Position numbers and translations under genes: made by a program
Notes under the pieces: model-generated
The model's database searches: none
Seen by the model: the letters and a program-made list of their open reading frames with translations, nothing else
What the model was told of the DNA's origin: nothing
Assembly: GCA_030695565.1 (NCBI GenBank)
Contig: JAUYRZ010000078.1
Span: 1 to 64,000, forward strand
Reading direction: 5' to 3'
Length of the DNA: 64,000 bases
DNA from: Archangium sp.
GTDB lineage: Bacteria > Myxococcota > Myxococcia > Myxococcales > Myxococcaceae
Shown here: piece by piece, positions 1 through 64,000 of the stretch
Layout: every line of letters starts with the position of its first letter
Numbering within the stretch: the stretch's first letter is position 1

Positions 1-135
1 TCTACGCCGTCCGCCTTCGCCACGGCGCTTGGTGCTTCGGTTTTTCCGTCAGCGTGGAAATGGCCTCCTGAGCCACTCCTGATCCACTTACCTTCGTCAC
101 CCGCCGCGACCTGTCCGCGACGGGCTATTTCACCG

Positions 136-155
136 CTCTCCTGGCGGGAGAGGGG
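136..155. repeat. CTCTCC/GGAGAG hairpin repeat, short copy
   Basis: A short inverted repeat (CTCTCC, 5-nt loop, GGAGAG, then GGGG) lies just beyond the stop codon of the minus-strand gene that follows. It shares its core with at least seven other hairpin elements in this window. It could act as a transcription terminator for that gene. No T-tract is visible, so this role is inferred from position only. Confidence 0.5.
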
Positions 156-160
156 ATCGC

Positions 161-460
161 TCAGTGGGGCTTGTTCTCTGCCGACATGGCCTCTTCTTCG
201 GCCGCCTTCGCGTTCGCTTCGCCGTCGCGCTCGAGCTCTTGGAGCTCGGTGTTGATGAGGCCCTGCGCCTGCTCGAAGGCTTCGGTGGGCACCAGGATGT
301 CCCAGAACGCGGGCGTGGCCGAAGCGAAGGCCGCCGAAGACGCAGCGCCCCCGGCCCGGCTGAACGCGTCGAGTTTGGCTTCCTGGAGGAGCGCCACCAG
401 TCGTTCAGCGGTCAGGGGATCCTGCACGGAGGTCGCGACGGAGAAAGTGCGAGGGGCCAT
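161..460 (-). CDS. DUF2007-like putative signal-transducing protein
   Basis: A 99-residue soluble protein. The N-terminal half (ATSVQDPLTAERLVALLQEA) reads as the start of the DUF2007 (PF09413) fold, in which a small ferredoxin-like domain begins with a strand and a helix that scans 'AE.l...L...gi'. The central FWDILVPTEAFEQAQGLI matches the family's conserved 'v.Vp.e...A..il' ending. The last 25 residues are an acidic Ala/Glu tail. The family's biochemical role is not established; some members are fused to enzymes as possible sensors. The ATG is preceded by a weak TAGG about 10 nt upstream. It is transcribed divergently from the gene at 555. Confidence 0.7.
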   Translation of the reverse strand: MAPRTFSVATSVQDPLTAERLVALLQEAKLDAFSRAGGAASSAAFASATPAFWDILVPTEAFEQAQGLINTELQELERDGEANAKAAEEEAMSAENKPH

Positions 461-513
461 GACCGAAACCTATTCCAAACGTCCAACGATGCGAGCGCCT
501 CGTGACTGAGAAA

Positions 514-542
514 TTGGCGCCGGGTTCTGAGGCGCGTGCTAA
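514..542 (+). promoter_or_regulatory. Candidate housekeeping promoter, near-leaderless
   Basis: TTGGCG (514-519) and TGCTAA (537-542) are separated by exactly 17 nt, a plausible -35/-10 pair. The predicted start of transcription falls only about 6 nt before the ATG at 555, so the mRNA would have almost no leader, and no Shine-Dalgarno is visible. This is inference from sequence alone. Confidence 0.45.
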
Positions 543-554
543 GCCGTCGAGCCG

Positions 555-2411
555 ATGGCTCGCCTCAAGTTTCTCGCCTTTGCCCTCGTTGCCCTCGGGT
601 TGTGGGCCTACCACCTCACCGTGATTGCTCCGCTCGCGTTGGCCGGCTCTGTCGAGCAGGCCCAGGCCGCGGTCGCAGGCGCGGCAGGCCCCGTCGCGGT
701 CGCGCTGGAGTCGCGCCGCTCCCTCACCCAGGCGGTGGCCCTCAAGGTGGTCGGTGGAACCGCCGCCTGGAACGCAGGCCCCAAGCCGGGCGCCAAGCCC
801 GAGGCGCCGACCGTCGAGCGGTTCGCCGCGATTCGCACGGCCGCGGCCGAGGCGCTGCCCGACGAGCTCAAGGACCAACTGGTGGTCGGGTTGAGCAACG
901 AGGTCGGCCTGCTCTGGGTCAAGGGCAGCGGCGAGCCCGCGACCGCCCCCCCGGAGGGCCTGGAGTTCGCGCCGGTGGTCGAGGCAGGTTCCTCGGGCGC
1001 CGTACGCACCGTCGATGGCGCCAGCTACCTGCTGCTCGCCGTGCCGATGGTCATCAGCGACAAGAACGAAGTGCGCCAGGCCGGGAGCGCCATCGTGGGC
1101 CTGCCCCTGCTGCCCGACGTGAAGGTGCTCGAGGCGACCGTGAAGGCGCTGGGGCTCAAGAGCCTCGCGCTGGTCTCCGAAGGCAAGGCCGTGGTGAGCG
1201 CTGGTGAGAAGGCGGGCACCGACGCGGTGCTGGCCGGGATCAAGCCGGGCGCTTCGGGCTCGCTGGCTTCGGGCACGGTTCGCGAGTTGGGTCCGCTTGC
1301 GTTGCCCATGATGGTCGAGACGCTGGTGCAGAGTGTCGGCAGCCGGCAGGCCATCGGCGGCACCACGCTCGAGGTCGCCGCTTCGGCGTCGTCGAAGGCC
1401 GCGCTCGACGCGTTGGCGAGCTACCAGGTGTTCGGTTTCGGCGGTCTGCTGGGCCTCTTCCTCTTCGCGATCGTGATGACGCTGGTGATGGGCAGCGCGC
1501 CAGAAGAGTCGGGCTCGGCGATGGTGATGCCGCCCCCGATGCCCCTTCCGCCCGTGCGGCGTGAAGAGCCGGTGATCAAGCCGCCGATCACCATGCCGGA
1601 GCAGGAGGCCGCCCCCGAAGCGAGCCCCGACGACTTCGACTTCCCGGTCAGCTCGAACAGCATCGCCGCGCAGGGCAATCAGCCGTCGGTGCCTCCGCCG
1701 CCGCCACCTACGAACGGCAGCACGGGGCAGTCGCCGCTGTTCGAGCCCGAGCCCACCTCGGATCCGTTCGCCAACAGCGCGCCGCCTCCGCCGCCCCCTT
1801 CTTTCAGGGCTTCATCGCCGCCGCCCCCCGTGGCGACCTCGGAGGCCCCGGCCTTCTCTCCTCGCGCCGGGTTGATGGAGGAAGACGAGGGGCAGCGCAC
1901 GGTCGCGTACCCCGCGTTCAAGCCGCCTCCGGGCGCGTCGCCGGGCGTGGCTTCGTCGTCGGCTCCGTCGGCTGATCCGTTCGCTATGGCGGCGGAGCAG
2001 CAAGGGTATGACTCGGCGGGTCCGTCGCATGAAGACAACCCCGATGCGACCCGCGTGGCCGCGGTACCGGCTGAGCTGATCAAGGCCGCTCGCGCGGGCG
2101 CTTCGGGCAGTACAGGCGAGCGTCCGGCGCTCAAGCCGAACACCGCGGCGATGCCCAAGGTCGCGTCGATGGCGCCTGCGGGTGGTGGCAACGAAGAAGA
2201 GAAGCACTTCCAGGAAGTGTTCCGCGACTTCGTCGCCACTCGCGAGAAGTGCCGCGAGCCGGCCGATGGGCTCACGTTCGACAAGTTCAAGGCGAAGCTG
2301 CTCAAGAACAAGGAACAGCTCGTCGCGAAGTACCAGTGCCGCACCGTTCGCTTTCAGGTTTACGTGAAAGACGGCAAGGCCGCGCTCAAGGCGACTCCAG
2401 TCAAAGACTGA
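555..2411 (+). CDS. Membrane protein with MXAN_5187-like C-terminal domain
   Basis: 618 residues. A membrane segment lies at about residues 5-28. An extracytoplasmic region follows to about residue 285, and a second membrane segment (FGGLLGLFLFAIVMTLVMG) at about 292-310. Then comes a long disordered Pro/Ser/Ala-rich cytoplasmic region (about 320-540) with several polyproline runs. The last ~70 residues (EVFRDFVATREKCREPADGL ... VYVKDGKAALKATPV) are a compact charged domain that resembles what I recall of the MXAN_5187 C-terminal family of myxobacteria. Two membrane segments flanking a periplasmic domain resemble a receptor layout, but there is no HAMP, kinase or GGDEF domain. Function unknown. 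It is probably monocistronic, with a possible terminator hairpin downstream. Confidence 0.85.
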   Translation: MARLKFLAFALVALGLWAYHLTVIAPLALAGSVEQAQAAVAGAAGPVAVALESRRSLTQAVALKVVGGTAAWNAGPKPGAKPEAPTVERFAAIRTAAAEALPDELKDQLVVGLSNEVGLLWVKGSGEPATAPPEGLEFAPVVEAGSSGAVRTVDGASYLLLAVPMVISDKNEVRQAGSAIVGLPLLPDVKVLEATVKALGLKSLALVSEGKAVVSAGEKAGTDAVLAGIKPGASGSLASGTVRELGPLALPMMVETLVQSVGSRQAIGGTTLEVAASASSKAALDALASYQVFGFGGLLGLFLFAIVMTLVMGSAPEESGSAMVMPPPMPLPPVRREEPVIKPPITMPEQEAAPEASPDDFDFPVSSNSIAAQGNQPSVPPPPPPTNGSTGQSPLFEPEPTSDPFANSAPPPPPPSFRASSPPPPVATSEAPAFSPRAGLMEEDEGQRTVAYPAFKPPPGASPGVASSSAPSADPFAMAAEQQGYDSAGPSHEDNPDATRVAAVPAELIKAARAGASGSTGERPALKPNTAAMPKVASMAPAGGGNEEEKHFQEVFRDFVATREKCREPADGLTFDKFKAKLLKNKEQLVAKYQCRTVRFQVYVKDGKAALKATPVKD

Positions 2412-2437
2412 GTTCGATCGGGGCTTGGGGCTTTGAA

Positions 2438-2464
2438 CCCTCTCCCCGAGAGAGGGAGAGGGGA
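2438..2464. repeat. CCCTCTCCC/GGGAGAGGG hairpin repeat
   Basis: CCCTCTCCCC followed a few bases later by GAGGGAGAGGGG forms a GC-rich stem-loop 27 nt after the stop codon of the preceding gene. It belongs to the dispersed repeat family of this window and may terminate transcription ahead of the sigma54 promoter region. Confidence 0.6.
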
Positions 2465-2468
2465 TCAC

Positions 2469-2523
2469 GTGGTGACTGATTTCTGGTCACCCCTCGGAAA
2501 TACCGAGACCTGCGTGTCACCAC
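2469..2523. promoter_or_regulatory. Inverted GGTGAC/GTCACC half-sites, candidate enhancer
   Basis: GGTGAC at 2471-2476 faces GTCACC at 2486-2491 across 9 nt, and a third half-site, GTCACCAC, sits at 2516-2523. Between them is another small inverted repeat (CTCGG-AAATA-CCGAG, 2493-2507). They lie roughly 80-135 bp upstream of the -24/-12 promoter. That is where sigma54 activators usually bind, so this is a candidate upstream activating sequence, possibly for the product of the downstream gene itself. Confidence 0.4.
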
Positions 2524-2602
2524 GCGCTCACTGACGAAGCGCAGCCACCCAGAACCCGACTGATCTCAAGTGCTTCCCCACCACTCAGGCGGTGGGATGA
2601 GG

Positions 2603-2618
2603 TGGCACAAGAACTGCT
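2603..2618 (+). promoter_or_regulatory. Sigma54 (-24/-12) promoter
   Basis: TGGCAC-AAGAA-CTGCT matches the sigma54 consensus TGGCAC(G)-N4-5-TTGC(A/T). The invariant GG (2604-2605) and GC (2616-2617) are at the required 12-nt register. Transcription would begin near 2628, leaving a leader of about 85 nt to the ATG at 2713. An in-frame GTG at 2602 lies inside this promoter, which argues against using it as the start codon. Confidence 0.6.
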
Positions 2619-2712
2619 CAAAGCCGCAACCGATGCGTGGGCGGGGTGGGCCGGGGTTCTACGTGGTGCCGGGGTCGACGATGCTGTCGGCCTGCAGCCA
2701 GGAGCCGGGAAA

Positions 2713-6421
<3,709 letters not shown>

Positions 6422-6435
<14 letters not shown>

Positions 6436-6808
6436 AATCACCTCCGCCCGCGGTTCGGCATCGGGGTTGCAAAAGGTCAGCAGCATGAAGCGGGTCGCTG
6501 TCGCAATTCTGGCAATGGTCGTCGTCTCCGGGTGCGGAGTCGGCGCCGATGAGTATTACGACGGCCAGAACCTGGTCTCCTCCAGCGGTGAAGCGCTGAC
6601 CACGGGGCCTGAAGTCGGCCCTCAGCTGCCGGGTGGAAATGGGCCGCAAACGCCCGGGACCACGGCGCCTTCACCGGTTCGTGATCCCTCGACGGTGGCG
6701 CTGCCTCAGGACCCCATCCCGGTCTACGAAGGCAAACCCCTGCCTCAGCAGCCCCCTCCGATGAGGGAAGTCCAGCGGGGCCCGGCGCCGACGCCCGGCT
6801 TTCGCTGA
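6422..6808 (+). CDS. Small lipoprotein, unknown function
   Basis: 128 residues from the ATG at 6422, which overlaps the end of the sigma54 activator gene by 14 bp and has a near-perfect AAGGAGGT just upstream. A second in-frame ATG at 6485 (own weaker AAGG) gives a more typical lipoprotein signal, MKRVAVAILAMVVVSGCG, with lipobox VSGC. From 6422 the n-region would be unusually long (about 25 residues). The mature part is low-complexity, rich in Pro, Gly and Gln, with no recognisable domain. The overlap suggests translational coupling to the activator, so it may be a target or partner of that regulator. Function unknown. Confidence 0.7.
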
Positions 6809-6821
6809 AAGCGCCAAGCTC

Positions 6822-8467
<1,646 letters not shown>

Positions 8468-8474
8468 CGGGTGG

Positions 8475-9788
8475 CTACTCCGTGGCGAAGAAGACGTCGT
8501 CGAGGCGGGGCAGCCCCAGCGCGTCACGGGTGAGGTGTTGCACTTCTTTGGCGGCGACCACGCCGAGCCCGCGCGTCACCAGGGGAATCAGCGGGAGTTC
8601 GGGCGCGAGCTGCAGGGCGAGCTCTCGCGCGCGGGCGTCGAGGTCGGGGGCGGCAGAGAGCTGCTGCAGCACCGCGGGGATTCGCGCGTGTTGGCCTGCC
8701 AGCTCGAGCCAGAGGAGCAGCGCTCCGGTGGGCGTGGGCGGCAGCGCGACGCTCTGGAGGAAGACTTCGCCTTCGGCGGGCCGGCGGTTGCGCAGCTGGC
8801 CGCGCGGCGTGGGCTTGAGCGCGAGCCGGTAGCCCAGGGGCTGCAGCTTCACTTGCAGGCGCTGGGCGATGCTCTTTTCGTGCGCGGCTTCTTCGTCGAA
8901 GAGCAACGAGAGCTCGCGGGGCGGGTTGAGCGGGGTGGGCTTCGCGACAGGGGGCGCGGGGAATTGCGGGGCGAGGCTGGGGGGGAGAAGGCCAGGGAGC
9001 GGGCCCGCGGGGCCGGGGACGAAGAAGCGGGCGAGGTCGCCCCGGTCGATGGTGCTCTCGAGTGCGGGGCGCAGCGCGGCGAGGCCGGGGCCGAGCACCA
9101 CGGCGGTGGCGAAGAGCTGCACCACTTCGTCGGAGGTCGCGGCGCCGAGCACGAGCTGCACGCGGCGCTGGGCGAAGAGGCGTTCGGCGGTGCGGGCGTC
9201 GGCGGCCTGCAGCACCACCGCGTCGAGGTGCGGGCGGCCGGAGGGTTGCTCATCGAAGGCTTCGAGGCGGTCGGCTTTGGCCTTGAACGCGCCGACGGGG
9301 ATGGCGAAGGCGGGGTGGCAGAGCATGCGCTCGAGATCGGGCGAGGGGCCTTTGAGCTGGAGCTCGACGGCTCGGCCTTTGATCGACCAGCTCGCGATGG
9401 GCACGGCGAGGCCGCGAGCGGCGGTGGTGCTGGTGCTGACGCGCTGGAGGGCGTCGGTGATGAGTTTGGGATCGATGGAGGGCGGGGTGGTGAGTCGCAG
9501 CGTGGTGGGGGAAGGGCGGGAGAGTTCGACCACGCGGCAGAGGAGTTGATGGGTCAGCAGCAGCCGCAGCGCGTCGACTGGTGCGTCGGCGGTGAGGGGG
9601 TCGACCGTGGCAGAGGGGGAGACGAGGGCGACTTGCAGGGTGCCGCCCGGGTGGGCTCGGCTGCCCGCGAAGGCGGACGTCGCGAGCAGAGGGAGGAGGA
9701 TCAGCGTCAGGGGGCGGCGCGTGAGGCCCTCACCCTGACCCTCTCCCGAAGGGCCCGAAGGGAGAGGGAAACAAGACGTCTTCGTCAT
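8475..9788 (-). CDS. Solute-binding protein family 5-like, periplasmic
   Basis: 437 residues from the ATG at 9788, whose ATGA overlaps the stop of the upstream FG-GAP gene. After a signal peptide (LILLPLLATSAFAG) the sequence resembles a diverged family-5 extracellular solute-binding protein. It has PGGTLQVAL near the start of the mature protein, a middle region that looks for 'half-site' residues (HPAFAIPVGAF) and a terminal lobe with a VFLQSVAL..PTPTGALLLWLEL pattern. No ABC permease genes follow, so it may sense or bind rather than transport. The n-region of the signal peptide is encoded by a copy of the dispersed hairpin repeat. The next gene, the histidine kinase, starts 7 nt after the stop, so it could be the ligand-binding partner of that kinase. 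Confidence 0.7.
   Translation of the reverse strand: MTKTSCFPLPSGPSGEGQGEGLTRRPLTLILLPLLATSAFAGSRAHPGGTLQVALVSPSATVDPLTADAPVDALRLLLTHQLLCRVVELSRPSPTTLRLTTPPSIDPKLITDALQRVSTSTTAARGLAVPIASWSIKGRAVELQLKGPSPDLERMLCHPAFAIPVGAFKAKADRLEAFDEQPSGRPHLDAVVLQAADARTAERLFAQRRVQLVLGAATSDEVVQLFATAVVLGPGLAALRPALESTIDRGDLARFFVPGPAGPLPGLLPPSLAPQFPAPPVAKPTPLNPPRELSLLFDEEAAHEKSIAQRLQVKLQPLGYRLALKPTPRGQLRNRRPAEGEVFLQSVALPPTPTGALLLWLELAGQHARIPAVLQQLSAAPDLDARARELALQLAPELPLIPLVTRGLGVVAAKEVQHLTRDALGLPRLDDVFFATE
9726..9771. repeat. Hairpin repeat inside a coding region
   Basis: CCCTCACCCTGACCCTCTCCC followed by a GGGAGAGGG arm is a clear member of the window's dispersed repeat family. Here it sits within the first 20 codons of the solute-binding-like gene and encodes a Gly/Pro/Ser-rich stretch ahead of the hydrophobic core of its signal peptide. 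Confidence 0.65.
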
Positions 9789-11074
9789 GGCGCCCTCCGC
9801 AACACGAGCAGCTCGCCGGTGCCCTCGTTCGACCACGTACCGAGCACGACCTCATCGACGCCATCACCATCGAGATCGCCACTGGCCGCGACGATCGCCC
9901 GCCCCTCGATCTTCTTCATCCAGGCCACTGCCACCTCATTCAGATTCCCGCTGCGTGCCTGGGCTGATTCGAACGCGCCCAACGCCACCACCCGCACCTC
10001 ATCGACCTCCCCTGTCGAACGAGCCGACGTGGCGATCACTTCCGGCGAACCATCTCCATCGAGATCCGCCAGCGTGCTTCCGCTCCCCACACCGTTGAGC
10101 TGCGTGGCGGGCGCCTGTCCCCGCGCGATCGCCGCCATGCCCGTCGGTGAAACCCCCAGCGCCAACGAGTTGAACGAAGACCACTGCTGAACCGGCTCAG
10201 GCCAGCTCACGGCCTTGCCCGCCCACGTCAGCTCCTTCGCGAAGCTGGTGAACCCGGGCCGCAGCGTGAAGGTGACGGGCCCCAGGGTCGGCGCTTCCGC
10301 CACGCCGGTCGATCGCCAGCCCTGCTGCCACGAGAACGACTCCGCACGTTCCCTGCGCGAGGACCACGCGATCAACTTGCCGTTGCTGACGCTGAGCAAC
10401 CCAAAAGGCTCCCGCGTCGGCCGGGACGAAATCGGCGCGGTCAGCTCGACACGGTGGCGCAGCTTTCCATCCGAGCCCCAGGTGATCACCGCGTCCGACA
10501 CGAGCGCGATGACTTCAGCGCGGCGATCTCCATCGAGATCCGCGATCACCAGCGCAGCGGGCAGCGCGGTGAGCCGGGCCAACACACCCAGGTTCAGCTC
10601 GAGCGGCCGCGTCGACGCCGGCGCAGGTGCACCCGCCAACGTGAGGGCCTCGAGATCCGCATCGACCGAGCTGACCACCGCCGCCGCAGGCCCGGTGCGC
10701 GTGGGGGTGGAGCCCGACCAGAAGTTCACCCACGTGCCGAGCGCATCACCCCTCACCACCAGCTTCGGCGGCTCGAGCGAGACGGTCAGTCGCACCAACG
10801 ATCTCAGCCCCTGCTCGCGCGCGATGCGTTCAGCCTCGGTCGCGTCACGGGCGGTGACCGGCACCGGCGCGAGCTTCTGGCTCGACAACGACGCCATCAC
10901 CAACGACGCGAACGCGCGGCTCGCAGGTGCAGGGCTGCCCTCGACGTACACGCCGATGGGGCCCTCGAAGCCGGCCTCACCGACCGAGCGCGAGACGTCG
11001 AGCGCGAGCCGCTCCAGCGCAGAGCCGGGCGAAGGGGCGGAGGCCGCGAGGAGCAAGGCCACCAGACCCGTCAC
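9785..11074 (-). CDS. FG-GAP/VCBS repeat secreted protein
   Basis: 429 residues from GTG 11074. The GTGA overlaps the stop of the penicillin-binding protein gene. The signal peptide is TGLVALLLAASAPSPGSA. Three calcium-loop motifs of FG-GAP/VCBS type are visible: IADLDGDRRAEVIALV, LADLDGDGSPEVIAT and SGDLDGDGVDEVVLGT. These are typical blades of a seven-bladed beta-propeller related to integrin alpha chains. The N-terminal ~150 residues form a different domain. The protein is expected to act in the periplasm or at the surface, possibly as a scaffold or ligand-binding propeller. Its place between a cell-wall synthase and a solute-binding-like protein suggests an envelope role. The actual function is unknown. 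Confidence 0.8.
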   Translation of the reverse strand: MTGLVALLLAASAPSPGSALERLALDVSRSVGEAGFEGPIGVYVEGSPAPASRAFASLVMASLSSQKLAPVPVTARDATEAERIAREQGLRSLVRLTVSLEPPKLVVRGDALGTWVNFWSGSTPTRTGPAAAVVSSVDADLEALTLAGAPAPASTRPLELNLGVLARLTALPAALVIADLDGDRRAEVIALVSDAVITWGSDGKLRHRVELTAPISSRPTREPFGLLSVSNGKLIAWSSRRERAESFSWQQGWRSTGVAEAPTLGPVTFTLRPGFTSFAKELTWAGKAVSWPEPVQQWSSFNSLALGVSPTGMAAIARGQAPATQLNGVGSGSTLADLDGDGSPEVIATSARSTGEVDEVRVVALGAFESAQARSGNLNEVAVAWMKKIEGRAIVAASGDLDGDGVDEVVLGTWSNEGTGELLVLRRAP

Positions 11075-13713
11075 GGGCCACGCTTCTGGTCGTGCAGCAG
11101 GAAGTCGTTCGGGTCGACGGCGCGGGTCTCTTCGGTCGGCTCCGTGCCTTCGAGGAACCACTCGGAGCGGCCCGGCACCGAGCCACCCGCCAGCTTCCCC
11201 GTCCGCGGATCGATGCGGACCTGCTTCACGCCTTCGGGCACCACGAACTCGCGCGGCGGGAGCCCCTGATGCGCGACCCGCATGAACCCCAGCCACAACG
11301 GGAGCGCCGCCTTGCCACCGGTTTCACCCGGCCCGATGGGCTCGTGATCATCGAAGCCCACCCAGGCCGAAGCGACGTAGTCGGCGGTGTAGCCACTGAA
11401 CCAGGCGTCGCGGAACTCCTGCGCGGTGCCCGTCTTGCCGGCAGCGGGGCGGTTCAGCTCGAGCACGGCGACCGCGGTGCCTTCTTCGACCACGCTGCGC
11501 ATGAGCGAGGTCGCGAGAAACGCGACGGCGGGGTTGATCACCTGCTCGGGGGCGGCGTGCCGTTCTTCGAGCACCTTGCCGGTCGCATCGGCCACGCGCA
11601 CCAGCATCACGGGCTCGGCCAACATGCCGTTGGTCTGCAGCGTGGTGTACGCGTTGGCGATCTCCAGCATCGAGACTTCACCGGTGCCGAGCGCCAGCGT
11701 GAGGTTCTGGGGCAGGGTGCTCTTGATGCCGGCCTTGTTCGCAAACGCAATCACCGCGTCAGGCCCGAGCGCTTCGATGAGCCGCACGGACACGGTGTTC
11801 TTCGACTTGGTCAACGCGGTGCGCAGGGTGATGGGCCCTTCGAAGCCGCCCTTCTCGTAGTTCTGCGGCTTCCACATCTTCCCCGTGTACGGATCGCGGA
11901 TCGCCTCGGGCGCGTCGTTGATGATCGACGTCGGCGTGAAGCGCGTCGACTCGAGCGCGGTGGCGTAGAGGAAGGGTTTGAACGACGAGCCCGGCTGACG
12001 ACGTGCCTGGGTCGCGCGGTTGAACGCCGAGGTGTTGAAGTCGTAGCCGCCCACCAGCGCGACCACCGACCGGTCTTTCGGGTCGATGGCGACCAGACCG
12101 CCTTGCACGACGGGGAGCTGCGCGATGGTGGCGGCGATGAGCTGCGAGGCGGGCAGCGCAACACCCAGCCGCACACGCACCAGCTCGCCTGCCTTCACCA
12201 CGTCAGACATCTTCACCGGGTTTGCCGAGACCTTCGTGCCCTCGCGGCGGCGCGCCCACTTCATGGTGGCGAAGTCGAGCTGACCGGTGGCGCCGATGAG
12301 ATCGATCTGCGCAGTCCCCTTGGCGTCATCGATCGCCGTGACATAACCGACCGACTCCACGCCGTCGGTCAGCGTCCTCACGCCGATCGCGCGGGCGAGC
12401 TTCTCGTCTTCAGAGACCACGGGCTCGTCGACCTCGAGGTTCTCTTCGGGATCGGCCAGGGGGTCTGCGCCTTCTTCACGCTCGGGCGGCTTGAGCTCCT
12501 TGAGCACCGTGAGGTCAGCCACGAAACGTTCATCAGGGCGGCGTTTGCCCGCTTCCGTCAGCCGCTTCTCGAGGAAGGGACGCAGCGCGGTGAAGCGGGC
12601 GCTCTCCACCTGGCCGATGGGACCGCGGTACCCGAGGCGGCGATCGACCGCTTCCAGTCCGGCACGAACCGAGCTCTCTGCGGCGGCTTGCAGCGCGGGC
12701 TCCATGGCGATCTGCACGCGCAGGCCGCCTTCGAGCACCGACTTTTCACCGTATCGCCCGACCAGCTGCTTGCGCACTTCTTCCGCGTACGACGCGCCGA
12801 CCTGCGCGGGCGGGCGCGGGCCGAGCACGATGGGCTTGTCCATCTCACCGTCGATGGTTGCTTGCGGCACGAAGCCGTGACGCGCGAGCTGGCCGAGCAC
12901 GTAGCGCTGGCGGCGCTTGGCCTTGACGATGTTGGTGACCGGGTTGATGCGATGCGGGAGCTGCACGGTGCCGGCGAGCACGGCCGCTTCACCCAGGGTC
13001 AGCTTCGCGGCGTGTTTGCCGAAGTAGAAGAGCGAGGCCTCCTCGATGCCGTAGCGGTTGTGACCGAAGTAGATGGTGTTGACGTAGAGGTTGAGCACCT
13101 GATCCTTGCCCAGCGCCTTCTCCATGCGCGGCGTGAGGATCCATTCGCGCATCTTGCGAGCCAGCGTGCGCTCTTGCGTGAGCAGCAGCGCGCGGCAGGC
13201 CTGCTGCGAGATGGTCGAGGCGCCCGACTTCATTCCACCGGGCTTCAGGTTCTTCACCGCGCTGCGAAGGATGCCGGCGTAGTCGAGGCCGTTGTGCGAA
13301 TAGAAATCGGCGTCTTCGGCGGCGAGGAAACTTTCACGCACGTGCTTGGGCAGCTTGGTGACGTCGACCCACGTGCGGCGTTGCAGATAGAACTCCGCGC
13401 AGACCGAGCCGTCACGGCAGGCCACCTTGGTCACCTGCGGCGGCCGCCAGGTGCGCAGCTCTTCGACGCTGGGCAGATCGCGCGAGAACCACGCGTAGCT
13501 TCCCGCTGCGACCGCCACGGCCACGATGATTCCGAGAAACGTCAGCTTCAGCAGACGCTTGGTCCATCTCCACAATCGACTGGGCTGCTTGGGGCTCATC
13601 AGCGGAGGAGGACTGTAGCCCCCGGGCGGCAGCACTGGGGTTTCGTTGTGCGGCACCGGGGCGAGGCGGGAGAGACGCGGTTTGCGGGTGAACAGCCACG
13701 AAGCGGTGCGCAT
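11071..13713 (-). CDS. Class A penicillin-binding protein (PBP1A type)
   Basis: 880 residues. It builds peptidoglycan at the outer face of the inner membrane by glycan polymerisation and peptide cross-linking. A short Pro-rich cytoplasmic tail precedes one membrane anchor (FLGIIVAVAVAAGSYAWF). The GT51 transglycosylase domain follows (AAEDADFYSHNGLD, GASTISQQACR). A later insert contains an OB-like region. The transpeptidase domain has the SxxK motif in GSSFKPF, the SxN motif in SKN and KTGTAQ. All catalytic motifs are present. The start is uncertain: ATG 13713 gives the longest form, while ATG 13599 (MSPKQPSRLWRW) also makes a plausible N-terminus, and neither has a clear Shine-Dalgarno. It is the first gene of a four-gene operon joined by 4-nt overlaps. 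Confidence 0.93.
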   Translation of the reverse strand: MRTASWLFTRKPRLSRLAPVPHNETPVLPPGGYSPPPLMSPKQPSRLWRWTKRLLKLTFLGIIVAVAVAAGSYAWFSRDLPSVEELRTWRPPQVTKVACRDGSVCAEFYLQRRTWVDVTKLPKHVRESFLAAEDADFYSHNGLDYAGILRSAVKNLKPGGMKSGASTISQQACRALLLTQERTLARKMREWILTPRMEKALGKDQVLNLYVNTIYFGHNRYGIEEASLFYFGKHAAKLTLGEAAVLAGTVQLPHRINPVTNIVKAKRRQRYVLGQLARHGFVPQATIDGEMDKPIVLGPRPPAQVGASYAEEVRKQLVGRYGEKSVLEGGLRVQIAMEPALQAAAESSVRAGLEAVDRRLGYRGPIGQVESARFTALRPFLEKRLTEAGKRRPDERFVADLTVLKELKPPEREEGADPLADPEENLEVDEPVVSEDEKLARAIGVRTLTDGVESVGYVTAIDDAKGTAQIDLIGATGQLDFATMKWARRREGTKVSANPVKMSDVVKAGELVRVRLGVALPASQLIAATIAQLPVVQGGLVAIDPKDRSVVALVGGYDFNTSAFNRATQARRQPGSSFKPFLYATALESTRFTPTSIINDAPEAIRDPYTGKMWKPQNYEKGGFEGPITLRTALTKSKNTVSVRLIEALGPDAVIAFANKAGIKSTLPQNLTLALGTGEVSMLEIANAYTTLQTNGMLAEPVMLVRVADATGKVLEERHAAPEQVINPAVAFLATSLMRSVVEEGTAVAVLELNRPAAGKTGTAQEFRDAWFSGYTADYVASAWVGFDDHEPIGPGETGGKAALPLWLGFMRVAHQGLPPREFVVPEGVKQVRIDPRTGKLAGGSVPGRSEWFLEGTEPTEETRAVDPNDFLLHDQKRGP

Positions 13714-13773
13714 TCACCACAGAGGAGCAAATGTCCTGCCGCAACTCCGGGCTGATGGCTGCGAGAACTCCGC

Positions 13774-13938
13774 ATGCGGCTGCGGATTCCCGTGCTCTCA
13801 CCCATCGAGGTCGAACCTGCCCGGGTGAGCAGCAGCGTGGTCTTCGAATCCGTGCCTGAAGCCGAATCGCCCGAGGTCCCCCGCGCTCGCGTCACTTCCC
13901 GCGAGCCGAGGAGACGACCTTGGTGCGTTCAACGCTGA
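13774..13938 (+). CDS. Possible small protein, 54 residues
   Basis: An open frame from ATG 13774 to TGA 13938 fills the divergent gap and overlaps the start of the next gene. The product begins MRLRIPVLSPIEVEPARVSS and continues with Glu/Pro/Val-rich sequence ending in an Arg cluster. Third positions are G/C-rich as in real genes here, but any open frame in such DNA tends to look so. No Shine-Dalgarno is evident and I recognise no family. It may be a small protein, an upstream frame or chance. Confidence 0.25.
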   Translation: MRLRIPVLSPIEVEPARVSSSVVFESVPEAESPEVPRARVTSREPRRRPWCVQR

Positions 13939-14438
13939 TTTTCGCAGTGCTGCTGACTTCCCCTCTCGCCCACGCGCAGTACGCGCCCCACTCGTTGGGC
14001 GCAGGGCCCCACCTCTCGGGCGTGATGGGGACCGGTCGGGTGATGGGTGGGATCTCGCTCGAGGGCTCGCAGTATCTGGAGAACGGTTTCGAGTTCTTCG
14101 TTCGCGTGCCGTTGCTGATCGCGGAGACACCGGTGGGGGCCGATACACCGAGCGGCGCCGGCCGGGTGTTCTCGACGGGAGGCAGCCTCGGGGTGCGGTA
14201 CCTCTTCGTGGAGGGCATGGTGAGACCGTGGGTGGCGCTGCAGTTGAGCGGCGTGGTGTTGGCCACGAAGCCCGAAGCGATCTGGTTTCTCGGCGCCGGC
14301 ACCACGATTGGGATCGACTGGGTGTTGTCGGAGTCATGGTCGATCGGTGCGCGGGGCATTTACGACGCGTTCGTGGATCTCAATGAACCGTGGCGACATC
14401 AGCTCGGAGGAACGCTGCTGGTCTCAGTCCTCTTTTGA
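13920..14438 (+). CDS. Small outer-membrane beta-barrel-like protein
   Basis: 172 residues with a cleavable signal peptide (STLIFAVLLTSPLAHA, cut before QYAPH). The mature part alternates aromatic/hydrophobic and small residues in strand-length units and ends in Phe (GGTLLVSVLF), the usual last residue of an outer-membrane barrel. The size would fit an eight-stranded barrel of the OmpA/OmpW type. The start is TTG 13920 or GTG 13923; both are served by GAGGAG at 13908-13913. Function unknown. It converges with the TPR lipoprotein gene on a long inverted repeat. Confidence 0.75.
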   Translation: MVRSTLIFAVLLTSPLAHAQYAPHSLGAGPHLSGVMGTGRVMGGISLEGSQYLENGFEFFVRVPLLIAETPVGADTPSGAGRVFSTGGSLGVRYLFVEGMVRPWVALQLSGVVLATKPEAIWFLGAGTTIGIDWVLSESWSIGARGIYDAFVDLNEPWRHQLGGTLLVSVLF

Positions 14439-14444
14439 CTCTGG

Positions 14445-14556
14445 TCTCCCTCTCCCTGCGAAGCGGGGAGAGGGTTGGGGTGAGGGGCGTTTCGGGCTCC
14501 AGAGTGGGCCCCTCACCCGGCCTGCGGCCGACCTCTCCCCGCTTCGCAGGGCGAGG
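14445..14556. repeat. Long compound inverted repeat between convergent genes
   Basis: CTCCCTCTCCCTGCGAAGCG begins the left element, which is itself a hairpin. The right element, ending near 14556, contains CCTCTCCCCGCTTCGCAGGG, the reverse complement of the left one. GGGTGAGGGGC is matched by GCCCCTCACC in the inner arms. The whole ~112-nt block can therefore fold as one long imperfect cruciform or as two smaller hairpins. It fills the space between two convergent genes and probably works as a bidirectional terminator. Confidence 0.75.
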
Positions 14557-14565
14557 TTTCTGGCG

Positions 14566-15504
14566 TCACTGCTGCTCGGGAATCGGATGAGGCATGTCGC
14601 TCATGGTCTCATCGACCTGAGGCACCTCTTCCGGCTCCTGCGTGACCTTCGCCACGCGCGCCGCGTTGATGCGCGCCTTCACGTACTTGGGCGAGAGATC
14701 CATCGCGTGCTGGTACGCCGCCTTCGCTTCATCACCGCGGCCGACCCGCTCGAGCGCGACGCCCAGATTGTTCTGCACGTACGCAACATGCGGCAACACC
14801 TCGGCGGCGTGTTCGAGCGAGATCACCGCCTGCGCGTTCTTGTTGGCGCGCAGGAGCGCAAAGCCGAGGTTGTTGAGGGCCCAGCCATGATTCGGCTCGA
14901 GCTCGACGGCCTTCTCGAAGCTGGCGATGGCCCCGGCCAGCTCGTTCATGGCGAGCTGCGCGATGCCGGTGACCTGAAAGGCCTCGACGCTGCCCGAGTC
15001 ACGGGTGCTCGCTTCACGCCCGGCGGTCACCGCACCGGAGTAGTCCTTCAGCTGAATCAGCGCGCGCGCCTGGGCAATCAGCGGCAGCGCGTCATCAGGC
15101 GAGATCGCCGCGACGCGGCCCCACGCTTCGGCGGCGAGCTCGGGGTGACCTGCACGGCGCGCGAGCTTCGCGACGGTGCTCAGCGTCTCCACGTCGGAGG
15201 GCGTGGTGAACAGCGCGCGCCGCGCTTCGAGCAGCGCCCCCTTCACGTCACCTTCCGAGCTCAGCTGAGTCGCGCGGCCGAGGTGATCGACGTTGGTCGC
15301 GTCGGTGGCGATGGCGAGCGAGTCGACCTCGACGGGGACGACGGCGATCGGAGCGCCGGCGTCTCGAACTTCGACGGCCCGCGCGACGGGCTGAGTGACG
15401 TGGATGACCTTCGAGGGAATGACGGAGCGGGGAGCGGGCTCCTGGCAGGCGGTGATGGAGAGAGCGGCGAGAGCAGCGGCGAGGATCTTCTTCGGCGACG
15501 ACAT
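14566..15504 (-). CDS. TPR-repeat lipoprotein
   Basis: 312 residues from ATG 15504, with AAAGGT 9 nt upstream. The lipoprotein signal MSSPKKILAAALAALSITAC has lipobox SITAC. After a ~70-residue linker the protein is a solenoid of about six tetratricopeptide repeats (for example AIASFEKAVELEPNHGWALN and LGVALERVGRGDEAKAAYQH). It is likely a membrane-anchored scaffold on the periplasmic side that binds other envelope proteins. It ends in an acidic, Pro-rich tail. It is preceded by 170 bp without a gene and is probably transcribed alone. Confidence 0.85.
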   Translation of the reverse strand: MSSPKKILAAALAALSITACQEPAPRSVIPSKVIHVTQPVARAVEVRDAGAPIAVVPVEVDSLAIATDATNVDHLGRATQLSSEGDVKGALLEARRALFTTPSDVETLSTVAKLARRAGHPELAAEAWGRVAAISPDDALPLIAQARALIQLKDYSGAVTAGREASTRDSGSVEAFQVTGIAQLAMNELAGAIASFEKAVELEPNHGWALNNLGFALLRANKNAQAVISLEHAAEVLPHVAYVQNNLGVALERVGRGDEAKAAYQHAMDLSPKYVKARINAARVAKVTQEPEEVPQVDETMSDMPHPIPEQQ

Positions 15505-15674
15505 GGCGGTTTGACCTTTCTGGGACAGTGTCCCTGCAGGCCTCCAAAGCGAGCGTCGTGCCAGCCGCCAACCTGCCGTGAACGGGCGCCTTTTGTCTCG
15601 ATGTGGGCCGCCAGCCGCGCGGTCGCAGGTGGCTGCGTGCGTCCCGAAGTCCTCGGAGTCCTCGGCGGCCTGGG

Positions 15675-16805
15675 TCAGTCGTAGTGACAGGCCTGCCCGC
15701 GGCATCTGCCCGAGCTGAAGCAGGCGTTGTCCGTCCCCTGGCAATCGCAGAGCCCCGCGGCGCAGACCTGGGTCGTCGGCGTCTGGGGCGAACAGCCGGC
15801 GCCGGGGCCGGGGAGATTGGCGCAGGCGCAGCGCCCCGTCGCACGACCACTCTCAGAGAAGGGGCTGCAAACTCCAGTGGGGCACACCAGACCGCATTGG
15901 CCGCAGTTGGCGGGGTCGTTGCCCAGGTTCAGGCAGACCGTGCCGCAACACTTCGAGGCCGGAGCCGAGGCGTTGCACGACCTGTGAAGGCAGTCGGGGT
16001 CGCCGCAGTCGATCAGCGCGTCGCCGTCGTTGTCGCTGCCATCGAAGCAGTTCTCGACGGGGGCGCAGGCCGCAGCGCAGCTCGGATCCTGGCAGTCGAC
16101 CAAGCCGTTGCAGTCGTTGTCGCGCAGGTCGTCGCAGATCGTCTCGCTGGGCTGGGTGACCCCTCCGTCGACCCTGCAGGTGCACGTGCTGCCCACGCAA
16201 CGCCTCCCGTTGGCGCCGCAGGTCTGACCCAGGCAGCTCGGCTGCGCGCAGTCGATGCGGTCGTCACAGTCGTTGTCGAGGCTGTCGGTGCACAGCTCGG
16301 GAGAGGGGAGCACCTCCCCGGTGCAGCTGCCGAAGCCTGCCCCGCCATCACTGTCGGCGACGCAGGTCTGCGCGCCCCGACGGCAGACGCCGGAGCAGGT
16401 GCCTCCATCGCACGCGCTCGCGGGCCCGGTGAAGCAGGCTTGCGTCACACCCGCGTCGCAGGTGCAGCCTTCGTCGACCTCACCATCGCAGTCGTTGTCC
16501 ATGCCGTCGCAGAGCTCTGACTTCGGCTCGCAGCTGATCATTCCGCCACCGCCGCCCCCCACTCCGCCGCCGGTCGATCCACCACCACCGCCGGTCGATC
16601 CACCACCGCCACCTCCCGCCCCGCCCGCGCTGGGGCCGCCGTCGAAGTCGCCAGCTCCCATCGCGCAGACGTCTTGAAGGCACCGGTAGCCGTCGATGCA
16701 GTCCTCATCAGATTGGCAGGCGAACACCCGGTTCTCGTAGCCGGTGGACTCACAGAGGCATGAGCAGAAGAGCAGCGCCAGCGGCACCCAGGAACGAACG
16801 ATCAC
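15675..16805 (-). CDS. MopE-like Cys-rich metal-binding surface lipoprotein
   Basis: 376 residues from GTG 16805, which overlaps the preceding stop (GTGA). The signal region (VPLALLFCSCLC) has Cys residues suitable for lipidation. A Cys-rich N-terminal motif is followed by a Gly/Ser linker (about residues 58-88). Then come four MopE-type repeats of the form C-D-x-x-DNDCDG-x-(V/I)-D, for example LCDGMDNDCDGEVDEGC and ICDDLRDNDCNGLVDC. The C-terminal third is again Cys-rich. This repeat family (PF11617) is named for a Methylococcus surface protein that binds copper and is associated with surface c-type cytochromes; similar Asp-rich loops can bind calcium. It is the last gene of the cytochrome-porin operon, so a metal or electron-acceptor role at the cell surface is plausible. 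Confidence 0.85.
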   Translation of the reverse strand: MIVRSWVPLALLFCSCLCESTGYENRVFACQSDEDCIDGYRCLQDVCAMGAGDFDGGPSAGGAGGGGGGSTGGGGGSTGGGVGGGGGGMISCEPKSELCDGMDNDCDGEVDEGCTCDAGVTQACFTGPASACDGGTCSGVCRRGAQTCVADSDGGAGFGSCTGEVLPSPELCTDSLDNDCDDRIDCAQPSCLGQTCGANGRRCVGSTCTCRVDGGVTQPSETICDDLRDNDCNGLVDCQDPSCAAACAPVENCFDGSDNDGDALIDCGDPDCLHRSCNASAPASKCCGTVCLNLGNDPANCGQCGLVCPTGVCSPFSESGRATGRCACANLPGPGAGCSPQTPTTQVCAAGLCDCQGTDNACFSSGRCRGQACHYD

Positions 16806-17212
16806 CTGTGACCTCTGGCGCGCCTGGGCAGCGTCAGGCTGAGAATAAGGAGCGACCAGAGCGCCTGCCCCGGTGCGGTGCTGCAGCCATATTGCGGCAG
16901 CGGCGGCCCTGCGGTGGTCGACGCCTGGTTGGGGTCGCCTCCGTCGCGCAGCTCATCGCGATCGTTCGCCCCGTCGCCATCGCTGTCGACGCCCTGCAGG
17001 TTCTCCAGCGCCGTCGTGAGCGTCGCTTCGTCGGAGGCCATGAGCCCCCGCTCCCGCAAAGCGGCACCGAACGGCGTGGTCACCGTGCCCCGCATCGGCG
17101 CGCCCCGATGGCACACCGTGCAGTCGGGTGAGGGGCCGCTCGACCAGGCGGCGACGACCGCGGGGAAGTTCGGGGTGGCGAGGATCGTTGCCGTGAGCAC
17201 GGAGAGAATCAT
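16802..17212 (-). CDS. Monohaem c-type protein with MYXO-CTERM-like tail
   Basis: 136 residues. The N-terminal hydrophobic segment serves as a signal peptide. CTVCH at residues 31-35 is a covalent haem attachment site (CxxCH). Residues ~75-88 carry a thrombospondin-3-like calcium loop (DSDGDGANDRDEL). The C-terminus has a lone Cys followed by a hydrophobic helix and an Arg cluster (GCSTAPGQALWSLLILSLTL, then PRRAR). That is the layout of the MYXO-CTERM sorting signal used by myxobacteria to anchor proteins at the surface. I read it as a small surface-exposed cytochrome. Its ATG overlaps the stop of the porin gene (ATGA) and its own stop overlaps the next start. Confidence 0.8.
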   Translation of the reverse strand: MILSVLTATILATPNFPAVVAAWSSGPSPDCTVCHRGAPMRGTVTTPFGAALRERGLMASDEATLTTALENLQGVDSDGDGANDRDELRDGGDPNQASTTAGPPLPQYGCSTAPGQALWSLLILSLTLPRRARGHR

Positions 17213-18375
17213 AGGTAGAAGTGGAGCTGCCCCAGCAACGAGTAGTGGAGCGCGCCATCGGGTTCACGGCGCGTGATGAAGTCGACGCGCACGTCGGCGT
17301 GGGGCGCGAAGAACCACCACGCTCCCGCCCAACCGCCCACGCCCACCCCCGAGCTCACCTGCCGAAACGAAGGAACGGACACCTCGCCGAGCGCGACCAG
17401 GTGGAGGCCCTGCGTCAGCTCGAGATCGGCATGGAGCAACCCGACACCGCCGAGGTCGCCGCCCAGGCCCGAGCGCGACACGTGCGTGACGTCGGCCTCG
17501 AGCGAGAGCACCAGCGGGCGCCAGGGCGCGAGCCGCCCGAAGATGCCGTGCGCGTGACGGAAGACCGCTCGTTCGGGATCCTGCAGATCTCGCTGGGCGT
17601 GGGTCACCAGGCTCGACACCCCGAACGTGGCCCAGGTGTTGGGGGTGAGCTCGAGGAACCCCGAGTAGCCGCGCTCTCGGTACTCCAGGGGAGAGAGCTG
17701 GAGATTTCCCACCACGCCCATCAGCTCGCCGCGCACCCGTTCGCCCGAGTACGCGAGGGACACCCCGTGCTGCTGCGAGGTGTTGGTGTCGGTGCGGGTC
17801 GACGCGCGCGCCCAGGCCGTGTGCTCGGGCAGCCGCACCCCGAAAGGAAGAGGCATGCGCCCCAGCCGCAGCATGAACGACTGGTCTTCATCGGGCGCGT
17901 AGCCCACCCAGTGGTGGCGCGAGATGAGCTGCACCCGGTCGCCCACGAGCTTCGCCGGCGTGGTGGCGGCGCTGCCCAACCCGAGGCTGCCGCTGAAGGT
18001 CAACTTGCCGCTCTTCACGGCAGCCACCACGTCGGCTTGCATCGGAAACGCGCGGGGCTTCGTGAGGCTGGACCCGCCGAGCACCGCCACCCGCACGTCG
18101 CCGCCGAGCAAGACCTCCTCGGGCAGCTCGAAGAGTCCGAAGAGAAAGCCCGCCACCTTGCCGGGCTCGTCGGCGGCGACGCCGTACCGCGTGCGCAGGA
18201 TCAGCTCGCCCTGGGCCCGCCCGTAGGCGGTCAGCACGGAGCCACCCGAGGGGTCGACGTGGCATTGCGCGCAGGAGGTGTAGTCGTGGCGAAGCATGAA
18301 GCCGTACGCCTGGGCGGTGCCGCTCGAGGTGATCGCAAGCGCGCACAGGGCTGCGCTGAGACTCGAAGCCTTCAT
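17209..18375 (-). CDS. Outer-membrane porin with N-terminal haem (Cyc2-like layout)
   Basis: 388 residues from ATG 18375 (ATGA overlap with the upstream stop). A signal peptide (cut after TAQA) is followed almost at once by one haem site, CAQCH, at residues 35-39 in the context DYTSCAQCHVDPSGGS. The remaining ~330 residues alternate in amphipathic strands with aromatic girdles (for example HHWVGYAPDEDQSFMLRLGR) and end LLGQLHFYL, as outer-membrane barrels do. A single CxxCH fused to the start of a porin is the layout of Cyc2 iron oxidases, but the exact Cyc2 haem context is not conserved here. It probably sits in the outer membrane with the haem in or near the pore, passing electrons across it. 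Substrate unknown. Confidence 0.75.
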   Translation of the reverse strand: MKASSLSAALCALAITSSGTAQAYGFMLRHDYTSCAQCHVDPSGGSVLTAYGRAQGELILRTRYGVAADEPGKVAGFLFGLFELPEEVLLGGDVRVAVLGGSSLTKPRAFPMQADVVAAVKSGKLTFSGSLGLGSAATTPAKLVGDRVQLISRHHWVGYAPDEDQSFMLRLGRMPLPFGVRLPEHTAWARASTRTDTNTSQQHGVSLAYSGERVRGELMGVVGNLQLSPLEYRERGYSGFLELTPNTWATFGVSSLVTHAQRDLQDPERAVFRHAHGIFGRLAPWRPLVLSLEADVTHVSRSGLGGDLGGVGLLHADLELTQGLHLVALGEVSVPSFRQVSSGVGVGGWAGAWWFFAPHADVRVDFITRREPDGALHYSLLGQLHFYL

Positions 18376-19271
18376 GGCGCGACGATCCGCCCCGGGGCGC
18401 CGTTCGCCCCCGCCTGGGTGTGGCACGAGTTGCAGTCGCCCGAGGTCTGCGTCGCGCCCATGTGGCGAACGCGGCCCTGGTATTCCACCCGCGCGCGGTA
18501 GGGCTTGATCAGCAGCGGCGAGCTGAAGAGATAGAAGTTCCCCGCCGCGTTCACCGGCAGCCGGAACTCGGCGCCGTCGGCCCCGGTGAGGACCACCGTG
18601 CCGTTGCCCGGCAGGCCGTTGCAGAGGTCAGGCTCGTGGGCCGTCGGGAAGACGGTGCCGGCGACGCCCTCGGGTGCGTCTTCTTTGCCTTCGTCGAGGT
18701 TCCTGGGCCGGTGGCAGGTGATGCAGGCCCGGCCCGGGTTCATCAGGGGTGACTTCAGATTTCCAGACGTCCACGAGACCTGGCTGGTGCAGGTGGGGGC
18801 CGCGGCGAAGGGGTCGGGGCCCGCGTCGACCACCCCTGCGTCAGACGACTGTGCGCAGTCGAGGCCGCCGGGCAGCCCGGCCTGAAGCCAGCGCTCGACG
18901 AGGTCCCGCTCTGCCGCCGGCAGCAGCCCCGACGGAGGCATGGGGCGCGCGGCGTCGTGCATTCGCAGCGAGACGACGGCGGCGACCGAGCTCGAAGGGG
19001 CCGACGGGGCCGGGCGGCTGAAGTCGTCCCGGCTCACCAGCGGCATCGGCGCAGACGGGCGGGTGCCGTGGCAGCCCAGGCACCTCGCCGCCAACACCTG
19101 TTCGACGTCACAGGGAACGCCGCTGGGTGCGGGAAGGCCCGAGTCGGTCGAGGTGTTCGGGGCCTCCGCTTCACGGCCCGCGTCCTCCCCGGCGGCGTCA
19201 GGCAGGTAGCACCCGGCGAGCGCCAGCGCGATCAACCCTGCCCTGCACACGGTGGCGTTCCCCGGGCTCAC
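18372..19271 (-). CDS. Triheme c-type cytochrome lipoprotein
   Basis: 299 residues from GTG 19271 (GTGA overlap with the yceI stop). Lipobox ALAGC places lipid on Cys21. Three CxxCH sites are visible: CLGCH at 64-68, CITCH at 183-187 and CNSCH at 280-284. The first ~110 residues resemble the planctomycete-type cytochrome domain (RCLGCHG, then MPPSGLLPAAERDLVERWLQ). Between haems 2 and 3 is a beta-rich segment. Covalent haem attachment implies export and the cytochrome c maturation machinery. In this operon it is the natural periplasmic or lipid-anchored electron partner of the haem-porin. Confidence 0.85.
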   Translation of the reverse strand: MSPGNATVCRAGLIALALAGCYLPDAAGEDAGREAEAPNTSTDSGLPAPSGVPCDVEQVLAARCLGCHGTRPSAPMPLVSRDDFSRPAPSAPSSSVAAVVSLRMHDAARPMPPSGLLPAAERDLVERWLQAGLPGGLDCAQSSDAGVVDAGPDPFAAAPTCTSQVSWTSGNLKSPLMNPGRACITCHRPRNLDEGKEDAPEGVAGTVFPTAHEPDLCNGLPGNGTVVLTGADGAEFRLPVNAAGNFYLFSSPLLIKPYRARVEYQGRVRHMGATQTSGDCNSCHTQAGANGAPGRIVAP

Positions 19272-19783
19272 GGCTTCACCACGAACGCGGCCGTGACCTT
19301 CACCTCGGGCTTGACCGTCACGCCCAGGTAGCTCGGCACGTCGATGTTGTGCGACTTGATGTTGATGTCGAAGTGGCCCTTCACCTCGAGGCCGTCACCT
19401 GCCTTCACCACGTCGTAGGTCACCGCGACTTCCTTCGAGACGCCGTGCACCGAGAAGAGGGCGGTGCCGGTCTGGCCGGGGCCTTCCTTGAGCATCGAGC
19501 GCGCGACCTTCAGCTCGGCCGTGGGGAAGGTGCCGGTCTGGAGGTACTTTTCTTTCATGTGCTGGTTGCGCAGGCCGATGCCGGTGTCGACCGAGTCGAG
19601 CGCCACCTTGATCACCACGACGTCGCCCTCGTTCTTCACCTCGAGGGTCTTGGTCTCGCCTCTGATCTTCAGCCCCGCCGGGCCCGTGGCCAGGAAGCTG
19701 ACGTCGTTGACCTTGACGACGCCGAGATCCGCCAGCGAGAGGGTCGAGAGGCACAGCGTGAGGGCGATGAGGAGTCGAGTCAT
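19268..19783 (-). CDS. YceI-family periplasmic protein
   Basis: 171 residues with a short signal peptide (LLIALTLCLSTLSLA). The YceI lipocalin-like barrel follows, with the characteristic GIGLRNQHMKEKYLQTGTFP segment (family 'D.R..hl....Fd...yP'), the central SVHGVSKEVAVTYDV and the closing IDVPSYLGVTVKPEVKV. YceI proteins bind long polyisoprenoid molecules in a hydrophobic pocket, and some are tied to electron-transfer genes. A TGGAG lies about 7 nt before the ATG. It is the first gene of the cytochrome-porin operon and may bind a quinone or other isoprenoid electron carrier; that is inference. Confidence 0.9.
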   Translation of the reverse strand: MTRLLIALTLCLSTLSLADLGVVKVNDVSFLATGPAGLKIRGETKTLEVKNEGDVVVIKVALDSVDTGIGLRNQHMKEKYLQTGTFPTAELKVARSMLKEGPGQTGTALFSVHGVSKEVAVTYDVVKAGDGLEVKGHFDINIKSHNIDVPSYLGVTVKPEVKVTAAFVVKP

Positions 19784-19903
19784 GTGAAGCTCCAGTGCGG
19801 TAAGGGGGCAAGGTGGCCCGGTTGTCGTGGGTACAGTCCCCCCACGAAAAAAACGCAGGCGGGCGGATCGCCTTTTCTTTTCTCGACGAAGGAGAATCGT
19901 TCA

Positions 19904-20962
19904 GTGCAGCTGGTGTCGCTGGTGCTGGTCTTGAGCCTGTCCGATGGAACGGCCGCGGGGCGGTCGTCGATGCTCAACGCACTCTCGTCGTCGCTCGACC
20001 CCAGGCTGGTGTCGATCAAGCCGCGGGTGCTCGGCGCGGCGAAGCCCGAGACGCTCGATCGGCTCTCCGAGCGGCACCCCGTGGCCCAGGTCGAGTGGTT
20101 GTCACCCGTGCGCGCCGAGCTTCGCGTCGCGCTCCGCCCCCGGGAATGGACGAGCCGCACCCTCACGTTCTCGAAGAAGGATCCCGTCTCGGAGCGGGCG
20201 AAGTCCATCGCGTACGCGGTGGCGGCGATGATGCCGCAGTGGCGCCCCGAGCAGCCGTCGCCCCCCCAGCCGCTCGAGGTCGTCCCGCTCTCTCCGCGCG
20301 ACTTCGAGCCCTCGTTCGAACCCGACGCAGGCGCACCGTCGCCGGAAGAAGGAGCCCTCGCGCTCGAAGCCGGAGCGCCTCTGCCAGACGCAGGCGAACC
20401 AGAGGTTCAGCCCGAAGTGGATGCGGGGCCCGAGCCCGAGCCCGAGCCTGCGCCGGTCGCCGCGGCGGTCGAGGACCCGCCTGGCCCCATCTCGCCGCGG
20501 GGCCTGGTGGCGCTGTCTGCGGTCGGCACGGTGGTGGCGCCCCTCGTTGGAGCGGGCGTCGACGTGGCGTTGTGCCGGCTGAGCTGGTGCTTCGGCGTCG
20601 CGGGGGCGTTCGGCGCGGGCGAGCTGATCGAGGCGCAAGCCTCCCGCGTGGAGGTGCGCGCGCTGGCCACCGTCGGTCTGCGCAGCGCACCGTGGTGGCA
20701 AGGCCGCCTTGGGGTGGCCGCCCGGGTCGGCGGAGGCGCCGTGTTTCACCTCGTCACCCGGCAGGGCGAGCAGCTTTCGCGCTGGGTCGGCGCGGGCCTG
20801 GCCGAGCTCGGCCCGCTGCTCCGGTTCGGCTGGTTCGAGCTGGCCTTGACCGGGGGCGCCCACGTTTCGGGCCGCACCGGCATCTGGGTGGGTGAAGCGC
20901 AAGCCACTGAACTTCCAACGCTGACGGGCTTTGCCCGGGTGGAAGTGGCGTTGACGTGGTGA
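19904..20962 (+). CDS. Hypothetical secreted/envelope protein, beta-rich C-terminus
   Basis: 352 residues from GTG 19904, with AAGGAG 9 nt upstream. The start codon is followed by a signal-like hydrophobic segment (QLVSLVLVLSLSDGTAAG). The middle (about residues 125-190) is a low-complexity Pro/Glu/Ala/Asp linker containing DAG motifs. The C-terminal ~150 residues contain a hydrophobic stretch (RGLVALSAVGTVVAPLVGAG) and then strand-like segments ending in GFARVEVALTW, suggesting a small barrel or membrane-associated fold. I do not recognise a family. It is transcribed divergently from the yceI operon. Confidence 0.7.
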   Translation: MQLVSLVLVLSLSDGTAAGRSSMLNALSSSLDPRLVSIKPRVLGAAKPETLDRLSERHPVAQVEWLSPVRAELRVALRPREWTSRTLTFSKKDPVSERAKSIAYAVAAMMPQWRPEQPSPPQPLEVVPLSPRDFEPSFEPDAGAPSPEEGALALEAGAPLPDAGEPEVQPEVDAGPEPEPEPAPVAAAVEDPPGPISPRGLVALSAVGTVVAPLVGAGVDVALCRLSWCFGVAGAFGAGELIEAQASRVEVRALATVGLRSAPWWQGRLGVAARVGGGAVFHLVTRQGEQLSRWVGAGLAELGPLLRFGWFELALTGGAHVSGRTGIWVGEAQATELPTLTGFARVEVALTW

Positions 20963-21003
20963 GGCCCGCCTGCCCCGAAGGGGTCTGAGGTACAGAAAGA
21001 GGC

Positions 21004-21636
21004 ATGGCATTTGGAAGGCCACTTCTCTCCGTCGTTCCGCCCAGCGAGCCGCTGGACGACGCGGCCCTCATCGCGCGGGTCAAGGCGGGGGAGAGTTCGA
21101 TGGCCAACGCGCTGGTGCGCCGGGCCGGCCCCCGAGCCAAGGCGCAGGTGCGGCGCCTGCTGCGGCAACGAACGCCAGACGACGATGACCTGCTGCAGTC
21201 GGTGTTGATCGAGCTGGTGACGACCATCGACTCGTACCGTGGCGACTGCAGCCTCAATACGTGGATCGACCGCATCACCGCCCACGTCGTCTTCAAGCGC
21301 CTGCGCCGGCAGAAGCTCGAGAAGCGGCTCTTCGAAGGCCTCGATGACTCGACGGGCGAGGTGGCCTCCGATGCCTCGGCTGAGCGGGCCGCCCTGACGA
21401 GGAGCGTGCTCGCGAGGGTTCGAGCTCGGGTCGCCCACCTCGATCAGGGGAACGTGACGGCCTGGCTGATGATCGACGTGTATGGCTTGACGATCGAAGA
21501 GCTGGCCAGCGCGCTGGAGCTCTCGGTGGCGGCTGCGCAGAGCCGCGCGTCACGCGCCCGCCGCGAGGTGAGGGAGTGTCTGCGCGGCGACGAAGAGCTC
21601 GAGGATGTGCTCTCTTCCTGGGAGGCAGCGTCATGA
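21004..21636 (+). CDS. ECF-type RNA polymerase sigma factor
   Basis: 210 residues. Region 2 (DDDDLLQSVLIELVTTIDSY ... SLNTWIDRITAHVVFKRLRR) and region 4 (LTIEELASALELSVAAAQSR, a helix-turn-helix) are both present, separated by a short linker, as in ECF sigma70 factors. It directs RNA polymerase to alternative promoters. TACAGA sits 7 nt before the ATG as a possible -10 element. The next gene, a FecR-type membrane protein, overlaps by 4 nt and is the likely anti-sigma or signal-transducing partner. The signal sensed is unknown. Confidence 0.9.
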   Translation: MAFGRPLLSVVPPSEPLDDAALIARVKAGESSMANALVRRAGPRAKAQVRRLLRQRTPDDDDLLQSVLIELVTTIDSYRGDCSLNTWIDRITAHVVFKRLRRQKLEKRLFEGLDDSTGEVASDASAERAALTRSVLARVRARVAHLDQGNVTAWLMIDVYGLTIEELASALELSVAAAQSRASRARREVRECLRGDEELEDVLSSWEAAS

Positions 21637-22697
21637 ACCGACCCGTCGACGAGCGTGTGGCGCGGGCTCTCTCGCCCCAGCCGGTGGCAGAAGAGGTGCC
21701 CCTCACGGACGCCGAGACCGAGCTCGCCATCGACCTGGTGGCCGCCGCGCTCGCGGCCCGTCGGCCCGTCGCACCCGAGGCGCCCGCCCGCATTCCCGCC
21801 AGGCGCCCGCGCGTGGTGTGGGGCGCGCTGGCTGCGGCCGGCCTGCTGGGGGGCCTGGTCGCCGCGCTCGTGCTCTCTCGAGGGGGCCCCGAGGCTCCCC
21901 AGGCCCAGGTGCTCGAAGCAGGGCTGGCCACTGCGACGACGGGCCAGGGCACCCGCGTGGTCGCTGACGGCGATGCGCTCGGGGCCGGGGCCCGGCTCAA
22001 GACGCCGCACGAGGGGCACCTGCGGCTGGGCTTCGCTGAAGGCACGCAGCTCTGGCTGGGCGAGAAGACCGACGTTCGGGTCGAAAAGCTGGGCCTCGAG
22101 CGCCGCTTCGCGCTCGTCGAGGGCCGGCTCTCTGCCTCGGTGATCAAGCTCAAGACCGGCGAGCGCTTCGTGATCGAGACGGCGCGCGCCGAGGTCGAGG
22201 TCAAAGGCACGCAGTTCCAGGTCGACGCGCAGGCCGCCACCGAAGGCTGCCCCGCGGGTCAGACGGTGGTGTCGGTCGAAGAAGGCGTGGTGGCGGTGCG
22301 CGCCGAGGGTGTCGAGGTGCTGGTCAAGGCGGGCGAGCGCCACGCCGTGGGGTGCCCTCCTTCGGTGCAGGTCGAGCCTGATGCCGTCGCGCCGCAGCTC
22401 AGAAAGAAGCGACGCAGCGTGCCCCCCGCGTCTTCGTCGCTGGCGAAGATGAACGCGCAGTACGCGCGGGCCATGGCGCTCAAGCGCGAAGGTCGGCCCC
22501 TGGCGGCCGCGAAGGCGCTGCGGGCGATGCGAGAGGCGTTCCCGATGGGCCCACTCGACGAGGCCGCCGCGGTGGAAGAGCTGCGCCTGCTCGAGCAGGT
22601 CGATCTTCCCGCCGCGCGGGCCGCTGCGAAGGCCTACCTCCTCGAGTACCCCGATGGGTACGCAGACGACATCGCGAACCGGCTGGTGGCCCCGTGA
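21633..22697 (+). CDS. FecR-domain membrane protein, probable sigma regulator
   Basis: 354 residues from ATG 21633 (ATGA overlap; GGGAGG upstream). An N-terminal cytoplasmic segment of ~60 residues precedes one membrane span (VVWGALAAAGLLGGLVAALVLS). The periplasmic FecR domain has the typical pattern LKTPHEGHLRLGFAEGTQLW ... LVEGRLSASVIKLKTGERFV ... VEVKGTQFQV. A C-terminal helical segment of TPR-like pairs ends the protein. FecR proteins control partner ECF sigma factors across the inner membrane. The coupling to the sigma gene immediately upstream supports that role here. Confidence 0.87.
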   Translation: MNRPVDERVARALSPQPVAEEVPLTDAETELAIDLVAAALAARRPVAPEAPARIPARRPRVVWGALAAAGLLGGLVAALVLSRGGPEAPQAQVLEAGLATATTGQGTRVVADGDALGAGARLKTPHEGHLRLGFAEGTQLWLGEKTDVRVEKLGLERRFALVEGRLSASVIKLKTGERFVIETARAEVEVKGTQFQVDAQAATEGCPAGQTVVSVEEGVVAVRAEGVEVLVKAGERHAVGCPPSVQVEPDAVAPQLRKKRRSVPPASSSLAKMNAQYARAMALKREGRPLAAAKALRAMREAFPMGPLDEAAAVEELRLLEQVDLPAARAAAKAYLLEYPDGYADDIANRLVAP

Positions 22698-23155
22698 GCG
22701 CCCTTCGACTGGGCGCCTTCGCGCTGCTGGCGCTGAGTGGCTGCGACGCCGACTTTCGTTTTGCGCTCGACGCCGGCGCGCCTGACGCGGGCGTCAGCGC
22801 CGACGGAGGCTGCGGTTGTGCCGCGCCGTTTCCGTTGTGTCGAGACGACGGCACCTGCGTGGAGTGCCGGGGCGATGCCGACTGCCCGGGACAGCTGTGC
22901 GACGTCACGACCGGCCGCTGCGCCGTGAGCTGCAATCAAGCGGCAGATACGTGCGACCCAACGATGTACCGGCGCGGCTGCAGCGACGACGTGGGCGCGG
23001 CGCGGTGCACGGACTGCAAAGAGCCTGAGGACTGCACGGGGGCGTCGCCGGTGTGCGCCGCGAGGCGTGGCGTCTGCGTGCAGTGTGCGACGAACCTCCA
23101 CTGTGCGGGCGCGACACCCCGGTGCGACGTGGTGCTCGGCCAGTGCGTGCCCTGA
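22694..23155 (+). CDS. Cys-rich lipoprotein
   Basis: 153 residues from GTG 22694 (GTGA overlap with the FecR gene). The lipoprotein signal is LGAFALLALSGC. A DAG-rich spacer (LDAGAPDAGVSADGG) is followed by a Cys-rich body with about ten pairs of Cys in 'C..D.DC.g..C....g.C' spacing, typical of myxobacterial secreted proteins stabilised by disulfides. It is probably surface-exposed. Co-transcription with the sigma/FecR pair suggests it is part of the response or signal input. No enzymatic motif is seen. Confidence 0.82.
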   Translation: MSALRLGAFALLALSGCDADFRFALDAGAPDAGVSADGGCGCAAPFPLCRDDGTCVECRGDADCPGQLCDVTTGRCAVSCNQAADTCDPTMYRRGCSDDVGAARCTDCKEPEDCTGASPVCAARRGVCVQCATNLHCAGATPRCDVVLGQCVP

Positions 23156-23182
23156 GAGTTCTTTCGGCGTGTGAAGCGCGCC

Positions 23183-23188
23183 TATAGT
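23183..23188 (+). promoter_or_regulatory. Candidate -10 element TATAGT
   Basis: TATAGT ends 11 nt before the ATG at 23200, so the transcript would have a leader of only a few bases. No convincing -35 hexamer is found at the usual distance. It is one of several genes in this window with a -10-like hexamer at this position. Confidence 0.4.
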
Positions 23189-23199
23189 CGCCCTCGAAG

Positions 23200-24171
23200 A
23201 TGAAGCTGTCCGGCAGACTCCGCGTGCTGATCCTCCTCTCGTTCGGAGCCTGTCGCGACTTCGACCTCGCGGCGGCCCAGTGCGTCGAGCAAGGCCGTTG
23301 TGCCCTCTTGGATGCGGGCCAAGACGCAGGCCTGGGTGTGGTCTGCAACGACGCCCTCGACTGCGAGAGCGGCCGCTGCGTCGATGGCCGGTGCTGCAAC
23401 AGCGAGTGCGCGAGCGCCTGCGATTTCTGCGATCTCCCCGGGCTCGAAGGCCAGTGTCGGGTGGCTGCGCTCGGCCGCACGCCCTCGGTCGCTTGCGAAG
23501 GAGGGTATGCGTGCAACGGCACCAGCGCCGAGTGCAGCACCTCGTGCGCGTCGGATGCGGGGTGCGTGGGCGCCCGATGCGGGTCAGGTGCGGTGTGCAT
23601 CGAAAAGGTGGTGCAGCTCAAAGACGACTTCACCTCGGGCCGCTTCGAGCCTTCCATCTGGGCTTCGCCGGGGCCCAACTGCTCGGTGGTCAACCAGCAG
23701 TTCCACGCGACCACGGCGCCGGGCGCCGTCAACTTTGCCCGGGTCTATTCGCGCCGACGCTACGATCTGATCGACTCCGAGCTGCGCCTCGAGCTGATCA
23801 GCGCCGGAAATCAGTCACTGGCGACCATGCAGGCGCTCGCAGGCGGCTGTGACTTCGCCACGGGCCTGCGCTGCCTGTACCTCACCGTCGGCAACGGACA
23901 GGTGCATGTTCAGATGTCCGACGACACCACGTACAGCGCGCCCCTGGGCTACTTCCCCCTGCAGAACTTCCGCGCCGTGAGGTTGAGGGAGCAGGCAGGC
24001 ACCCTCTTCCTCGAGGCCCGAAATGCCGACGCGGGCTTTCAGCAGCTCGGCTCGGTGCCCACGCCCCTCGCTTCGTACTGGAGGGACATGCGCATCGGCC
24101 TCGGGGCGGGCACGTATGGGGCCGAGGCCACCTCGAGCACCGTCATCTGGGACAACGTCAACACCCCTTAA
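23200..24171 (+). CDS. Cys-rich lipoprotein with lectin-like C-terminal domain
   Basis: 323 residues. The signal is LRVLILLSFGAC with lipobox-like FGAC. The first ~130 residues are a Cys-rich DAG-containing stalk (for example CNDALDCESGRCVDGRCCNS). The remaining ~190 residues look like a concanavalin/laminin-G-like beta-sandwich: it starts LKDDFTSGRFEPSIW, has alternating strands with LRLELIS and FRAVRLREQAGTLFLEARNA, and ends SSTVIWDNVNTP. A carbohydrate- or surface-binding role is possible but unproved. It converges with the chitinase gene, whose last codons overlap its stop. Confidence 0.78.
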   Translation: MKLSGRLRVLILLSFGACRDFDLAAAQCVEQGRCALLDAGQDAGLGVVCNDALDCESGRCVDGRCCNSECASACDFCDLPGLEGQCRVAALGRTPSVACEGGYACNGTSAECSTSCASDAGCVGARCGSGAVCIEKVVQLKDDFTSGRFEPSIWASPGPNCSVVNQQFHATTAPGAVNFARVYSRRRYDLIDSELRLELISAGNQSLATMQALAGGCDFATGLRCLYLTVGNGQVHVQMSDDTTYSAPLGYFPLQNFRAVRLREQAGTLFLEARNADAGFQQLGSVPTPLASYWRDMRIGLGAGTYGAEATSSTVIWDNVNTP

Positions 24172-26183
24172 GGGCGGCTCAGGATGTCGGCGCCGATGGT
24201 GTTCGCCCACGCGAACGATTGATCGGAGTCGCTCTGAATGGTCCACACGAAGGCGCCCCGGATGTTGATGCCGGCGTTCCTGAGTTGGGTGAGGGCCTGG
24301 CCGGTGGTGCTGAGGCTGACGAGGCTCACGGGGCTGACGGAGGTGGTGGGTGAGTCGGGTCGATACTTGTTGCCCAACAGCACCTTGGCCGCGCCGTACT
24401 TGTTCGTCAGCGCGGTCATGCGCTCGACGATCTTCGCCTGGTAGCCCGCCTGCGAGAGCCCGAGATCGTAGACCTGCTCGCCGATCGCGTCCCAGCCGTT
24501 CGGGCCGAGCTGCTCGAGCACGCCACCCGGGCCGATCCACGTGCTGAGCTCCGGGCCGGGAGCGAAGTTGATGATCCACGTCGGCCCGAACTCGGCGCGC
24601 ATGCGCTGCGAGGCGGCGACGATGCCCGCGACGTCGGGCCGGTTGCCCTGCTCGAGATCCCAGTCCATGCCGTTGAAGCCCCAGTTGGCCTGGAAGTCGC
24701 GCATGGAGGCCATGAACTGATCGACCTTGGCCGTCGAGTCGAGCCGGTAGCCGATGTTCGAGTTGCCGAGATCGAAGTAGCCGCCCACCGAGACCACCAC
24801 CTTCTTGCCCCTCGCGTTGGCGTAGGCGATCTGGTCCTTGAACTGGCTCGCGCTGCCCGCGCCCGGCGGCAGGTCGAGGCGTAGCGTGCCCGACGAGGCC
24901 GCGATCCCCACCGCGAACGAGACGTAGACGAGGTTGTAGTTCGTGTTGTCGACGATCGAGCGCAGGGTGACTCCGTTGCGCGCCTCCCAGGTGGTGAAGT
25001 AGCCGGCGACGACCTTCGCCGGAAGGTTGCCTGAAGGCGGGGGCGTCGCCGAAGCGGTGGTGAAGGTGTTGTCGCCTGACGCGGTCGTTCCACCGGCTCG
25101 ATTCCGCGAGATGACCCGGTAGTGGTAGCGCGTGCCGGGGTTCAGGCCCGAGAGCGCCTGGGTGTGCGCCGAATAGGTGAACGACACCTCTTCCGGCGTG
25201 CGCACGCTCCCGTAGGCGGGGGTGGTGCCGTACTCGATCCGGCCCGTTCCCGGCTCGTTCAACGTCCACGAGATGGCCGCTCCGGTTTGGGTGAGGTTGT
25301 TCGCCATCACGGCGCTGATCGCCGGCCCGGCGATGGCCGCGCCGGACGTGGTGAAGGTGTTGTCGGCAGAGGAGGAGGTGCCACCCGCCCGGTTCTGCGA
25401 GGTGACTCGGTAGTGATAGCGCGTGCCCGGCATGAGGCCCGACAGCGTCTGGCTGTGCCCCGAATAATTGAACGACACCTCTTCGGGCGTGCGGGTGGTG
25501 CCGTAGGCCGTGGTGGTTCCGTACTCGACCTTGCCGGTGCCCGGCTCGTTGAGCGTCCACGAGATGACCACTCCGGTCTGGGTGAGGTTGCTCGCCGTCA
25601 CCGCGCTGATCACCGGCCCCTGCACCGGGGCCGCGTCAGAACACACGAGAGGATCCCAATAATACGTGCTGACCGTCGGGTCGTAGCCCGGGTTGGCGAA
25701 CTCGGCGATGTAGAGGTTGCCGTCGGTGTACCTGACGATGTCACCGGCCGCGTACTGCGATTGGCCGCTCCACGCGGGGTAGGTCCTGAACGGCTCCCAG
25801 TAATATGTGCTGATGGTGGGGTCGTAGCCGGGGTTTGCGAACCTGGCGCGGTAGAGGTTGCCGTTGCTGTGCTTCACGACGTCACCGGCCGCGTACTGCG
25901 CTTGTCCGCTCCACGCCGGGTAGCCCGCGAAGGGAGCCCAGTAGTACGTGCTGATCGTCGGCTCGTAGCCCGGGTTCGCGAACTTCGCGATGTAGCGCTT
26001 CCCGTCGGTGTACTTCACGACGTCTCCCGCCGCGTACGCCTTGCCCTGCACCCAGCTCGCCGTCTGATCACACGACGCCACGAGCTCTCTTTCGGAGGTC
26101 GCCAGACCCTCCGAGGCGGGCGTCTCACCGCAGCCTGACGACACGACCGACACCACGAAGAACAGCAAGATTGATGTGCGCAT
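24168..26183 (-). CDS. Modular GH18 chitinase lipoprotein
   Basis: 671 residues from ATG 26183 (a GTG 12 nt further upstream is also possible). The lipoprotein signal ends in VVSSGC. Three CBM5/12 chitin-binding modules of 47 residues each lie at about 38-180 (repeat core AYAAGDVVKY ... NPGYEPTISTYYW). Two fibronectin-III domains that are near copies of each other follow at ~195-375, then a GH18 TIM barrel at ~385-671. The active-site motif reads FNGMDWDLEQ: the catalytic Glu and the last two Asp of DxxDxDxE are present, while the first Asp is Asn. It hydrolyses beta-1,4-GlcNAc polymers at or outside the cell surface, which fits a predatory or saprophytic life style. Confidence 0.92.
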   Translation of the reverse strand: MRTSILLFFVVSVVSSGCGETPASEGLATSERELVASCDQTASWVQGKAYAAGDVVKYTDGKRYIAKFANPGYEPTISTYYWAPFAGYPAWSGQAQYAAGDVVKHSNGNLYRARFANPGYDPTISTYYWEPFRTYPAWSGQSQYAAGDIVRYTDGNLYIAEFANPGYDPTVSTYYWDPLVCSDAAPVQGPVISAVTASNLTQTGVVISWTLNEPGTGKVEYGTTTAYGTTRTPEEVSFNYSGHSQTLSGLMPGTRYHYRVTSQNRAGGTSSSADNTFTTSGAAIAGPAISAVMANNLTQTGAAISWTLNEPGTGRIEYGTTPAYGSVRTPEEVSFTYSAHTQALSGLNPGTRYHYRVISRNRAGGTTASGDNTFTTASATPPPSGNLPAKVVAGYFTTWEARNGVTLRSIVDNTNYNLVYVSFAVGIAASSGTLRLDLPPGAGSASQFKDQIAYANARGKKVVVSVGGYFDLGNSNIGYRLDSTAKVDQFMASMRDFQANWGFNGMDWDLEQGNRPDVAGIVAASQRMRAEFGPTWIINFAPGPELSTWIGPGGVLEQLGPNGWDAIGEQVYDLGLSQAGYQAKIVERMTALTNKYGAAKVLLGNKYRPDSPTTSVSPVSLVSLSTTGQALTQLRNAGINIRGAFVWTIQSDSDQSFAWANTIGADILSRP
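25090..25640. repeat. Duplicated fibronectin-III coding units, 291-bp period
   Basis: Two consecutive FN3 modules of the chitinase gene align base by base with a period of 291 bp (97 codons); for example ACGACACCT occurs at 25181 and 25472. The high identity suggests a fairly recent in-frame duplication or gene conversion between the two linker domains. Confidence 0.75.
25650..26070. repeat. Triplicated chitin-binding module, 141-bp period
   Basis: Three tandem copies of a 47-codon unit, marked by ATACGTGCTGA-like sequence at about 25662, 25803 and 25944, encode the three CBM5/12 modules at the N-terminus of the chitinase. Confidence 0.8.
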
Positions 26184-26287
26184 GAGGGCCGGCACAGCAA
26201 CGCCGGGGCCAGCGCAGAAGTCGTTGATTCACCTGACGTGAGTGGCCTTACGCATGGACTGAGGGTGGGCCAGTGGAGCGCTCCGGG

Positions 26288-26305
26288 TGTTCGGTGCGCC
26301 GAACA
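26288..26305. promoter_or_regulatory. Perfect palindrome TGTTCGG-N4-CCGAACA, candidate operator
   Basis: TGTTCGG (26288-26294) and CCGAACA (26299-26305) are perfect inverted arms around TGCG, 55 bp before the ATG chosen for the next gene. A dimeric repressor or activator could bind here. It would lie inside the coding region if the more distal GTG at 26238 were the start, which is one reason to prefer 26361. Confidence 0.4.
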
Positions 26306-26360
26306 GTTCGACGACGCGGCGCTTTCCATCGGGCGTCGACTGAGGCTTCTTTCGACGCCC

Positions 26361-27656
26361 ATGGCCGCGACCACGACGCTCACGCACGTCATCGACGCTC
26401 GTACGGGCCGTGCTCACCTCGAGTTTCCCAGGTTGGTGCTGGAGTCGATCAAAGGCCCGACGGGTCGCCGTCAGAAGACCTTCACCACCGAGCGCGTCAC
26501 CATCGGCAGCGGTGACGGGGCGGGCTTCAAGCTCGACGACGCGACGGTCAGCGCGCTCCACTGCGAGCTGCGGGTGGTGGAAGAGGGCATTCGGGTGGTC
26601 GACCTGCACTCGAAGAACGGGGTGCGGCTCGGAGGCCGGCGCGTCTTCGAGGCGCTGCTCGAGCCCGATGACGTGCTGGTGCTGGGCGCGAGCAGCGTGC
26701 GCGTGCGGGCCGGGGAGTCGATGCAGCGCGACGTCAGCGCGCGCACCGAGCTGGGCGGCCTGCTGGGCAGCTCGCTCCCGATGCGAATGCTCTTCGACTG
26801 GATCGAGCGCGTCGCGCCGACCGACACCTCGGTGCTCATCACCGGCGAGACGGGCTCCGGCAAGGAGCTGGTGGCCGAGGCGCTGGTGGCGCTCAGCCCG
26901 CGTGCACGACAACCGCTGGTGATGGTCGATTGCGCCGCGCAGAGTGACGAGCTCTTCGGCGCGGCGCTGTTCGGTCACGAGAAGGGCGCCTTCACCGGCG
27001 CTGCGGGAGGCATCGGCGCGTTCGAGCGCGCGAACGGAGGCACGGTGTTGCTCGACTCGGTCGGAGAGCTCCCGCTCTCGCTGCAGCCACACCTGCTCGG
27101 CGTGCTCGAGCGGCGCGTCGTGCAGCCCATCGGCGGCGCGCCGCGGCCGGTGGACGTCCGGGTCATCGCCACCTCGCAGCGCTCGCTCGAACGAGAGGTG
27201 AACGACGGTCGGTTCCGTGCAGACCTCTATTTTCGCCTGGCGGGCGTGCAGCTCGTGGTGCCCCCGCTCGAGGAGCGTGCAGGTGACATCCCGCTGCTGG
27301 TGGCGCGCTTCTGCCGCGAGCTCGGCCTCAAGAAGCCGCTGCCCGCGTCGGTGCTCGAGCGGCTGTTCGCCGGCCACTACCCGGGCAACGTGCGCGAGCT
27401 GAAGAACGCGGTGGCGCGCGCGGCGGTGGGGGTGATGCCCCCGGTGACGGGGCGCGTGGGCGCTGCGCTGTCGACCGACGAGCCGTGGTGGCCCCAGCGA
27501 GAGCGCGCGCTGGCGGGGCTCGAGTTCAACTACCTGGCGCGGCTGCTCGAAGACTGCGAGGGCAACATGTCGGAGGCCGCGCGCCGCTCGGAGATCAGCC
27601 GCGTGCAGCTCTACGCGCTCGCCACCCGGCACGGCCTCGGGGGGAAGAAGCGGTGA
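26361..27656 (+). CDS. FHA-domain sigma54-dependent activator
   Basis: 431 residues from ATG 26361. Residues ~25-115 form an FHA phosphothreonine-binding domain (VTIGSGDGAGFKLDDATVSA, then LHCEL, DLHSKNG). The sigma54 AAA+ domain follows with Walker A GETGSGKE, an intact GAFTGA loop and the arginine region RADLYFRL. A Fis-type helix-turn-helix (GNMSEAARRSEISRVQLYA) ends the protein. Walker B reads TVLLDSVGEL: the usual catalytic Glu after Asp is Ser, so ATP hydrolysis may be weakened or altered. The FHA domain replaces a receiver, implying control by Ser/Thr phosphorylation. The kinase gene that overlaps its 3' end by 4 nt is the obvious partner. Confidence 0.9.
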   Translation: MAATTTLTHVIDARTGRAHLEFPRLVLESIKGPTGRRQKTFTTERVTIGSGDGAGFKLDDATVSALHCELRVVEEGIRVVDLHSKNGVRLGGRRVFEALLEPDDVLVLGASSVRVRAGESMQRDVSARTELGGLLGSSLPMRMLFDWIERVAPTDTSVLITGETGSGKELVAEALVALSPRARQPLVMVDCAAQSDELFGAALFGHEKGAFTGAAGGIGAFERANGGTVLLDSVGELPLSLQPHLLGVLERRVVQPIGGAPRPVDVRVIATSQRSLEREVNDGRFRADLYFRLAGVQLVVPPLEERAGDIPLLVARFCRELGLKKPLPASVLERLFAGHYPGNVRELKNAVARAAVGVMPPVTGRVGAALSTDEPWWPQRERALAGLEFNYLARLLEDCEGNMSEAARRSEISRVQLYALATRHGLGGKKR

Positions 27657-29047
27657 GCTCGTTTCAGGTGCTCGGCAAGCTCGGCGCCGGCGGCATGGCC
27701 GACGTCTTCCTCGCGCGTCACAGCGTGCCCGGGAGCGCGCCACGGCTCGTCGCGCTCAAGCGCATTCGCGCTTCGATGGAAGAGCGGCCCGAGGTGTGGG
27801 TGCAGTTTCAGCGCGAGGCGGCCATCAGCAAGCTGCTGGTGCACCCCTGCATCGTGCGGCTCGAGGGCGTGGGCAGCGACGCCGAGGGGCCGTGGCTCGC
27901 GCTCGAATACATCGCTGGCACCGACGCCAACCGGTTGATCAGCGCCTGCACCCGCACCGAAAAGCCGTTCCCGCTGCGGTGGGCGTTGATGCTGTGTCGT
28001 GACGCCGCCGAGGGCATCGCCTGGGCCCACGCGCTCGAACACGACGGCGGGGTGGGGGTGGTGCACCGCGACATCTCCACCGACAACCTGCTGGTGGGGT
28101 ACGACGGGCGATCGCGCGTCGCAGACTTTGGCATCGCGCACCTCGACGGCCACACGCGCATGACCAGGACGGGCGAGGTGCGGGGAAAGATTGCCTATCT
28201 CGCCCCGGAGATCATCAACGGGGCCTCGCCGTCGATGGCCTCCGACGTCTTCGCGTTCGCGGCCACGGTGTACAAGACCCTCACCGGCGTCGCGGCGTTT
28301 CGGGGCACCAACGACGGAGAGATCTTCCGCGCGCTGATGACGACGGACCCCGCGCCGATTTCGGGACTGCGACCCGACGTGCCGCGGCCGGTGGCCCAGT
28401 GGCTCGACCGCGCGTTCTCCAAAGAGCCCGAGAGGCGGCCCACCGCCGCGTCCTTCGTCGAGCTGATGGCCCCTGCGACCGAGCGGGAGCGCGCGGCCTT
28501 CGGCGCGTGGGTGCTCGAGTTGAGGCCCCCTCGCACGCCTCCGCCCGAGCCGGGAATGTTCCCCGGGGCGACCACGGTCATTCGCGCGCCCCGTTCACGC
28601 CTTCCGCGGTGGGGTGCGCTGGGGCTGCTGCTGGCCGCCATCGCCTTCGGCGTCGCCTCGCTGCGACGTGACCCCGAACCTGTTCCGGCCGTGGCGGTGG
28701 AGGGACCGAAGCCGGCTGCGTTGCCGCCCGTTGCGGCGCCCGAGCCTGCGGTGCAGACGCCTCCGGGTGAACCACCGGTGGTGCCCGTCGAGAAGCCGCC
28801 GGTTGCGCCGAAGCCGGTGCGACAGAAGGTGGGCAGGAGCAGCCTCGATCTGCGGGTCACGCCCTACGCCGACGTCTTCGTCGATGGTCGCCTGCTGGGC
28901 ACGACGCCGCTCAAACCCATCGAGCTCACGCCTGGGGTGCACCAGGTGCTGCTGGTGAACGAAGCGCTCGACGTGCGGCGCGCCACGCAGGTCACGTTGG
29001 AGCCGGGCAAGAGGCAACGCCTCGAAGTCGACTTGCGCAAGCCCTGA
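27653..29047 (+). CDS. Ser/Thr protein kinase with PEGA domain
   Basis: 464 residues from GTG 27653 (GTGA overlap; GGGGGGAAG upstream). Hanks-type kinase domain at ~1-285: glycine loop GKLGAGGMADVF, Lys in VALKRI, catalytic HRDISTDN, DFG and APE. A Pro/Arg linker and one membrane span (~320-340, WGALGLLLAAIAFGVASL) follow, then a Pro/Val-rich spacer and a PEGA domain (~400-464, LRVTPYADVFVDGRLLG) facing outward. It should phosphorylate Thr/Ser on partner proteins such as the FHA activator encoded just upstream, in response to an envelope signal sensed by the PEGA part. Confidence 0.92.
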   Translation: MSSFQVLGKLGAGGMADVFLARHSVPGSAPRLVALKRIRASMEERPEVWVQFQREAAISKLLVHPCIVRLEGVGSDAEGPWLALEYIAGTDANRLISACTRTEKPFPLRWALMLCRDAAEGIAWAHALEHDGGVGVVHRDISTDNLLVGYDGRSRVADFGIAHLDGHTRMTRTGEVRGKIAYLAPEIINGASPSMASDVFAFAATVYKTLTGVAAFRGTNDGEIFRALMTTDPAPISGLRPDVPRPVAQWLDRAFSKEPERRPTAASFVELMAPATERERAAFGAWVLELRPPRTPPPEPGMFPGATTVIRAPRSRLPRWGALGLLLAAIAFGVASLRRDPEPVPAVAVEGPKPAALPPVAAPEPAVQTPPGEPPVVPVEKPPVAPKPVRQKVGRSSLDLRVTPYADVFVDGRLLGTTPLKPIELTPGVHQVLLVNEALDVRRATQVTLEPGKRQRLEVDLRKP

Positions 29048-29068
29048 TTCAGGTCGCGCTGACTCGCA

Positions 29069-29734
29069 TCAAGGCGTGGTGACCACGAAGGTGATGACGC
29101 TCGCGATGCCCAGGCCCGCCGCCGCGCCGAACGAGACCCAGGCGCCCGTTTGCAATCCTTTGCCGTCGGCGACGAGGGCGCTCAACTCGCCGGGTGGAAC
29201 GGTGCCCGTCGAAAGGCGCTGGTAGCGCGCCTCGGACTGCTGCGCCAACAGAGCGCCTGCGACCGCAGCACTGGCGCCGAGCACCACGGGCGCGATCCAC
29301 CACAGCGGGCGTGAGGGAGGAGCCACAGCCGGCGGTGTCTCGACCTGCGCCAGGGCAACTGCAGGGGGCGCCAGGGGCGCTGTCTTGACCTCGATGACGG
29401 GCGCGTCGGGCGCCTCGACTTCTCCGCCCACCCGCCGCCACCAGTCCTGAATCTTCGGGGGCAGGTCGCGCGGCAGCCGCAGCGCCTTATCGAGTTTGCG
29501 CGCGGTGGCGAAGGCGTTGAGGGCCTGCGCCTCTTCCGCAGCCTCGGCCCACGCCAGCCCGAGGTGCAGGTAGATCTCAGCGAGGAGGTTCGGTCGAACA
29601 GCGGCCAGGCCGACCGCCTTCTCGAGGGACCGCCGCGCGGCGACGTCGTCGTGACGGGCGAGCTGTTCCTTCGCCGTCGCGAGCAGCGCCTCGGGTGACG
29701 CAGAGGTCAGCAGCAGGGCGAGGAGCACACTCAC
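29069..29734 (-). CDS. Hypothetical TPR-containing membrane protein
   Basis: 221 residues from GTG 29734; no better start lies upstream in frame. A short hydrophobic N-terminus (VLLALLLTSASPEA) acts as a signal. One or two TPR-like helical pairs (EIYLHLGLAWAEAAEEAQAL) follow, then a Pro/Ala linker. Two membrane-like segments lie near the C-terminus (LWWIAPVVLGASAAVAGALL and SFGAAAGLGIASVITFVV). No family is recognised, but this layout is frequent beside myxobacterial PEGA-kinase genes. It converges with the kinase gene 21 bp away and diverges from the next gene. Confidence 0.72.
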   Translation of the reverse strand: MSVLLALLLTSASPEALLATAKEQLARHDDVAARRSLEKAVGLAAVRPNLLAEIYLHLGLAWAEAAEEAQALNAFATARKLDKALRLPRDLPPKIQDWWRRVGGEVEAPDAPVIEVKTAPLAPPAVALAQVETPPAVAPPSRPLWWIAPVVLGASAAVAGALLAQQSEARYQRLSTGTVPPGELSALVADGKGLQTGAWVSFGAAAGLGIASVITFVVTTP

Positions 29735-29905
29735 GGCGGTCAGGACAGCCTCGTCGAGTGAGCCCTGGCAACCGGCCAGGTGAGTCGCCGCACGATCACG
29801 ACGAAGACTTAGCACCTCTGAAAAGCGCGGGCTGCAGGGCCAGCTCTTGAGCTTTCCCCGCGCAAGATTGCTACGGTCGCCGCTTCCCCCCTGCTGCGGA
29901 GTTTC

Positions 29906-30595
29906 TTGAGAACGCTTTGGTTGCTGGTCGCCGTGTGGTCGTTCTCGGGCTGTGCGTTGGGCGTGGGGCGGGTGAGCGCCTCGCCCTCGGCGCTGAGCAA
30001 CAACGACGGCAGCGGGGTCATCGATCGCGGAGACGGCACCGGCACCGTCGTGGCGGGTGGGTCCGTGGACACCGGCGACGGTTTCCACCTCGGGCTGCTC
30101 GCCGGCGTGAAGGTGGGCCGCGCGTTCGGCTTCCTGGGCACGTTGCCCTTCGCCAACGGCTGGGCCTGGGACGCCCACGTCGACCTCATGGGCAGCTCGG
30201 GGGGCTGGCTCTTCGGTTTGAGCGGCAGCTACCTGATGCAGAGCCTCGAGTTCACCGGCGACTTCCGCGCTGGCTACTTCGGCCCCGCGGCGAGCGCGCT
30301 GGTGGGCCTGTGCCTGACCCCTGGCTTGGCGGTCTTCGTGCACGGCGGCCCGACCTTCGGGGCCATCTCGTGGGGCAACACCGATTCGCTCGAGAAGTTC
30401 GGCAGCGCCATGGCCATCGGTGGTCGCGCGCAGATCGGCGCTGACCTGCAGCTGGTCAAGAGCGACGTCTTCGGCTTCGGAGTCCGGCTCGAGGGGGGCC
30501 TCCTCGCCACCGGGCCCTCGACCGTGCATGGGCAGACCGCGGCGATGATCACCGGGAACGTGATGGCGGAGATCGCCGGGAGCTTCGCACCGTGA
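29906..30595 (+). CDS. Lipoprotein with beta-barrel-like sequence
   Basis: 229 residues from TTG 29906, with GCGGAG four bases before it; a second TTG at 29921 is possible. The signal WLLVAVWSFSGC has lipobox FSGC. The mature sequence is Gly-rich with repeated strand-length segments (for example FHLGLLAGVKVGRAFGFLGT and AGYFGPAASALVGLCLTPGL), resembling an outer-membrane or surface beta structure. Function unknown. The following gene overlaps by 4 nt. Confidence 0.75.
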   Translation: MRTLWLLVAVWSFSGCALGVGRVSASPSALSNNDGSGVIDRGDGTGTVVAGGSVDTGDGFHLGLLAGVKVGRAFGFLGTLPFANGWAWDAHVDLMGSSGGWLFGLSGSYLMQSLEFTGDFRAGYFGPAASALVGLCLTPGLAVFVHGGPTFGAISWGNTDSLEKFGSAMAIGGRAQIGADLQLVKSDVFGFGVRLEGGLLATGPSTVHGQTAAMITGNVMAEIAGSFAP

Positions 30596-31149
30596 ACCGC
30601 GCGTTCTTGCCGGCGCTGCTTTTCGTGGCCGCGTGCGCGGTCGCGCCAGATCGGGTGCCCTTGATCCCTGACTGCGCGAACCCCCCGATCCAGGCGCTGC
30701 CGGGCCCTGGCACGCTCATCGTCGAGCTCGGCGCGTGGGGGGATGGCGGGTTTCAGCCGCTCGATCCCACGACGGGGCGGCTCGAAGTGTTGGTGAACCC
30801 CAACGCAGAGGCCGAGCGCGGGCAGGCTTTTCAGGTTCTCGCCGCGGTGCGCGTGACGCCGACCGGCATCATGCCTGCCAGCGACGCGCCTTGTGGCATG
30901 ACGAATCTGAGCGGCTTCGAAAAGGGCGTGCCGTTCGTCCGCCAGGGTGAGCAGTGGATCGGTGGACCTTTTCTCGCGGCCGGGGGCGATGACCCGCTTG
31001 CCTTCATCGACGGGGGGCGGGCGTTCCCTGAGTTCTTGACCCGGGTCACGCTTCCGGCGGCGTCCGGAAGTGAGCCGATCAGCGGCGAGGTGACGCAGGT
31101 GCTTCGCCTGGTCAACGAAGAAGGCTTCTTCGCCAACCCCGTCCCCTGA
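30592..31149 (+). CDS. Hypothetical lipoprotein
   Basis: 185 residues from GTG 30592 (GTGA overlap with the gene before). Lipoprotein signal FLPALLFVAAC. The mature part is beta-rich (TLIVELGAWGDGGFQPLDP, LEVLVNPNAEAERG), contains two further Cys residues and shows no known domain. It forms a two-gene unit with the upstream lipoprotein, and both are probably located at the outer membrane. Function unknown. Confidence 0.75.
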   Translation: MNRAFLPALLFVAACAVAPDRVPLIPDCANPPIQALPGPGTLIVELGAWGDGGFQPLDPTTGRLEVLVNPNAEAERGQAFQVLAAVRVTPTGIMPASDAPCGMTNLSGFEKGVPFVRQGEQWIGGPFLAAGGDDPLAFIDGGRAFPEFLTRVTLPAASGSEPISGEVTQVLRLVNEEGFFANPVP

Positions 31150-31174
31150 CGAGCTGAGCGTAGACTCTGGCACC

Positions 31175-31612
31175 ATGAGCGAGCCCATCGACCGACTCAA
31201 CGCGCTGAAGACGATCCCGTTGCTGGCCGGTCTGCCGCACGGCGATCTCGAGCAGCTCTCGAAGAAGGTGAACGAGGTGCGGCACGCGCAGGGCAGCGAG
31301 ATCATCAAAGAAGGCACCTCGGGCTCGTCGGTGTTCTTGATCATCGAGGGGCTGTGCGAGGTGCGGCGGGGCAGCAACCGCATTCGCGAGCTGAAGGTGG
31401 GTGAGTTCTTCGGGGAGATCTCCATTCTCGATCCGGCTCCGCGCACGGCGACGGTGCGGGCGGTGGAGAACTCGGTGTTGCTGGTGCTGGAGGGCTACGA
31501 CTTCCGCACGGCGCTCAAGTCGAGCATGCAGATGTCGCAGCGGTTGATCGTGGTGCTGGCGGAGCGGCTGCGTCACATGACCGACGAGTTCGCCCCGCGC
31601 GTGCGGATCTAG
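31175..31612 (+). CDS. Cyclic nucleotide-binding domain protein, no HTH
   Basis: 145 residues, a single CRP-type cNMP-binding beta-roll. It shows the hallmarks GSEIIKEGTSGSSVFLIIEG, VGEFFGEISILDPAPRTATV (phosphate-binding cassette FGEISxLDxxPRxATV) and a C-terminal helix. There is no DNA-binding domain, so it probably controls a partner protein. A second protein of this kind lies at 52619. TAGACT ends 8 nt before the ATG as a possible -10 element. Confidence 0.88.
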   Translation: MSEPIDRLNALKTIPLLAGLPHGDLEQLSKKVNEVRHAQGSEIIKEGTSGSSVFLIIEGLCEVRRGSNRIRELKVGEFFGEISILDPAPRTATVRAVENSVLLVLEGYDFRTALKSSMQMSQRLIVVLAERLRHMTDEFAPRVRI

Positions 31613-31616
31613 TGTT

Positions 31617-31695
31617 CTCCCTCGCCCTGCGAAGCGGGGAGAGGGCCGGGGAGAGGGGCGTTCTGCCCACCGGAGTCGGCCCCTCAGGCCGGACC
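31617..31695. repeat. CCCTCGCCC/GGGAGAGGG hairpin repeat, long form
   Basis: CTCCCTCGCCCTGCGAAGCG and a GGGGAGAGGG arm form the hairpin, followed by a second half (GGCCCCTCAGGCC) that matches the layout of the left element at 14445. It lies directly after the cyclic-nucleotide-binding gene and probably terminates it. Confidence 0.65.
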
Positions 31696-31724
31696 CGCCC
31701 CACGTCGAGACCTCTGCGTCAGGG

Positions 31725-31823
31725 GTGGCTACCCAAACCGTGAGGATGAACGCGTACATGGGCGCCGCGACCATCCGCACCGAAGGTGAAAAAGGCTCAA
31801 CTGCCGCGGCCTTCACAGAGTAA
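31725..31823 (+). CDS. Possible 32-residue upstream ORF before prfC
   Basis: GTG 31725 to TAA 31823 could encode MATQTVRMNAYMGAATIRTE followed by a dozen Gly/Ala/Thr residues. It ends 11 bp before the prfC start, and the stop codon is part of the TAAGGCGGA that serves as the prfC ribosome site. It may be a leader peptide or a chance frame; there is no family match and no clear Shine-Dalgarno. Confidence 0.2.
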   Translation: MATQTVRMNAYMGAATIRTEGEKGSTAAAFTE

Positions 31824-31834
31824 GGCGGAACGCC

Positions 31835-33463
31835 ATGTCTTCGGAGTTGGAGCGGGAAATCAGTCGCAGGCGCACGTTCGCGATCATCTCGCACCCTGAC
31901 GCCGGCAAGACCACGTTGACGGAAAAGCTGCTGCTGTACGGCGGCGCCATTCACCTCGCCGGCAGCGTGAAGGCCCGGCGCGCCAAGCGCTACGCCACCT
32001 CTGACTGGATGGCGATCGAGAAGGAGCGCGGCATCTCCGTGACCTCCTCGGTCCTTCAGTTCACGTACCGCGATCACGCGGTGAACCTGCTCGACACGCC
32101 GGGCCACCAGGACTTCTCCGAAGACACCTACCGCACGCTCTCCGCCGCCGACTCGGCGGTGATGCTCATCGACGCAGCCAAGGGCGTCGAGCCGCAGACC
32201 ATCAAGCTGTTCAAGGTCTGCAAGCTGCGCGGCATCCCCATCTTCACCTTCGCCAACAAGCTCGACCGCTACGGCCGCACCCCGCTCGAGCTGATGGACG
32301 AGCTCGAGAAGGTGCTCGGCATGCGCGCGTACCCGATGAACTGGCCCATCGGCTCGGGCCCTGAGTTCCGCGGCGTGTACGACCGGCGCACCAAGAACGT
32401 GCACGTGTTCCAGGCGGTCGGCCGGCACGGCGCGGAAGAGGTCGGCGAGCAGATTCACCCGCTCGACAGCGAAGAGATGCGCGCGCTGCTCACGGAGTCC
32501 GAGCTCGAGAAGCTGCGCGAAGACATCGAGTTGCTCGACATCGGCGGCGATGACTTCAGCATCGACAAGGTGCTCACCGGCGAGCTGTCACCGATGTTCT
32601 TCGGCTCGGCGATGACCAACTTCGGCGTGCGGCCCTTTCTCGACGCGTTTTTGGAGATGGCGCCGCCACCCTCCGGGCGCCCCTCGAGCGCGGGTTTCAT
32701 CGAACCGGTGGGCGAGAAGTTCACCGGCTTCGTCTTCAAGATTCAGGCGAACATGGATCCCGCGCATCGCGATCGCATCGCGTTCTTGCGCGTGGTCTCT
32801 GGTCACTACGTGAAGGGCATGACGGCCCACCACGTGCGCCTCGACAAAGACATCCGCCTGGCGAAGCCGACCCAGTTCATGGCCTCGGAGCGCACCGGCA
32901 TCGAAGACGCCTGGCCCGGTGACGTGATCGGCCTCTTCGACCCCGGCATCTTCCGCATCGGCGACACGCTGCTGGAGAAGACCAGGGCCTTCGACTTCGA
33001 GTGTGTGCCGCGTTTCTCGCCCGAGTTCTTCGCGGTGGTCCGCTCCAAAGACCCCATGAAGCGCAAGCAGATGGAGAAGGGCCTGGAGCAGCTCTCCGAA
33101 GAGGGCACCATTCAGATCTTCCAGCAGCTGCAGATGGGCATGAAGGACCCCATTGTGGGGGTGGTCGGCCAGCTCCAGTTCGAAGTACTCCAGTACCGGA
33201 TGGACGCCGAGTATGGCGCCGACATCATCGTGGACAAGCTACCCTTCGGCCACGCGCGTTGGGTGGTGGCGCAGAAGTTCGATCCGAAGGCTTTCGACTG
33301 GGAGGGCAACCGCATGACCGTGCAGGACCGGGATGGGCTTCCGCTCGTTCTGTTCCGCGACGAGTGGGCGATGCAGCACGCCCTGCAGAAACACCCCGAG
33401 CTCGCGTTCCAGGCCCATGCGCCTCAGCTCAAGGCGAATTCGGTGATCATCGGGCCCAGCTGA
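31835..33463 (+). CDS. prfC: Peptide chain release factor 3
   Basis: 542 residues, the usual RF3 length. This translational GTPase recycles class-1 release factors from the ribosome after termination. G-domain motifs are intact: SHPDAGKTTLTEKLL (G1), ERGISVTSS (G2), DTPGHQDFSEDTYR (G3, RF3-type), ANKLDR (G4). Domains II and III follow, with the RF3-specific GQLQFEVLQYRMDAEYGADI. AAGGCGGA precedes the ATG. The RIO-kinase gene follows after 18 bp on the same strand, so the two are probably co-transcribed. Confidence 0.97.
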   Translation: MSSELEREISRRRTFAIISHPDAGKTTLTEKLLLYGGAIHLAGSVKARRAKRYATSDWMAIEKERGISVTSSVLQFTYRDHAVNLLDTPGHQDFSEDTYRTLSAADSAVMLIDAAKGVEPQTIKLFKVCKLRGIPIFTFANKLDRYGRTPLELMDELEKVLGMRAYPMNWPIGSGPEFRGVYDRRTKNVHVFQAVGRHGAEEVGEQIHPLDSEEMRALLTESELEKLREDIELLDIGGDDFSIDKVLTGELSPMFFGSAMTNFGVRPFLDAFLEMAPPPSGRPSSAGFIEPVGEKFTGFVFKIQANMDPAHRDRIAFLRVVSGHYVKGMTAHHVRLDKDIRLAKPTQFMASERTGIEDAWPGDVIGLFDPGIFRIGDTLLEKTRAFDFECVPRFSPEFFAVVRSKDPMKRKQMEKGLEQLSEEGTIQIFQQLQMGMKDPIVGVVGQLQFEVLQYRMDAEYGADIIVDKLPFGHARWVVAQKFDPKAFDWEGNRMTVQDRDGLPLVLFRDEWAMQHALQKHPELAFQAHAPQLKANSVIIGPS

Positions 33464-33481
33464 CGGTGGAGGTCAGAAGTA

Positions 33482-34678
33482 ATGGATCGATTGCAGCAAC
33501 TCCTCGAGGAAGGCGTCATCGACGAGGTCTTCAATCAGTTGAAGACGGGAAAAGAAGCGGAAGTGTGGCTGGTCAGTCACAAGGGCGAGCCAGTCGCCGC
33601 GAAGATCTACAAGGCGCGCGAGTTCCGCAGCTTCAAGAATGACGCGGGGTACAAAGAGGGCCGCGTGGTGCGCAACACGCGCACGCAGCGCGCCATGGAC
33701 AAGGGCTCGAAGTTCGGGCGCGCCTCGGCGGAAGAAGCGTGGAAGTCGGCGGAAGCCGACGTGATGTTCACGCTCCACTCGGCGGGCGTGCGCGTGCCCA
33801 AGCCGGTGCTCTTCTACGACGGCGTGTTGTTGATGGAGGTCATCGGTGACGCCGAAGGGCGCGTGGCGCCGCGGCTGGTCGAGGCGGCCATCACCCGCGA
33901 GCAGGCAGAGCCCATGTACGTGCTGCTGCGGCAGGAGATCATCAAGATCCTCTCGCACGACTTCATTCACGGTGACTTGTCGGAGTTCAACATTCTGCTC
34001 GGGTCGACCGGGCCGATCATCATCGACTTCCCGCAGGTGGTGACCGCCGCGAAGAACTCTCAGTCGGAGAAGTACTTCCGAAGAGACCTCGGCAACCTGT
34101 TGCGGTTTTTCTCGAGCATCGACCCGGGGGTCAGCAAACACGCGAGCGATGCCGATGAGATCTGGCGCGAGTACGTGCGGCGCGATCTGTCGGCGAACTA
34201 CGTGCCCAGTGGCCGGGTGCATCAGCAGCAATCGCGGCCGCCTCATGGTGGTGGGCGCGGTGGTCCTCCGCGGCAGGCGCAGGGGCAGGGTCCTGGTCAG
34301 CAACGCGGGCCGGGGCAGCAGGCACCTGCGCAGCAGCAGCGTGGCCAGGGTGCTCAGCGGGGTCCGGGCCTGCAGCAGCAGCAGGGTGGCCGTGGTCCGC
34401 CGCAGCAGCAGAATCAGGCGCGACCGCCTCAAGGCCAGCAGCAGAGCCAGTCGCGACCGCCGGGGCAGCAGCAGAACCAGGCGCGACCGCCGGGCCAGCA
34501 GCAGAATCAGGCACGACCGCCGGGTCAGCAGCCGCAGCGGCCACAAGGTCAGGCCCCCGCTCAGCGTCGTGGACCCGAGGTGGTCTTCCGCGGGCCTGCG
34601 ACTCCGCGGACCGATGCGGGGCCTGGTGCGGCGCGGAAGAGTGGGGCTGGCCGTCGTCGCCCGCCTCGGCGGTTCTAA
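33482..34678 (+). CDS. RIO-type atypical protein kinase with Q/R/G-rich tail
   Basis: 398 residues. Residues ~1-235 are a RIO kinase fold: TGKEAEVWLV glycine loop, Lys in PVAAKIYK, the RIO1-type RNTRTQRAMDKGSKFGR insertion, catalytic HGDLSEFN and metal-binding IIIDFPQ. RIO kinases are best known from eukaryotes and archaea, where they mature the small ribosomal subunit; bacterial members are little studied. Residues ~245-398 are low-complexity, built from repeats such as QQQNQARPPG with RGG-like ends, which could bind RNA. The position directly after prfC fits a ribosome-related role. The N-terminal winged helix of archaeal RIO2 is absent. Confidence 0.88.
   Translation: MDRLQQLLEEGVIDEVFNQLKTGKEAEVWLVSHKGEPVAAKIYKAREFRSFKNDAGYKEGRVVRNTRTQRAMDKGSKFGRASAEEAWKSAEADVMFTLHSAGVRVPKPVLFYDGVLLMEVIGDAEGRVAPRLVEAAITREQAEPMYVLLRQEIIKILSHDFIHGDLSEFNILLGSTGPIIIDFPQVVTAAKNSQSEKYFRRDLGNLLRFFSSIDPGVSKHASDADEIWREYVRRDLSANYVPSGRVHQQQSRPPHGGGRGGPPRQAQGQGPGQQRGPGQQAPAQQQRGQGAQRGPGLQQQQGGRGPPQQQNQARPPQGQQQSQSRPPGQQQNQARPPGQQQNQARPPGQQPQRPQGQAPAQRRGPEVVFRGPATPRTDAGPGAARKSGAGRRRPPRRF
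34235..34560. repeat. Degenerate tandem repeat coding a Gln/Pro/Arg tail
   Basis: Repeated GGGCAGCAGCAGAACCAGGC-like units of 30 bp and variants (clear at about 34465-34535) encode the low-complexity tail of the RIO-type kinase. The units vary in number of CAG codons, so this region is likely to expand and contract. Confidence 0.7.
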
Positions 34679-34702
34679 AGGTAGGACAGTGTGAGCCCCT
34701 TA

Positions 34703-36208
34703 TTACTGCGGGCTCCGTGCCTGCGGATTGGGGCTTCCGAATGGCCAGACGAACGGCGATCGCGCCGACAGCTTCGAGAGTGAAGTCAGCTCCTGACCGG
34801 GCCGCATCAAGAGGGCTGCTTTGTCCTTCACGCGCTCGGGATACGGATCTGCTGCATCGTTCTCTTCATACGGAGAGGCGCCGATCACCGGCTCGCCAGG
34901 AAAGCCCGGGTACTTCGGCCCCATGCCTTCGCGCCAATACCAGGGCGCACCACCATCGGCGCACGGCACCAGCTTCTTCGCCTCGAGCAGCTTCGTGTAG
35001 CGCAGCGCCTCAGGCCCATCGGCCATCAGCTGCTGCGGCGTGGTGAGCGCGTCGACCGGCACGTCGACCAGGAACGCGTCGAGCGTGGTGAAGCCGAAGA
35101 AGATGGGCTTGAGCTTGAAGCCGCGCACGCCGCAGAAGAGCACGTCGACGGGGCCTGCCTTCTTGCACACCGAGTCCATGTCGCCTTGCACGTCGCGGCC
35201 GGAGTCAGCGAAGAACGCGGCGTCGAGCTGCGGCCCGCGAATGGTCCAGGTGCTGCCGACGTTCCTCAAGCCCGGGTGCACGCCTTCCTGATCGGTCGGT
35301 TGTTCGCCGTAGAAGGGCAGGGCGCGCACGGTGAGATCGCCGACCTCGCGTGACTCCCACCAGGGCAACGCTTCCACGTTCTGAAAGCCGAGCTGCCGAA
35401 GCCTCAGCGCACAGTCGGTGGAGAACAGGCTCTCGCGCTCGACCGGCGGCACGAAGAAGCGGGTCTCTCTCGGAAGCTGGAGCAGCGAGCCGAGGTGAAA
35501 GTGATCTCCGTGCGAGTGGGTGATCACCACCGCGTCGACGCGACCGAGATCGCGCGGCTGCATCGGCTGGTAGCTGGGGAGATCGAACACGCTCGCCGGC
35601 CGGAAGTACGGATCGACGAGCACGGAGGCGGTCTTCCCTCGCACCAGGGTCGTGTTGTGGCCGACGTAGACGATGGAGGCGCTCGTGTTGGGTGCGGTGA
35701 ACGGCTCGAGCCAACCGGCGTTGGTGAGATCGTCGAGCAGCACGCTCGTGGTGGTGTTCATCGAGAACGGGTGCAGCTCGGTCTTGGTGGCGCCTCGGGC
35801 CAACGTGGCGAAGAAGTCGTTGATGATCGGCCACTCGTCGGCTCGCATCGGTACGTCGAGCCCGAGCTCGTCGCGGCGCAGGTGGAGCACGGTCGGCTTG
35901 AACTTCTCTGCCTTGGGGAAGATCACGTCCTGGCGGAGCACGCGGCGTCCGAAGCGGCGTTTCTTGCCGTCGCAGAGCGCGTCGTAGGCGGGGGAGGCTT
36001 CCATCGCCTTCACCAGCTTGGCGGCTTGGTCGGCGACGGCTTCGGGGCCGAGGCGTTGCACTTGTTTCTTGAGCCAGGCGTGGGCCTTGCGCACCGGGCG
36101 CGACGGTGGCCCGAGGATGCTGCAGCCGAGATCTTCGTGGTGATCAGCTTCGGTCTTGGCGGAGGCCAGGACGGCGAGACTGACTCCTCGGGAGAGCGTG
36201 AGACGCAC
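34703..36208 (-). CDS. Metallo-beta-lactamase-fold hydrolase
   Basis: 501 residues. The N-terminal ~165 residues are helical and unusual. The MBL fold begins with SIVYVGHNTTLVRGKTASVL and VDPYF and contains the metal-binding HSHGDHFH (HxHxDH). A later Asp occurs in AAFFADSGRD. This UlaG/RomA-like subclass includes phosphodiesterases, lactonases and NAPE-PLD-like enzymes; the PVERESLFS and LPWWESREV segments also recall that subclass. The substrate cannot be told. The GTG start is preceded by a copy of the hairpin repeat in what would be its leader. The gene lies downstream of the DUF697-SCP2 gene in the same direction. Confidence 0.85.
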   Translation of the reverse strand: MRLTLSRGVSLAVLASAKTEADHHEDLGCSILGPPSRPVRKAHAWLKKQVQRLGPEAVADQAAKLVKAMEASPAYDALCDGKKRRFGRRVLRQDVIFPKAEKFKPTVLHLRRDELGLDVPMRADEWPIINDFFATLARGATKTELHPFSMNTTTSVLLDDLTNAGWLEPFTAPNTSASIVYVGHNTTLVRGKTASVLVDPYFRPASVFDLPSYQPMQPRDLGRVDAVVITHSHGDHFHLGSLLQLPRETRFFVPPVERESLFSTDCALRLRQLGFQNVEALPWWESREVGDLTVRALPFYGEQPTDQEGVHPGLRNVGSTWTIRGPQLDAAFFADSGRDVQGDMDSVCKKAGPVDVLFCGVRGFKLKPIFFGFTTLDAFLVDVPVDALTTPQQLMADGPEALRYTKLLEAKKLVPCADGGAPWYWREGMGPKYPGFPGEPVIGASPYEENDAADPYPERVKDKAALLMRPGQELTSLSKLSARSPFVWPFGSPNPQARSPQ

Positions 36209-36225
36209 GGCGCGGGAATAGCACA

Positions 36226-36270
36226 GCCCTCTCCCCGACCCTCTCCCCCTCGGGGAGAGGGAGGTTCTTG
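36226..36270. repeat. CCCTCTCCCC/GGGGAGAGGG hairpin repeat
   Basis: CCCTCTCCCCGACCCTCTCC followed by CCCTCGGGGAGAGGGAGG is another member of the dispersed family. It lies 18-62 nt upstream of the GTG of the metallo-beta-lactamase-fold gene and downstream of the next gene, so it could terminate one transcript or shape the leader of the other. Confidence 0.65.
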
Positions 36271-36303
36271 TTTGAACTTGTTTTGATCTTGTTTTGATTT
36301 TGG
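36271..36303. repeat. AT-rich triple direct repeat
   Basis: CTTGTTTGAA, CTTGTTTTGAT and CTTGTTTTGAT follow one another in a strikingly T-rich island inside very GC-rich DNA, just after the stop of the DUF697-SCP2 gene. It may act as a spacer, a protein-binding site or, together with the adjacent GC-rich hairpin, a terminator. Confidence 0.55.
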
Positions 36304-37200
36304 TCAGCTGAAGAGCGGGCCCAGCTTCATCGCCATGTCGAGGTCCATCGGCTCGAGCTCGAGGTCACCCGCCATCACCGCCATCTGCGCGTTCTTCTCG
36401 CCCTTCACCAGCGCGATGAAGTCCTTCGTGCCCGCGCGGATGGTGAGCTTGGGCTTGCCGCTGTGACCCTTGGTGATCCACTCGCTCGACTTCGTGAGAT
36501 CGGCAGTCCACTTGCCGCCGCCCACGCCCGTCACGTCGAGGTGAATCACGCCATGGAACGCGTCGCGCACGTCCTTGTGCTTGCCGAGCTTCTTCGTGAA
36601 GTCGCCTTCGATCACCTTCTCGACCGCGGTCTTCGGCTTCTTCTTCGCGGCTGACTTCTTCTTCGGAGCGTCTTCGACCGGCTCTTCTTTCGGCGCGGAG
36701 GTCGACTTGCGAAACATGTCGAAGCGCTCCTTCGAGAACATCGCCGAGCCTTCATCCTTCGCCGCTTCGTAGATCTTCCGAAGCTGATCCGCCGGCATGC
36801 CGGGGTTGCGGAAGTACTCCATCGCCACGCGGCCGATGCCCCAGTTCATCGCGAAGGCGGCGGGCACGGTGAGCAGCGCTCCGAAGATGGGAAGGATCGC
36901 CTTGATGCCCTGGCGCGCCAGCATGCCCAGGCCCGCAGTGGTGGCGAGCTCGACGATGAGACTCTTCGCGTCGGCCTCGGTCACCTTGCGGCCGTAGACG
37001 TGCCCGACCGTGACCACCATCGCCGACTGCACCGGCAACATCAGCACCGCGTCGGAGAACGGAATGGGCGAGACCGAGACGACGGCGCAGGCGTAGCTGG
37101 CCATGTTCACCACATCGCGAGCCGCTTCATCGCGCTTCGCCATGGGCAGCTTCGAGAAGTTCTTCTTCCGGATGTCTTCGAGCGTATCGAGCCAGGACAT
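36304..37200 (-). CDS. DUF697 - SCP2 two-domain protein
   Basis: 298 residues. Residues ~25-145 resemble DUF697 (SVSPIPFSDAVLMLPVQSAM ... VYGRKVTEADAKSLIVELAT), a domain with membrane-associating helices often linked to GTPases or tellurite resistance. A Lys-rich linker with poly-Lys runs follows at ~165-190. The C-terminal ~100 residues have the SCP2 sterol-carrier pattern (FHGVIHLDVTGVGGGKWTAD ... MAVMAGDLELEPMDLDMAMK), which binds lipids. It is probably a membrane-associated lipid-binding protein. The combination is uncommon. It is transcribed divergently from catalase. Confidence 0.75.
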   Translation of the reverse strand: MSWLDTLEDIRKKNFSKLPMAKRDEAARDVVNMASYACAVVSVSPIPFSDAVLMLPVQSAMVVTVGHVYGRKVTEADAKSLIVELATTAGLGMLARQGIKAILPIFGALLTVPAAFAMNWGIGRVAMEYFRNPGMPADQLRKIYEAAKDEGSAMFSKERFDMFRKSTSAPKEEPVEDAPKKKSAAKKKPKTAVEKVIEGDFTKKLGKHKDVRDAFHGVIHLDVTGVGGGKWTADLTKSSEWITKGHSGKPKLTIRAGTKDFIALVKGEKNAQMAVMAGDLELEPMDLDMAMKLGPLFS

Positions 37201-37338
37201 GTGCAGAGCCTAACCCCGGGAGGCGCCCGCTCGTTCCCAACTTGTTGTCGTTGGCTATCACGCCGACAGGAAGGCGATCTCACGCGCAGCGTCCGTGCGC
37301 AGGTACAACCCGCTCTCCTCGCCGACCAGGAGCACCTC

Positions 37339-38778
37339 GTGTCCGACTCGAAGATCACCACCGCCTCCGGAATTCCCGTTGCTGACGACCAGAACTCGCT
37401 GACCGCCGGAGCGCGCGGCCCGGTGCTGCTGCAGGACGTTCACCTGATCGAGAAGCTGCAGCACTTCAACCGCGAGCGCATTCCCGAGCGCGTGGTGCAC
37501 GCGAAGGGCTCCGCGGCCTACGGGGCGTTCACGGTCACTCACGACATCACGAAGTACACCAAGGCCTCGTTGTTCAGCACGGTGGGCAAGAAGACCGAAG
37601 CGCTGGTGCGCTTCTCGACGGTCGGTGGCGAGCGGGGCTCAGCTGATACCGAGCGTGATCCGCGCGGCTTCGCGATCCGCTTCTACACGGACGAGGGCAA
37701 CTGGGATCTCGTCGGCAACAACACGCCGATGTTCTTCATCAAGGATCCGATCAAGTTCCCCGACTTCGTGCACACCCAGAAGCGCGACCCACAGACCAAC
37801 CTCAAGTCACCCACCGCGATGTGGGACTTCTGGAGCAAGGCCCCCGAGTCGTTGCACCAGGTCACCATGCTCTTCTCGAGCCGTGGCACGCCCGATGGTT
37901 ACCGCCACATGGATGGTTTCGGCAGCCACACCTTCAGCCTCATCAACGCGGAGCACGAGCGCGTCTGGGTGAAGTGGCACTTCAAGACCGCGCAGGGCAT
38001 CAAGAACCTCTCCTCGGCCGAGGCGGTGCGCCTGGGCGGCGTGGACCCCGACCATGCGCAGCGCGATCTGTTCGGTTCCATCGCGAAGGGCGACTTCCCG
38101 AAGTGGAACGTCTTCATTCAGGTGATGACTGAAGCGCAGGCAGAGAAGGCCGACTTCAATCCGTTCGACATCACGAAGGTCTGGCCCCACGCCGAGTACC
38201 CGCGCCTTCCGGTGGGCGTGCTCGAGCTCAACCGCAACCCGGAGAACTACCACGCGGAGGTCGAGCAGGCCGCCTTCAAGCCCTCGAACATCGTGCCGGG
38301 CATGGGGTTCTCACCCGACAAGATGCTGCAGGGCCGGCTCTTCGCGTACCACGACGCACAGCTCTATCGCGTCGGCACCAACCACCAGCACCTGCCGGTC
38401 AACGCGCCGAAGGTACCGGTGAAGAACCATCAGCGCGATGGCTCGATGACGATTCACAACCCGGGCGCCGCTCAGCACTACAGCACCGTGGCTGCCAAGG
38501 GCTCGCACCCGCACGGCCTGGGTCATGGAGAGCCGCCGCTGAACCTGAACGGGCCTGCCGCGCGTTATGACGGCCGTGCGCAGGAAGACGACTTCACGCA
38601 GGCAGGTAACCTGTTCCGCCTGCTCTCCACGAGCGAGAAGCAGATCCTGTTCGACAACATCTCGGGTCCGCTCAGCACGGTGCCGCAGGAGATCCAGGAT
38701 CGCCAGCTGGGTCACTTCGAGAAGGCAGACCCTGCGTACGCAGCGGGTGTTCGCGCGGCGATCGCCCGGAAGCGCTGA
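37339..38778 (+). CDS. Haem catalase (small-subunit, clade 3 type)
   Basis: 479 residues from GTG 37339, with AGGAG 6 nt upstream. It breaks down hydrogen peroxide. Visible are the distal His in [13 protein letters not shown], the distal Asn in [10 protein letters not shown], the phenolate Tyr in [13 protein letters not shown] and the [20 protein letters not shown] signature. The length matches small-subunit catalases. It is probably cytoplasmic, as no signal peptide is seen. The 138-bp divergent spacer contains TTGTTG/TTGTCG sequences but no clear OxyR or PerR site. Confidence 0.96.
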
Positions 38779-38781
38779 CGG

Positions 38782-39366
38782 TCATTTCTTTCGCGCGACC
38801 GGGTGAAGGGTCTCGTGACGCGCGCACATCGAGACGAACTTCTCGATGCGCGCGGCGCGGGTCTCGGGCTTCACGGCGGTCTGAACGCGGAAGAGGATCG
38901 CGTAGCGGTTGGCTGAATCGAGCGTCTCGTAGAAGGCGCGCGCCTTGGCGTTCTTGGCCAACGCGGCCGCGAGCTCAGGTGGCAGTTCCGACGTGCGTGC
39001 ACCCGAATACGCGCGATCCCAGCGGCCGTCCTTCTTGGCGCGCTCCACCTCGGCGAGCCCGGATGGCTGCATCCTCCCCGCCGCGATGAGCGCTTCCACC
39101 TTGGCGCAATTGATCTTCGACCACGGGCTCTTCGTCTTGCGCGGGCCGAACCGCTGCAGGAACGCCTTGTCGTCGAGCGCGCGTTTCTGGCTGTCGATCC
39201 ACCCCCACGCCAACGCCCCATCGAGTGCTTCGGCGTAGGTGATCGACTTCGGCGCGCCCTTCTTCCCGATGACCAGCCACACGGCGCTGACGGTCTCGCG
39301 GTGCTTGCTGAGCCATTTCCCCCAGTCGGCGGGCGACTTCAACGTGAGCACCTCTTCAGCCGACAT
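38782..39366 (-). CDS. YdeI/OmpD-associated family protein
   Basis: 194 residues. The sequence SAVWLVIGKKGAPKSITYAE, LDGALAWGWIDSQ and RKTKSPWSKINCAKVEALIA are the signature of the YdeI/OmpD-associated (bacteriocin-protection) family, small cytoplasmic proteins whose exact activity is unknown. The C-terminal helical part (LPPELAAALAKNAKARAFYE) is also conserved in that family. It converges with catalase (3 bp) and lies 3 bp after the upstream gene, so those two minus-strand genes form a pair. Confidence 0.85.
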   Translation of the reverse strand: MSAEEVLTLKSPADWGKWLSKHRETVSAVWLVIGKKGAPKSITYAEALDGALAWGWIDSQKRALDDKAFLQRFGPRKTKSPWSKINCAKVEALIAAGRMQPSGLAEVERAKKDGRWDRAYSGARTSELPPELAAALAKNAKARAFYETLDSANRYAILFRVQTAVKPETRAARIEKFVSMCARHETLHPVARKK

Positions 39367-39369
39367 GAC

Positions 39370-39915
39370 TCACAGACCCTGAACTGCGATCTCGCGGCCC
39401 CAGTACTTGTTCTCGCGCAGCTTGAGGCCGCCCTTCACCGCCTTCGCGGTCTTCGGGCCCACGAAGAAGCCCTTGGGGTGCGTCTTGCGGAAGGTCTTCT
39501 TGATCCAGTTGTCGATCTCGTTGAACAGCGTCTTGAACTTCTCAGGCGCGGGATCTTTGCGGCCGGTCTGCTGGGTGATCTCCAGCTCGGCCCAGAGCTG
39601 ACCTGCGACCAGCTCGCCTTCCTCGTTCTTCGTGCAGCGCCCCCAGAAGATGACGGGGGAGCGCACTTCATCGATGCGCCACTGGCCCTTGTCCTTGCCG
39701 CGTTTGAGCTTGTCGACCAGCGCGGGGCCGATGTCGCTGGCCACCAGGTAGACGTCTTCTTCGGGGAGCTTGTCGAAGTTCTCCTCGCACGCCTTGAAGG
39801 TCACCCAATCAGGCGGGACACGCCGGGGATAGACCTCCATGTTGTTCCGTTCGAGGAATCGGAGAAAGGCGAGCTCGTCGTCTCGCTCCATGAAGATTGC
39901 CAGCTGGGTCGCCAT
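39370..39915 (-). CDS. Hypothetical protein, soluble
   Basis: 181 residues with no signal or membrane segment. It is rich in Lys and acidic residues (TFKACEENFDKLPEEDVYLV ... IDNWIKKTFRKTHPKGFFVG). I do not recognise the family. The alternation of aromatic residues with predicted strands suggests a compact alpha/beta fold, and its length is typical of small phage-defence or metabolic proteins, but nothing specific can be claimed. It is divergent from the M32 peptidase gene with only 27 bp between start codons. Confidence 0.78.
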   Translation of the reverse strand: MATQLAIFMERDDELAFLRFLERNNMEVYPRRVPPDWVTFKACEENFDKLPEEDVYLVASDIGPALVDKLKRGKDKGQWRIDEVRSPVIFWGRCTKNEEGELVAGQLWAELEITQQTGRKDPAPEKFKTLFNEIDNWIKKTFRKTHPKGFFVGPKTAKAVKGGLKLRENKYWGREIAVQGL

Positions 39916-39942
39916 GCGCGTGCCGTACTAGAAGACACGCCC

Positions 39943-41418
39943 ATGAACGAGAACCTCTTCACCCGAATGCAGGAGCTTCGTGATCTGGCCGGGGTGATCG
40001 GGCTGGCCAGCTGGGATCAAGAGACCTACCTCCCGAAGAAGGCCGAAGGGGGCCGGGCCGCGCAGCTGGGCACCCTGCAGGCGCTCCATCACGAGCGGCT
40101 GGTCGATGAACGGCTGGGTGCGTGGCTGGCCGAGGCGAAACCGTCGACCCCCGATGAAGTGGCCATGGTGCGCATCCTGGCGAAGGAGCGGGACCGCGCG
40201 GTCAAGGTGCCTTCCCGCCTGGTGAAGGCGCTCGCCGAGGCGCAGTCGCACGCGTTGTCGGCGTGGCGAGAGGCGCGCGACAAGAAGGACTTCAAGGTCT
40301 TCCGGCCCCACGTGCAGAAGCTGCTCGAGCTGCGCCGCGAGATGGCCGACGCCTGGGGTCACGACGGCGAGCGGTACGACGCGCTGCTGGAAAACTATGA
40401 GCCGGGCATGCGGGTGAAGCGGCTGCTTCCCGTACTCGGTGGGTTGCGCAGCAAGCTGGTGCCGCTGGTGCAGGCGATCGACGCGCGGCCGCCTCCGAAG
40501 CGGATCTTCGAGGGGAAGACCTTCGATACCGAAGCGCAGTGGAAGTTCACCCTGCACCTGCTCGAGTCGATGGGCTTCGATCTCGAGGCCGGCCGGCAGG
40601 ATCGCAGCACGCACCCGTTCACCGGCGGCACCGGGCTCTACGACGTGCGGCTCACCACGCGGGTGTTCGAGAACCTGCCGCTCTCCAGCGTGTTCAGCAC
40701 CATTCACGAAGGCGGCCATGGGCTCTACGAGCAGGGCTTCTCGCCCGAGCACGAGCGCACCACGCTGGCGCAGACGCCTTCGATGGGGCTCCACGAGTCG
40801 CAGTCGCGGCTCTGGGAGAACGTCATCGGCCGCAGCGAGTCGTTCTGGACGTACTTCTACCCGCGCTACCGAGACGCCTTCCGCGAGCAGCTCAAAGACG
40901 TCTCGCTGCCGGACTTCTTGCGCGAAGTGAACCGGGTCGAGCGCAGCTTCATCCGCGTGGAGGCCGACGAGGTCACCTACAACCTGCACATCGTCTTGCG
41001 CACCGAGCTCGAGGTGGAGCTCATTCGCGGCAACCTGCAGGCGGCCGATCTCGAAGGCGCATGGAACCAGAAGACGAAGGAGCTGCTGCAGCTCGAGGTG
41101 CCTTCGGTGAACCAGGGCGTGCTCCAGGACATTCACTGGGCCTACGGCGAGTTCGGCTACTTCCCCACCTACGCGCTGGGAAATCTGTACGCCGCGTCGT
41201 TGTGGAAGGCGATCAACCGCGACATCAGCGGGCTCGATGAGTCCATTCGGCAGGGCGAGCTTTCGCCGGTGAAGAACTGGCTGCGCGAGAAGGTGCACCG
41301 CGAGGGGTTCCGCACCGACGCGGAGTCGCTCATCACCCGCGTCACAGGGGCCGGGCTCACCGACGAAGACTTCGTCTCGTATTTGAAGATGAAATACGGC
41401 GCGCTCTACGGCATCTGA
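39943..41418 (+). CDS. M32-family metallocarboxypeptidase
   Basis: 491 residues, the usual length of the carboxypeptidase Taq family. It removes C-terminal amino acids in the cytoplasm. The zinc/catalytic motif HEGGHGLYEQG (HExxH type) is followed by the family-specific SMGLHESQSRLWENVIGRS, with the Glu ligand in HESQS, and DEVTYNLHIVLRTELE. TACTAG lies 11 nt before the ATG as a possible -10. The YceI lipoprotein gene begins 6 bp after its stop, probably in the same transcript. Confidence 0.95.
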   Translation: MNENLFTRMQELRDLAGVIGLASWDQETYLPKKAEGGRAAQLGTLQALHHERLVDERLGAWLAEAKPSTPDEVAMVRILAKERDRAVKVPSRLVKALAEAQSHALSAWREARDKKDFKVFRPHVQKLLELRREMADAWGHDGERYDALLENYEPGMRVKRLLPVLGGLRSKLVPLVQAIDARPPPKRIFEGKTFDTEAQWKFTLHLLESMGFDLEAGRQDRSTHPFTGGTGLYDVRLTTRVFENLPLSSVFSTIHEGGHGLYEQGFSPEHERTTLAQTPSMGLHESQSRLWENVIGRSESFWTYFYPRYRDAFREQLKDVSLPDFLREVNRVERSFIRVEADEVTYNLHIVLRTELEVELIRGNLQAADLEGAWNQKTKELLQLEVPSVNQGVLQDIHWAYGEFGYFPTYALGNLYAASLWKAINRDISGLDESIRQGELSPVKNWLREKVHREGFRTDAESLITRVTGAGLTDEDFVSYLKMKYGALYGI

Positions 41419-41424
41419 GGAACC

Positions 41425-42045
41425 ATGCGCATCGCTCTCGTCTCGCTTCTGCTCGTTTTCGCTGCCTGCAAGCCCTCGAACAACGCGGCGCCCAAAGCGA
41501 CTTCTGCCGCGGTCATCGCTGAGCCAGCGGCCGTGGCCCCCATCGAAGGGGCGGTCGCGTACCCCTTCACGCAGGCTGATTCCAAACTCACGTGGCTGGG
41601 GCAGAAGGTGACCGGCAAACACGAAGGCAGCTTCGGCGTGTTCGGCGGCATCATCGAACTGGTCGGCGGTGACGTGACGAAGAGCCGGGTGCGCGCGGAG
41701 ATCGACATGAGCTCGCTCTCCACGACGCCTGAGAAGCTGGCGGCTCACCTGAAGAGCGACGACTTCTTCGGCGTGGAGAAGTTCCCCCGCGCGACGTTCG
41801 TGTCGACGGCGATTCAGAAGACCGGCGAGACGTATTCGGTGACCGGCAACCTCACGATGCACGGCGCCACGAGGGCGATCACGTTCCCCGCGAGCATCAC
41901 CGTGTCCGACGCAGAGGTGACGGTGAACGCCGAGTTCGCGATCAACCGCAAAGAGTTCGGCATCGTGTACCCGGGCAAGCCCGACGATTTGATCGCCGAT
42001 GACGTCGCGCTCAAGCTCGAGCTCCACGCCAAGAAGAAGATATGA
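41425..42045 (+). CDS. YceI-family lipoprotein
   Basis: 206 residues. Lipoprotein signal RIALVSLLLVFAAC. A ~35-residue Ala/Pro linker leads into a YceI barrel (SKLTWLGQKVTGKHEGSFGV, LAAHLKSDDFFGVEKFPRAT, GNLTMHGATRAITFP). The 'LkSddFFdvekyPrATF' segment is the clearest family mark. It should bind an isoprenoid ligand at the membrane surface. It is a second, more canonical YceI than the one at 19268. Confidence 0.93.
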   Translation: MRIALVSLLLVFAACKPSNNAAPKATSAAVIAEPAAVAPIEGAVAYPFTQADSKLTWLGQKVTGKHEGSFGVFGGIIELVGGDVTKSRVRAEIDMSSLSTTPEKLAAHLKSDDFFGVEKFPRATFVSTAIQKTGETYSVTGNLTMHGATRAITFPASITVSDAEVTVNAEFAINRKEFGIVYPGKPDDLIADDVALKLELHAKKKI

Positions 42046-42052
42046 ATCAACT

Positions 42053-42092
42053 GTCTCCCTCTCCCCGAGGGGGAGAGGGTCGGGGAGAGGGC
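42053..42092. repeat. CCCTCTCCCC/GGGGAGAGGG hairpin repeat
   Basis: CCCTCTCCCCGAGGGGGAGAGGG forms a hairpin between the YceI gene and the MoaD-MoaE gene. A second GGGGAGAGGG at its right end lies about 5-8 nt before the ATG at 42097 and seems to supply the Shine-Dalgarno of that gene. Confidence 0.65.
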
Positions 42093-42096
42093 ATTC

Positions 42097-42759
42097 ATGA
42101 AAACCACCGTGCGCTTCTTCGCCGCAGCCAGAGAACGAGCGAAGAGAACCACGCTCGAACTCGACCTCCCCGCGGGCTCCACCGTCGCAGACCTGACGAA
42201 GAAGCTGCTGCAAGAGCTCCCCGAGCTCGCCCCACTTCTCCCGAAACTCCGCATCGCGGTCGCCGAAGAGTTCGCCGCCCCTGAAGACCTGATCCCCGAA
42301 GGCGCCGAAGTCGCGCTCATCCCGCCCGTGGCCGGCGGCAGCGGAGGCCTCTTCCGCCTCCAGGACACACCGCTCTCCCTGCAAGAGGCCATCGACGCGG
42401 TCGCCTCCGTCAGCCAGGGCGGCCTGGTCACCTTCTCGGGGGCGGTCCGCGATCACTCCAAGGGCAAACGCGTCACGCGCCTCGACTACGAAGCCTACGG
42501 CCCGATGGCGCAGAAGAAGCTCGCGCAGATCGGCGCCGAAGCGCGCGAGAAATGGCCGGGCACGCAGGTGGCCGTGTTGCACCGCCTGGGCACGCTGGTC
42601 CCCGGGGAGCTCGCCGTGGTGATCGCCGTCTCGGCCCCGCACCGCAAAGAGGCCTTCCGTGCCTGCGAGTACGTCATCGATCGCCTGAAAGAAGACGTGC
42701 CCATCTGGAAGAAGGAATTCGCCGAAGACGGCGAGGTGTGGGTGGGGCTGGGGCCCTGA
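42097..42759 (+). CDS. Fused molybdopterin synthase (MoaD-MoaE)
   Basis: 220 residues. Residues 1-81 are a MoaD/ubiquitin-like sulfur carrier (FFAAARERAKRTTLELDLPA ... IPPVAGG). Residues ~85-220 are MoaE, the large subunit (VTFSGAVRDHSKGKRVTRLD, VAVLHRLGTLVPGELAV, HRKEAFRACEYVIDRLKEDV, IWKKEF). Together they add dithiolene sulfur to precursor Z in molybdenum-cofactor synthesis. In MoaD the Gly-Gly must be a free C-terminus to form the thiocarboxylate; here it is followed by SGG and MoaE. As with mycobacterial MoaX, proteolytic cleavage after Gly81 would be needed. No other Moco gene is nearby. Confidence 0.93.
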   Translation: MKTTVRFFAAARERAKRTTLELDLPAGSTVADLTKKLLQELPELAPLLPKLRIAVAEEFAAPEDLIPEGAEVALIPPVAGGSGGLFRLQDTPLSLQEAIDAVASVSQGGLVTFSGAVRDHSKGKRVTRLDYEAYGPMAQKKLAQIGAEAREKWPGTQVAVLHRLGTLVPGELAVVIAVSAPHRKEAFRACEYVIDRLKEDVPIWKKEFAEDGEVWVGLGP

Positions 42760-42836
42760 CACACGAGGTGCTGTTTCCCGGTTTTTCGGCTAAGGGCAGG
42801 GCTTCTTTCCGGGCCGAACAGACAGGGAAACCAGAC

Positions 42837-44882
42837 ATGATCTCGAGACACCTCCGCTTCGCGTTCTTTGGAGGCCTGCTCGGCCTTCTCGTGGCGCTCA
42901 CTCCGGGCTGCCAGAAAAAGTGCGCCGTCGACACCTGCGCTGGCTGCTGCACCGAGAAAAACGAGTGCGTCACCGACACCTCGGCCACCCAGTGTGGCGT
43001 CGCCGGTGCGAGCTGTTCTTCGTGTGCGACCGACCAGGTGTGTACCGATGGCGCCTGTGCGACGCTGGTGGTGATCGTGGAAGACGCGGGCGTGGACGCC
43101 GGTCCTCCGCCCTGCACCAACGACTTCGCCTGCGGGCCGGGCAAGATCTGCAATGCCGTCTCGGGTGAGTGCGTGATGGGGAGCCCGTGCAACGAGGACT
43201 ACGAGTGCCAGTCGATGAACTCCGAAGACCGCTGCTACCAGTACGGCCAGCAGTGCACCTGCGACAAGACGCCGAACGGTGGCGGTACCTGCCGCCTGCG
43301 CAAGGGCCCCTGTGAAGAGTGTACGGTTCTGCCTGACGGGGGCGGCGCTCACTTCGAGTGCGGCGAGGACGTGGTCATCTTCGGGCCGCCGGGCATCGGG
43401 GCGGGCCGGTGCAAGACGTTGCCGAATGACATGACGGGCAAGAAGTTCTGCAGCTACCAGCGTGTCGGTCAGTGCGCTTGCGGCACCATCGACGACGGCA
43501 CCGGCTTCTGCCGCCCGCAGTCGAACAGCTGCGAGTCGGTCGGCTGCAACCTCGACAAGGATTGCCCTTCGGGCGCGGTGTGCAGCGTGAACCGGCCTGA
43601 CGCCGGCGCGAACGCGTGCGGTGGCGTGTGCGTGCCCCGTTGCCGCTGGGACTTCGCTGAGAAGCGCGAAGCTTCGCCAGGGTGCCCGCCAGGCCTCACC
43701 TGCTGGGTCGACTCTGCCAACCTGAACGCTGACTCGATCTACTACGGCGCGGGTCGCTGCAAGCCGCCTTGCGCGGGCAACGCGGACTGCCAACCTTCGG
43801 GCGGCAACCCCTTCGGCGGCACCAACCTGAAGTGCGAAGGCGAACTGCTCGACGACGGCACTCGCTCACCCAAACGCTGCCGGGCCAACGGCGCGTGCAT
43901 GGACACCGCTGAGTGCGAAGAGCTGAGGGACGCAGGGCCGTACATCGGTTACTGCGACCGCGGTTCGTTCGTGTGCAGATCCGACTGCCGCACGGGCACG
44001 GACCCCCTCACCGGCACCCCTTTCACGGACTGCCGCCCCCCGTTCTCGTGCAACAACAACGCAGGAGTGAACTTCTGCAAGCTGGAGACCTGCAAGGAGC
44101 AGGGCGGCGCCGGCATCGCCTGCGCGCAGGGTGAGTACTGCTGCGGCGACGACAAGAACTTCGACGGTACGCCCGACCCCTGCCCGCCGCTCGCGCAGCA
44201 GAACCCGGCGGGTTGCTACAAGGCGCCGACGCCTCCGTTCTGCACCGAGTGTGGAGCGGGCAACGACTTCAGCATGGGCGTCGATTCGATGGTCCAGGCG
44301 ATGGCCGACCAGGAGTGCGCCGTGCAGGCCGCTCCGTCGTGGGCGCCGTGCGCGAACGGTTCGAAGAGCCCGAACTGCAGCCCGCTGATTCCGAAGTGCC
44401 AGTACGCGGGTGATCGCGCGCCCATGATGGCGGGCATCGCGGTGTGCATGCTGCCCTCGGTCAACGACGTCGGCACGGTCTTGCTGCGCTACGGCGAGAC
44501 CCCCAAGGCGCAGATCGCCTGCCCGACCAACTACTCGGTCAGCTTCGTGCGGCCGCAGCCCAACCCCTCGCAGGGGGTCGGCTACTGCAACACGAACGCA
44601 GACTGCAGCGTGTTGACCGATGGTGGCGTCAGCGACGCCGGCGTGTGCGAGCCCGACCCGCTGCTGCGCCAGATGGATGGTGGGTTGCTCAAGGCCTGCC
44701 GCTGCGATGCGAAGTCGGGTGCAGCTCAGTGCCCGAACGGCACGGCGCCGATTGGTGAGGTGCGTTCGTTCTGCAAGGACGGCGTGACCGGGTCTCGCCA
44801 GTACTGCATCGAGACGGCGGTCTGCACGCCGCCGCGTGGGTCGGTCTACAAGGCCACCACCGAGTTCGGCTGCGGTCTGTAA
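42837..44882 (+). CDS. Large Cys-rich lipoprotein
   Basis: 681 residues from ATG 42837. Lipoprotein signal FFGGLLGLLVALTPGC. The whole mature protein is Cys-rich, with short units such as CNEDYECQSMNSEDRCYQYG and CGDDKNFDGTPDPCPP, and lacks catalytic motifs. An Asp/Ala/Gly spacer (VEDAGVDAGPPP) separates a first small Cys module from the rest. It is probably a disulfide-stabilised outer-surface protein, a class abundant in myxobacteria. It is followed by a repeat hairpin and a convergent gene. Confidence 0.85.
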   Translation: MISRHLRFAFFGGLLGLLVALTPGCQKKCAVDTCAGCCTEKNECVTDTSATQCGVAGASCSSCATDQVCTDGACATLVVIVEDAGVDAGPPPCTNDFACGPGKICNAVSGECVMGSPCNEDYECQSMNSEDRCYQYGQQCTCDKTPNGGGTCRLRKGPCEECTVLPDGGGAHFECGEDVVIFGPPGIGAGRCKTLPNDMTGKKFCSYQRVGQCACGTIDDGTGFCRPQSNSCESVGCNLDKDCPSGAVCSVNRPDAGANACGGVCVPRCRWDFAEKREASPGCPPGLTCWVDSANLNADSIYYGAGRCKPPCAGNADCQPSGGNPFGGTNLKCEGELLDDGTRSPKRCRANGACMDTAECEELRDAGPYIGYCDRGSFVCRSDCRTGTDPLTGTPFTDCRPPFSCNNNAGVNFCKLETCKEQGGAGIACAQGEYCCGDDKNFDGTPDPCPPLAQQNPAGCYKAPTPPFCTECGAGNDFSMGVDSMVQAMADQECAVQAAPSWAPCANGSKSPNCSPLIPKCQYAGDRAPMMAGIAVCMLPSVNDVGTVLLRYGETPKAQIACPTNYSVSFVRPQPNPSQGVGYCNTNADCSVLTDGGVSDAGVCEPDPLLRQMDGGLLKACRCDAKSGAAQCPNGTAPIGEVRSFCKDGVTGSRQYCIETAVCTPPRGSVYKATTEFGCGL

Positions 44883-44890
44883 TCCACTCG

Positions 44891-44932
44891 CTCCCTCTCC
44901 CTGCGAACGCGTGCGAACGCGGGGAGAGGGAG
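44891..44932. repeat. CCCTCTCCC/GGGGAGAGGG hairpin repeat with internal duplication
   Basis: CTCCCTCTCCCTGCGAACGC and GCGAACGCGGGGAGAGGGAG form a stem between two convergent genes, with GCGAACGC duplicated around the loop. It probably terminates both transcripts. Confidence 0.65.
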
Positions 44933-44933
44933 A

Positions 44934-45392
44934 CTACGGCGTGCTCTTCATCTTCACGTTGAAGATGAGGATCGCGTTGCCGGGAATGCCCTGCGTCCCG
45001 TCTTCGCCGTAGCCCAGCGAGGGCGGGATGATCAGCTGCCGCTCGCCGTTGACCAGCATCCCGGGCACGCCGAGGTCCCAGCCGCGAATGACGCGGCCGG
45101 TGCCCAGGCGGAACTGAAAGCCCGCCGCCTGGTTGCTGTCGAACTGCGTGCCGTCAGCCAGCCAGCCCGTGTAGTTCATGGTGACGAGCTGGCCGTCGGC
45201 TGCGATCCCACCATCGCCCACGGTGATGTCGCGGAGGTACATGCCGCTCACCTTGGTCGAGTTGGCGAGGTCCACCCCGAGCGCGGGCGCGTAGGTCGCG
45301 GTGTCGAGGTCAGTCACCGGCGGCGGGGCACAGGTCAGAAACGCCAGGGCAGAGATCAGCAGGGTCTTTCGCACCCGCTGCTCATAGTTCAC
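44934..45392 (-). CDS. FKBP-type peptidyl-prolyl isomerase lipoprotein
   Basis: 152 residues from GTG 45392. Signal TLLISALAFLTC with lipobox FLTC. The FKBP domain covers the last ~105 residues: VTMNYTGWLADGTQFDS, FRLGTGRVIRGWDLGVPGML, ERQLIIPPSLGYG and a final ILIFNVKMKS. The active-site Trp, Tyr and Asp positions are present. It catalyses cis-trans isomerisation of Pro bonds in envelope proteins. The GTG overlaps the stop of a tiny upstream frame (GTGA). Confidence 0.92.
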   Translation of the reverse strand: MNYEQRVRKTLLISALAFLTCAPPPVTDLDTATYAPALGVDLANSTKVSGMYLRDITVGDGGIAADGQLVTMNYTGWLADGTQFDSNQAAGFQFRLGTGRVIRGWDLGVPGMLVNGERQLIIPPSLGYGEDGTQGIPGNAILIFNVKMKSTP

Positions 45393-45475
45393 TTGTTCAT
45401 CATCGCGAACATCGCATCGAGGTCGGCCCGCGACCCAAGGCGCCCCTTCCCGGAGAATTGGTAGCCGAACACCAC
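45389..45475 (-). CDS. Possible 28-residue protein coupled to FKBP
   Basis: GTG 45475 to TGA 45389 encodes MVFGYQFSGKGRLGSRADLD and eight more residues. It has AAGGGCGAG just before the start, and its stop overlaps the FKBP start as GTGA, the coupling used by most operons here. It would sit between glpD and the FKBP gene in the space otherwise empty. No family is recognised. It may be a real small protein or the remnant of a longer gene. Confidence 0.3.
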   Translation of the reverse strand: MVFGYQFSGKGRLGSRADLDAMFAMMNK

Positions 45476-45503
45476 CTCGCCCTTCGAGGGCGTGATTCGA
45501 CTC

Positions 45504-47147
45504 TCAGGTTTTGAAGGTGCGGGTCGAGGCCACCACGGAGCGGTACTTCTCCAGCTCGGCCTGAGTGCGCTCAGGGCTCCAGTCGAGCTTCTTCGCGACT
45601 CGCTGAGCGACCTTCTCCGCGATGCCCAGGCCCTGGTCGCGGGCGCGCAGCACGAGCGGAATGCGGCGCGAGATGACGTCGTCCAGCGTGCGCGCCAGCT
45701 CGACGTCGATCGCTTCATCCACCTGCGCGAAGATCGACGGCAGCTCGGGGTCGAGGCGATCGAATGCGCTCGCATCTGCCTTGCCGCGGGCGATCAGCGT
45801 CGGCGCTCGCACGCCGTATTCCCCAGCCAGATAGCGCGCACCATCCGCAGGCAGCGCGGGGTCCGCGAGGGACTTTTCGAGTGCGACCAGCGCCTCGTCT
45901 GACTCTTCCAACCCTTGCGCACCCGGCAGCGGCCGCGTCGCCGTGGTCGACCTGGTCGTCACGCCGAGTTGCTTGATCGCGTGGTCGACGACTTCCGCAG
46001 CCATGCGCCGGAACGTGGTCAGCTTGCCACCCGCGATCGTCACGAAGCCGGGCGAGTCGTAGATCTCATGCTCACGCGAGACCGCCGAAGCGCCTTCGCT
46101 CTCGTCATCGGGCTTGAGCAACGGCCGCAGCCCCGACCACGTCGCCAGCACGTCTTCGGTGACCAGCTCCGCGGTGGGGAAATACGAGTTGGCCGTCTCC
46201 AGCAGGTAGTCGACGTCGTGTTTGGTCGGGTTCACCGAGTCGGGCGAGCCGTCGAAGAACGTGTCGGTGGTGCCGACCACCGTGCGCCCCAGCCCCCACG
46301 GAATGCAGAACACCGCCCGCTTGTCCCGCGGCGAGCTCATCATCAACGCGTGCTTCACCGGCAACCGCGCGCTGTCGATCACCACGTGAATGCCCTTGGT
46401 GGGCTTCAAGATGGCCGGCTCGCTGGCGAGCGCGCGCACTTCATCGCTCCACGGGCCGGTCGCGTTGATCACCACCTTCGCCTTCGCCTCGATCAGGGCG
46501 CCGGTCTCGAAGTCGGTCACCACCACGCCGCTGATCTTCCCCGCCGCGTCACGCAGCAGCTTGCCGGCCTTCGCGTGATTGACCACCACGGCGCCGAGTG
46601 ACTGCGCATCGAGCGCGCACTCCAGGGTCAGCCGCGCGTCGTCGGTGACGCAGTCGTAGTAGAGGATGCCGCCGTTCAACCCCGTCGAGCGCAGCTTCGG
46701 CTCGAGCGCGAGCGTCTTCTTGGCGCCGAAGGTGGTGTGGTTTCGGTAGTTCCCGAAGAAACACAACGCGTCGTAGATCCACAGGCCGAGCGCGAGCGTG
46801 GCCAGCCATCGCCGGTCGCCCTTGAAGTTGGTCACCAGGAAGGGGAGCGGCCGCACCAGATGCCGCGCCAGCTTCATCAAGAGCTTCCGCTCGTTGACCG
46901 ACTCGAACACCAGGCCCAGCTCACCCTGCTCGAGATACCGGAGCCCGCCGTGAATCAGCTTGGAGGACTTCGATGAAGTGCCCGCACCGAAGTCGAGCTT
47001 CTCGACCAGCGCGACCTTCAGGCCCCGCAACGCCGCGTCGCGCGCGATGCCGCTGCCGGTGATGCCGCCGCCGACCACGACCAGGTCGAAGGCTTCTTCG
47101 CCCAATCGCTTCAGGGCTGCTGCGCGTCTCGAGTTCGGGGTGTCCAC
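45504..47147 (-). CDS. glpD: FAD-dependent glycerol-3-phosphate dehydrogenase
   Basis: 547 residues from GTG 47147. It oxidises glycerol-3-phosphate to dihydroxyacetone phosphate at the inner membrane and feeds electrons to quinone. N-terminal FAD-binding motif DLVVVGGGITGSGIARDAAL; the family signature SKSSKLIHGGLRYLEQGE; substrate-site residues in GILYYDCVTDDARLT; the C-terminal helical DAO_C domain ends the protein. It starts 10 bp after the NUDIX gene and is probably in the same operon. No glpF or glpK is nearby. Confidence 0.95.
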   Translation of the reverse strand: MDTPNSRRAAALKRLGEEAFDLVVVGGGITGSGIARDAALRGLKVALVEKLDFGAGTSSKSSKLIHGGLRYLEQGELGLVFESVNERKLLMKLARHLVRPLPFLVTNFKGDRRWLATLALGLWIYDALCFFGNYRNHTTFGAKKTLALEPKLRSTGLNGGILYYDCVTDDARLTLECALDAQSLGAVVVNHAKAGKLLRDAAGKISGVVVTDFETGALIEAKAKVVINATGPWSDEVRALASEPAILKPTKGIHVVIDSARLPVKHALMMSSPRDKRAVFCIPWGLGRTVVGTTDTFFDGSPDSVNPTKHDVDYLLETANSYFPTAELVTEDVLATWSGLRPLLKPDDESEGASAVSREHEIYDSPGFVTIAGGKLTTFRRMAAEVVDHAIKQLGVTTRSTTATRPLPGAQGLEESDEALVALEKSLADPALPADGARYLAGEYGVRAPTLIARGKADASAFDRLDPELPSIFAQVDEAIDVELARTLDDVISRRIPLVLRARDQGLGIAEKVAQRVAKKLDWSPERTQAELEKYRSVVASTRTFKT

Positions 47148-47157
47148 GTCGTACGGC

Positions 47158-47586
47158 TCAGATCTTCCGGCGCTTTCCGGTGCGCTTGTAGGTGAGGTAG
47201 TCGCTCACGATGGTGGCGTGATCGAAGACGAGTTCGTTCAGCGGGAGGGCGTCGATGCCGAAGGCCTTCGCGTCGGCCGCGTCGTCACTGCCTTTGGGGT
47301 CGCCTTGCGCCCAGCCGATGAAGACGGTGCTGATGGTGTGCTTGCGGGGATCGCGGGCGGGGTCGGAGTAGGTGAAGAACTGCTCCGTCAGGTCGACCTC
47401 GAGGCCGGTCTCTTCACGGACCTCACGAATGCAGGCGGCGTGCAGGGTCTCGCCCTCGTCCACGAAGCCGCCGGGCAGCGCCCAGCCGATGGGCTCGTTG
47501 CTGCGCTTGATCAGCACGATTCGATCGCCCGAAAGCTGAACGATGCAATCCACCGTCGGGGTCGGGTTTTTGTACTGAGGGGCCAT
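47158..47586 (-). CDS. NUDIX hydrolase
   Basis: 142 residues from ATG 47586 (a TTG at 47625 would add 13 residues; neither has a clear ribosome site). NUDIX box GGFVDEGETLHAACIREVRE followed by ETGL, with the REVREETGL metal-binding Glu residues intact. ALPGG precedes it and PRKHTISTVFIGW follows it. It hydrolyses a nucleoside diphosphate linked to another moiety; the exact substrate is not evident, though the layout recalls ADP-ribose or oxidised-nucleotide hydrolases. It is the first gene of a pair with glpD. Confidence 0.9.
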   Translation of the reverse strand: MAPQYKNPTPTVDCIVQLSGDRIVLIKRSNEPIGWALPGGFVDEGETLHAACIREVREETGLEVDLTEQFFTYSDPARDPRKHTISTVFIGWAQGDPKGSDDAADAKAFGIDALPLNELVFDHATIVSDYLTYKRTGKRRKI

Positions 47587-47657
47587 GGACACAGAGGTCT
47601 TACGCGCCGCGTCGAGCGGCTGCAATTCTTCCCGTGGCGGGTACAGTGCCTCTCCTC

Positions 47658-48104
47658 GTGAGGCTCATCAGGTTCCTTTGTGCGTCGGTCGTCTTGCTCC
47701 TGAGCGGGTGCCGCGTGCACACCCTGGAGGACGGCGAGTACCTGCTCGTTCCCACGGAGGTTCTCCGGGACGACTGCGGGCTGGCCGGTGAAGACGTGCT
47801 GGGCCCGGCCACCCTGCGCACCGAAGGAAACCTGGTCACCCTGAACCTGTCCCGGCCCGGGTTGCGCCTGGTCGGCACGTACCGCTTCAGCCTGGAGGAG
47901 ATGACGATGGATGGCACTCTCTCCAACACGCCCTTCGTGCTGCGCGGCCAGGAGTGCCTGCTCGACACCGTGAGCTACCACGTGGACACCCAGACCAGCA
48001 GCCCGACGACCTTCAGCGGCGCGATGTCGATCAGCTACGAAGCGCGTTCGCCCGACACGTGCGCGTGTAAGTACTGGTTCAAGTTCGACGCGCGCCGGCG
48101 GTAG
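47658..48104 (+). CDS. Hypothetical lipoprotein
   Basis: 148 residues from GTG 47658 (GTG 47634 would extend the n-region). Signal RLIRFLCASVVLLLSGC with lipobox LLSGC. The mature part is a small beta-rich domain with four Cys (DDCGLAG, GQECLL, DTCACKYWFKF). TACAGT lies 10 nt before the chosen start as a possible -10. It abuts, convergently, a small Cys-rich lipoprotein gene. Function unknown. Confidence 0.7.
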   Translation: MRLIRFLCASVVLLLSGCRVHTLEDGEYLLVPTEVLRDDCGLAGEDVLGPATLRTEGNLVTLNLSRPGLRLVGTYRFSLEEMTMDGTLSNTPFVLRGQECLLDTVSYHVDTQTSSPTTFSGAMSISYEARSPDTCACKYWFKFDARRR

Positions 48105-48338
48105 TCACAGGCACTGACAGCCGCAGGGCGTGGCGTTCGCGCAGTCGGCACAGAGCGGCCGACAGACGGTCGCGCCCGAACTCGCCAGACATTCTCCGGT
48201 GCCGATGCGAATGGCTTTGGCCAGCACGCAGCGTTGTTGGCTCGGGCAGTCGCCATCCTCCACGCAGCGCACGTCGCCGATGTTCGAGGCCGACGAGCCA
48301 CACGCGGTGAGGAGCAACAGGAGCAGGCTTCGAGGCAT
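48105..48338 (-). CDS. Small Cys-rich lipoprotein
   Basis: 77 residues from ATG 48338 (GTG 48344 also possible). Signal PRSLLLLLLTAC. The short mature part has ten Cys in the 'C...DC....C' spacing of myxobacterial surface proteins and ends CADCANATPCGCQCL. Its stop abuts the stop of the convergent gene with no spacer. Function unknown. Confidence 0.72.
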   Translation of the reverse strand: MPRSLLLLLLTACGSSASNIGDVRCVEDGDCPSQQRCVLAKAIRIGTGECLASSGATVCRPLCADCANATPCGCQCL

Positions 48339-48441
48339 CGCCACCGACCGTACTGAAGGCTCGTCTCAAACGAACTGCCCGAATTGGCCCCTGGAGGGCG
48401 TTTTTGTCGAATCCGTTTTGGTGCTGCTAGTCACTGGCCCC

Positions 48442-50523
48442 ATGCGTCGTGCGCTCGCTGTGTTCTTCCTGCTGACGGGCTGTCCCAAACCAGCTGCAGT
48501 GCCCGATGCAGGGGGCCCGGCCGCGCCGATCGCCCGACGCACGCCGGTGACCTTCACCCTCCACGGCGAGACCCGCGTCGACGAATACGCGTGGATGAAA
48601 GAGAAAGGCACGCCCGAGCTGGAGGAGCACCTGCGCGCAGAGAACGCGTACACCGACGAGATGCTCGCGCCCCAGCAAGCGCTGCGCGAGACGTTGGAGA
48701 AAGAACTCCTCGCTCGCCGCCCGCGGGTGATCGACGACTTCCCCGATCGACTCGGCCGCTTCGAGTACTGGTCGCGCAGTGACCTGAAAGAGCCGTTCTC
48801 ACGCCTTTTGCGCCGCCCACTCGATGGTGGCCCCGAGGAGCAGCTGCTCAACCTCAACACCCTCGTTCCCGACGCGAGCTACGTGAACCTGCTCGACTTC
48901 AGCCCGAGCGACGATGACGCGCGCCTGGCCTGGGCCATCGACACCACCGGCCTGCGCGAGTTCACCCTCCACGTGACCGAGCTCGACGGCGGCACGGTGT
49001 GGCCGCAGACGATCGAGCACGTGACCTCGTTCGACTGGGCCGCCGACGGAAAGACGCTCTTCTTCACCACCGAGAACGAGGCCAAGCGCAGCTCGAAGCT
49101 CTTCCGGCTCGACCCCGGGGCGGATGCGGGAACCCTGCTGGTCGAGGAGAAAGACGAACACTTCGACCTGTCGATCCGCCGGTCTGAAGCGCGCCGCTTC
49201 TTGCGGCTCGAGACCACCAGCCTCAGCACCACCGAGACCTCGGTGCTCGATGCACGCACGCCGACCGCTGCCTTCTCGGTGGTGCTGCCTCGGGAGCAAG
49301 ATCAGCGCTACTCGGTGCACGAACGCGGCGCCGACTTCGTGATCGTCTCCCAGGATCAAGGAGAGGAGGGCCGGGTGTTCACCGTGCCCATCAAGAACCC
49401 GCGAAAGGGCAAACGCACCGAGGTGGTACCGCGGCGTGAAGGCGTGCCCATCGAAGACGTGTCGGTGTTCGCGAAGTACCTCGTGGTGTGGGAGCGCATC
49501 GAAGGGCAGTCGCGGCCTCGCTCCATCGAGTGGTCGACCGGCACGTCGGAGGCGTTCGGCGAGCAGCCGGGGCTGTACACCTCGAGGCCTCAGCTGGGCT
49601 TCGACTCGACGCGGTTCCTCTATGGCCTCGAGTCGCCCGCGCAGGCGCCTGCGGTGTTCGAGCGCGACCTGCTCAGCGGCGAGACGAAGAAGCGCTGGGA
49701 GTACCCGGTCAACGGCTTCGACGCGTCGAAGTACGAGGTGCTGCGCGTGTCGGCGGCCGCGAGCGACGGCACGAAGATTCCCATCACTCTCGCTCGCAAG
49801 AAAGGCACGGCTCAGCCCGCGCCGATGCTGCTCGAAGCATATGGCGCGTATGGTGATCCACTCGAGCCTGGCTTCAGCACCTGGGCACTCGCGTTGCTCG
49901 AGCGTGGCGTGGTGCTCGCGTATGCGCACGTGCGTGGTGGCGGTGAGTTCGGTGACGCGTGGCATGACGGTGGCCGGCTGAAGAACAAGATGAACACCTT
50001 CACCGACTTCATCGCGTGCGCCGAGTTTCTCATCGGCGAGAAGCACACGAACCGGCTCGCCATCACCGGGGGCAGCGCGGGCGGCTTGCTCATGGGGGCT
50101 GTGCTCAACCTGAGGCCCGAGCTGTTTCACGCGGCGCTCGTCGAGGTTCCGTTCGTCGACGTGATCTCCACCATGCTCGATACCTCGTTGCCGCTCACGG
50201 TCGGTGAGTTCGAGGAGTGGGGCGACCCACGTGAGCCCGAGGCGTACTCGTGGATGCGCGCGTACAGCCCGTACGACAACGTGAAGGGCCAGGCGTATCC
50301 CGCGATGCTCGTGCGCAGCTCGTACAACGACACCCAGGTGCTCTTTCATGAGCCGGCGAAGTGGGTGCAGCGGCTTCGGGCGATGAAGAAGAGCCCCGAG
50401 CCTGTACTCCTCTGGATGTCGATGGATCCCGCCGGGCACGGTGGCAGAACGGCGCTCGACGAGGTCACCCGAGACGAAGCGAAGATCCTCGCGTGGCTCC
50501 TCTCGCAGTGGAACTTGAAGTGA
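48442..50523 (+). CDS. S9A prolyl oligopeptidase family lipoprotein
   Basis: 693 residues from ATG 48442. Lipoprotein signal RALAVFFLLTGC. The N-terminal beta-propeller (~60-400) has the family's DEYAWMKEKGTPELEEHLRA start. The alpha/beta-hydrolase domain carries the catalytic Ser in GGSAGGLLMGAVLN, the Asp in SSYNDTQV and the His in AGHGGRT. These match oligopeptidase B/prolyl oligopeptidases, which cut short peptides after basic residues or Pro. The lipid anchor would place it in the envelope, unlike the cytoplasmic classical enzymes. TGCTAG lies 11 nt before the ATG. Confidence 0.94.
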   Translation: MRRALAVFFLLTGCPKPAAVPDAGGPAAPIARRTPVTFTLHGETRVDEYAWMKEKGTPELEEHLRAENAYTDEMLAPQQALRETLEKELLARRPRVIDDFPDRLGRFEYWSRSDLKEPFSRLLRRPLDGGPEEQLLNLNTLVPDASYVNLLDFSPSDDDARLAWAIDTTGLREFTLHVTELDGGTVWPQTIEHVTSFDWAADGKTLFFTTENEAKRSSKLFRLDPGADAGTLLVEEKDEHFDLSIRRSEARRFLRLETTSLSTTETSVLDARTPTAAFSVVLPREQDQRYSVHERGADFVIVSQDQGEEGRVFTVPIKNPRKGKRTEVVPRREGVPIEDVSVFAKYLVVWERIEGQSRPRSIEWSTGTSEAFGEQPGLYTSRPQLGFDSTRFLYGLESPAQAPAVFERDLLSGETKKRWEYPVNGFDASKYEVLRVSAAASDGTKIPITLARKKGTAQPAPMLLEAYGAYGDPLEPGFSTWALALLERGVVLAYAHVRGGGEFGDAWHDGGRLKNKMNTFTDFIACAEFLIGEKHTNRLAITGGSAGGLLMGAVLNLRPELFHAALVEVPFVDVISTMLDTSLPLTVGEFEEWGDPREPEAYSWMRAYSPYDNVKGQAYPAMLVRSSYNDTQVLFHEPAKWVQRLRAMKKSPEPVLLWMSMDPAGHGGRTALDEVTRDEAKILAWLLSQWNLK

Positions 50524-50538
50524 GCCCCGCGGCTCAGC

Positions 50539-51243
50539 TCAAGATGAACGCGAGAGAAAAGCCGCGCTCCACTTCTGCGCCTCGCTGATCGTCAGGCCTC
50601 CTCGCGTCAATGAGGCAAGCAGCGCGTCGACGTCTCCACGATTCGCCACTTCGCTTCGCAGCAGCCCCGCCCTCATCAGTCCGGCAATCACCGAGGCGCG
50701 CAGCTTTCTCAACGCCGCGTCATCAGCGAGCGGCTCGCCCCCGCCGCTCGTCTGTTCCACTTGCGACAGCTCGTGCGCGTACACCACCACCGCCTGCGAC
50801 AGGTTGAGCGACGGCTGCTCCTCCGACGACGGAATGAACGAGACGGCGTGACATTGGTCGACCTCGTCGTTCTGCAGCCCATTGCACTCCGCGCCGAAGA
50901 CGATGGCCCAGGTGGCGTCGCGCCGCTGCGCCGCCATCTCGGCGAGCTCTCGTGGGGTCAACCGCGGCCGCCCCTCGAGCGTGCGCATGGTGGTGCCCAC
51001 CACCCAGCTGCAATCGGAGATCGCCTGGGCCAGCGTGTCGACCCGGCGTACTTTCTGAACGACCTGCGTGAAGTCTGTCGGCGACCGGTGGTGGAGCAAC
51101 ACCTGCTGCATGCCGCTCAAATGCATCGGCGACGACACCACCACCCAGTCGGTCAGGCTGAAGTGCTTCATCGCCGCGGCGATCGACACGAGGTTGTCGG
51201 CGTTGCGCGGGTGGACCAGCACGAGGCGAGGAGGAGACGACAC
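50539..51243 (-). CDS. SPOUT-family RNA methyltransferase (TrmJ-like)
   Basis: 234 residues from GTG 51243. The sequence RLVLVHPRNADNLVSIAAAM (family motif 'hP.nlGNvgaaaRam'), WAIVFGAECNGLQNDEV and SLNLSQAVVVYAHEL are the three SPOUT motifs that form the trefoil-knot SAM site of TrmH/TrmJ enzymes. TrmJ methylates the ribose at tRNA position 32. The final ~50 residues are helical, as in TrmJ. It is divergent from the VOC gene, and the two start codons are only 20 bp apart. Confidence 0.9.
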   Translation of the reverse strand: MSSPPRLVLVHPRNADNLVSIAAAMKHFSLTDWVVVSSPMHLSGMQQVLLHHRSPTDFTQVVQKVRRVDTLAQAISDCSWVVGTTMRTLEGRPRLTPRELAEMAAQRRDATWAIVFGAECNGLQNDEVDQCHAVSFIPSSEEQPSLNLSQAVVVYAHELSQVEQTSGGGEPLADDAALRKLRASVIAGLMRAGLLRSEVANRGDVDALLASLTRGGLTISEAQKWSAAFLSRSS

Positions 51244-51251
51244 GCTGCTGG

Positions 51252-51257
51252 TATACA
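51252..51257. promoter_or_regulatory. Shared GTATAC centre between divergent starts
   Basis: TATACA on the plus strand ends 6 nt before ATG 51264. Its complement TGTATA on the minus strand ends 8 nt before GTG 51243. A palindromic GTATAC could serve as overlapping -10 elements for both genes, which would then have almost leaderless transcripts. No -35 hexamers are evident. Confidence 0.35.
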
Positions 51258-51263
51258 GCCCCC

Positions 51264-51656
51264 ATGGCAAAGATCACCGGAGTCGGCGGCTTCTTCTTCA
51301 AGTCGGCGGATCCTGCGCAGACCGGAAAGTGGATGACCGAGAACCTCGGCCTGCCCATGGAGAGCTGGGGCCAGATGTTCCCCTGGCTCGATCGCAAGAC
51401 CGGCAAGAAGGGCAGCACGGTCTTGGGGCTGCATTCGAAGACCAGCGACTACTTCACCGGCAGCACGCGCGAGTTCATGTTGAACCTGCGCGTCGACGAC
51501 CTCGAGGCCATGCTGGTCGAGCTCGCGAAGAAGGGCATCACGCCGGTGCGCACCTTCCCGCCCGAGCCCAACGGCAAGTTCGCTCATGTGCCTGGCCCCG
51601 ATGGCATCACCATCGAGCTGTGGGAACCCGCGGATCCGGATCCCTACGACCCGTGA
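51264..51656 (+). CDS. VOC-superfamily (glyoxalase-fold) protein
   Basis: 130 residues, one vicinal-oxygen-chelate domain: ITGVGGFFFKSADPAQTGKW (strand-helix with a D..k...FY-like start), central FMLNLRVDDLEAMLVELAKK and the closing VPGPDGITIELWEP with the metal-ligand Glu. Such proteins are metal-dependent lyases, dioxygenases or drug-binding proteins; the substrate is not evident. An amidohydrolase gene overlaps its stop by 4 nt. Confidence 0.9.
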   Translation: MAKITGVGGFFFKSADPAQTGKWMTENLGLPMESWGQMFPWLDRKTGKKGSTVLGLHSKTSDYFTGSTREFMLNLRVDDLEAMLVELAKKGITPVRTFPPEPNGKFAHVPGPDGITIELWEPADPDPYDP

Positions 51657-52618
51657 GGCTCGAAGAGCTGCCAGGCCCGTTGTGTTGTGTGGCCGCTCCG
51701 CTCGCCGAGCGCGGCATGAAGCTGCCCCTCGCGGCCGTGAACGATGAAGAGGGGCCTCGGCTGCCGCTGTCGCTGCCGCCGGTGGTCGACGCGCACGTGC
51801 ACCTTTTTCCCGACGCGATGTTCGAGGCGATCTGGAAGTGGTTCGACACGTACGGCTGGCCCATTCGTTACAAGCTCAAGACGCCGCAGACGCTCGAGTT
51901 TCTCTTCTCCCGCGGCGTCACCCGGGTCGTCGCGCTCCACTACTCGCACAAGCCAGGCATGGCGGCGGCGCTCAACCAGTACATGGCGCAAGTCGCGAAG
52001 CAGGACGCGCGCGTCATCGGGCTGGCCACGGTGTTCCCGGGTGAACCAGGCGCGCGGGGCATTCTGCGTGACGCCTTCGCCCAGGGCCTGCGCGGGGTGA
52101 AGCTGCACTGCCACGTGCAGGCCTTCTCGCCTGACTCCCCCGAGCTCAACGAGATCTACGAAGCGTGCGTGGAGGCCGACCTGCCGCTGGTGATGCACGC
52201 CGGCCGCGAGCCTTCGTCACCCGCGTACAAGGTCGACGTCTACTCGTTGTGCGCCGCCGAGCGGGTCGAGCGCGTGCTGAAGCAACACCCGAAGCTCAAG
52301 CTCTGTGTGCCGCACCTGGGCGCCGATGAGTTCGAGGCCTACGCCGATCTGCTGGAGCGCCACGAGAACCTCTGGCTCGACACCACCATGATGGGCGCGA
52401 ACTTCTTCCCCATCGAGGTGCCACGCAGGCTCTTCGAGGTGCGCCCCGAACGAATCCTCTACGGCACCGACTTTCCCAACCTGCCGTACGCCTGGGATCG
52501 CGAAGTGAAGCACCTCGTCAGCATGAAGTTTCGTGACGATCTCGAAGCAGGCCTGCTTGGGCAGAACGCACTGCGTCTCTACGGGTCGTCAGAAGGCGCT
52601 GGCACTCCGCAGGGGTAA
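51653..52618 (+). CDS. Amidohydrolase 2 family metal-dependent hydrolase
   Basis: 321 residues from GTG 51653 (GTGA overlap; ATG 51717 also possible). A TIM-barrel amidohydrolase: VVDAHVHLFPD (HxH metal ligands), GVKLHCHVQAF, PLVMHAGREP, KLKLCVPHLG and YGTDFPNLPYAWDRE (last Asp). It is closest in feel to the amidohydrolase_2 group that includes ACMSD-like decarboxylases. The substrate is unknown; the VOC gene before it may act in the same pathway. Confidence 0.9.
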   Translation: MRLEELPGPLCCVAAPLAERGMKLPLAAVNDEEGPRLPLSLPPVVDAHVHLFPDAMFEAIWKWFDTYGWPIRYKLKTPQTLEFLFSRGVTRVVALHYSHKPGMAAALNQYMAQVAKQDARVIGLATVFPGEPGARGILRDAFAQGLRGVKLHCHVQAFSPDSPELNEIYEACVEADLPLVMHAGREPSSPAYKVDVYSLCAAERVERVLKQHPKLKLCVPHLGADEFEAYADLLERHENLWLDTTMMGANFFPIEVPRRLFEVRPERILYGTDFPNLPYAWDREVKHLVSMKFRDDLEAGLLGQNALRLYGSSEGAGTPQG

Positions 52619-53179
52619 GTGATTCCTTTGCGCCTCATGATCACCAAGCGTGACGCTTCGATTGCCACCTTCCTCCGCAGCGTGCCGGTCTTCCTCGATC
52701 TGAAAGGCTCGAGCCTGGAGATCCTCTTCGAGTTCCTCGAGGAGCGCCGCTGGGACGTCGGCGAACACATCTGCAACGAAGGCGAGATGGGCCGCACGCT
52801 GTACGTCATCCGCGAGGGTGAGGTCGAAGTGCTCCGCCGCTCGGCCACCGGCAACAACCAGACGATCGTGAAGCTGGGCCCCGGCGAGTGCTTCGGCGAG
52901 ATGGCCCTGGTCGAGCTGCAGCCCCGGAGCGCCACCTGCGTGGTGCGCAAGAAGGCGGTCACCTATTCGCTGACCAACCCCGAGCTGTGGAACGTCTACA
53001 AGTCTGACAACTTCGCCTACGTGATCATCCTGCAGAACATCTGCCGCATGCTCTCGCGCCGCCTGCGCAAGGCCGACAGCCGCATCGTCGAGTTCGTGGA
53101 GACCATCGAGAACGGCAAGGGCCCCAGGGCTTCGGGCGCCACGAAGAAGAAGGCCGCCCCGGCCAAGAAGAAGAAGTAA
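52619..53179 (+). CDS. Cyclic nucleotide-binding domain protein with Lys-rich tail
   Basis: 186 residues from GTG 52619, which directly follows the amidohydrolase stop; ATG 52637 is an alternative. A CRP-type cNMP-binding domain at ~20-140: VGEHICNEGEMGRTLYVIRE, PGECFGEMALVELQPRSATC (cassette FGEMALxxxxPRSAT). A helical extension and a Lys/Ala-rich tail with terminal KKKK end the protein. No helix-turn-helix is found. The basic tail might contact nucleic acid or membrane lipids. It is a relative of the protein at 31175. Confidence 0.88.
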   Translation: MIPLRLMITKRDASIATFLRSVPVFLDLKGSSLEILFEFLEERRWDVGEHICNEGEMGRTLYVIREGEVEVLRRSATGNNQTIVKLGPGECFGEMALVELQPRSATCVVRKKAVTYSLTNPELWNVYKSDNFAYVIILQNICRMLSRRLRKADSRIVEFVETIENGKGPRASGATKKKAAPAKKKK

Positions 53180-53183
53180 TCGC

Positions 53184-53810
<627 letters not shown>

Positions 53811-53898
53811 GGGCCCCCCCTCGAATTCAGCCCCGAAACCCGCCACACTCCCTGCGGTGGTGCGCGGGGCCCAGACGCGCACCAGGAGCTGAGCCTTC

Positions 53899-56484
53899 AT
53901 GTTCGCGACCATTCTGACGCTGTCCCTCTGCCTCGGCGGTACGCCCGATGGCGGCGACGACGCGGGCACCACGCCTCCGGTTGGCGGTGGAGGAGGCGGC
54001 TCGTCGACGACCGGTGGAGGTGGTGGCTCGTCGACCGGCGGCGGCGGCGGTCTTCTTCCTCCCGTGGGCGGCGGCGGCGGTCTTCTCCCTCCTGTGGGTG
54101 GCGGCGGCGGTCTTTTTCCTCCTGTGGGTGGCGGCGGCGGAGTGAGCACGGGCGGAGGCACGGGCGGCGGAACGAGCACGGGCGGCGGCACCGGCGGCGG
54201 CACCAACACGGGAGGCGGAACCAGCACGGGTGGCGGCACCGGCGGAGGGATGAACACCGGCGGCGGCAATGTCCAAGACGGCGGCATCCTGCGCGATCCA
54301 CTCGACGTCTGGGCCGGTCTGAGCTGGGCCGCACTCTCGAACGCCGCGACCGTGGTGTGGGTCGACGATCGACGCGACACCAGCTTCGCTGCGCTGCGCC
54401 GCCGCGGCCCTGATCTCTGGGTGAACGTCTGGCTGCCAGACGCCGGACTGAACGAGCCCTTCGGTCAGATCGCCTGTCGCACCTCGATGCGGGAGATCTT
54501 CTCCGAGCCGCGCATCGCCACCAGCACCCTGGGCGGCGCGACGGTGGCGGCGTGGCGCGTCTCCAGGCCGGGCAGCGCAAGTCACTCGATTCGCGTGGCG
54601 ACGGTGGCGCCCAACGGCACCTTCGGCTCTTGCGACTCAGAGCTCGTGCCCGATGACGGCGTCACGCCCCGCACCAACCTGCAGCTGGCTGAATCGAACG
54701 GCGAGTTCCTGGTGCTCTGGGAGACCCCTGACGCGGTGTTCGCTCAGTTCGTCTCCGTTCCCGCCCCACCCGCGTTCAAGGTCATGACCAAGAACGCCAC
54801 CGACGCGCCCGTGTTCCCCAGCCTCACCGGAACGCAGTCTGGCTTCTTCGCCGGGTGGAGCGAACAGGGTCGATACTGGGGTGCTTCCATCGCCAACATG
54901 GCCAATGGCGGCCTGGCCCAACCGGCCCAGAGCTGGTTCCCCACGTTGTCTGCTTCGCACGTGATCGCCATGTCGCCGCCGCTCAGTGGCGCGTTCATCA
55001 GCAAGGTGAACGGCAGCCCTCGCGTCATGGCGGGGCTGCTCGACGCGAGCACCATCGGCACGCCATTGCTGGGGCCGATCGCCGGCCCGCACGCGCTGGT
55101 GGGCACCTCGTTGCCCGGCATGACGCCGCGTTTCTACGTCGCGCACGAGTCGGTCTCGCCAGGCCGGTTTTCGATCAGCGAGTTCAGCTCGTCGGTGCAC
55201 ACGCTCAATTTCCCGCTCGGCCAGGAGCCGCTGGCGATGGTCTCCGCCAGCCGGCGCGTGCTGACGTTGTGGGGCGGTGAGACCCGCCTCACCGTGCAGG
55301 CCATCACTCCCGGCTCGGCCATCGGAGCGCCCGGCCTGGGGGGCGCGGTGAGCAACCGCCCCTCGCCCCATCAGCATCATCCGAGCGCGGCGTGGGGTGA
55401 TGGCGGCACGTTCCTCGTTGCGTGGAATGAAGACTCGAACGTGGTCGGCGCGCTGCTGCCGGGTGACACGGGCCAGCTGGGCACCGCCGTTCCCACGGCC
55501 GTCGATGGGGGCACCTTCATTCTCGAGCCCATCGCTGCAGGTGACGGCCTCGCGGTCACCGTGTTCGGCAACGGCTTCACCGGCGTCTTCCTGACCCGCG
55601 GGAACGCGACGGGTTTGGACACGCCCGCCTTCTTGAGCACGGTGGGTGAGCACACCACTTCGCTCGTGGGCACGCAGCTCGCGGCCGTGTGGACTCCGGG
55701 TGAAGACGAGGTCACCGTGGGGCGCGGGCTCGCGCAGGCCAGGTCCTTCGCGAACGCTCGATTGGGGCGCTGCGGTGCGTACGCCTCGGGTGCCTTGTTC
55801 ATCCCCATGGTGATCGGCACCGACCTCGCCGTGCTCGAGGTCACTGACTCGCTCGACGCGCCCAACCCCCAGGTTCACGCGCTGGGCTCGTTCGCCCGCG
55901 CGCCGCCGTGCCTGGTGGCGCGAGGTGAGGATCTGCTGCTGGTGACGCAGGACGACCTGAACCTGCTGGTGGCCCGCACCACCGCGACCGACGTGCGCGC
56001 AGGTGTTCCACCTGAAGTACTCTCGGTGCCCAGGCAGCCTGGTTCGCGCGCGGTGTTCCAACCGGTCGCCGCGGTCACCTCGACTGGCTGGCAGCTCGCG
56101 TGGGAGTCACCCGACGAGACGGGCAGCGTCATCGTCGGAATGCAGCTGGGCCTCGACGGCCGGGTGTTCGACGGCAACATGTTGAGCACCGGCGTCGACG
56201 AACGTTCGCCCCGGTTGAGCTCTTCGCACGGCGGCCCGGTCGCGTTGCTGTGGCAACACTTCGTCGAGCGCACCGGCAACGTGGTGGTGCAGACCCGGGT
56301 GCTTCCGGCCGAGGTGGTACCGCTCGTCGATGGCGGGCTCGGGCTCCCCGATGGCGGCTTCGTGCTCGAGCCGCTCGTGTACAGCACCTGCGGTTGTCAG
56401 AGCGGTGGGGCCTCTGCGTTGTTCGCGCTCGGGTTGCTCGTGTTCGCCCGTCGCCGTGCCTCCTCCCGCGCCGCGCCGCCGTGA
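53899..56484 (+). CDS. Large surface protein with Gly-rich stalk and MYXO-CTERM-like tail
   Basis: 861 residues. A short signal peptide (FATILTLSLCLGGTP) is followed by a ~120-residue stalk of Gly/Thr/Ser/Pro repeats such as GGGGGLLPPV and GGGTSTGGGT. The main body (~135-825) is a long beta-rich region without known catalytic motifs, perhaps a propeller or repeat fold (many 'TxxGWQLAW' and 'FLVAWNED' type strands). The C-terminus has CGCQ, a hydrophobic helix (GGASALFALGLLVF) and RRR. This matches MYXO-CTERM, the myxobacterial sorting signal processed for surface display. The methyltransferase gene overlaps its stop by 4 nt. Confidence 0.88.
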   Translation: MFATILTLSLCLGGTPDGGDDAGTTPPVGGGGGGSSTTGGGGGSSTGGGGGLLPPVGGGGGLLPPVGGGGGLFPPVGGGGGVSTGGGTGGGTSTGGGTGGGTNTGGGTSTGGGTGGGMNTGGGNVQDGGILRDPLDVWAGLSWAALSNAATVVWVDDRRDTSFAALRRRGPDLWVNVWLPDAGLNEPFGQIACRTSMREIFSEPRIATSTLGGATVAAWRVSRPGSASHSIRVATVAPNGTFGSCDSELVPDDGVTPRTNLQLAESNGEFLVLWETPDAVFAQFVSVPAPPAFKVMTKNATDAPVFPSLTGTQSGFFAGWSEQGRYWGASIANMANGGLAQPAQSWFPTLSASHVIAMSPPLSGAFISKVNGSPRVMAGLLDASTIGTPLLGPIAGPHALVGTSLPGMTPRFYVAHESVSPGRFSISEFSSSVHTLNFPLGQEPLAMVSASRRVLTLWGGETRLTVQAITPGSAIGAPGLGGAVSNRPSPHQHHPSAAWGDGGTFLVAWNEDSNVVGALLPGDTGQLGTAVPTAVDGGTFILEPIAAGDGLAVTVFGNGFTGVFLTRGNATGLDTPAFLSTVGEHTTSLVGTQLAAVWTPGEDEVTVGRGLAQARSFANARLGRCGAYASGALFIPMVIGTDLAVLEVTDSLDAPNPQVHALGSFARAPPCLVARGEDLLLVTQDDLNLLVARTTATDVRAGVPPEVLSVPRQPGSRAVFQPVAAVTSTGWQLAWESPDETGSVIVGMQLGLDGRVFDGNMLSTGVDERSPRLSSSHGGPVALLWQHFVERTGNVVVQTRVLPAEVVPLVDGGLGLPDGGFVLEPLVYSTCGCQSGGASALFALGLLVFARRRASSRAAPP

Positions 56485-57212
56485 AGATGAGCACCCCGGT
56501 CCTCCCGAGTGGAGTCGAGGGAGCACCCGGGTCGGTCGAGAAGTGCCCCCTCGACTTCGCTCGGGGAGAACGGTTCTCCATCGGTCAGCATCACGTCGGC
56601 CAGGCACTCGAAGCTGAGCTGCGGGTCTTTGCCCCGTTCCTGTGTCCAGAGCTGAGGCTCTGGCTGCTCCCGCCCGAGGCGCGCAGCTGGCACGCGACCG
56701 ATCCACTCGCGCTGGGCATGCCCTACTGGGCCTTCGCGTGGCCCGGTGGGCAGGTGCTCGCGCGCTACGTGCTCGATCACCCCACCCTGGTGAAAGGAAA
56801 GCGGGTGCTCGATTTCGGCAGCGGCTGCGCCATCGAAGGTGTGGCGGCCGCGAAGTGTGGGGCCTCGGTGCTCTGCGCCGACCTCGATCCGCTCGCGGGC
56901 GTGTCCGCGCTTCACAACGCGTCACTCAACGAGGTGGCGCTCGAGGTGACCACGGCAGAGCTGATCGGCTCCAGCCTCGAGGTCGACGTCATCCTCGCGG
57001 GCGACGTCTGCTACGAGCCCGAGCTGGCCGCGCGGCTGTTGCCCTGGCTGCGTGCACAGGCCCGCCGGGGCGTGCAGGTGTTGATCGGAGATCCGCTGCG
57101 CGTGCCCGAAGCACTCGAAGACACCGCGCGGCTGGCGACCCTCGAGGCCTCCTTCGACGGTGATCCACGTGGCCTGACCTTGTGGCCCACACACGTGCTC
57201 GCTTTTCGCTGA
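56481..57212 (+). CDS. ETFB-KMT-like protein lysine methyltransferase
   Basis: 243 residues from GTG 56481 (GTGA overlap; ATG 56487 is an alternative). A class I SAM fold: PYWAFAWPGGQVLARYVLDH, RVLDFGSGCAIEGVAAAKCG (motif I), ADLDPLAG, DVILAGDVCYEPELAARLLP and VQVLIGDPLR. These segments match the ETFB lysine methyltransferase (METTL20) group, which methylates the beta subunit of electron-transfer flavoprotein in mitochondria and some bacteria. The substrate here is therefore probably a protein lysine; no etf gene is in the window. Confidence 0.85.
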   Translation: MKMSTPVLPSGVEGAPGSVEKCPLDFARGERFSIGQHHVGQALEAELRVFAPFLCPELRLWLLPPEARSWHATDPLALGMPYWAFAWPGGQVLARYVLDHPTLVKGKRVLDFGSGCAIEGVAAAKCGASVLCADLDPLAGVSALHNASLNEVALEVTTAELIGSSLEVDVILAGDVCYEPELAARLLPWLRAQARRGVQVLIGDPLRVPEALEDTARLATLEASFDGDPRGLTLWPTHVLAFR

Positions 57213-57233
57213 GTCAGCCTGAATATTGGGCGC

Positions 57234-58262
57234 ATGCGCGGTCTGCCTTCGTTCGTCTCGTCGTTCGTCCCTGAGCGCCTCAAGGTGTGGACGCGGTTGA
57301 CCCGCGAGCTGCCTCCGGCCGACCGCCTCATCGCCACCACCTCCGATGGACAGCAGCTGGCGCTCTGGCGCGTGAAGCCGGCGGGAGCGTCGAAGGGCGC
57401 GGTGTTGTTGCTCCACGGCCTCGGCTCGAATCGTTTCGCCTTCCACTGGCCGGGGCGATCGATCGCCGACTACCTCGCCGGCGAGGGCTTCGACGCGTAC
57501 GTGGCCGAGCTGCGCGGGGCGGGGCACAGCTGCCCTGAGCTCACCAGCTGGACCTTTCACGACTACCTCGAGCACGACGTGCCGGCGCTGCTTCAGCGCG
57601 TGAAGGAAGAAAGCGGGCAGTCGCAGGTGCACCTCGTGGGGCACTCGATGGGCGGAATCCTGGCGATGTGCCACGGCATCGTGTCGGGCGGCGAAGGGTT
57701 GCGCTCGCTCACCGCGCTGGGCAGTGCGCTCGACTACGGCATCGGCGTGAGTGGTTTTGGCCCCATCAAGCGGGTGCAGCCGGTGCTGGAGCGGCTGACC
57801 TCCTTGCCGTGGGGCGTGGCGATGCAGGTGATCTCCCCGCTGCTGGCGCGCATCTCGGATCCCCTGGCCGGCTTCAATTTTCACCCCGACAACGCCGAGG
57901 CCGCGGTGGTGCGCGCGGTCTACTCGAACGCGTTCGGCGCGATCCCCACTGCGCTGCTGAGCAGCCTCTCGACGGCGTTGGGTCCGGGCGGGCTGCAGTC
58001 GAGGGGCGGTGAGGCGTTTCAAGCGCGCGCCGCGACCTTGAAGACGCCGCTGTTGTTGATGGCCGCGAGTGACGATCGCCAGTGCCCGCTGCTCGCTTTG
58101 GAGGCGACGGCCGCGGCCACCAGCGCGAAGGTGCTCCGGTTCGGAAGCCGCCATGGCCACCGCGCGGAGTACGGACACTTCGATCTGCTGCTGGGCAAAC
58201 ACGCGCCCGAAGAGGTGTGGCCTCAAGTCTTGCAGTGGCTGCAGATCTCAGGACGCGGTTAA
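57234..58262 (+). CDS. Alpha/beta hydrolase
   Basis: 342 residues. Alpha/beta-hydrolase core with LLLHGLGSNRFAFHWPGRSI (oxyanion HG), nucleophile elbow GHSMGG, an acid Asp in LMAASDDRQCP and the His in EYGHFDLLLG. The lid region (~190-260) is hydrophobic. It resembles lipases/esterases acting on long-chain substrates. TGAATATT just before the ATG could be an extended -10. No signal peptide is obvious. Confidence 0.9.
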   Translation: MRGLPSFVSSFVPERLKVWTRLTRELPPADRLIATTSDGQQLALWRVKPAGASKGAVLLLHGLGSNRFAFHWPGRSIADYLAGEGFDAYVAELRGAGHSCPELTSWTFHDYLEHDVPALLQRVKEESGQSQVHLVGHSMGGILAMCHGIVSGGEGLRSLTALGSALDYGIGVSGFGPIKRVQPVLERLTSLPWGVAMQVISPLLARISDPLAGFNFHPDNAEAAVVRAVYSNAFGAIPTALLSSLSTALGPGGLQSRGGEAFQARAATLKTPLLLMAASDDRQCPLLALEATAAATSAKVLRFGSRHGHRAEYGHFDLLLGKHAPEEVWPQVLQWLQISGRG

Positions 58263-58273
58263 GTCTCGCCGCG

Positions 58274-59581
58274 ATGTCCGCCGAAGAACTCGAGCTTGCC
58301 GTGTTGACCGCCGTGCCCGGAGATCCGGTCTTCGCGGTCTGGGGCGATGCGCTCGCAGACGAAGGAGATCCCCGCGGTGCATTGGTCTCCCTCTGCCGCC
58401 AGCTCGAGCACGACCCCGGCGACGAGAAGGTGCAGCGCGCCCTCGCCGAGCTGGTCGCCGCCAACGCCGACGCCTGGTGTCCCGGCTGTCTCGATGATGA
58501 CGACACCCTGCGGCTGACCTGGCGCGACGGCTTCATCGACGCCGTGACCTTCGACGGAGAGCCGATGGCCGGTGACGTCGGCTACGGGCAGGAAGACCCC
58601 GCCGCAGACGCCGGCGCCGGCAGCGCGCTGCACCGGTTGATCAGCGCTCCGATGGCCGCGCGGATCTCGAGCCTCTCTTTGCGCGCACCCATCGACGCCG
58701 AGGGAAATCACGGCTGCTGGGGTCACCACGAAGCCTTCGTCGCCCGCCTGATCGCCCGCGACTGGCCCTGGCTGCGGTCGCTCGACTTCGACGGCGCGAC
58801 CCTGCCTCGGTCTCTCGAGCACGGCCGCGGTTCCCCCGAACTCTCGTTTCTCCGCTTCGGCGAGCTGCACGACGCCGAGATCACCGTGGGCGATCTGTCT
58901 GCCTTGTGGAAACGCGCCCCCCGTCTCCAGCACCTCGCGCTCGCCCAGCCGACCGGCGTGATGTTGGGCCAGGTGCACGCGCCCGCTTTGCGCACGTTCG
59001 TGTTCGGCTCGGCTGACTCCGAATCGCTCAACGCGATCGCCGAAGGCAAGCTGCCGCTGCTGGAGACCTTGATCGTGCGTGTCGACGAGCCCGCCGACGT
59101 GGCCTCCCTGCTGCGCAGCCGCTCCATCGGCGCCTTCAAACACCTCGGGCTGATCGCCACGCCCAGCGGAGAAGGCGAAGAGGAACGAGGCGACGAGATC
59201 CTTCGGGTGCTGGTGGAGAGCGATCGCTGCGAACAGTTGGAGACCCTCGACCTCGGCGGCCTCGACGCCACCGAACGGGGCTGGAGCCAGTTGGTGCACG
59301 CGGCCCCCCGCTTCAAGCGGCTTCAGTCACTGCGCCTCACCACCTGGGCGCTCGACCCCTCCGTGGCGAAGACCGACGACTGGATGGAGAACTCGATCGA
59401 GTTCTTCAGCGGCCCGCACTTCGCCCCGCGCCAACAGCCCATCGGCCGCTTCCTGGAGCAGGCGCTCCCGGTGCGGTGGATGACCGCGTCGATCGTCTCG
59501 GTGGTCGAAAATACAGGCCGGAAGAAGGGGCTCTTCTACGGCTTCCTCAACAGCGACGGGTACGCCGAAGACCGCGGCTAG
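58274..59581 (+). CDS. TIGR02996-domain protein with leucine-rich body
   Basis: 435 residues from ATG 58274. The first ~50 residues contain the TIGR02996 motif (FAVWGDALADEGDPRGALVS), a short domain found at the N-terminus of many repeat proteins in myxobacteria and planctomycetes. The rest reads as irregular leucine-rich units (SLSLRAPIDAE, LRSLDFDGATLP, LQHLALAQPTGV, LETLDLGGLDA, LQSLRLTTWAL) forming a solenoid probably used for protein binding. It is cytoplasmic, with no signal peptide. Function unknown. It starts 11 bp after the hydrolase gene. Confidence 0.85.
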   Translation: MSAEELELAVLTAVPGDPVFAVWGDALADEGDPRGALVSLCRQLEHDPGDEKVQRALAELVAANADAWCPGCLDDDDTLRLTWRDGFIDAVTFDGEPMAGDVGYGQEDPAADAGAGSALHRLISAPMAARISSLSLRAPIDAEGNHGCWGHHEAFVARLIARDWPWLRSLDFDGATLPRSLEHGRGSPELSFLRFGELHDAEITVGDLSALWKRAPRLQHLALAQPTGVMLGQVHAPALRTFVFGSADSESLNAIAEGKLPLLETLIVRVDEPADVASLLRSRSIGAFKHLGLIATPSGEGEEERGDEILRVLVESDRCEQLETLDLGGLDATERGWSQLVHAAPRFKRLQSLRLTTWALDPSVAKTDDWMENSIEFFSGPHFAPRQQPIGRFLEQALPVRWMTASIVSVVENTGRKKGLFYGFLNSDGYAEDRG

Positions 59582-59627
59582 TTTCTTCCGTTGCACCGCT
59601 TGACGCTCCGCGACATGAGGAAGCGGC

Positions 59628-60758
59628 ATGCCGAATCAAGAGTCCGAAAAGCGCAGCATCGCCCTGGTGAAGCAGGCCATCGCCGACATCCGCAAGGGGA
59701 AGATGGTCATCCTCACGGATGACGAAGATCGCGAGAACGAAGGCGACCTGGTGATGGCGGCCGAGAAGGTCACCCCCCAGGCGATCAACTTCATGGCGCG
59801 TGAAGGCCGCGGGCTGGTGTGCTTGTCACTCACCGAGGAGCAGGTGCGCCGCTTGAACCTGCCCCCGATGGTCACCGACAACACCTCTCCGCGGCAGACC
59901 GCCTTCACGGTCTCCATCGAAGCGGCCGTGGGCGTGAGCACCGGCATCTCGGCGCACGATCGAGCGCACACCATTCTGACCGCCATCGGCGACGACGTGC
60001 TGCCCGCAGAACTCTCCCGGCCCGGGCACGTCTTCCCCCTGCGTGCGCGTGATGGCGGCGTGCTGGTGCGGCCCGGTCACACCGAAGCGTCCGTCGATCT
60101 CGCGCGGCTGGCGGGCTTTACGCCCGCGGGCGTCATCTGCGAGGTGATGAACGACGACGGCACCATGGCGCGAAGGCCGCACCTGGTGCGCTTCGCCCGG
60201 AAGCACAAGCTCACCCTGCTGGCGATCGCCGACCTCATCACCTACCGGCTCTCGCACGAGCGGCTGGTGCGAAGGGTGGGCGAGACCGCCGTCATCCGCG
60301 AGCCGTGGGGCACGTTCACCGCCTACGCGTACACCACCGACGTCGACTCGGCGGTGCACCTGGCCCTGGTGATGGGCGAGGTGAAGGGCAAGAAGCCCGT
60401 GCTCACCCGGGTGCACCGGGCCTCGCCGCTGGGCGACCTGCTCGACAGCATGACCGGGCAGGGCAGCCTCAAGAGCGCCTTCGATCAGATCAAGCAGGAG
60501 AAGCGGGGCGTGATCGTCATCTTGCAGAAGCCGCTGAGCGGCGCCGAGGCCCTCTCCGAGAAGCGGGCGTCGAACATCGCGCCGGTGGCCGGCCATGAAG
60601 GTCAGGCCCGGTTGAAAGAGGTGGGCCTGGGCGCGCAAATCCTCCAGGACCTCGGAGTGCAAAAATTGAAGCTCCTCACCAATACGCCCAACCAGATCAT
60701 CGGGGTGGAGCGCTACGGAATCGAAGTGGTCGAGCAGATTCGCCTGGGAGTAGGGTGA
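59628..60758 (+). CDS. ribB: DHBP synthase with degenerate GTP cyclohydrolase II domain (RibBX type)
   Basis: 376 residues. Residues 1-~210 are RibB, which makes dihydroxybutanone phosphate from ribulose-5-phosphate: [70 protein letters not shown]. The C-terminal half aligns with RibA in its start ([14 protein letters not shown]) and end ([20 protein letters not shown]) but lacks the three zinc-binding Cys and the RGxG-type GTP-binding residues. It cannot be a normal GTP cyclohydrolase II. This is the ribBX variant known in Proteobacteria; a separate ribA must exist elsewhere. ribH follows at once. Confidence 0.93.
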
Positions 60759-60763
60759 CCCGC

Positions 60764-61237
60764 ATGCCGCGCACGTTTGAAGGCAACCTCGTTTCTCCGA
60801 AGGGCCGGTTCGCGATCACCGTGAGCCGCTTCAATTCCTTCATCACGGATCCCCTGCTCGCCGGGGCGCTCGACGCGCTGGTGCGCCATGGCGTCGCGGA
60901 AGGCGACGTCGACGTCTATCGCTGCCCCGGCACCTTCGAGCTCTCGGGCCTGACCCGCCGGGTGGCCACCTCGGGCAAGTACGCCGGCGTCATCGCGCTG
61001 GGCTGTGTCATTCGCGGCGGTACGCCGCACTTCGAATACGTGGCCGGTGAAGTGACCAAAGGCATCGGGCAGATCGCGCTGACCGCAGACTGCGCCGTCA
61101 CTTTTGGCGTGCTCACCACCGACAACGTCGAGCAGGCCGTCGATCGCGCGGGCGTGAAGGCCGGCAACAAGGGCGCTGATGCCGCCATCGCCTGCATCGA
61201 GATGGTGAATCTGTACTCCGTCATGAGCGTGAAATAA
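60764..61237 (+). CDS. ribH: 6,7-dimethyl-8-ribityllumazine synthase
   Basis: 157 residues from ATG 60764, with TAGGG 8 nt before it; GTG 60755, overlapping the ribB stop, would add three residues. It condenses the DHBP product with the pyrimidine intermediate to make lumazine, the step before riboflavin synthase. Markers: ITVSRFNSFITDPLLAGALD, RCPGTFELSGLTRRVATSGK, VIALGCVIRGGTPHFEYVAG (active-site His after 'GGTPH') and ALTADCAVTFGVLTTDNVEQ. It sits in ribB-ribH-nusB order, a common bacterial arrangement. Confidence 0.97.
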   Translation: MPRTFEGNLVSPKGRFAITVSRFNSFITDPLLAGALDALVRHGVAEGDVDVYRCPGTFELSGLTRRVATSGKYAGVIALGCVIRGGTPHFEYVAGEVTKGIGQIALTADCAVTFGVLTTDNVEQAVDRAGVKAGNKGADAAIACIEMVNLYSVMSVK

Positions 61238-61663
61238 GTGGGCGCCCGACGTCTCGGCCGTGAGCGTGCGCTGCAGGCGCTCTACCAGCTGGAGCAGGAC
61301 CCGAAGATCGAAGAGAAAGGCGCGCTCGACGCCGCGTGGACTGCGCACGACGACGAGGGGCCCCGCGACCCCGCCGCCGACGAGTTCGCCCGCGAGCTGA
61401 TCGCCGGGGTCAAGTCGAACCAACCCGCCATCGACGCGCTGATCGAGGAGCACTCGCACAACTGGCGCCTCGACCGCATGCAGCGCATCGATCGCAACGT
61501 CTTGCGCATCGGGGTCTACGAGCTGCAGCACCTCACCGAGGTGCCCCGCAAGGTGACCATCAACGAGGCCGTCGAGCTGGCCAAGAACTTCGGCAACGAA
61601 GCCTCCAGCGCCTTCATCAACGGCCTGCTCGACAAGATCGCCTCGACGGTCGGCAAGGCGTGA
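61238..61663 (+). CDS. nusB: Transcription antitermination factor NusB
   Basis: 141 residues from GTG 61238, directly after the ribH stop. An all-helical NusB fold: RERALQALYQLEQD at the start, a central NWRLDRMQRIDRNVLRIGVY and the family-diagnostic VPRKVTINEAVELAKNFGNE with FINGLLDKIA. It binds boxA RNA with S10 during rRNA transcription. It is translationally coupled to the next gene by a GTGA overlap. Confidence 0.97.
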   Translation: MGARRLGRERALQALYQLEQDPKIEEKGALDAAWTAHDDEGPRDPAADEFARELIAGVKSNQPAIDALIEEHSHNWRLDRMQRIDRNVLRIGVYELQHLTEVPRKVTINEAVELAKNFGNEASSAFINGLLDKIASTVGKA

Positions 61664-62109
61664 AACCGCAACAGCTCACCTCGGGGCTCGACGCGCTCGA
61701 TGCGATGACGGGCATCGAAGCGGTCTGCTGTTTCGTGGTGGAAGATGAACGACCGCTCTCGGGCGCCGCCGGGTTTCTCGACTGGCGGTTGTGTGGCGCG
61801 CTCTCGAAGATCCTCGGCTCGGGGTTTTTCGTGGGGGCTCCTGGCGACAAGCTGCTGGTCCCCACCGATGCCCGGGTGCCGGCCCGGAAGCTCTTCGCGG
61901 TGGGGCTGGGCCGTTCGAACGCCGTCACCGCGCTGGGGCTCGAGCACGCGCTCACCCAGGCCGCGGCCATGCTCTCGAAAGCCAACGTCGACTCGGTGGC
62001 CCTGGCTTTTCCGGCCTTGCCCAGGCCGGTCGCACAGTCACGTGACGAGCTGGTCGATCGTGCGTTCGCCCCGCATTTCTCCGGGGCGGTTGCTGTCTTC
62101 TCGCCCTGA
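61660..62109 (+). CDS. Stand-alone M17 aminopeptidase N-terminal-domain-like protein
   Basis: 149 residues from GTG 61660 (GTGA overlap with nusB). It resembles only the N-terminal macro-like domain of M17 leucyl aminopeptidases: EAVCCFVVEDERPLSGAAGF, LSKILGSGFFVGAPGDKLLV, KLFAVGLGRSNAVTALGLEH. The catalytic C-terminal domain with metal ligands is absent and there is no frameshifted continuation. A non-peptidase role, such as DNA or nucleotide binding, is possible. The nusB linkage may be only positional. Confidence 0.8.
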   Translation: MKPQQLTSGLDALDAMTGIEAVCCFVVEDERPLSGAAGFLDWRLCGALSKILGSGFFVGAPGDKLLVPTDARVPARKLFAVGLGRSNAVTALGLEHALTQAAAMLSKANVDSVALAFPALPRPVAQSRDELVDRAFAPHFSGAVAVFSP

Positions 62110-62139
62110 CAGGTGTTCGGGCCTGCTAGCGTCTGCGCC

Positions 62140-62517
62140 GTGTCCACCCGTCGCAAGGTCCTCATCGTGGAGGATTCCGGTGCCACCCGGGAACTGCTCC
62201 GGGCGGCCGTGGAGTCGCTGATCGAGGTCGAGGTGCACACGGCGGTGAGCGGCTTCGACGCGCTCAAGGTGCTGCCGCGTCACCGCTTCGAGTTGATCAT
62301 CACCGACATCAACATGCCCGACATCAACGGCCTCGAGCTGATCAACTTCGTGAAGAAGAACCCTCACTACAAAGACACGCCCTTGTTCGTGGTGACCACC
62401 GAGGGCCGCGAGCAGGATCGCGATCGCGGCCTGCAGCTGGGCGCCGATGAGTACGTGGTGAAGCCCTTCGTTCCCGAACAACTCTGCGAGCTGGTGCGCC
62501 GCTACCTGAAGCTCTGA
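62140..62517 (+). CDS. CheY-like single-domain response regulator
   Basis: 125 residues from GTG 62140, a lone receiver domain. Acid pocket VEDS, phosphoacceptor Asp in IITDINMPD, Thr in VVTTEG and Lys in VVKPF are all present. TGCTAG ends 10 nt before the start as a possible -10. The cheA-like kinase gene begins 3 nt after its stop, so it is the likely phosphotransfer target of that kinase. It may act on the flagella-free motility or a chemosensory output; the output cannot be told from here. Confidence 0.93.
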   Translation: MSTRRKVLIVEDSGATRELLRAAVESLIEVEVHTAVSGFDALKVLPRHRFELIITDINMPDINGLELINFVKKNPHYKDTPLFVVTTEGREQDRDRGLQLGADEYVVKPFVPEQLCELVRRYLKL

Positions 62518-62520
62518 CGC

Positions 62521-64000
62521 ATGGTCGCCCCACGCGCGCTGTCCGAATTCATCGCGGAGGCCAACGAGATCCTCGAGGCGCTGGGGCGTGAGCTGCTGGC
62601 GCTCGAAGAGAGCGGGCTGGAGCAGGCCGACCCCGATCGCCTCAACGCCGTCTTCCGCGCGGCGCACTCGCTCAAGGGCCTCTCGGCGATGTTCGGCCTG
62701 GAGTCGATCTCGCGCCTCGCGCACCACGCCGAAGATCTGCTCGACGCGCTGCGGCTGGGCAAAGCGCCGCTCGACCAGGCGCTGCTCGATCTGCTCGGCC
62801 AGGTCGTCGACATGTTGCAGGAGATGCTCGGCGAGGCCTCGCGGGGGGAAGACTCCACCGAGCTCAAGGAGCGCTCCGAGATGTTGGCCGGTGAGCTTCA
62901 GCAACTGGCCAGCGGCGGCGGGCAGGACACGGCCGACGTGCTCGATCAGGTGGGCATCGACCCGCAGGTGCGCGCGGTCTTCACCGAGTACGAAGAGCAC
63001 CGGCTGCGCGAGAACGTGAAGAAGGGCGTCGGGTTGTGGAAGGTGCGCGCCGTCTTCAGCCTGGAAGACTTCGACACCCGGCTGGCCACCTTGAACGCGT
63101 CGCTCAAGCCGCTGGGCGAGGTGATCAGCACCTTGCCCTCGTCGCAGCCGGGCGATGACTCGTCGATCGCCTTCGATCTGATCTTCGGCAGCTCGAAGGA
63201 GAAGGCCGAGCTGGAAGGCCGGCTGCTCGAGGGCGCCACGCTCGCGCCGTTGACCGACAAGATGTTCTCCACGCCGCCGCCTCCTCCGCCGCAAAGGAAG
63301 AAGGCGCCGCTGTGGGACGACAAGAGCATCAGCGGGCCGGCCCTCTCGCCGCTCGCCTCGTTCACCTCGACGCCTTCGGGCCTCAGCCGCCTGGCCACGA
63401 CCCCCGAGCCCAGCCTGCGCAGCCTCACCAACACGGTGCGCGTCGACATCGGGCGGCTCGATGGCCTGATGAACTCCATCGGTGAGCTGCTGCTCATTCG
63501 CAGCAACATCGAGAAGCTGTCCGATGCGGCGCGGCAGGCCAGCGGGCCTGCGCTGCCGAAGTTGTGGGGCCAGGAGCTGCAACGTGAAGTGCGCGCGCTC
63601 GAGCGGCGGCTCGATGAATTGCAGAAGGGCGTGCTCGACGTGCGCATGGTGCCGCTCGGGCAGGTGTTCGACAAGCTCGCCCGCTTGATGCGCCGGCTGG
63701 TGCGCGAGTCTTCGAAAGACGTGGTGTTCGACGTGTCGGGTGGTGACGTCGAGCTCGACAAGTTGATCGTCGAAGAGCTGTCAGACCCGCTCATGCACCT
63801 GCTGCGCAACGCGCTCGATCACGGGGTGGAGCGGCCCGAAGCGCGCACCAGGCAGGGCAAGCCGCCGCGCGCGACGATTGGGCTGGTGGCCAAGCAGCAG
63901 GGCAACCACGTGATCATCGAAGTGCGTGATGACGGCGCGGGCATCGATGAAGCCCGGGTGCGTGAGGTGGCGGTCGATCGGGGCCTGGTCACGCGCGAGC
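62521..64000 (+). CDS. cheA: CheA-family chemosensory histidine kinase, cut by window end
   Basis: The first 493 residues are visible. The N-terminal Hpt domain (phosphoacceptor His in FRAAHSLKGLSAMFG) is followed by a long linker with a Pro-rich stretch at about 250-265 and 270-300. The dimerisation domain starts near 300 (VRVDIGRLDGLMNSIGELLL), then comes the ATP-binding domain with LMHLLRNALDHGVE (N box) and DDGAGID (G1 box). The rest, including the CheW-like domain, lies past 64000. It phosphorylates CheY-type partners in response to chemoreceptors. The presumed partner is encoded directly upstream. Confidence 0.93.
   Translation, partial: MVAPRALSEFIAEANEILEALGRELLALEESGLEQADPDRLNAVFRAAHSLKGLSAMFGLESISRLAHHAEDLLDALRLGKAPLDQALLDLLGQVVDMLQEMLGEASRGEDSTELKERSEMLAGELQQLASGGGQDTADVLDQVGIDPQVRAVFTEYEEHRLRENVKKGVGLWKVRAVFSLEDFDTRLATLNASLKPLGEVISTLPSSQPGDDSSIAFDLIFGSSKEKAELEGRLLEGATLAPLTDKMFSTPPPPPPQRKKAPLWDDKSISGPALSPLASFTSTPSGLSRLATTPEPSLRSLTNTVRVDIGRLDGLMNSIGELLLIRSNIEKLSDAARQASGPALPKLWGQELQREVRALERRLDELQKGVLDVRMVPLGQVFDKLARLMRRLVRESSKDVVFDVSGGDVELDKLIVEELSDPLMHLLRNALDHGVERPEARTRQGKPPRATIGLVAKQQGNHVIIEVRDDGAGIDEARVREVAVDRGLVTRE

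Follow-up and report, generated by a model that had tools for sequence, protein, structure and literature searches.

A haem-porin gene set of Archangium sp. that looks like a minimal electron wire across the outer membrane

The operon and its neighbours

The window analysed here, a 64,000-nucleotide stretch of a contig from Archangium sp., carries five open reading frames on the minus strand between positions 15675 and 19783. As the original prediction had it, consecutive genes overlap at all four junctions, in each case by exactly 4 nt (GTGA, ATGA, ATGA and GTGA), and the five products contain five CxxCH sites in total. Three of these are in a triheme lipoprotein (residues 64, 183 and 280), one is in a haem-porin (residue 35) and one in a monohaem protein (residue 31), with none in the YceI and MopE-like products. 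When residues were shuffled 20000 times, counts as high were reached 0 times for the triheme protein, 8 times for the porin and 16 times for the monohaem protein. Cytochrome c assembly and maturation genes are present in the genome.

The first gene of the operon (19268..19783) encodes a YceI-family lipocalin of 171 aa, a core component with a signal peptide and a mature part that lacks Cys. Its identification as YceI is borne out by a score of 53.6 bits against Pfam PF04264, above the curated cut-off of 23.7. The protein is predicted to be a soluble periplasmic binder of isoprenoids or quinones; in other systems ubiquinone-8 is a ligand of YceI proteins, which occur in linkage with cytochrome b561 or as fusions with c-type domains (PMC9113575, PMC8981238). 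It is followed by the triheme lipoprotein (18372..19271, minus strand; 299 aa; lipobox LALAGC), an accessory component in which a class-I-like cytochrome c domain (CxxCH 64) precedes a beta-sandwich-like domain lying between CxxCH 183 and 280. Its structure model reached a pLDDT of only 66 and gave no significant match in the PDB.

Downstream of the haem-porin, which is described below, is the gene for the monohaem protein (16802..17212, minus strand; 136 aa), another core component. It has a signal peptide, a haem segment of the form CTVCH...TTPFG, a TSP3 calcium repeat and a Cys-TM-Arg tail, and the last three of its features, CxxCH, repeat and tail, all recur in orthologues. The tail had been called MYXO-CTERM-like, and among 22 orthologues 11 match NCBIfam model TIGR03382 and seven match TIGR03901; the tail in the window (YGC-TM-RRARGHR) shares a visual likeness with MYXO-CTERM but matches no model. 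MYXO-CTERM sends proteins to the cell surface (PMC11980579); the monohaem protein is predicted to be surface-anchored.

The last gene (15675..16805, minus strand) encodes a Cys-rich protein of 376 aa with 51 Cys in CxxxxDNDC-type repeats. It resembles MopE of Methylococcus capsulatus in this short Cys/DNDC repeat, which PF11617 recognises weakly, at 25.6 bits and below the cut-off of 27; the match to NF033662 is 41.3 bits against a cut-off of 41. The copper site of MopE consists of a kynurenine derived from Trp130 and two His (PMC3423442). The window protein has only two His and its sole Trp is residue 6, so that none remains after the signal peptide and a MopE copper site cannot form. In addition, the gene stands beside the core genes at the window locus only, and its relatives elsewhere are unlinked to the system. 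We have therefore rejected it as the metal binder of the set, the role in which it was initially included.

Divergent from the operon are genes for an ECF-type sigma factor (21004..21636, plus strand; Pfam Sigma70_r2 and r4_2), a FecR-domain protein (21633..22697, plus strand; Pfam FecR 47.4 bits), whose gene shares 4 nt with that of the sigma factor, and, third in the set, a Cys-rich putative lipoprotein (22694..23155, plus strand). Orthologues of the sigma factor and FecR occupy the same place in three related loci (L033, L039 and L041); the third gene has orthologues in L033 and L039 and, weakly, in L041. The sigma/FecR module adjoins the operon in three of the four relatives whose triheme gene is positioned as in the window, and it is possible that its products regulate the operon. 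A GH18 chitinase gene (24168-26195) is also near.

The haem-porin and its conserved partners

The central gene (17209..18375, minus strand) encodes the haem-porin, a core component of 388 aa in which a signal peptide is followed by the haem segment AYGFMLRHDYTSCAQCHVDPSGGSVLTAYGR and a predicted 16-stranded barrel. That this product is an outer-membrane barrel was proposed from the outset, and the structure prediction agrees: the AlphaFold2 model has 16 strands, a pLDDT of 91.1 and a pTM of 0.86, and its top matches in the PDB are porins and other outer-membrane barrels (TMq up to 0.62), OprO among them (TMq 0.58). By sequence, HMMER found no relatives among solved structures, and the commonest Pfam match of the family, PF07396, is weak and limited to 17 of 43 members. 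The haem motif precedes strand 1, which puts it on the periplasmic or lumen side of the barrel. Across the 43 haem-porin sequences, with identity down to 21%, C35, C38 and H39 of the CxxCH are invariant, as are R95, G172, G179, R181, R190 and E293; the conserved motif reads A-[YF]-P-x-M-[IV]-[RK]-H-x-Y-x-x-CxxCH-x-D-P-S-G...L-T-x-Y-G-R.

The family is patchily distributed and occurs in 47 of 195 Myxococcota genomes. YceI, its most constant partner, precedes the porin gene in 41 of 55 homologous loci, with a stop-to-start gap of -11 to 108 nt where no triheme gene intervenes. A monohaem protein of the TSP3/MYXO-CTERM type is found downstream in 38 of the 55 loci, and in L038 besides; seven further loci have a different haem protein there and three (L077-L079) hold orphan haem-porins without either partner, some of these counts being blurred by gaps in MAGs. 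Plasmid-borne relatives were looked for and none was found. The conserved unit is thus the core trio of YceI, haem-porin and TSP3/MYXO-CTERM-like monohaem protein, not the five-gene set: of the genes expected to travel together in other Myxococcota, these three do and the full five do not. Neither of the outcomes that were to count against the original prediction here, a 388-residue product without a barrel fold or homologous operons that never keep the genes together, was observed.

Loci with a cytochrome lipoprotein beside YceI are scattered over the porin tree; such proteins have joined the core trio several times, and the triheme protein is one case. In a group of five related loci its gene lies between those for YceI and the porin, and in two others it is found upstream of YceI. 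One relative has a gene for a YceI-dihaem cytochrome fusion directly beside that for a triheme lipoprotein. Since the triheme protein is an accessory found in a minority of loci, to describe the five genes as a complete pathway was too strong.

Proposed function and its alternatives

We favor the view that the operon specifies a minimal redox conduit across the outer membrane, and consider this somewhat better than an even proposition. YceI would act as a periplasmic lipocalin holding an isoprenoid quinone, its presumed ligand, and together with a c-type cytochrome that has a lipid anchor, in this case the triheme protein, would exchange electrons with the porin haem. This single c-haem, presumably attached at the CxxCH, would sit either at the mouth of the barrel on the periplasmic side or within its lumen. 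It could in turn exchange electrons with the second monohaem protein, put on the cell surface by the MYXO-CTERM pathway, or directly with a metal ion or small redox compound entering the pore. We infer electron hopping between the haems, as well as its direction and physiological substrate, and two haems across a membrane-spanning barrel may be too distant for direct hopping.

A different use for the same proteins would be as an envelope antioxidant, in which quinol-loaded YceI scavenges lipid peroxyl radicals, with the haem proteins either regenerating YceI or removing peroxides at the outer membrane. The trio-carrying lineages are largely aerobic, which counts in favor of such a role, as does the constancy of YceI as a partner. 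The model is the BcnA (YceI) and LcoA (b561) pair, which guards the lipids of the envelope against peroxidation (PMC9113575); here a haem-porin and c-type haems would take the place of cytochrome b561. However, no b561 gene was found in the operon or among the Pfam-scanned neighbours, quenching within the envelope needs neither a porin nor a surface-tagged haem protein, and the source genome has seven YceI matches; we regard this role as unlikely. The conservation of the divergent ECF sigma and FecR genes in four genera would fit redox chemistry on copper or iron at the surface, serving uptake or detoxification under the control of these regulators. Relatives of the dihaem domain of the triheme protein adjoin DUF1775 genes in two loci (L149 and L159) and an efflux operon in a third (L160), and YcnI, a DUF1775 family member, is described as binding copper (PMC8424229). 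These neighbours, however, are those of unlinked homologues of an accessory domain; in addition, the operon has no known metal transporter and the MopE-like gene is disqualified on the grounds given above, all of which makes metal redox quite improbable.

The architecture of the haem-porin suggested a genuine Fe(II) oxidase of the Cyc2 type that feeds respiration, and Cyc2 is defined by a signal peptide, one CxxCH, a 16-stranded porin of at least 365 aa and an AXPXFAR[Q/K][T/Y] motif (PMC8406198). With 388 aa, an apparent signal peptide followed by a single N-terminal CxxCH and a predicted 16-stranded barrel of the Porin O/P type, the protein agrees in all but the last. Upstream of the haem site the window has AYGFMLRHDY and the family consensus is AYPWMIxHGY, and the PXL motif that Cyc2 carries four residues after CxxCH is likewise absent (CHVDPSGGSVLTAYGR). 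Our motif scan placed Cyc2-type motifs in 14 Myxococcota genomes, the source genome not among them, and with the 14 motif-bearing proteins hhalign aligned only the N-terminal 58 columns, that is, the haem peptide. Without the signal peptide the haem-porin scored 87% against Cyc2, and a control set of cytochromes likewise reached 87%. Among haem peptides the monohaem protein gave 95% with both porin and Cyc2, above the controls; the porin-Cyc2 value of 87% falls within the control range (21-87%), and we therefore claim no common origin for the three. Given the missing motif and a likeness no better than that of controls, we reject Cyc2 membership and with it the iron-oxidase design first read into the operon, and hold a Cyc2-type oxidase to be very unlikely. 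We give still less credence to electron supply for secreted lytic polysaccharide monooxygenases (LPMOs), after the manner of Cbp2D/E of Cellvibrio. Cbp2D is a fusion of YceI with c-type cytochromes (PMC8981238) and the chitinase gene is close by, but no AA10 LPMO was found in the source genome, and LPMOs are about equally common in genomes with (13 of 47) and without (47 of 148) the haem-porin, a co-occurrence test that rejects this as a general role.

Returning to the conduit, a wider proposal is that myxobacteria own a second class of fused haem-porin, distinct from Cyc2, that works with a quinone lipocalin and a myxosortase-delivered cytochrome in extracellular electron exchange, and this in aerobic soil predators that are not known to be electroactive; this we put forward as a tentative idea, somewhat less probable than its negation. 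A second class with such partners across many Myxococcota suggests that minimal outer-membrane redox conduits are more widespread and more varied than the iron-oxidiser literature implies. If this is true, predatory soil bacteria would gain a way to exchange electrons with the outside, to defend their surface by redox means or to carry out redox chemistry on metals, and the trio would suggest that YceI has a redox role in physiology beyond the b561 context. Several trio-carrying genomes are complete or nearly so, and a cultured strain is therefore probably available.

Comparison with known systems

To our knowledge, fused cytochrome-porins have been discussed mainly as Cyc2 iron oxidases. Judged from its sequence features, the haem-porin would work like Cyc2 of Acidithiobacillus, Mariprofundus and Gallionellaceae without being Cyc2. 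Unlike Cyc2 it is not known to oxidise Fe(II), and it has YceI and a monohaem protein tagged for the surface as recurrent partners; no paper was found that treats YceI together with Cyc2. With MtrCAB, MtoAB, PioAB and Pcc the system shares a porin and periplasmic and surface c-type cytochromes that span the outer membrane. It differs in that one haem is fused to a small 16-stranded barrel with no decaheme plug, where a porin-cytochrome complex has a large barrel wrapped around a multihaem cytochrome that is a separate protein, and in that the surface partner carries one haem and a MYXO-CTERM-like anchor. The genetic coupling of a YceI lipocalin to a haem protein recalls BcnA/LcoA, although here a c-type haem-porin and c-type cytochromes replace cytochrome b561 and an outer-membrane and surface location is predicted. 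Cbp2D/Cbp2E of Cellvibrio japonicus likewise combine a YceI domain with domains of one CxxCH each, and so deliver electrons outside the cell; in the window the counterparts lie in separate genes, lack a carbohydrate-binding module and are joined by a porin, and no LPMO was found in the genome. Taken as a whole, the core gene set looks like a previously undescribed minimal electron wire across the outer membrane.

The five-gene operon and its conserved core

In the window, YceI, a triheme lipoprotein, a 388-aa porin, a monohaem protein and a Cys-rich protein are encoded in that gene order on the minus strand (15675-19783), with stop and start overlapping by exactly 4 nt at all four junctions (GTGA, ATGA, ATGA, GTGA). 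CxxCH motifs number 0, 3, 1, 1 and 0 in operon order, counts almost never reached by residue shuffling. The original prediction of five minus-strand genes with 4-nt overlaps and five CxxCH sites was correct when overlap sequences and motif counts were rechecked. The operon as described here was not found in the literature searched.

The haem-porin is present in 47 of 195 Myxococcota genomes (25 of 90 genera). Of the 55 loci at which the haem-porin gene was called intact, 41 have YceI upstream, its stop -11 to 108 nt from the porin start except where the triheme gene intervenes. Directly downstream, 38 of the 55 encode a monohaem protein bearing a CxxCH...TPFG-type segment, and L038, missed by the gene caller, has it too; at 7 further loci a different haem protein is found downstream. 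YceI, haem-porin and monohaem protein are thus a conserved unit, and the system is real and conserved. The source genome has a second copy of this trio on another contig (L003), with no triheme gene, and seven YceI matches overall. A second YceI gene in the window, lipoprotein-type, lies between an M32 carboxypeptidase and a ThiS-family/MoaE-domain protein (41425-42045, plus strand).

That homologous operons keep these genes together held for the trio but not for the MopE-like gene (15675-16805, minus strand), of which no homologue was found beside the haem-porin in the neighbourhoods of relatives' porin loci. It had been counted as a metal-binding fifth component. Its PF11617 match is under cut-off, its closest relatives are repeat proteins elsewhere, and it has two His and no Trp beyond the signal peptide, whereas the MopE* site consists of two His and a kynurenine derived from Trp (PMC3423442). 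We therefore treat it as a passenger.

Divergent from YceI, with one unknown gene in between, is a possibly regulatory ECF-sigma/FecR/Cys-rich-lipoprotein set (21004-23155, plus strand) with 4-nt overlaps between genes; L033, L039 and L041, from three further genera, likewise keep it next to the operon. Also nearby is a gene for a GH18 chitinase that carries CBM5/12 and Fn3 domains (24168-26195, minus strand). At L061, L062, L065 and L081 a gene pair, c11 (one CxxCH) and c10, precedes the trio, upstream of YceI; it looks like the DUF1592/DUF1552 pair.

Accessory cytochromes

The triheme gene lies between YceI and the porin in the window and at L033, L039 and L041, its counterpart being tetrahaem in L033 and L039; in L038 it is also upstream of the porin, the position of YceI being hidden by a contig edge. 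A single label change suffices for these five porins on the tree (support 100/99), the smallest well-supported set with all five also including L040, which lacks the triheme gene. The domain found in the triheme protein (L070, L074) or small monohaem cytochromes (L046, L050, L080, L082) occur upstream of YceI on scattered branches of the porin tree. That various cytochromes were recruited to this one place time and again speaks for a functional connection. At L156, in the relative G109, YceI is fused with two cytochrome c domains in a 460-aa protein (7073-8455, minus strand) encoded directly upstream of a triheme lipoprotein (6074-6985, minus strand), a natural tie of YceI to c-type haems.

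Relatives of the triheme protein's C-terminal dihaem domain occur in 59 of 195 Myxococcota genomes. Some adjoin DUF1775/YcnI genes (L149:5747-7138; L159:5392-7061), a family with a copper-binding member, and another adjoins an outer-membrane-factor and membrane-fusion efflux operon (L160:6463-9496), a hint that this undescribed domain has a separate metal-related role.

A possible electron path and its rivals

Isoprenoid quinones are ligands of YceI proteins; the BcnA/LcoA system pairs such a protein with cytochrome b561 (PMC9113575), and Cbp2D joins one to c-type domains (PMC8981238). The source genome has genes for cytochrome c assembly. The simplest reading is an electron chain in which quinone carried by YceI and the lipid-anchored cytochrome would form the periplasmic part, the single haem of the porin the next link, and the monohaem protein (136 aa, 16802-17212, minus strand) the outer link at the surface. 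Its orthologues share a signal peptide, a haem segment and a Cys-TM-Arg tail, usually with a TSP3 repeat; MYXO-CTERM models TIGR03382 and TIGR03901 match 11 and 7 of 22, the window protein falling below both. Since myxosortase cleaves MYXO-CTERM proteins, which become surface-anchored (PMC11980579), a surface location is expected.

The main rivals to such a chain are that the system serves in lipid-peroxide defence or in metal redox handling. Electron feeding of LPMOs is disfavoured, because no AA10 gene was found in the source genome and LPMOs occur in 13/47 porin-positive versus 47/148 porin-negative genomes.

The haem-porin compared with Cyc2

Structure prediction of the 17209-18375 product (minus strand; AlphaFold2, 43-sequence alignment; mean pLDDT 91.1, pTM 0.86) bore out an outer-membrane-type barrel, with 16 strands that begin at residue 88 and continue to the C-terminal end. 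Its Foldseek matches in the PDB include the porins OmpT of Vibrio (TMq 0.62), chitoporin, PorB, Omp32, OmpF and OprO. It has no family in Pfam or NCBIfam; Porin_O_P is the commonest Pfam match, a weak one, among its relatives. C35, C38 and H39 are unchanged in 43/43 haem-porins, some at just 21% identity to the window's protein, as are G44, G52, R95, G172, G179, R181, R190 and E293. Haem-porin fragments of ~260 aa without CxxCH at L081 and L085 are possibly decaying or broken copies. The haem motif follows the signal peptide and precedes the first strand and, the N terminus of such porins being periplasmic, the haem should lie within the barrel lumen or at its periplasmic entrance, not on the outer surface.

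The published hallmarks of Cyc2 are a 16-stranded porin with a signal peptide and a single CxxCH, together with PXL and a unique AXPXFAR[Q/K][T/Y] motif (PMC8406198). The proposed Cyc2-like design stands as regards architecture, which the window protein shares, but not as regards membership, as both motifs are missing. A DNA pattern scan of 195 Myxococcota genomes found the Cyc2 motif in 14 and not in the source genome; most of these proteins (L098-L111) do not belong to the window's family, and both types occur together in the genomes G019 and G104. Profile alignment of the haem-porin with the 14 is limited to the haem and signal peptides, and without signal peptides it scores 87%, the same as a control cytochrome set (87%); monohaem-porin and monohaem-Cyc2 comparisons both reach 95%, above that control. 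The haem-porin is accordingly not filed as Cyc2, yet it probably works in a Cyc2-like way, and the system, whose function we infer, belongs with the fused cytochrome-porins as a new variant.
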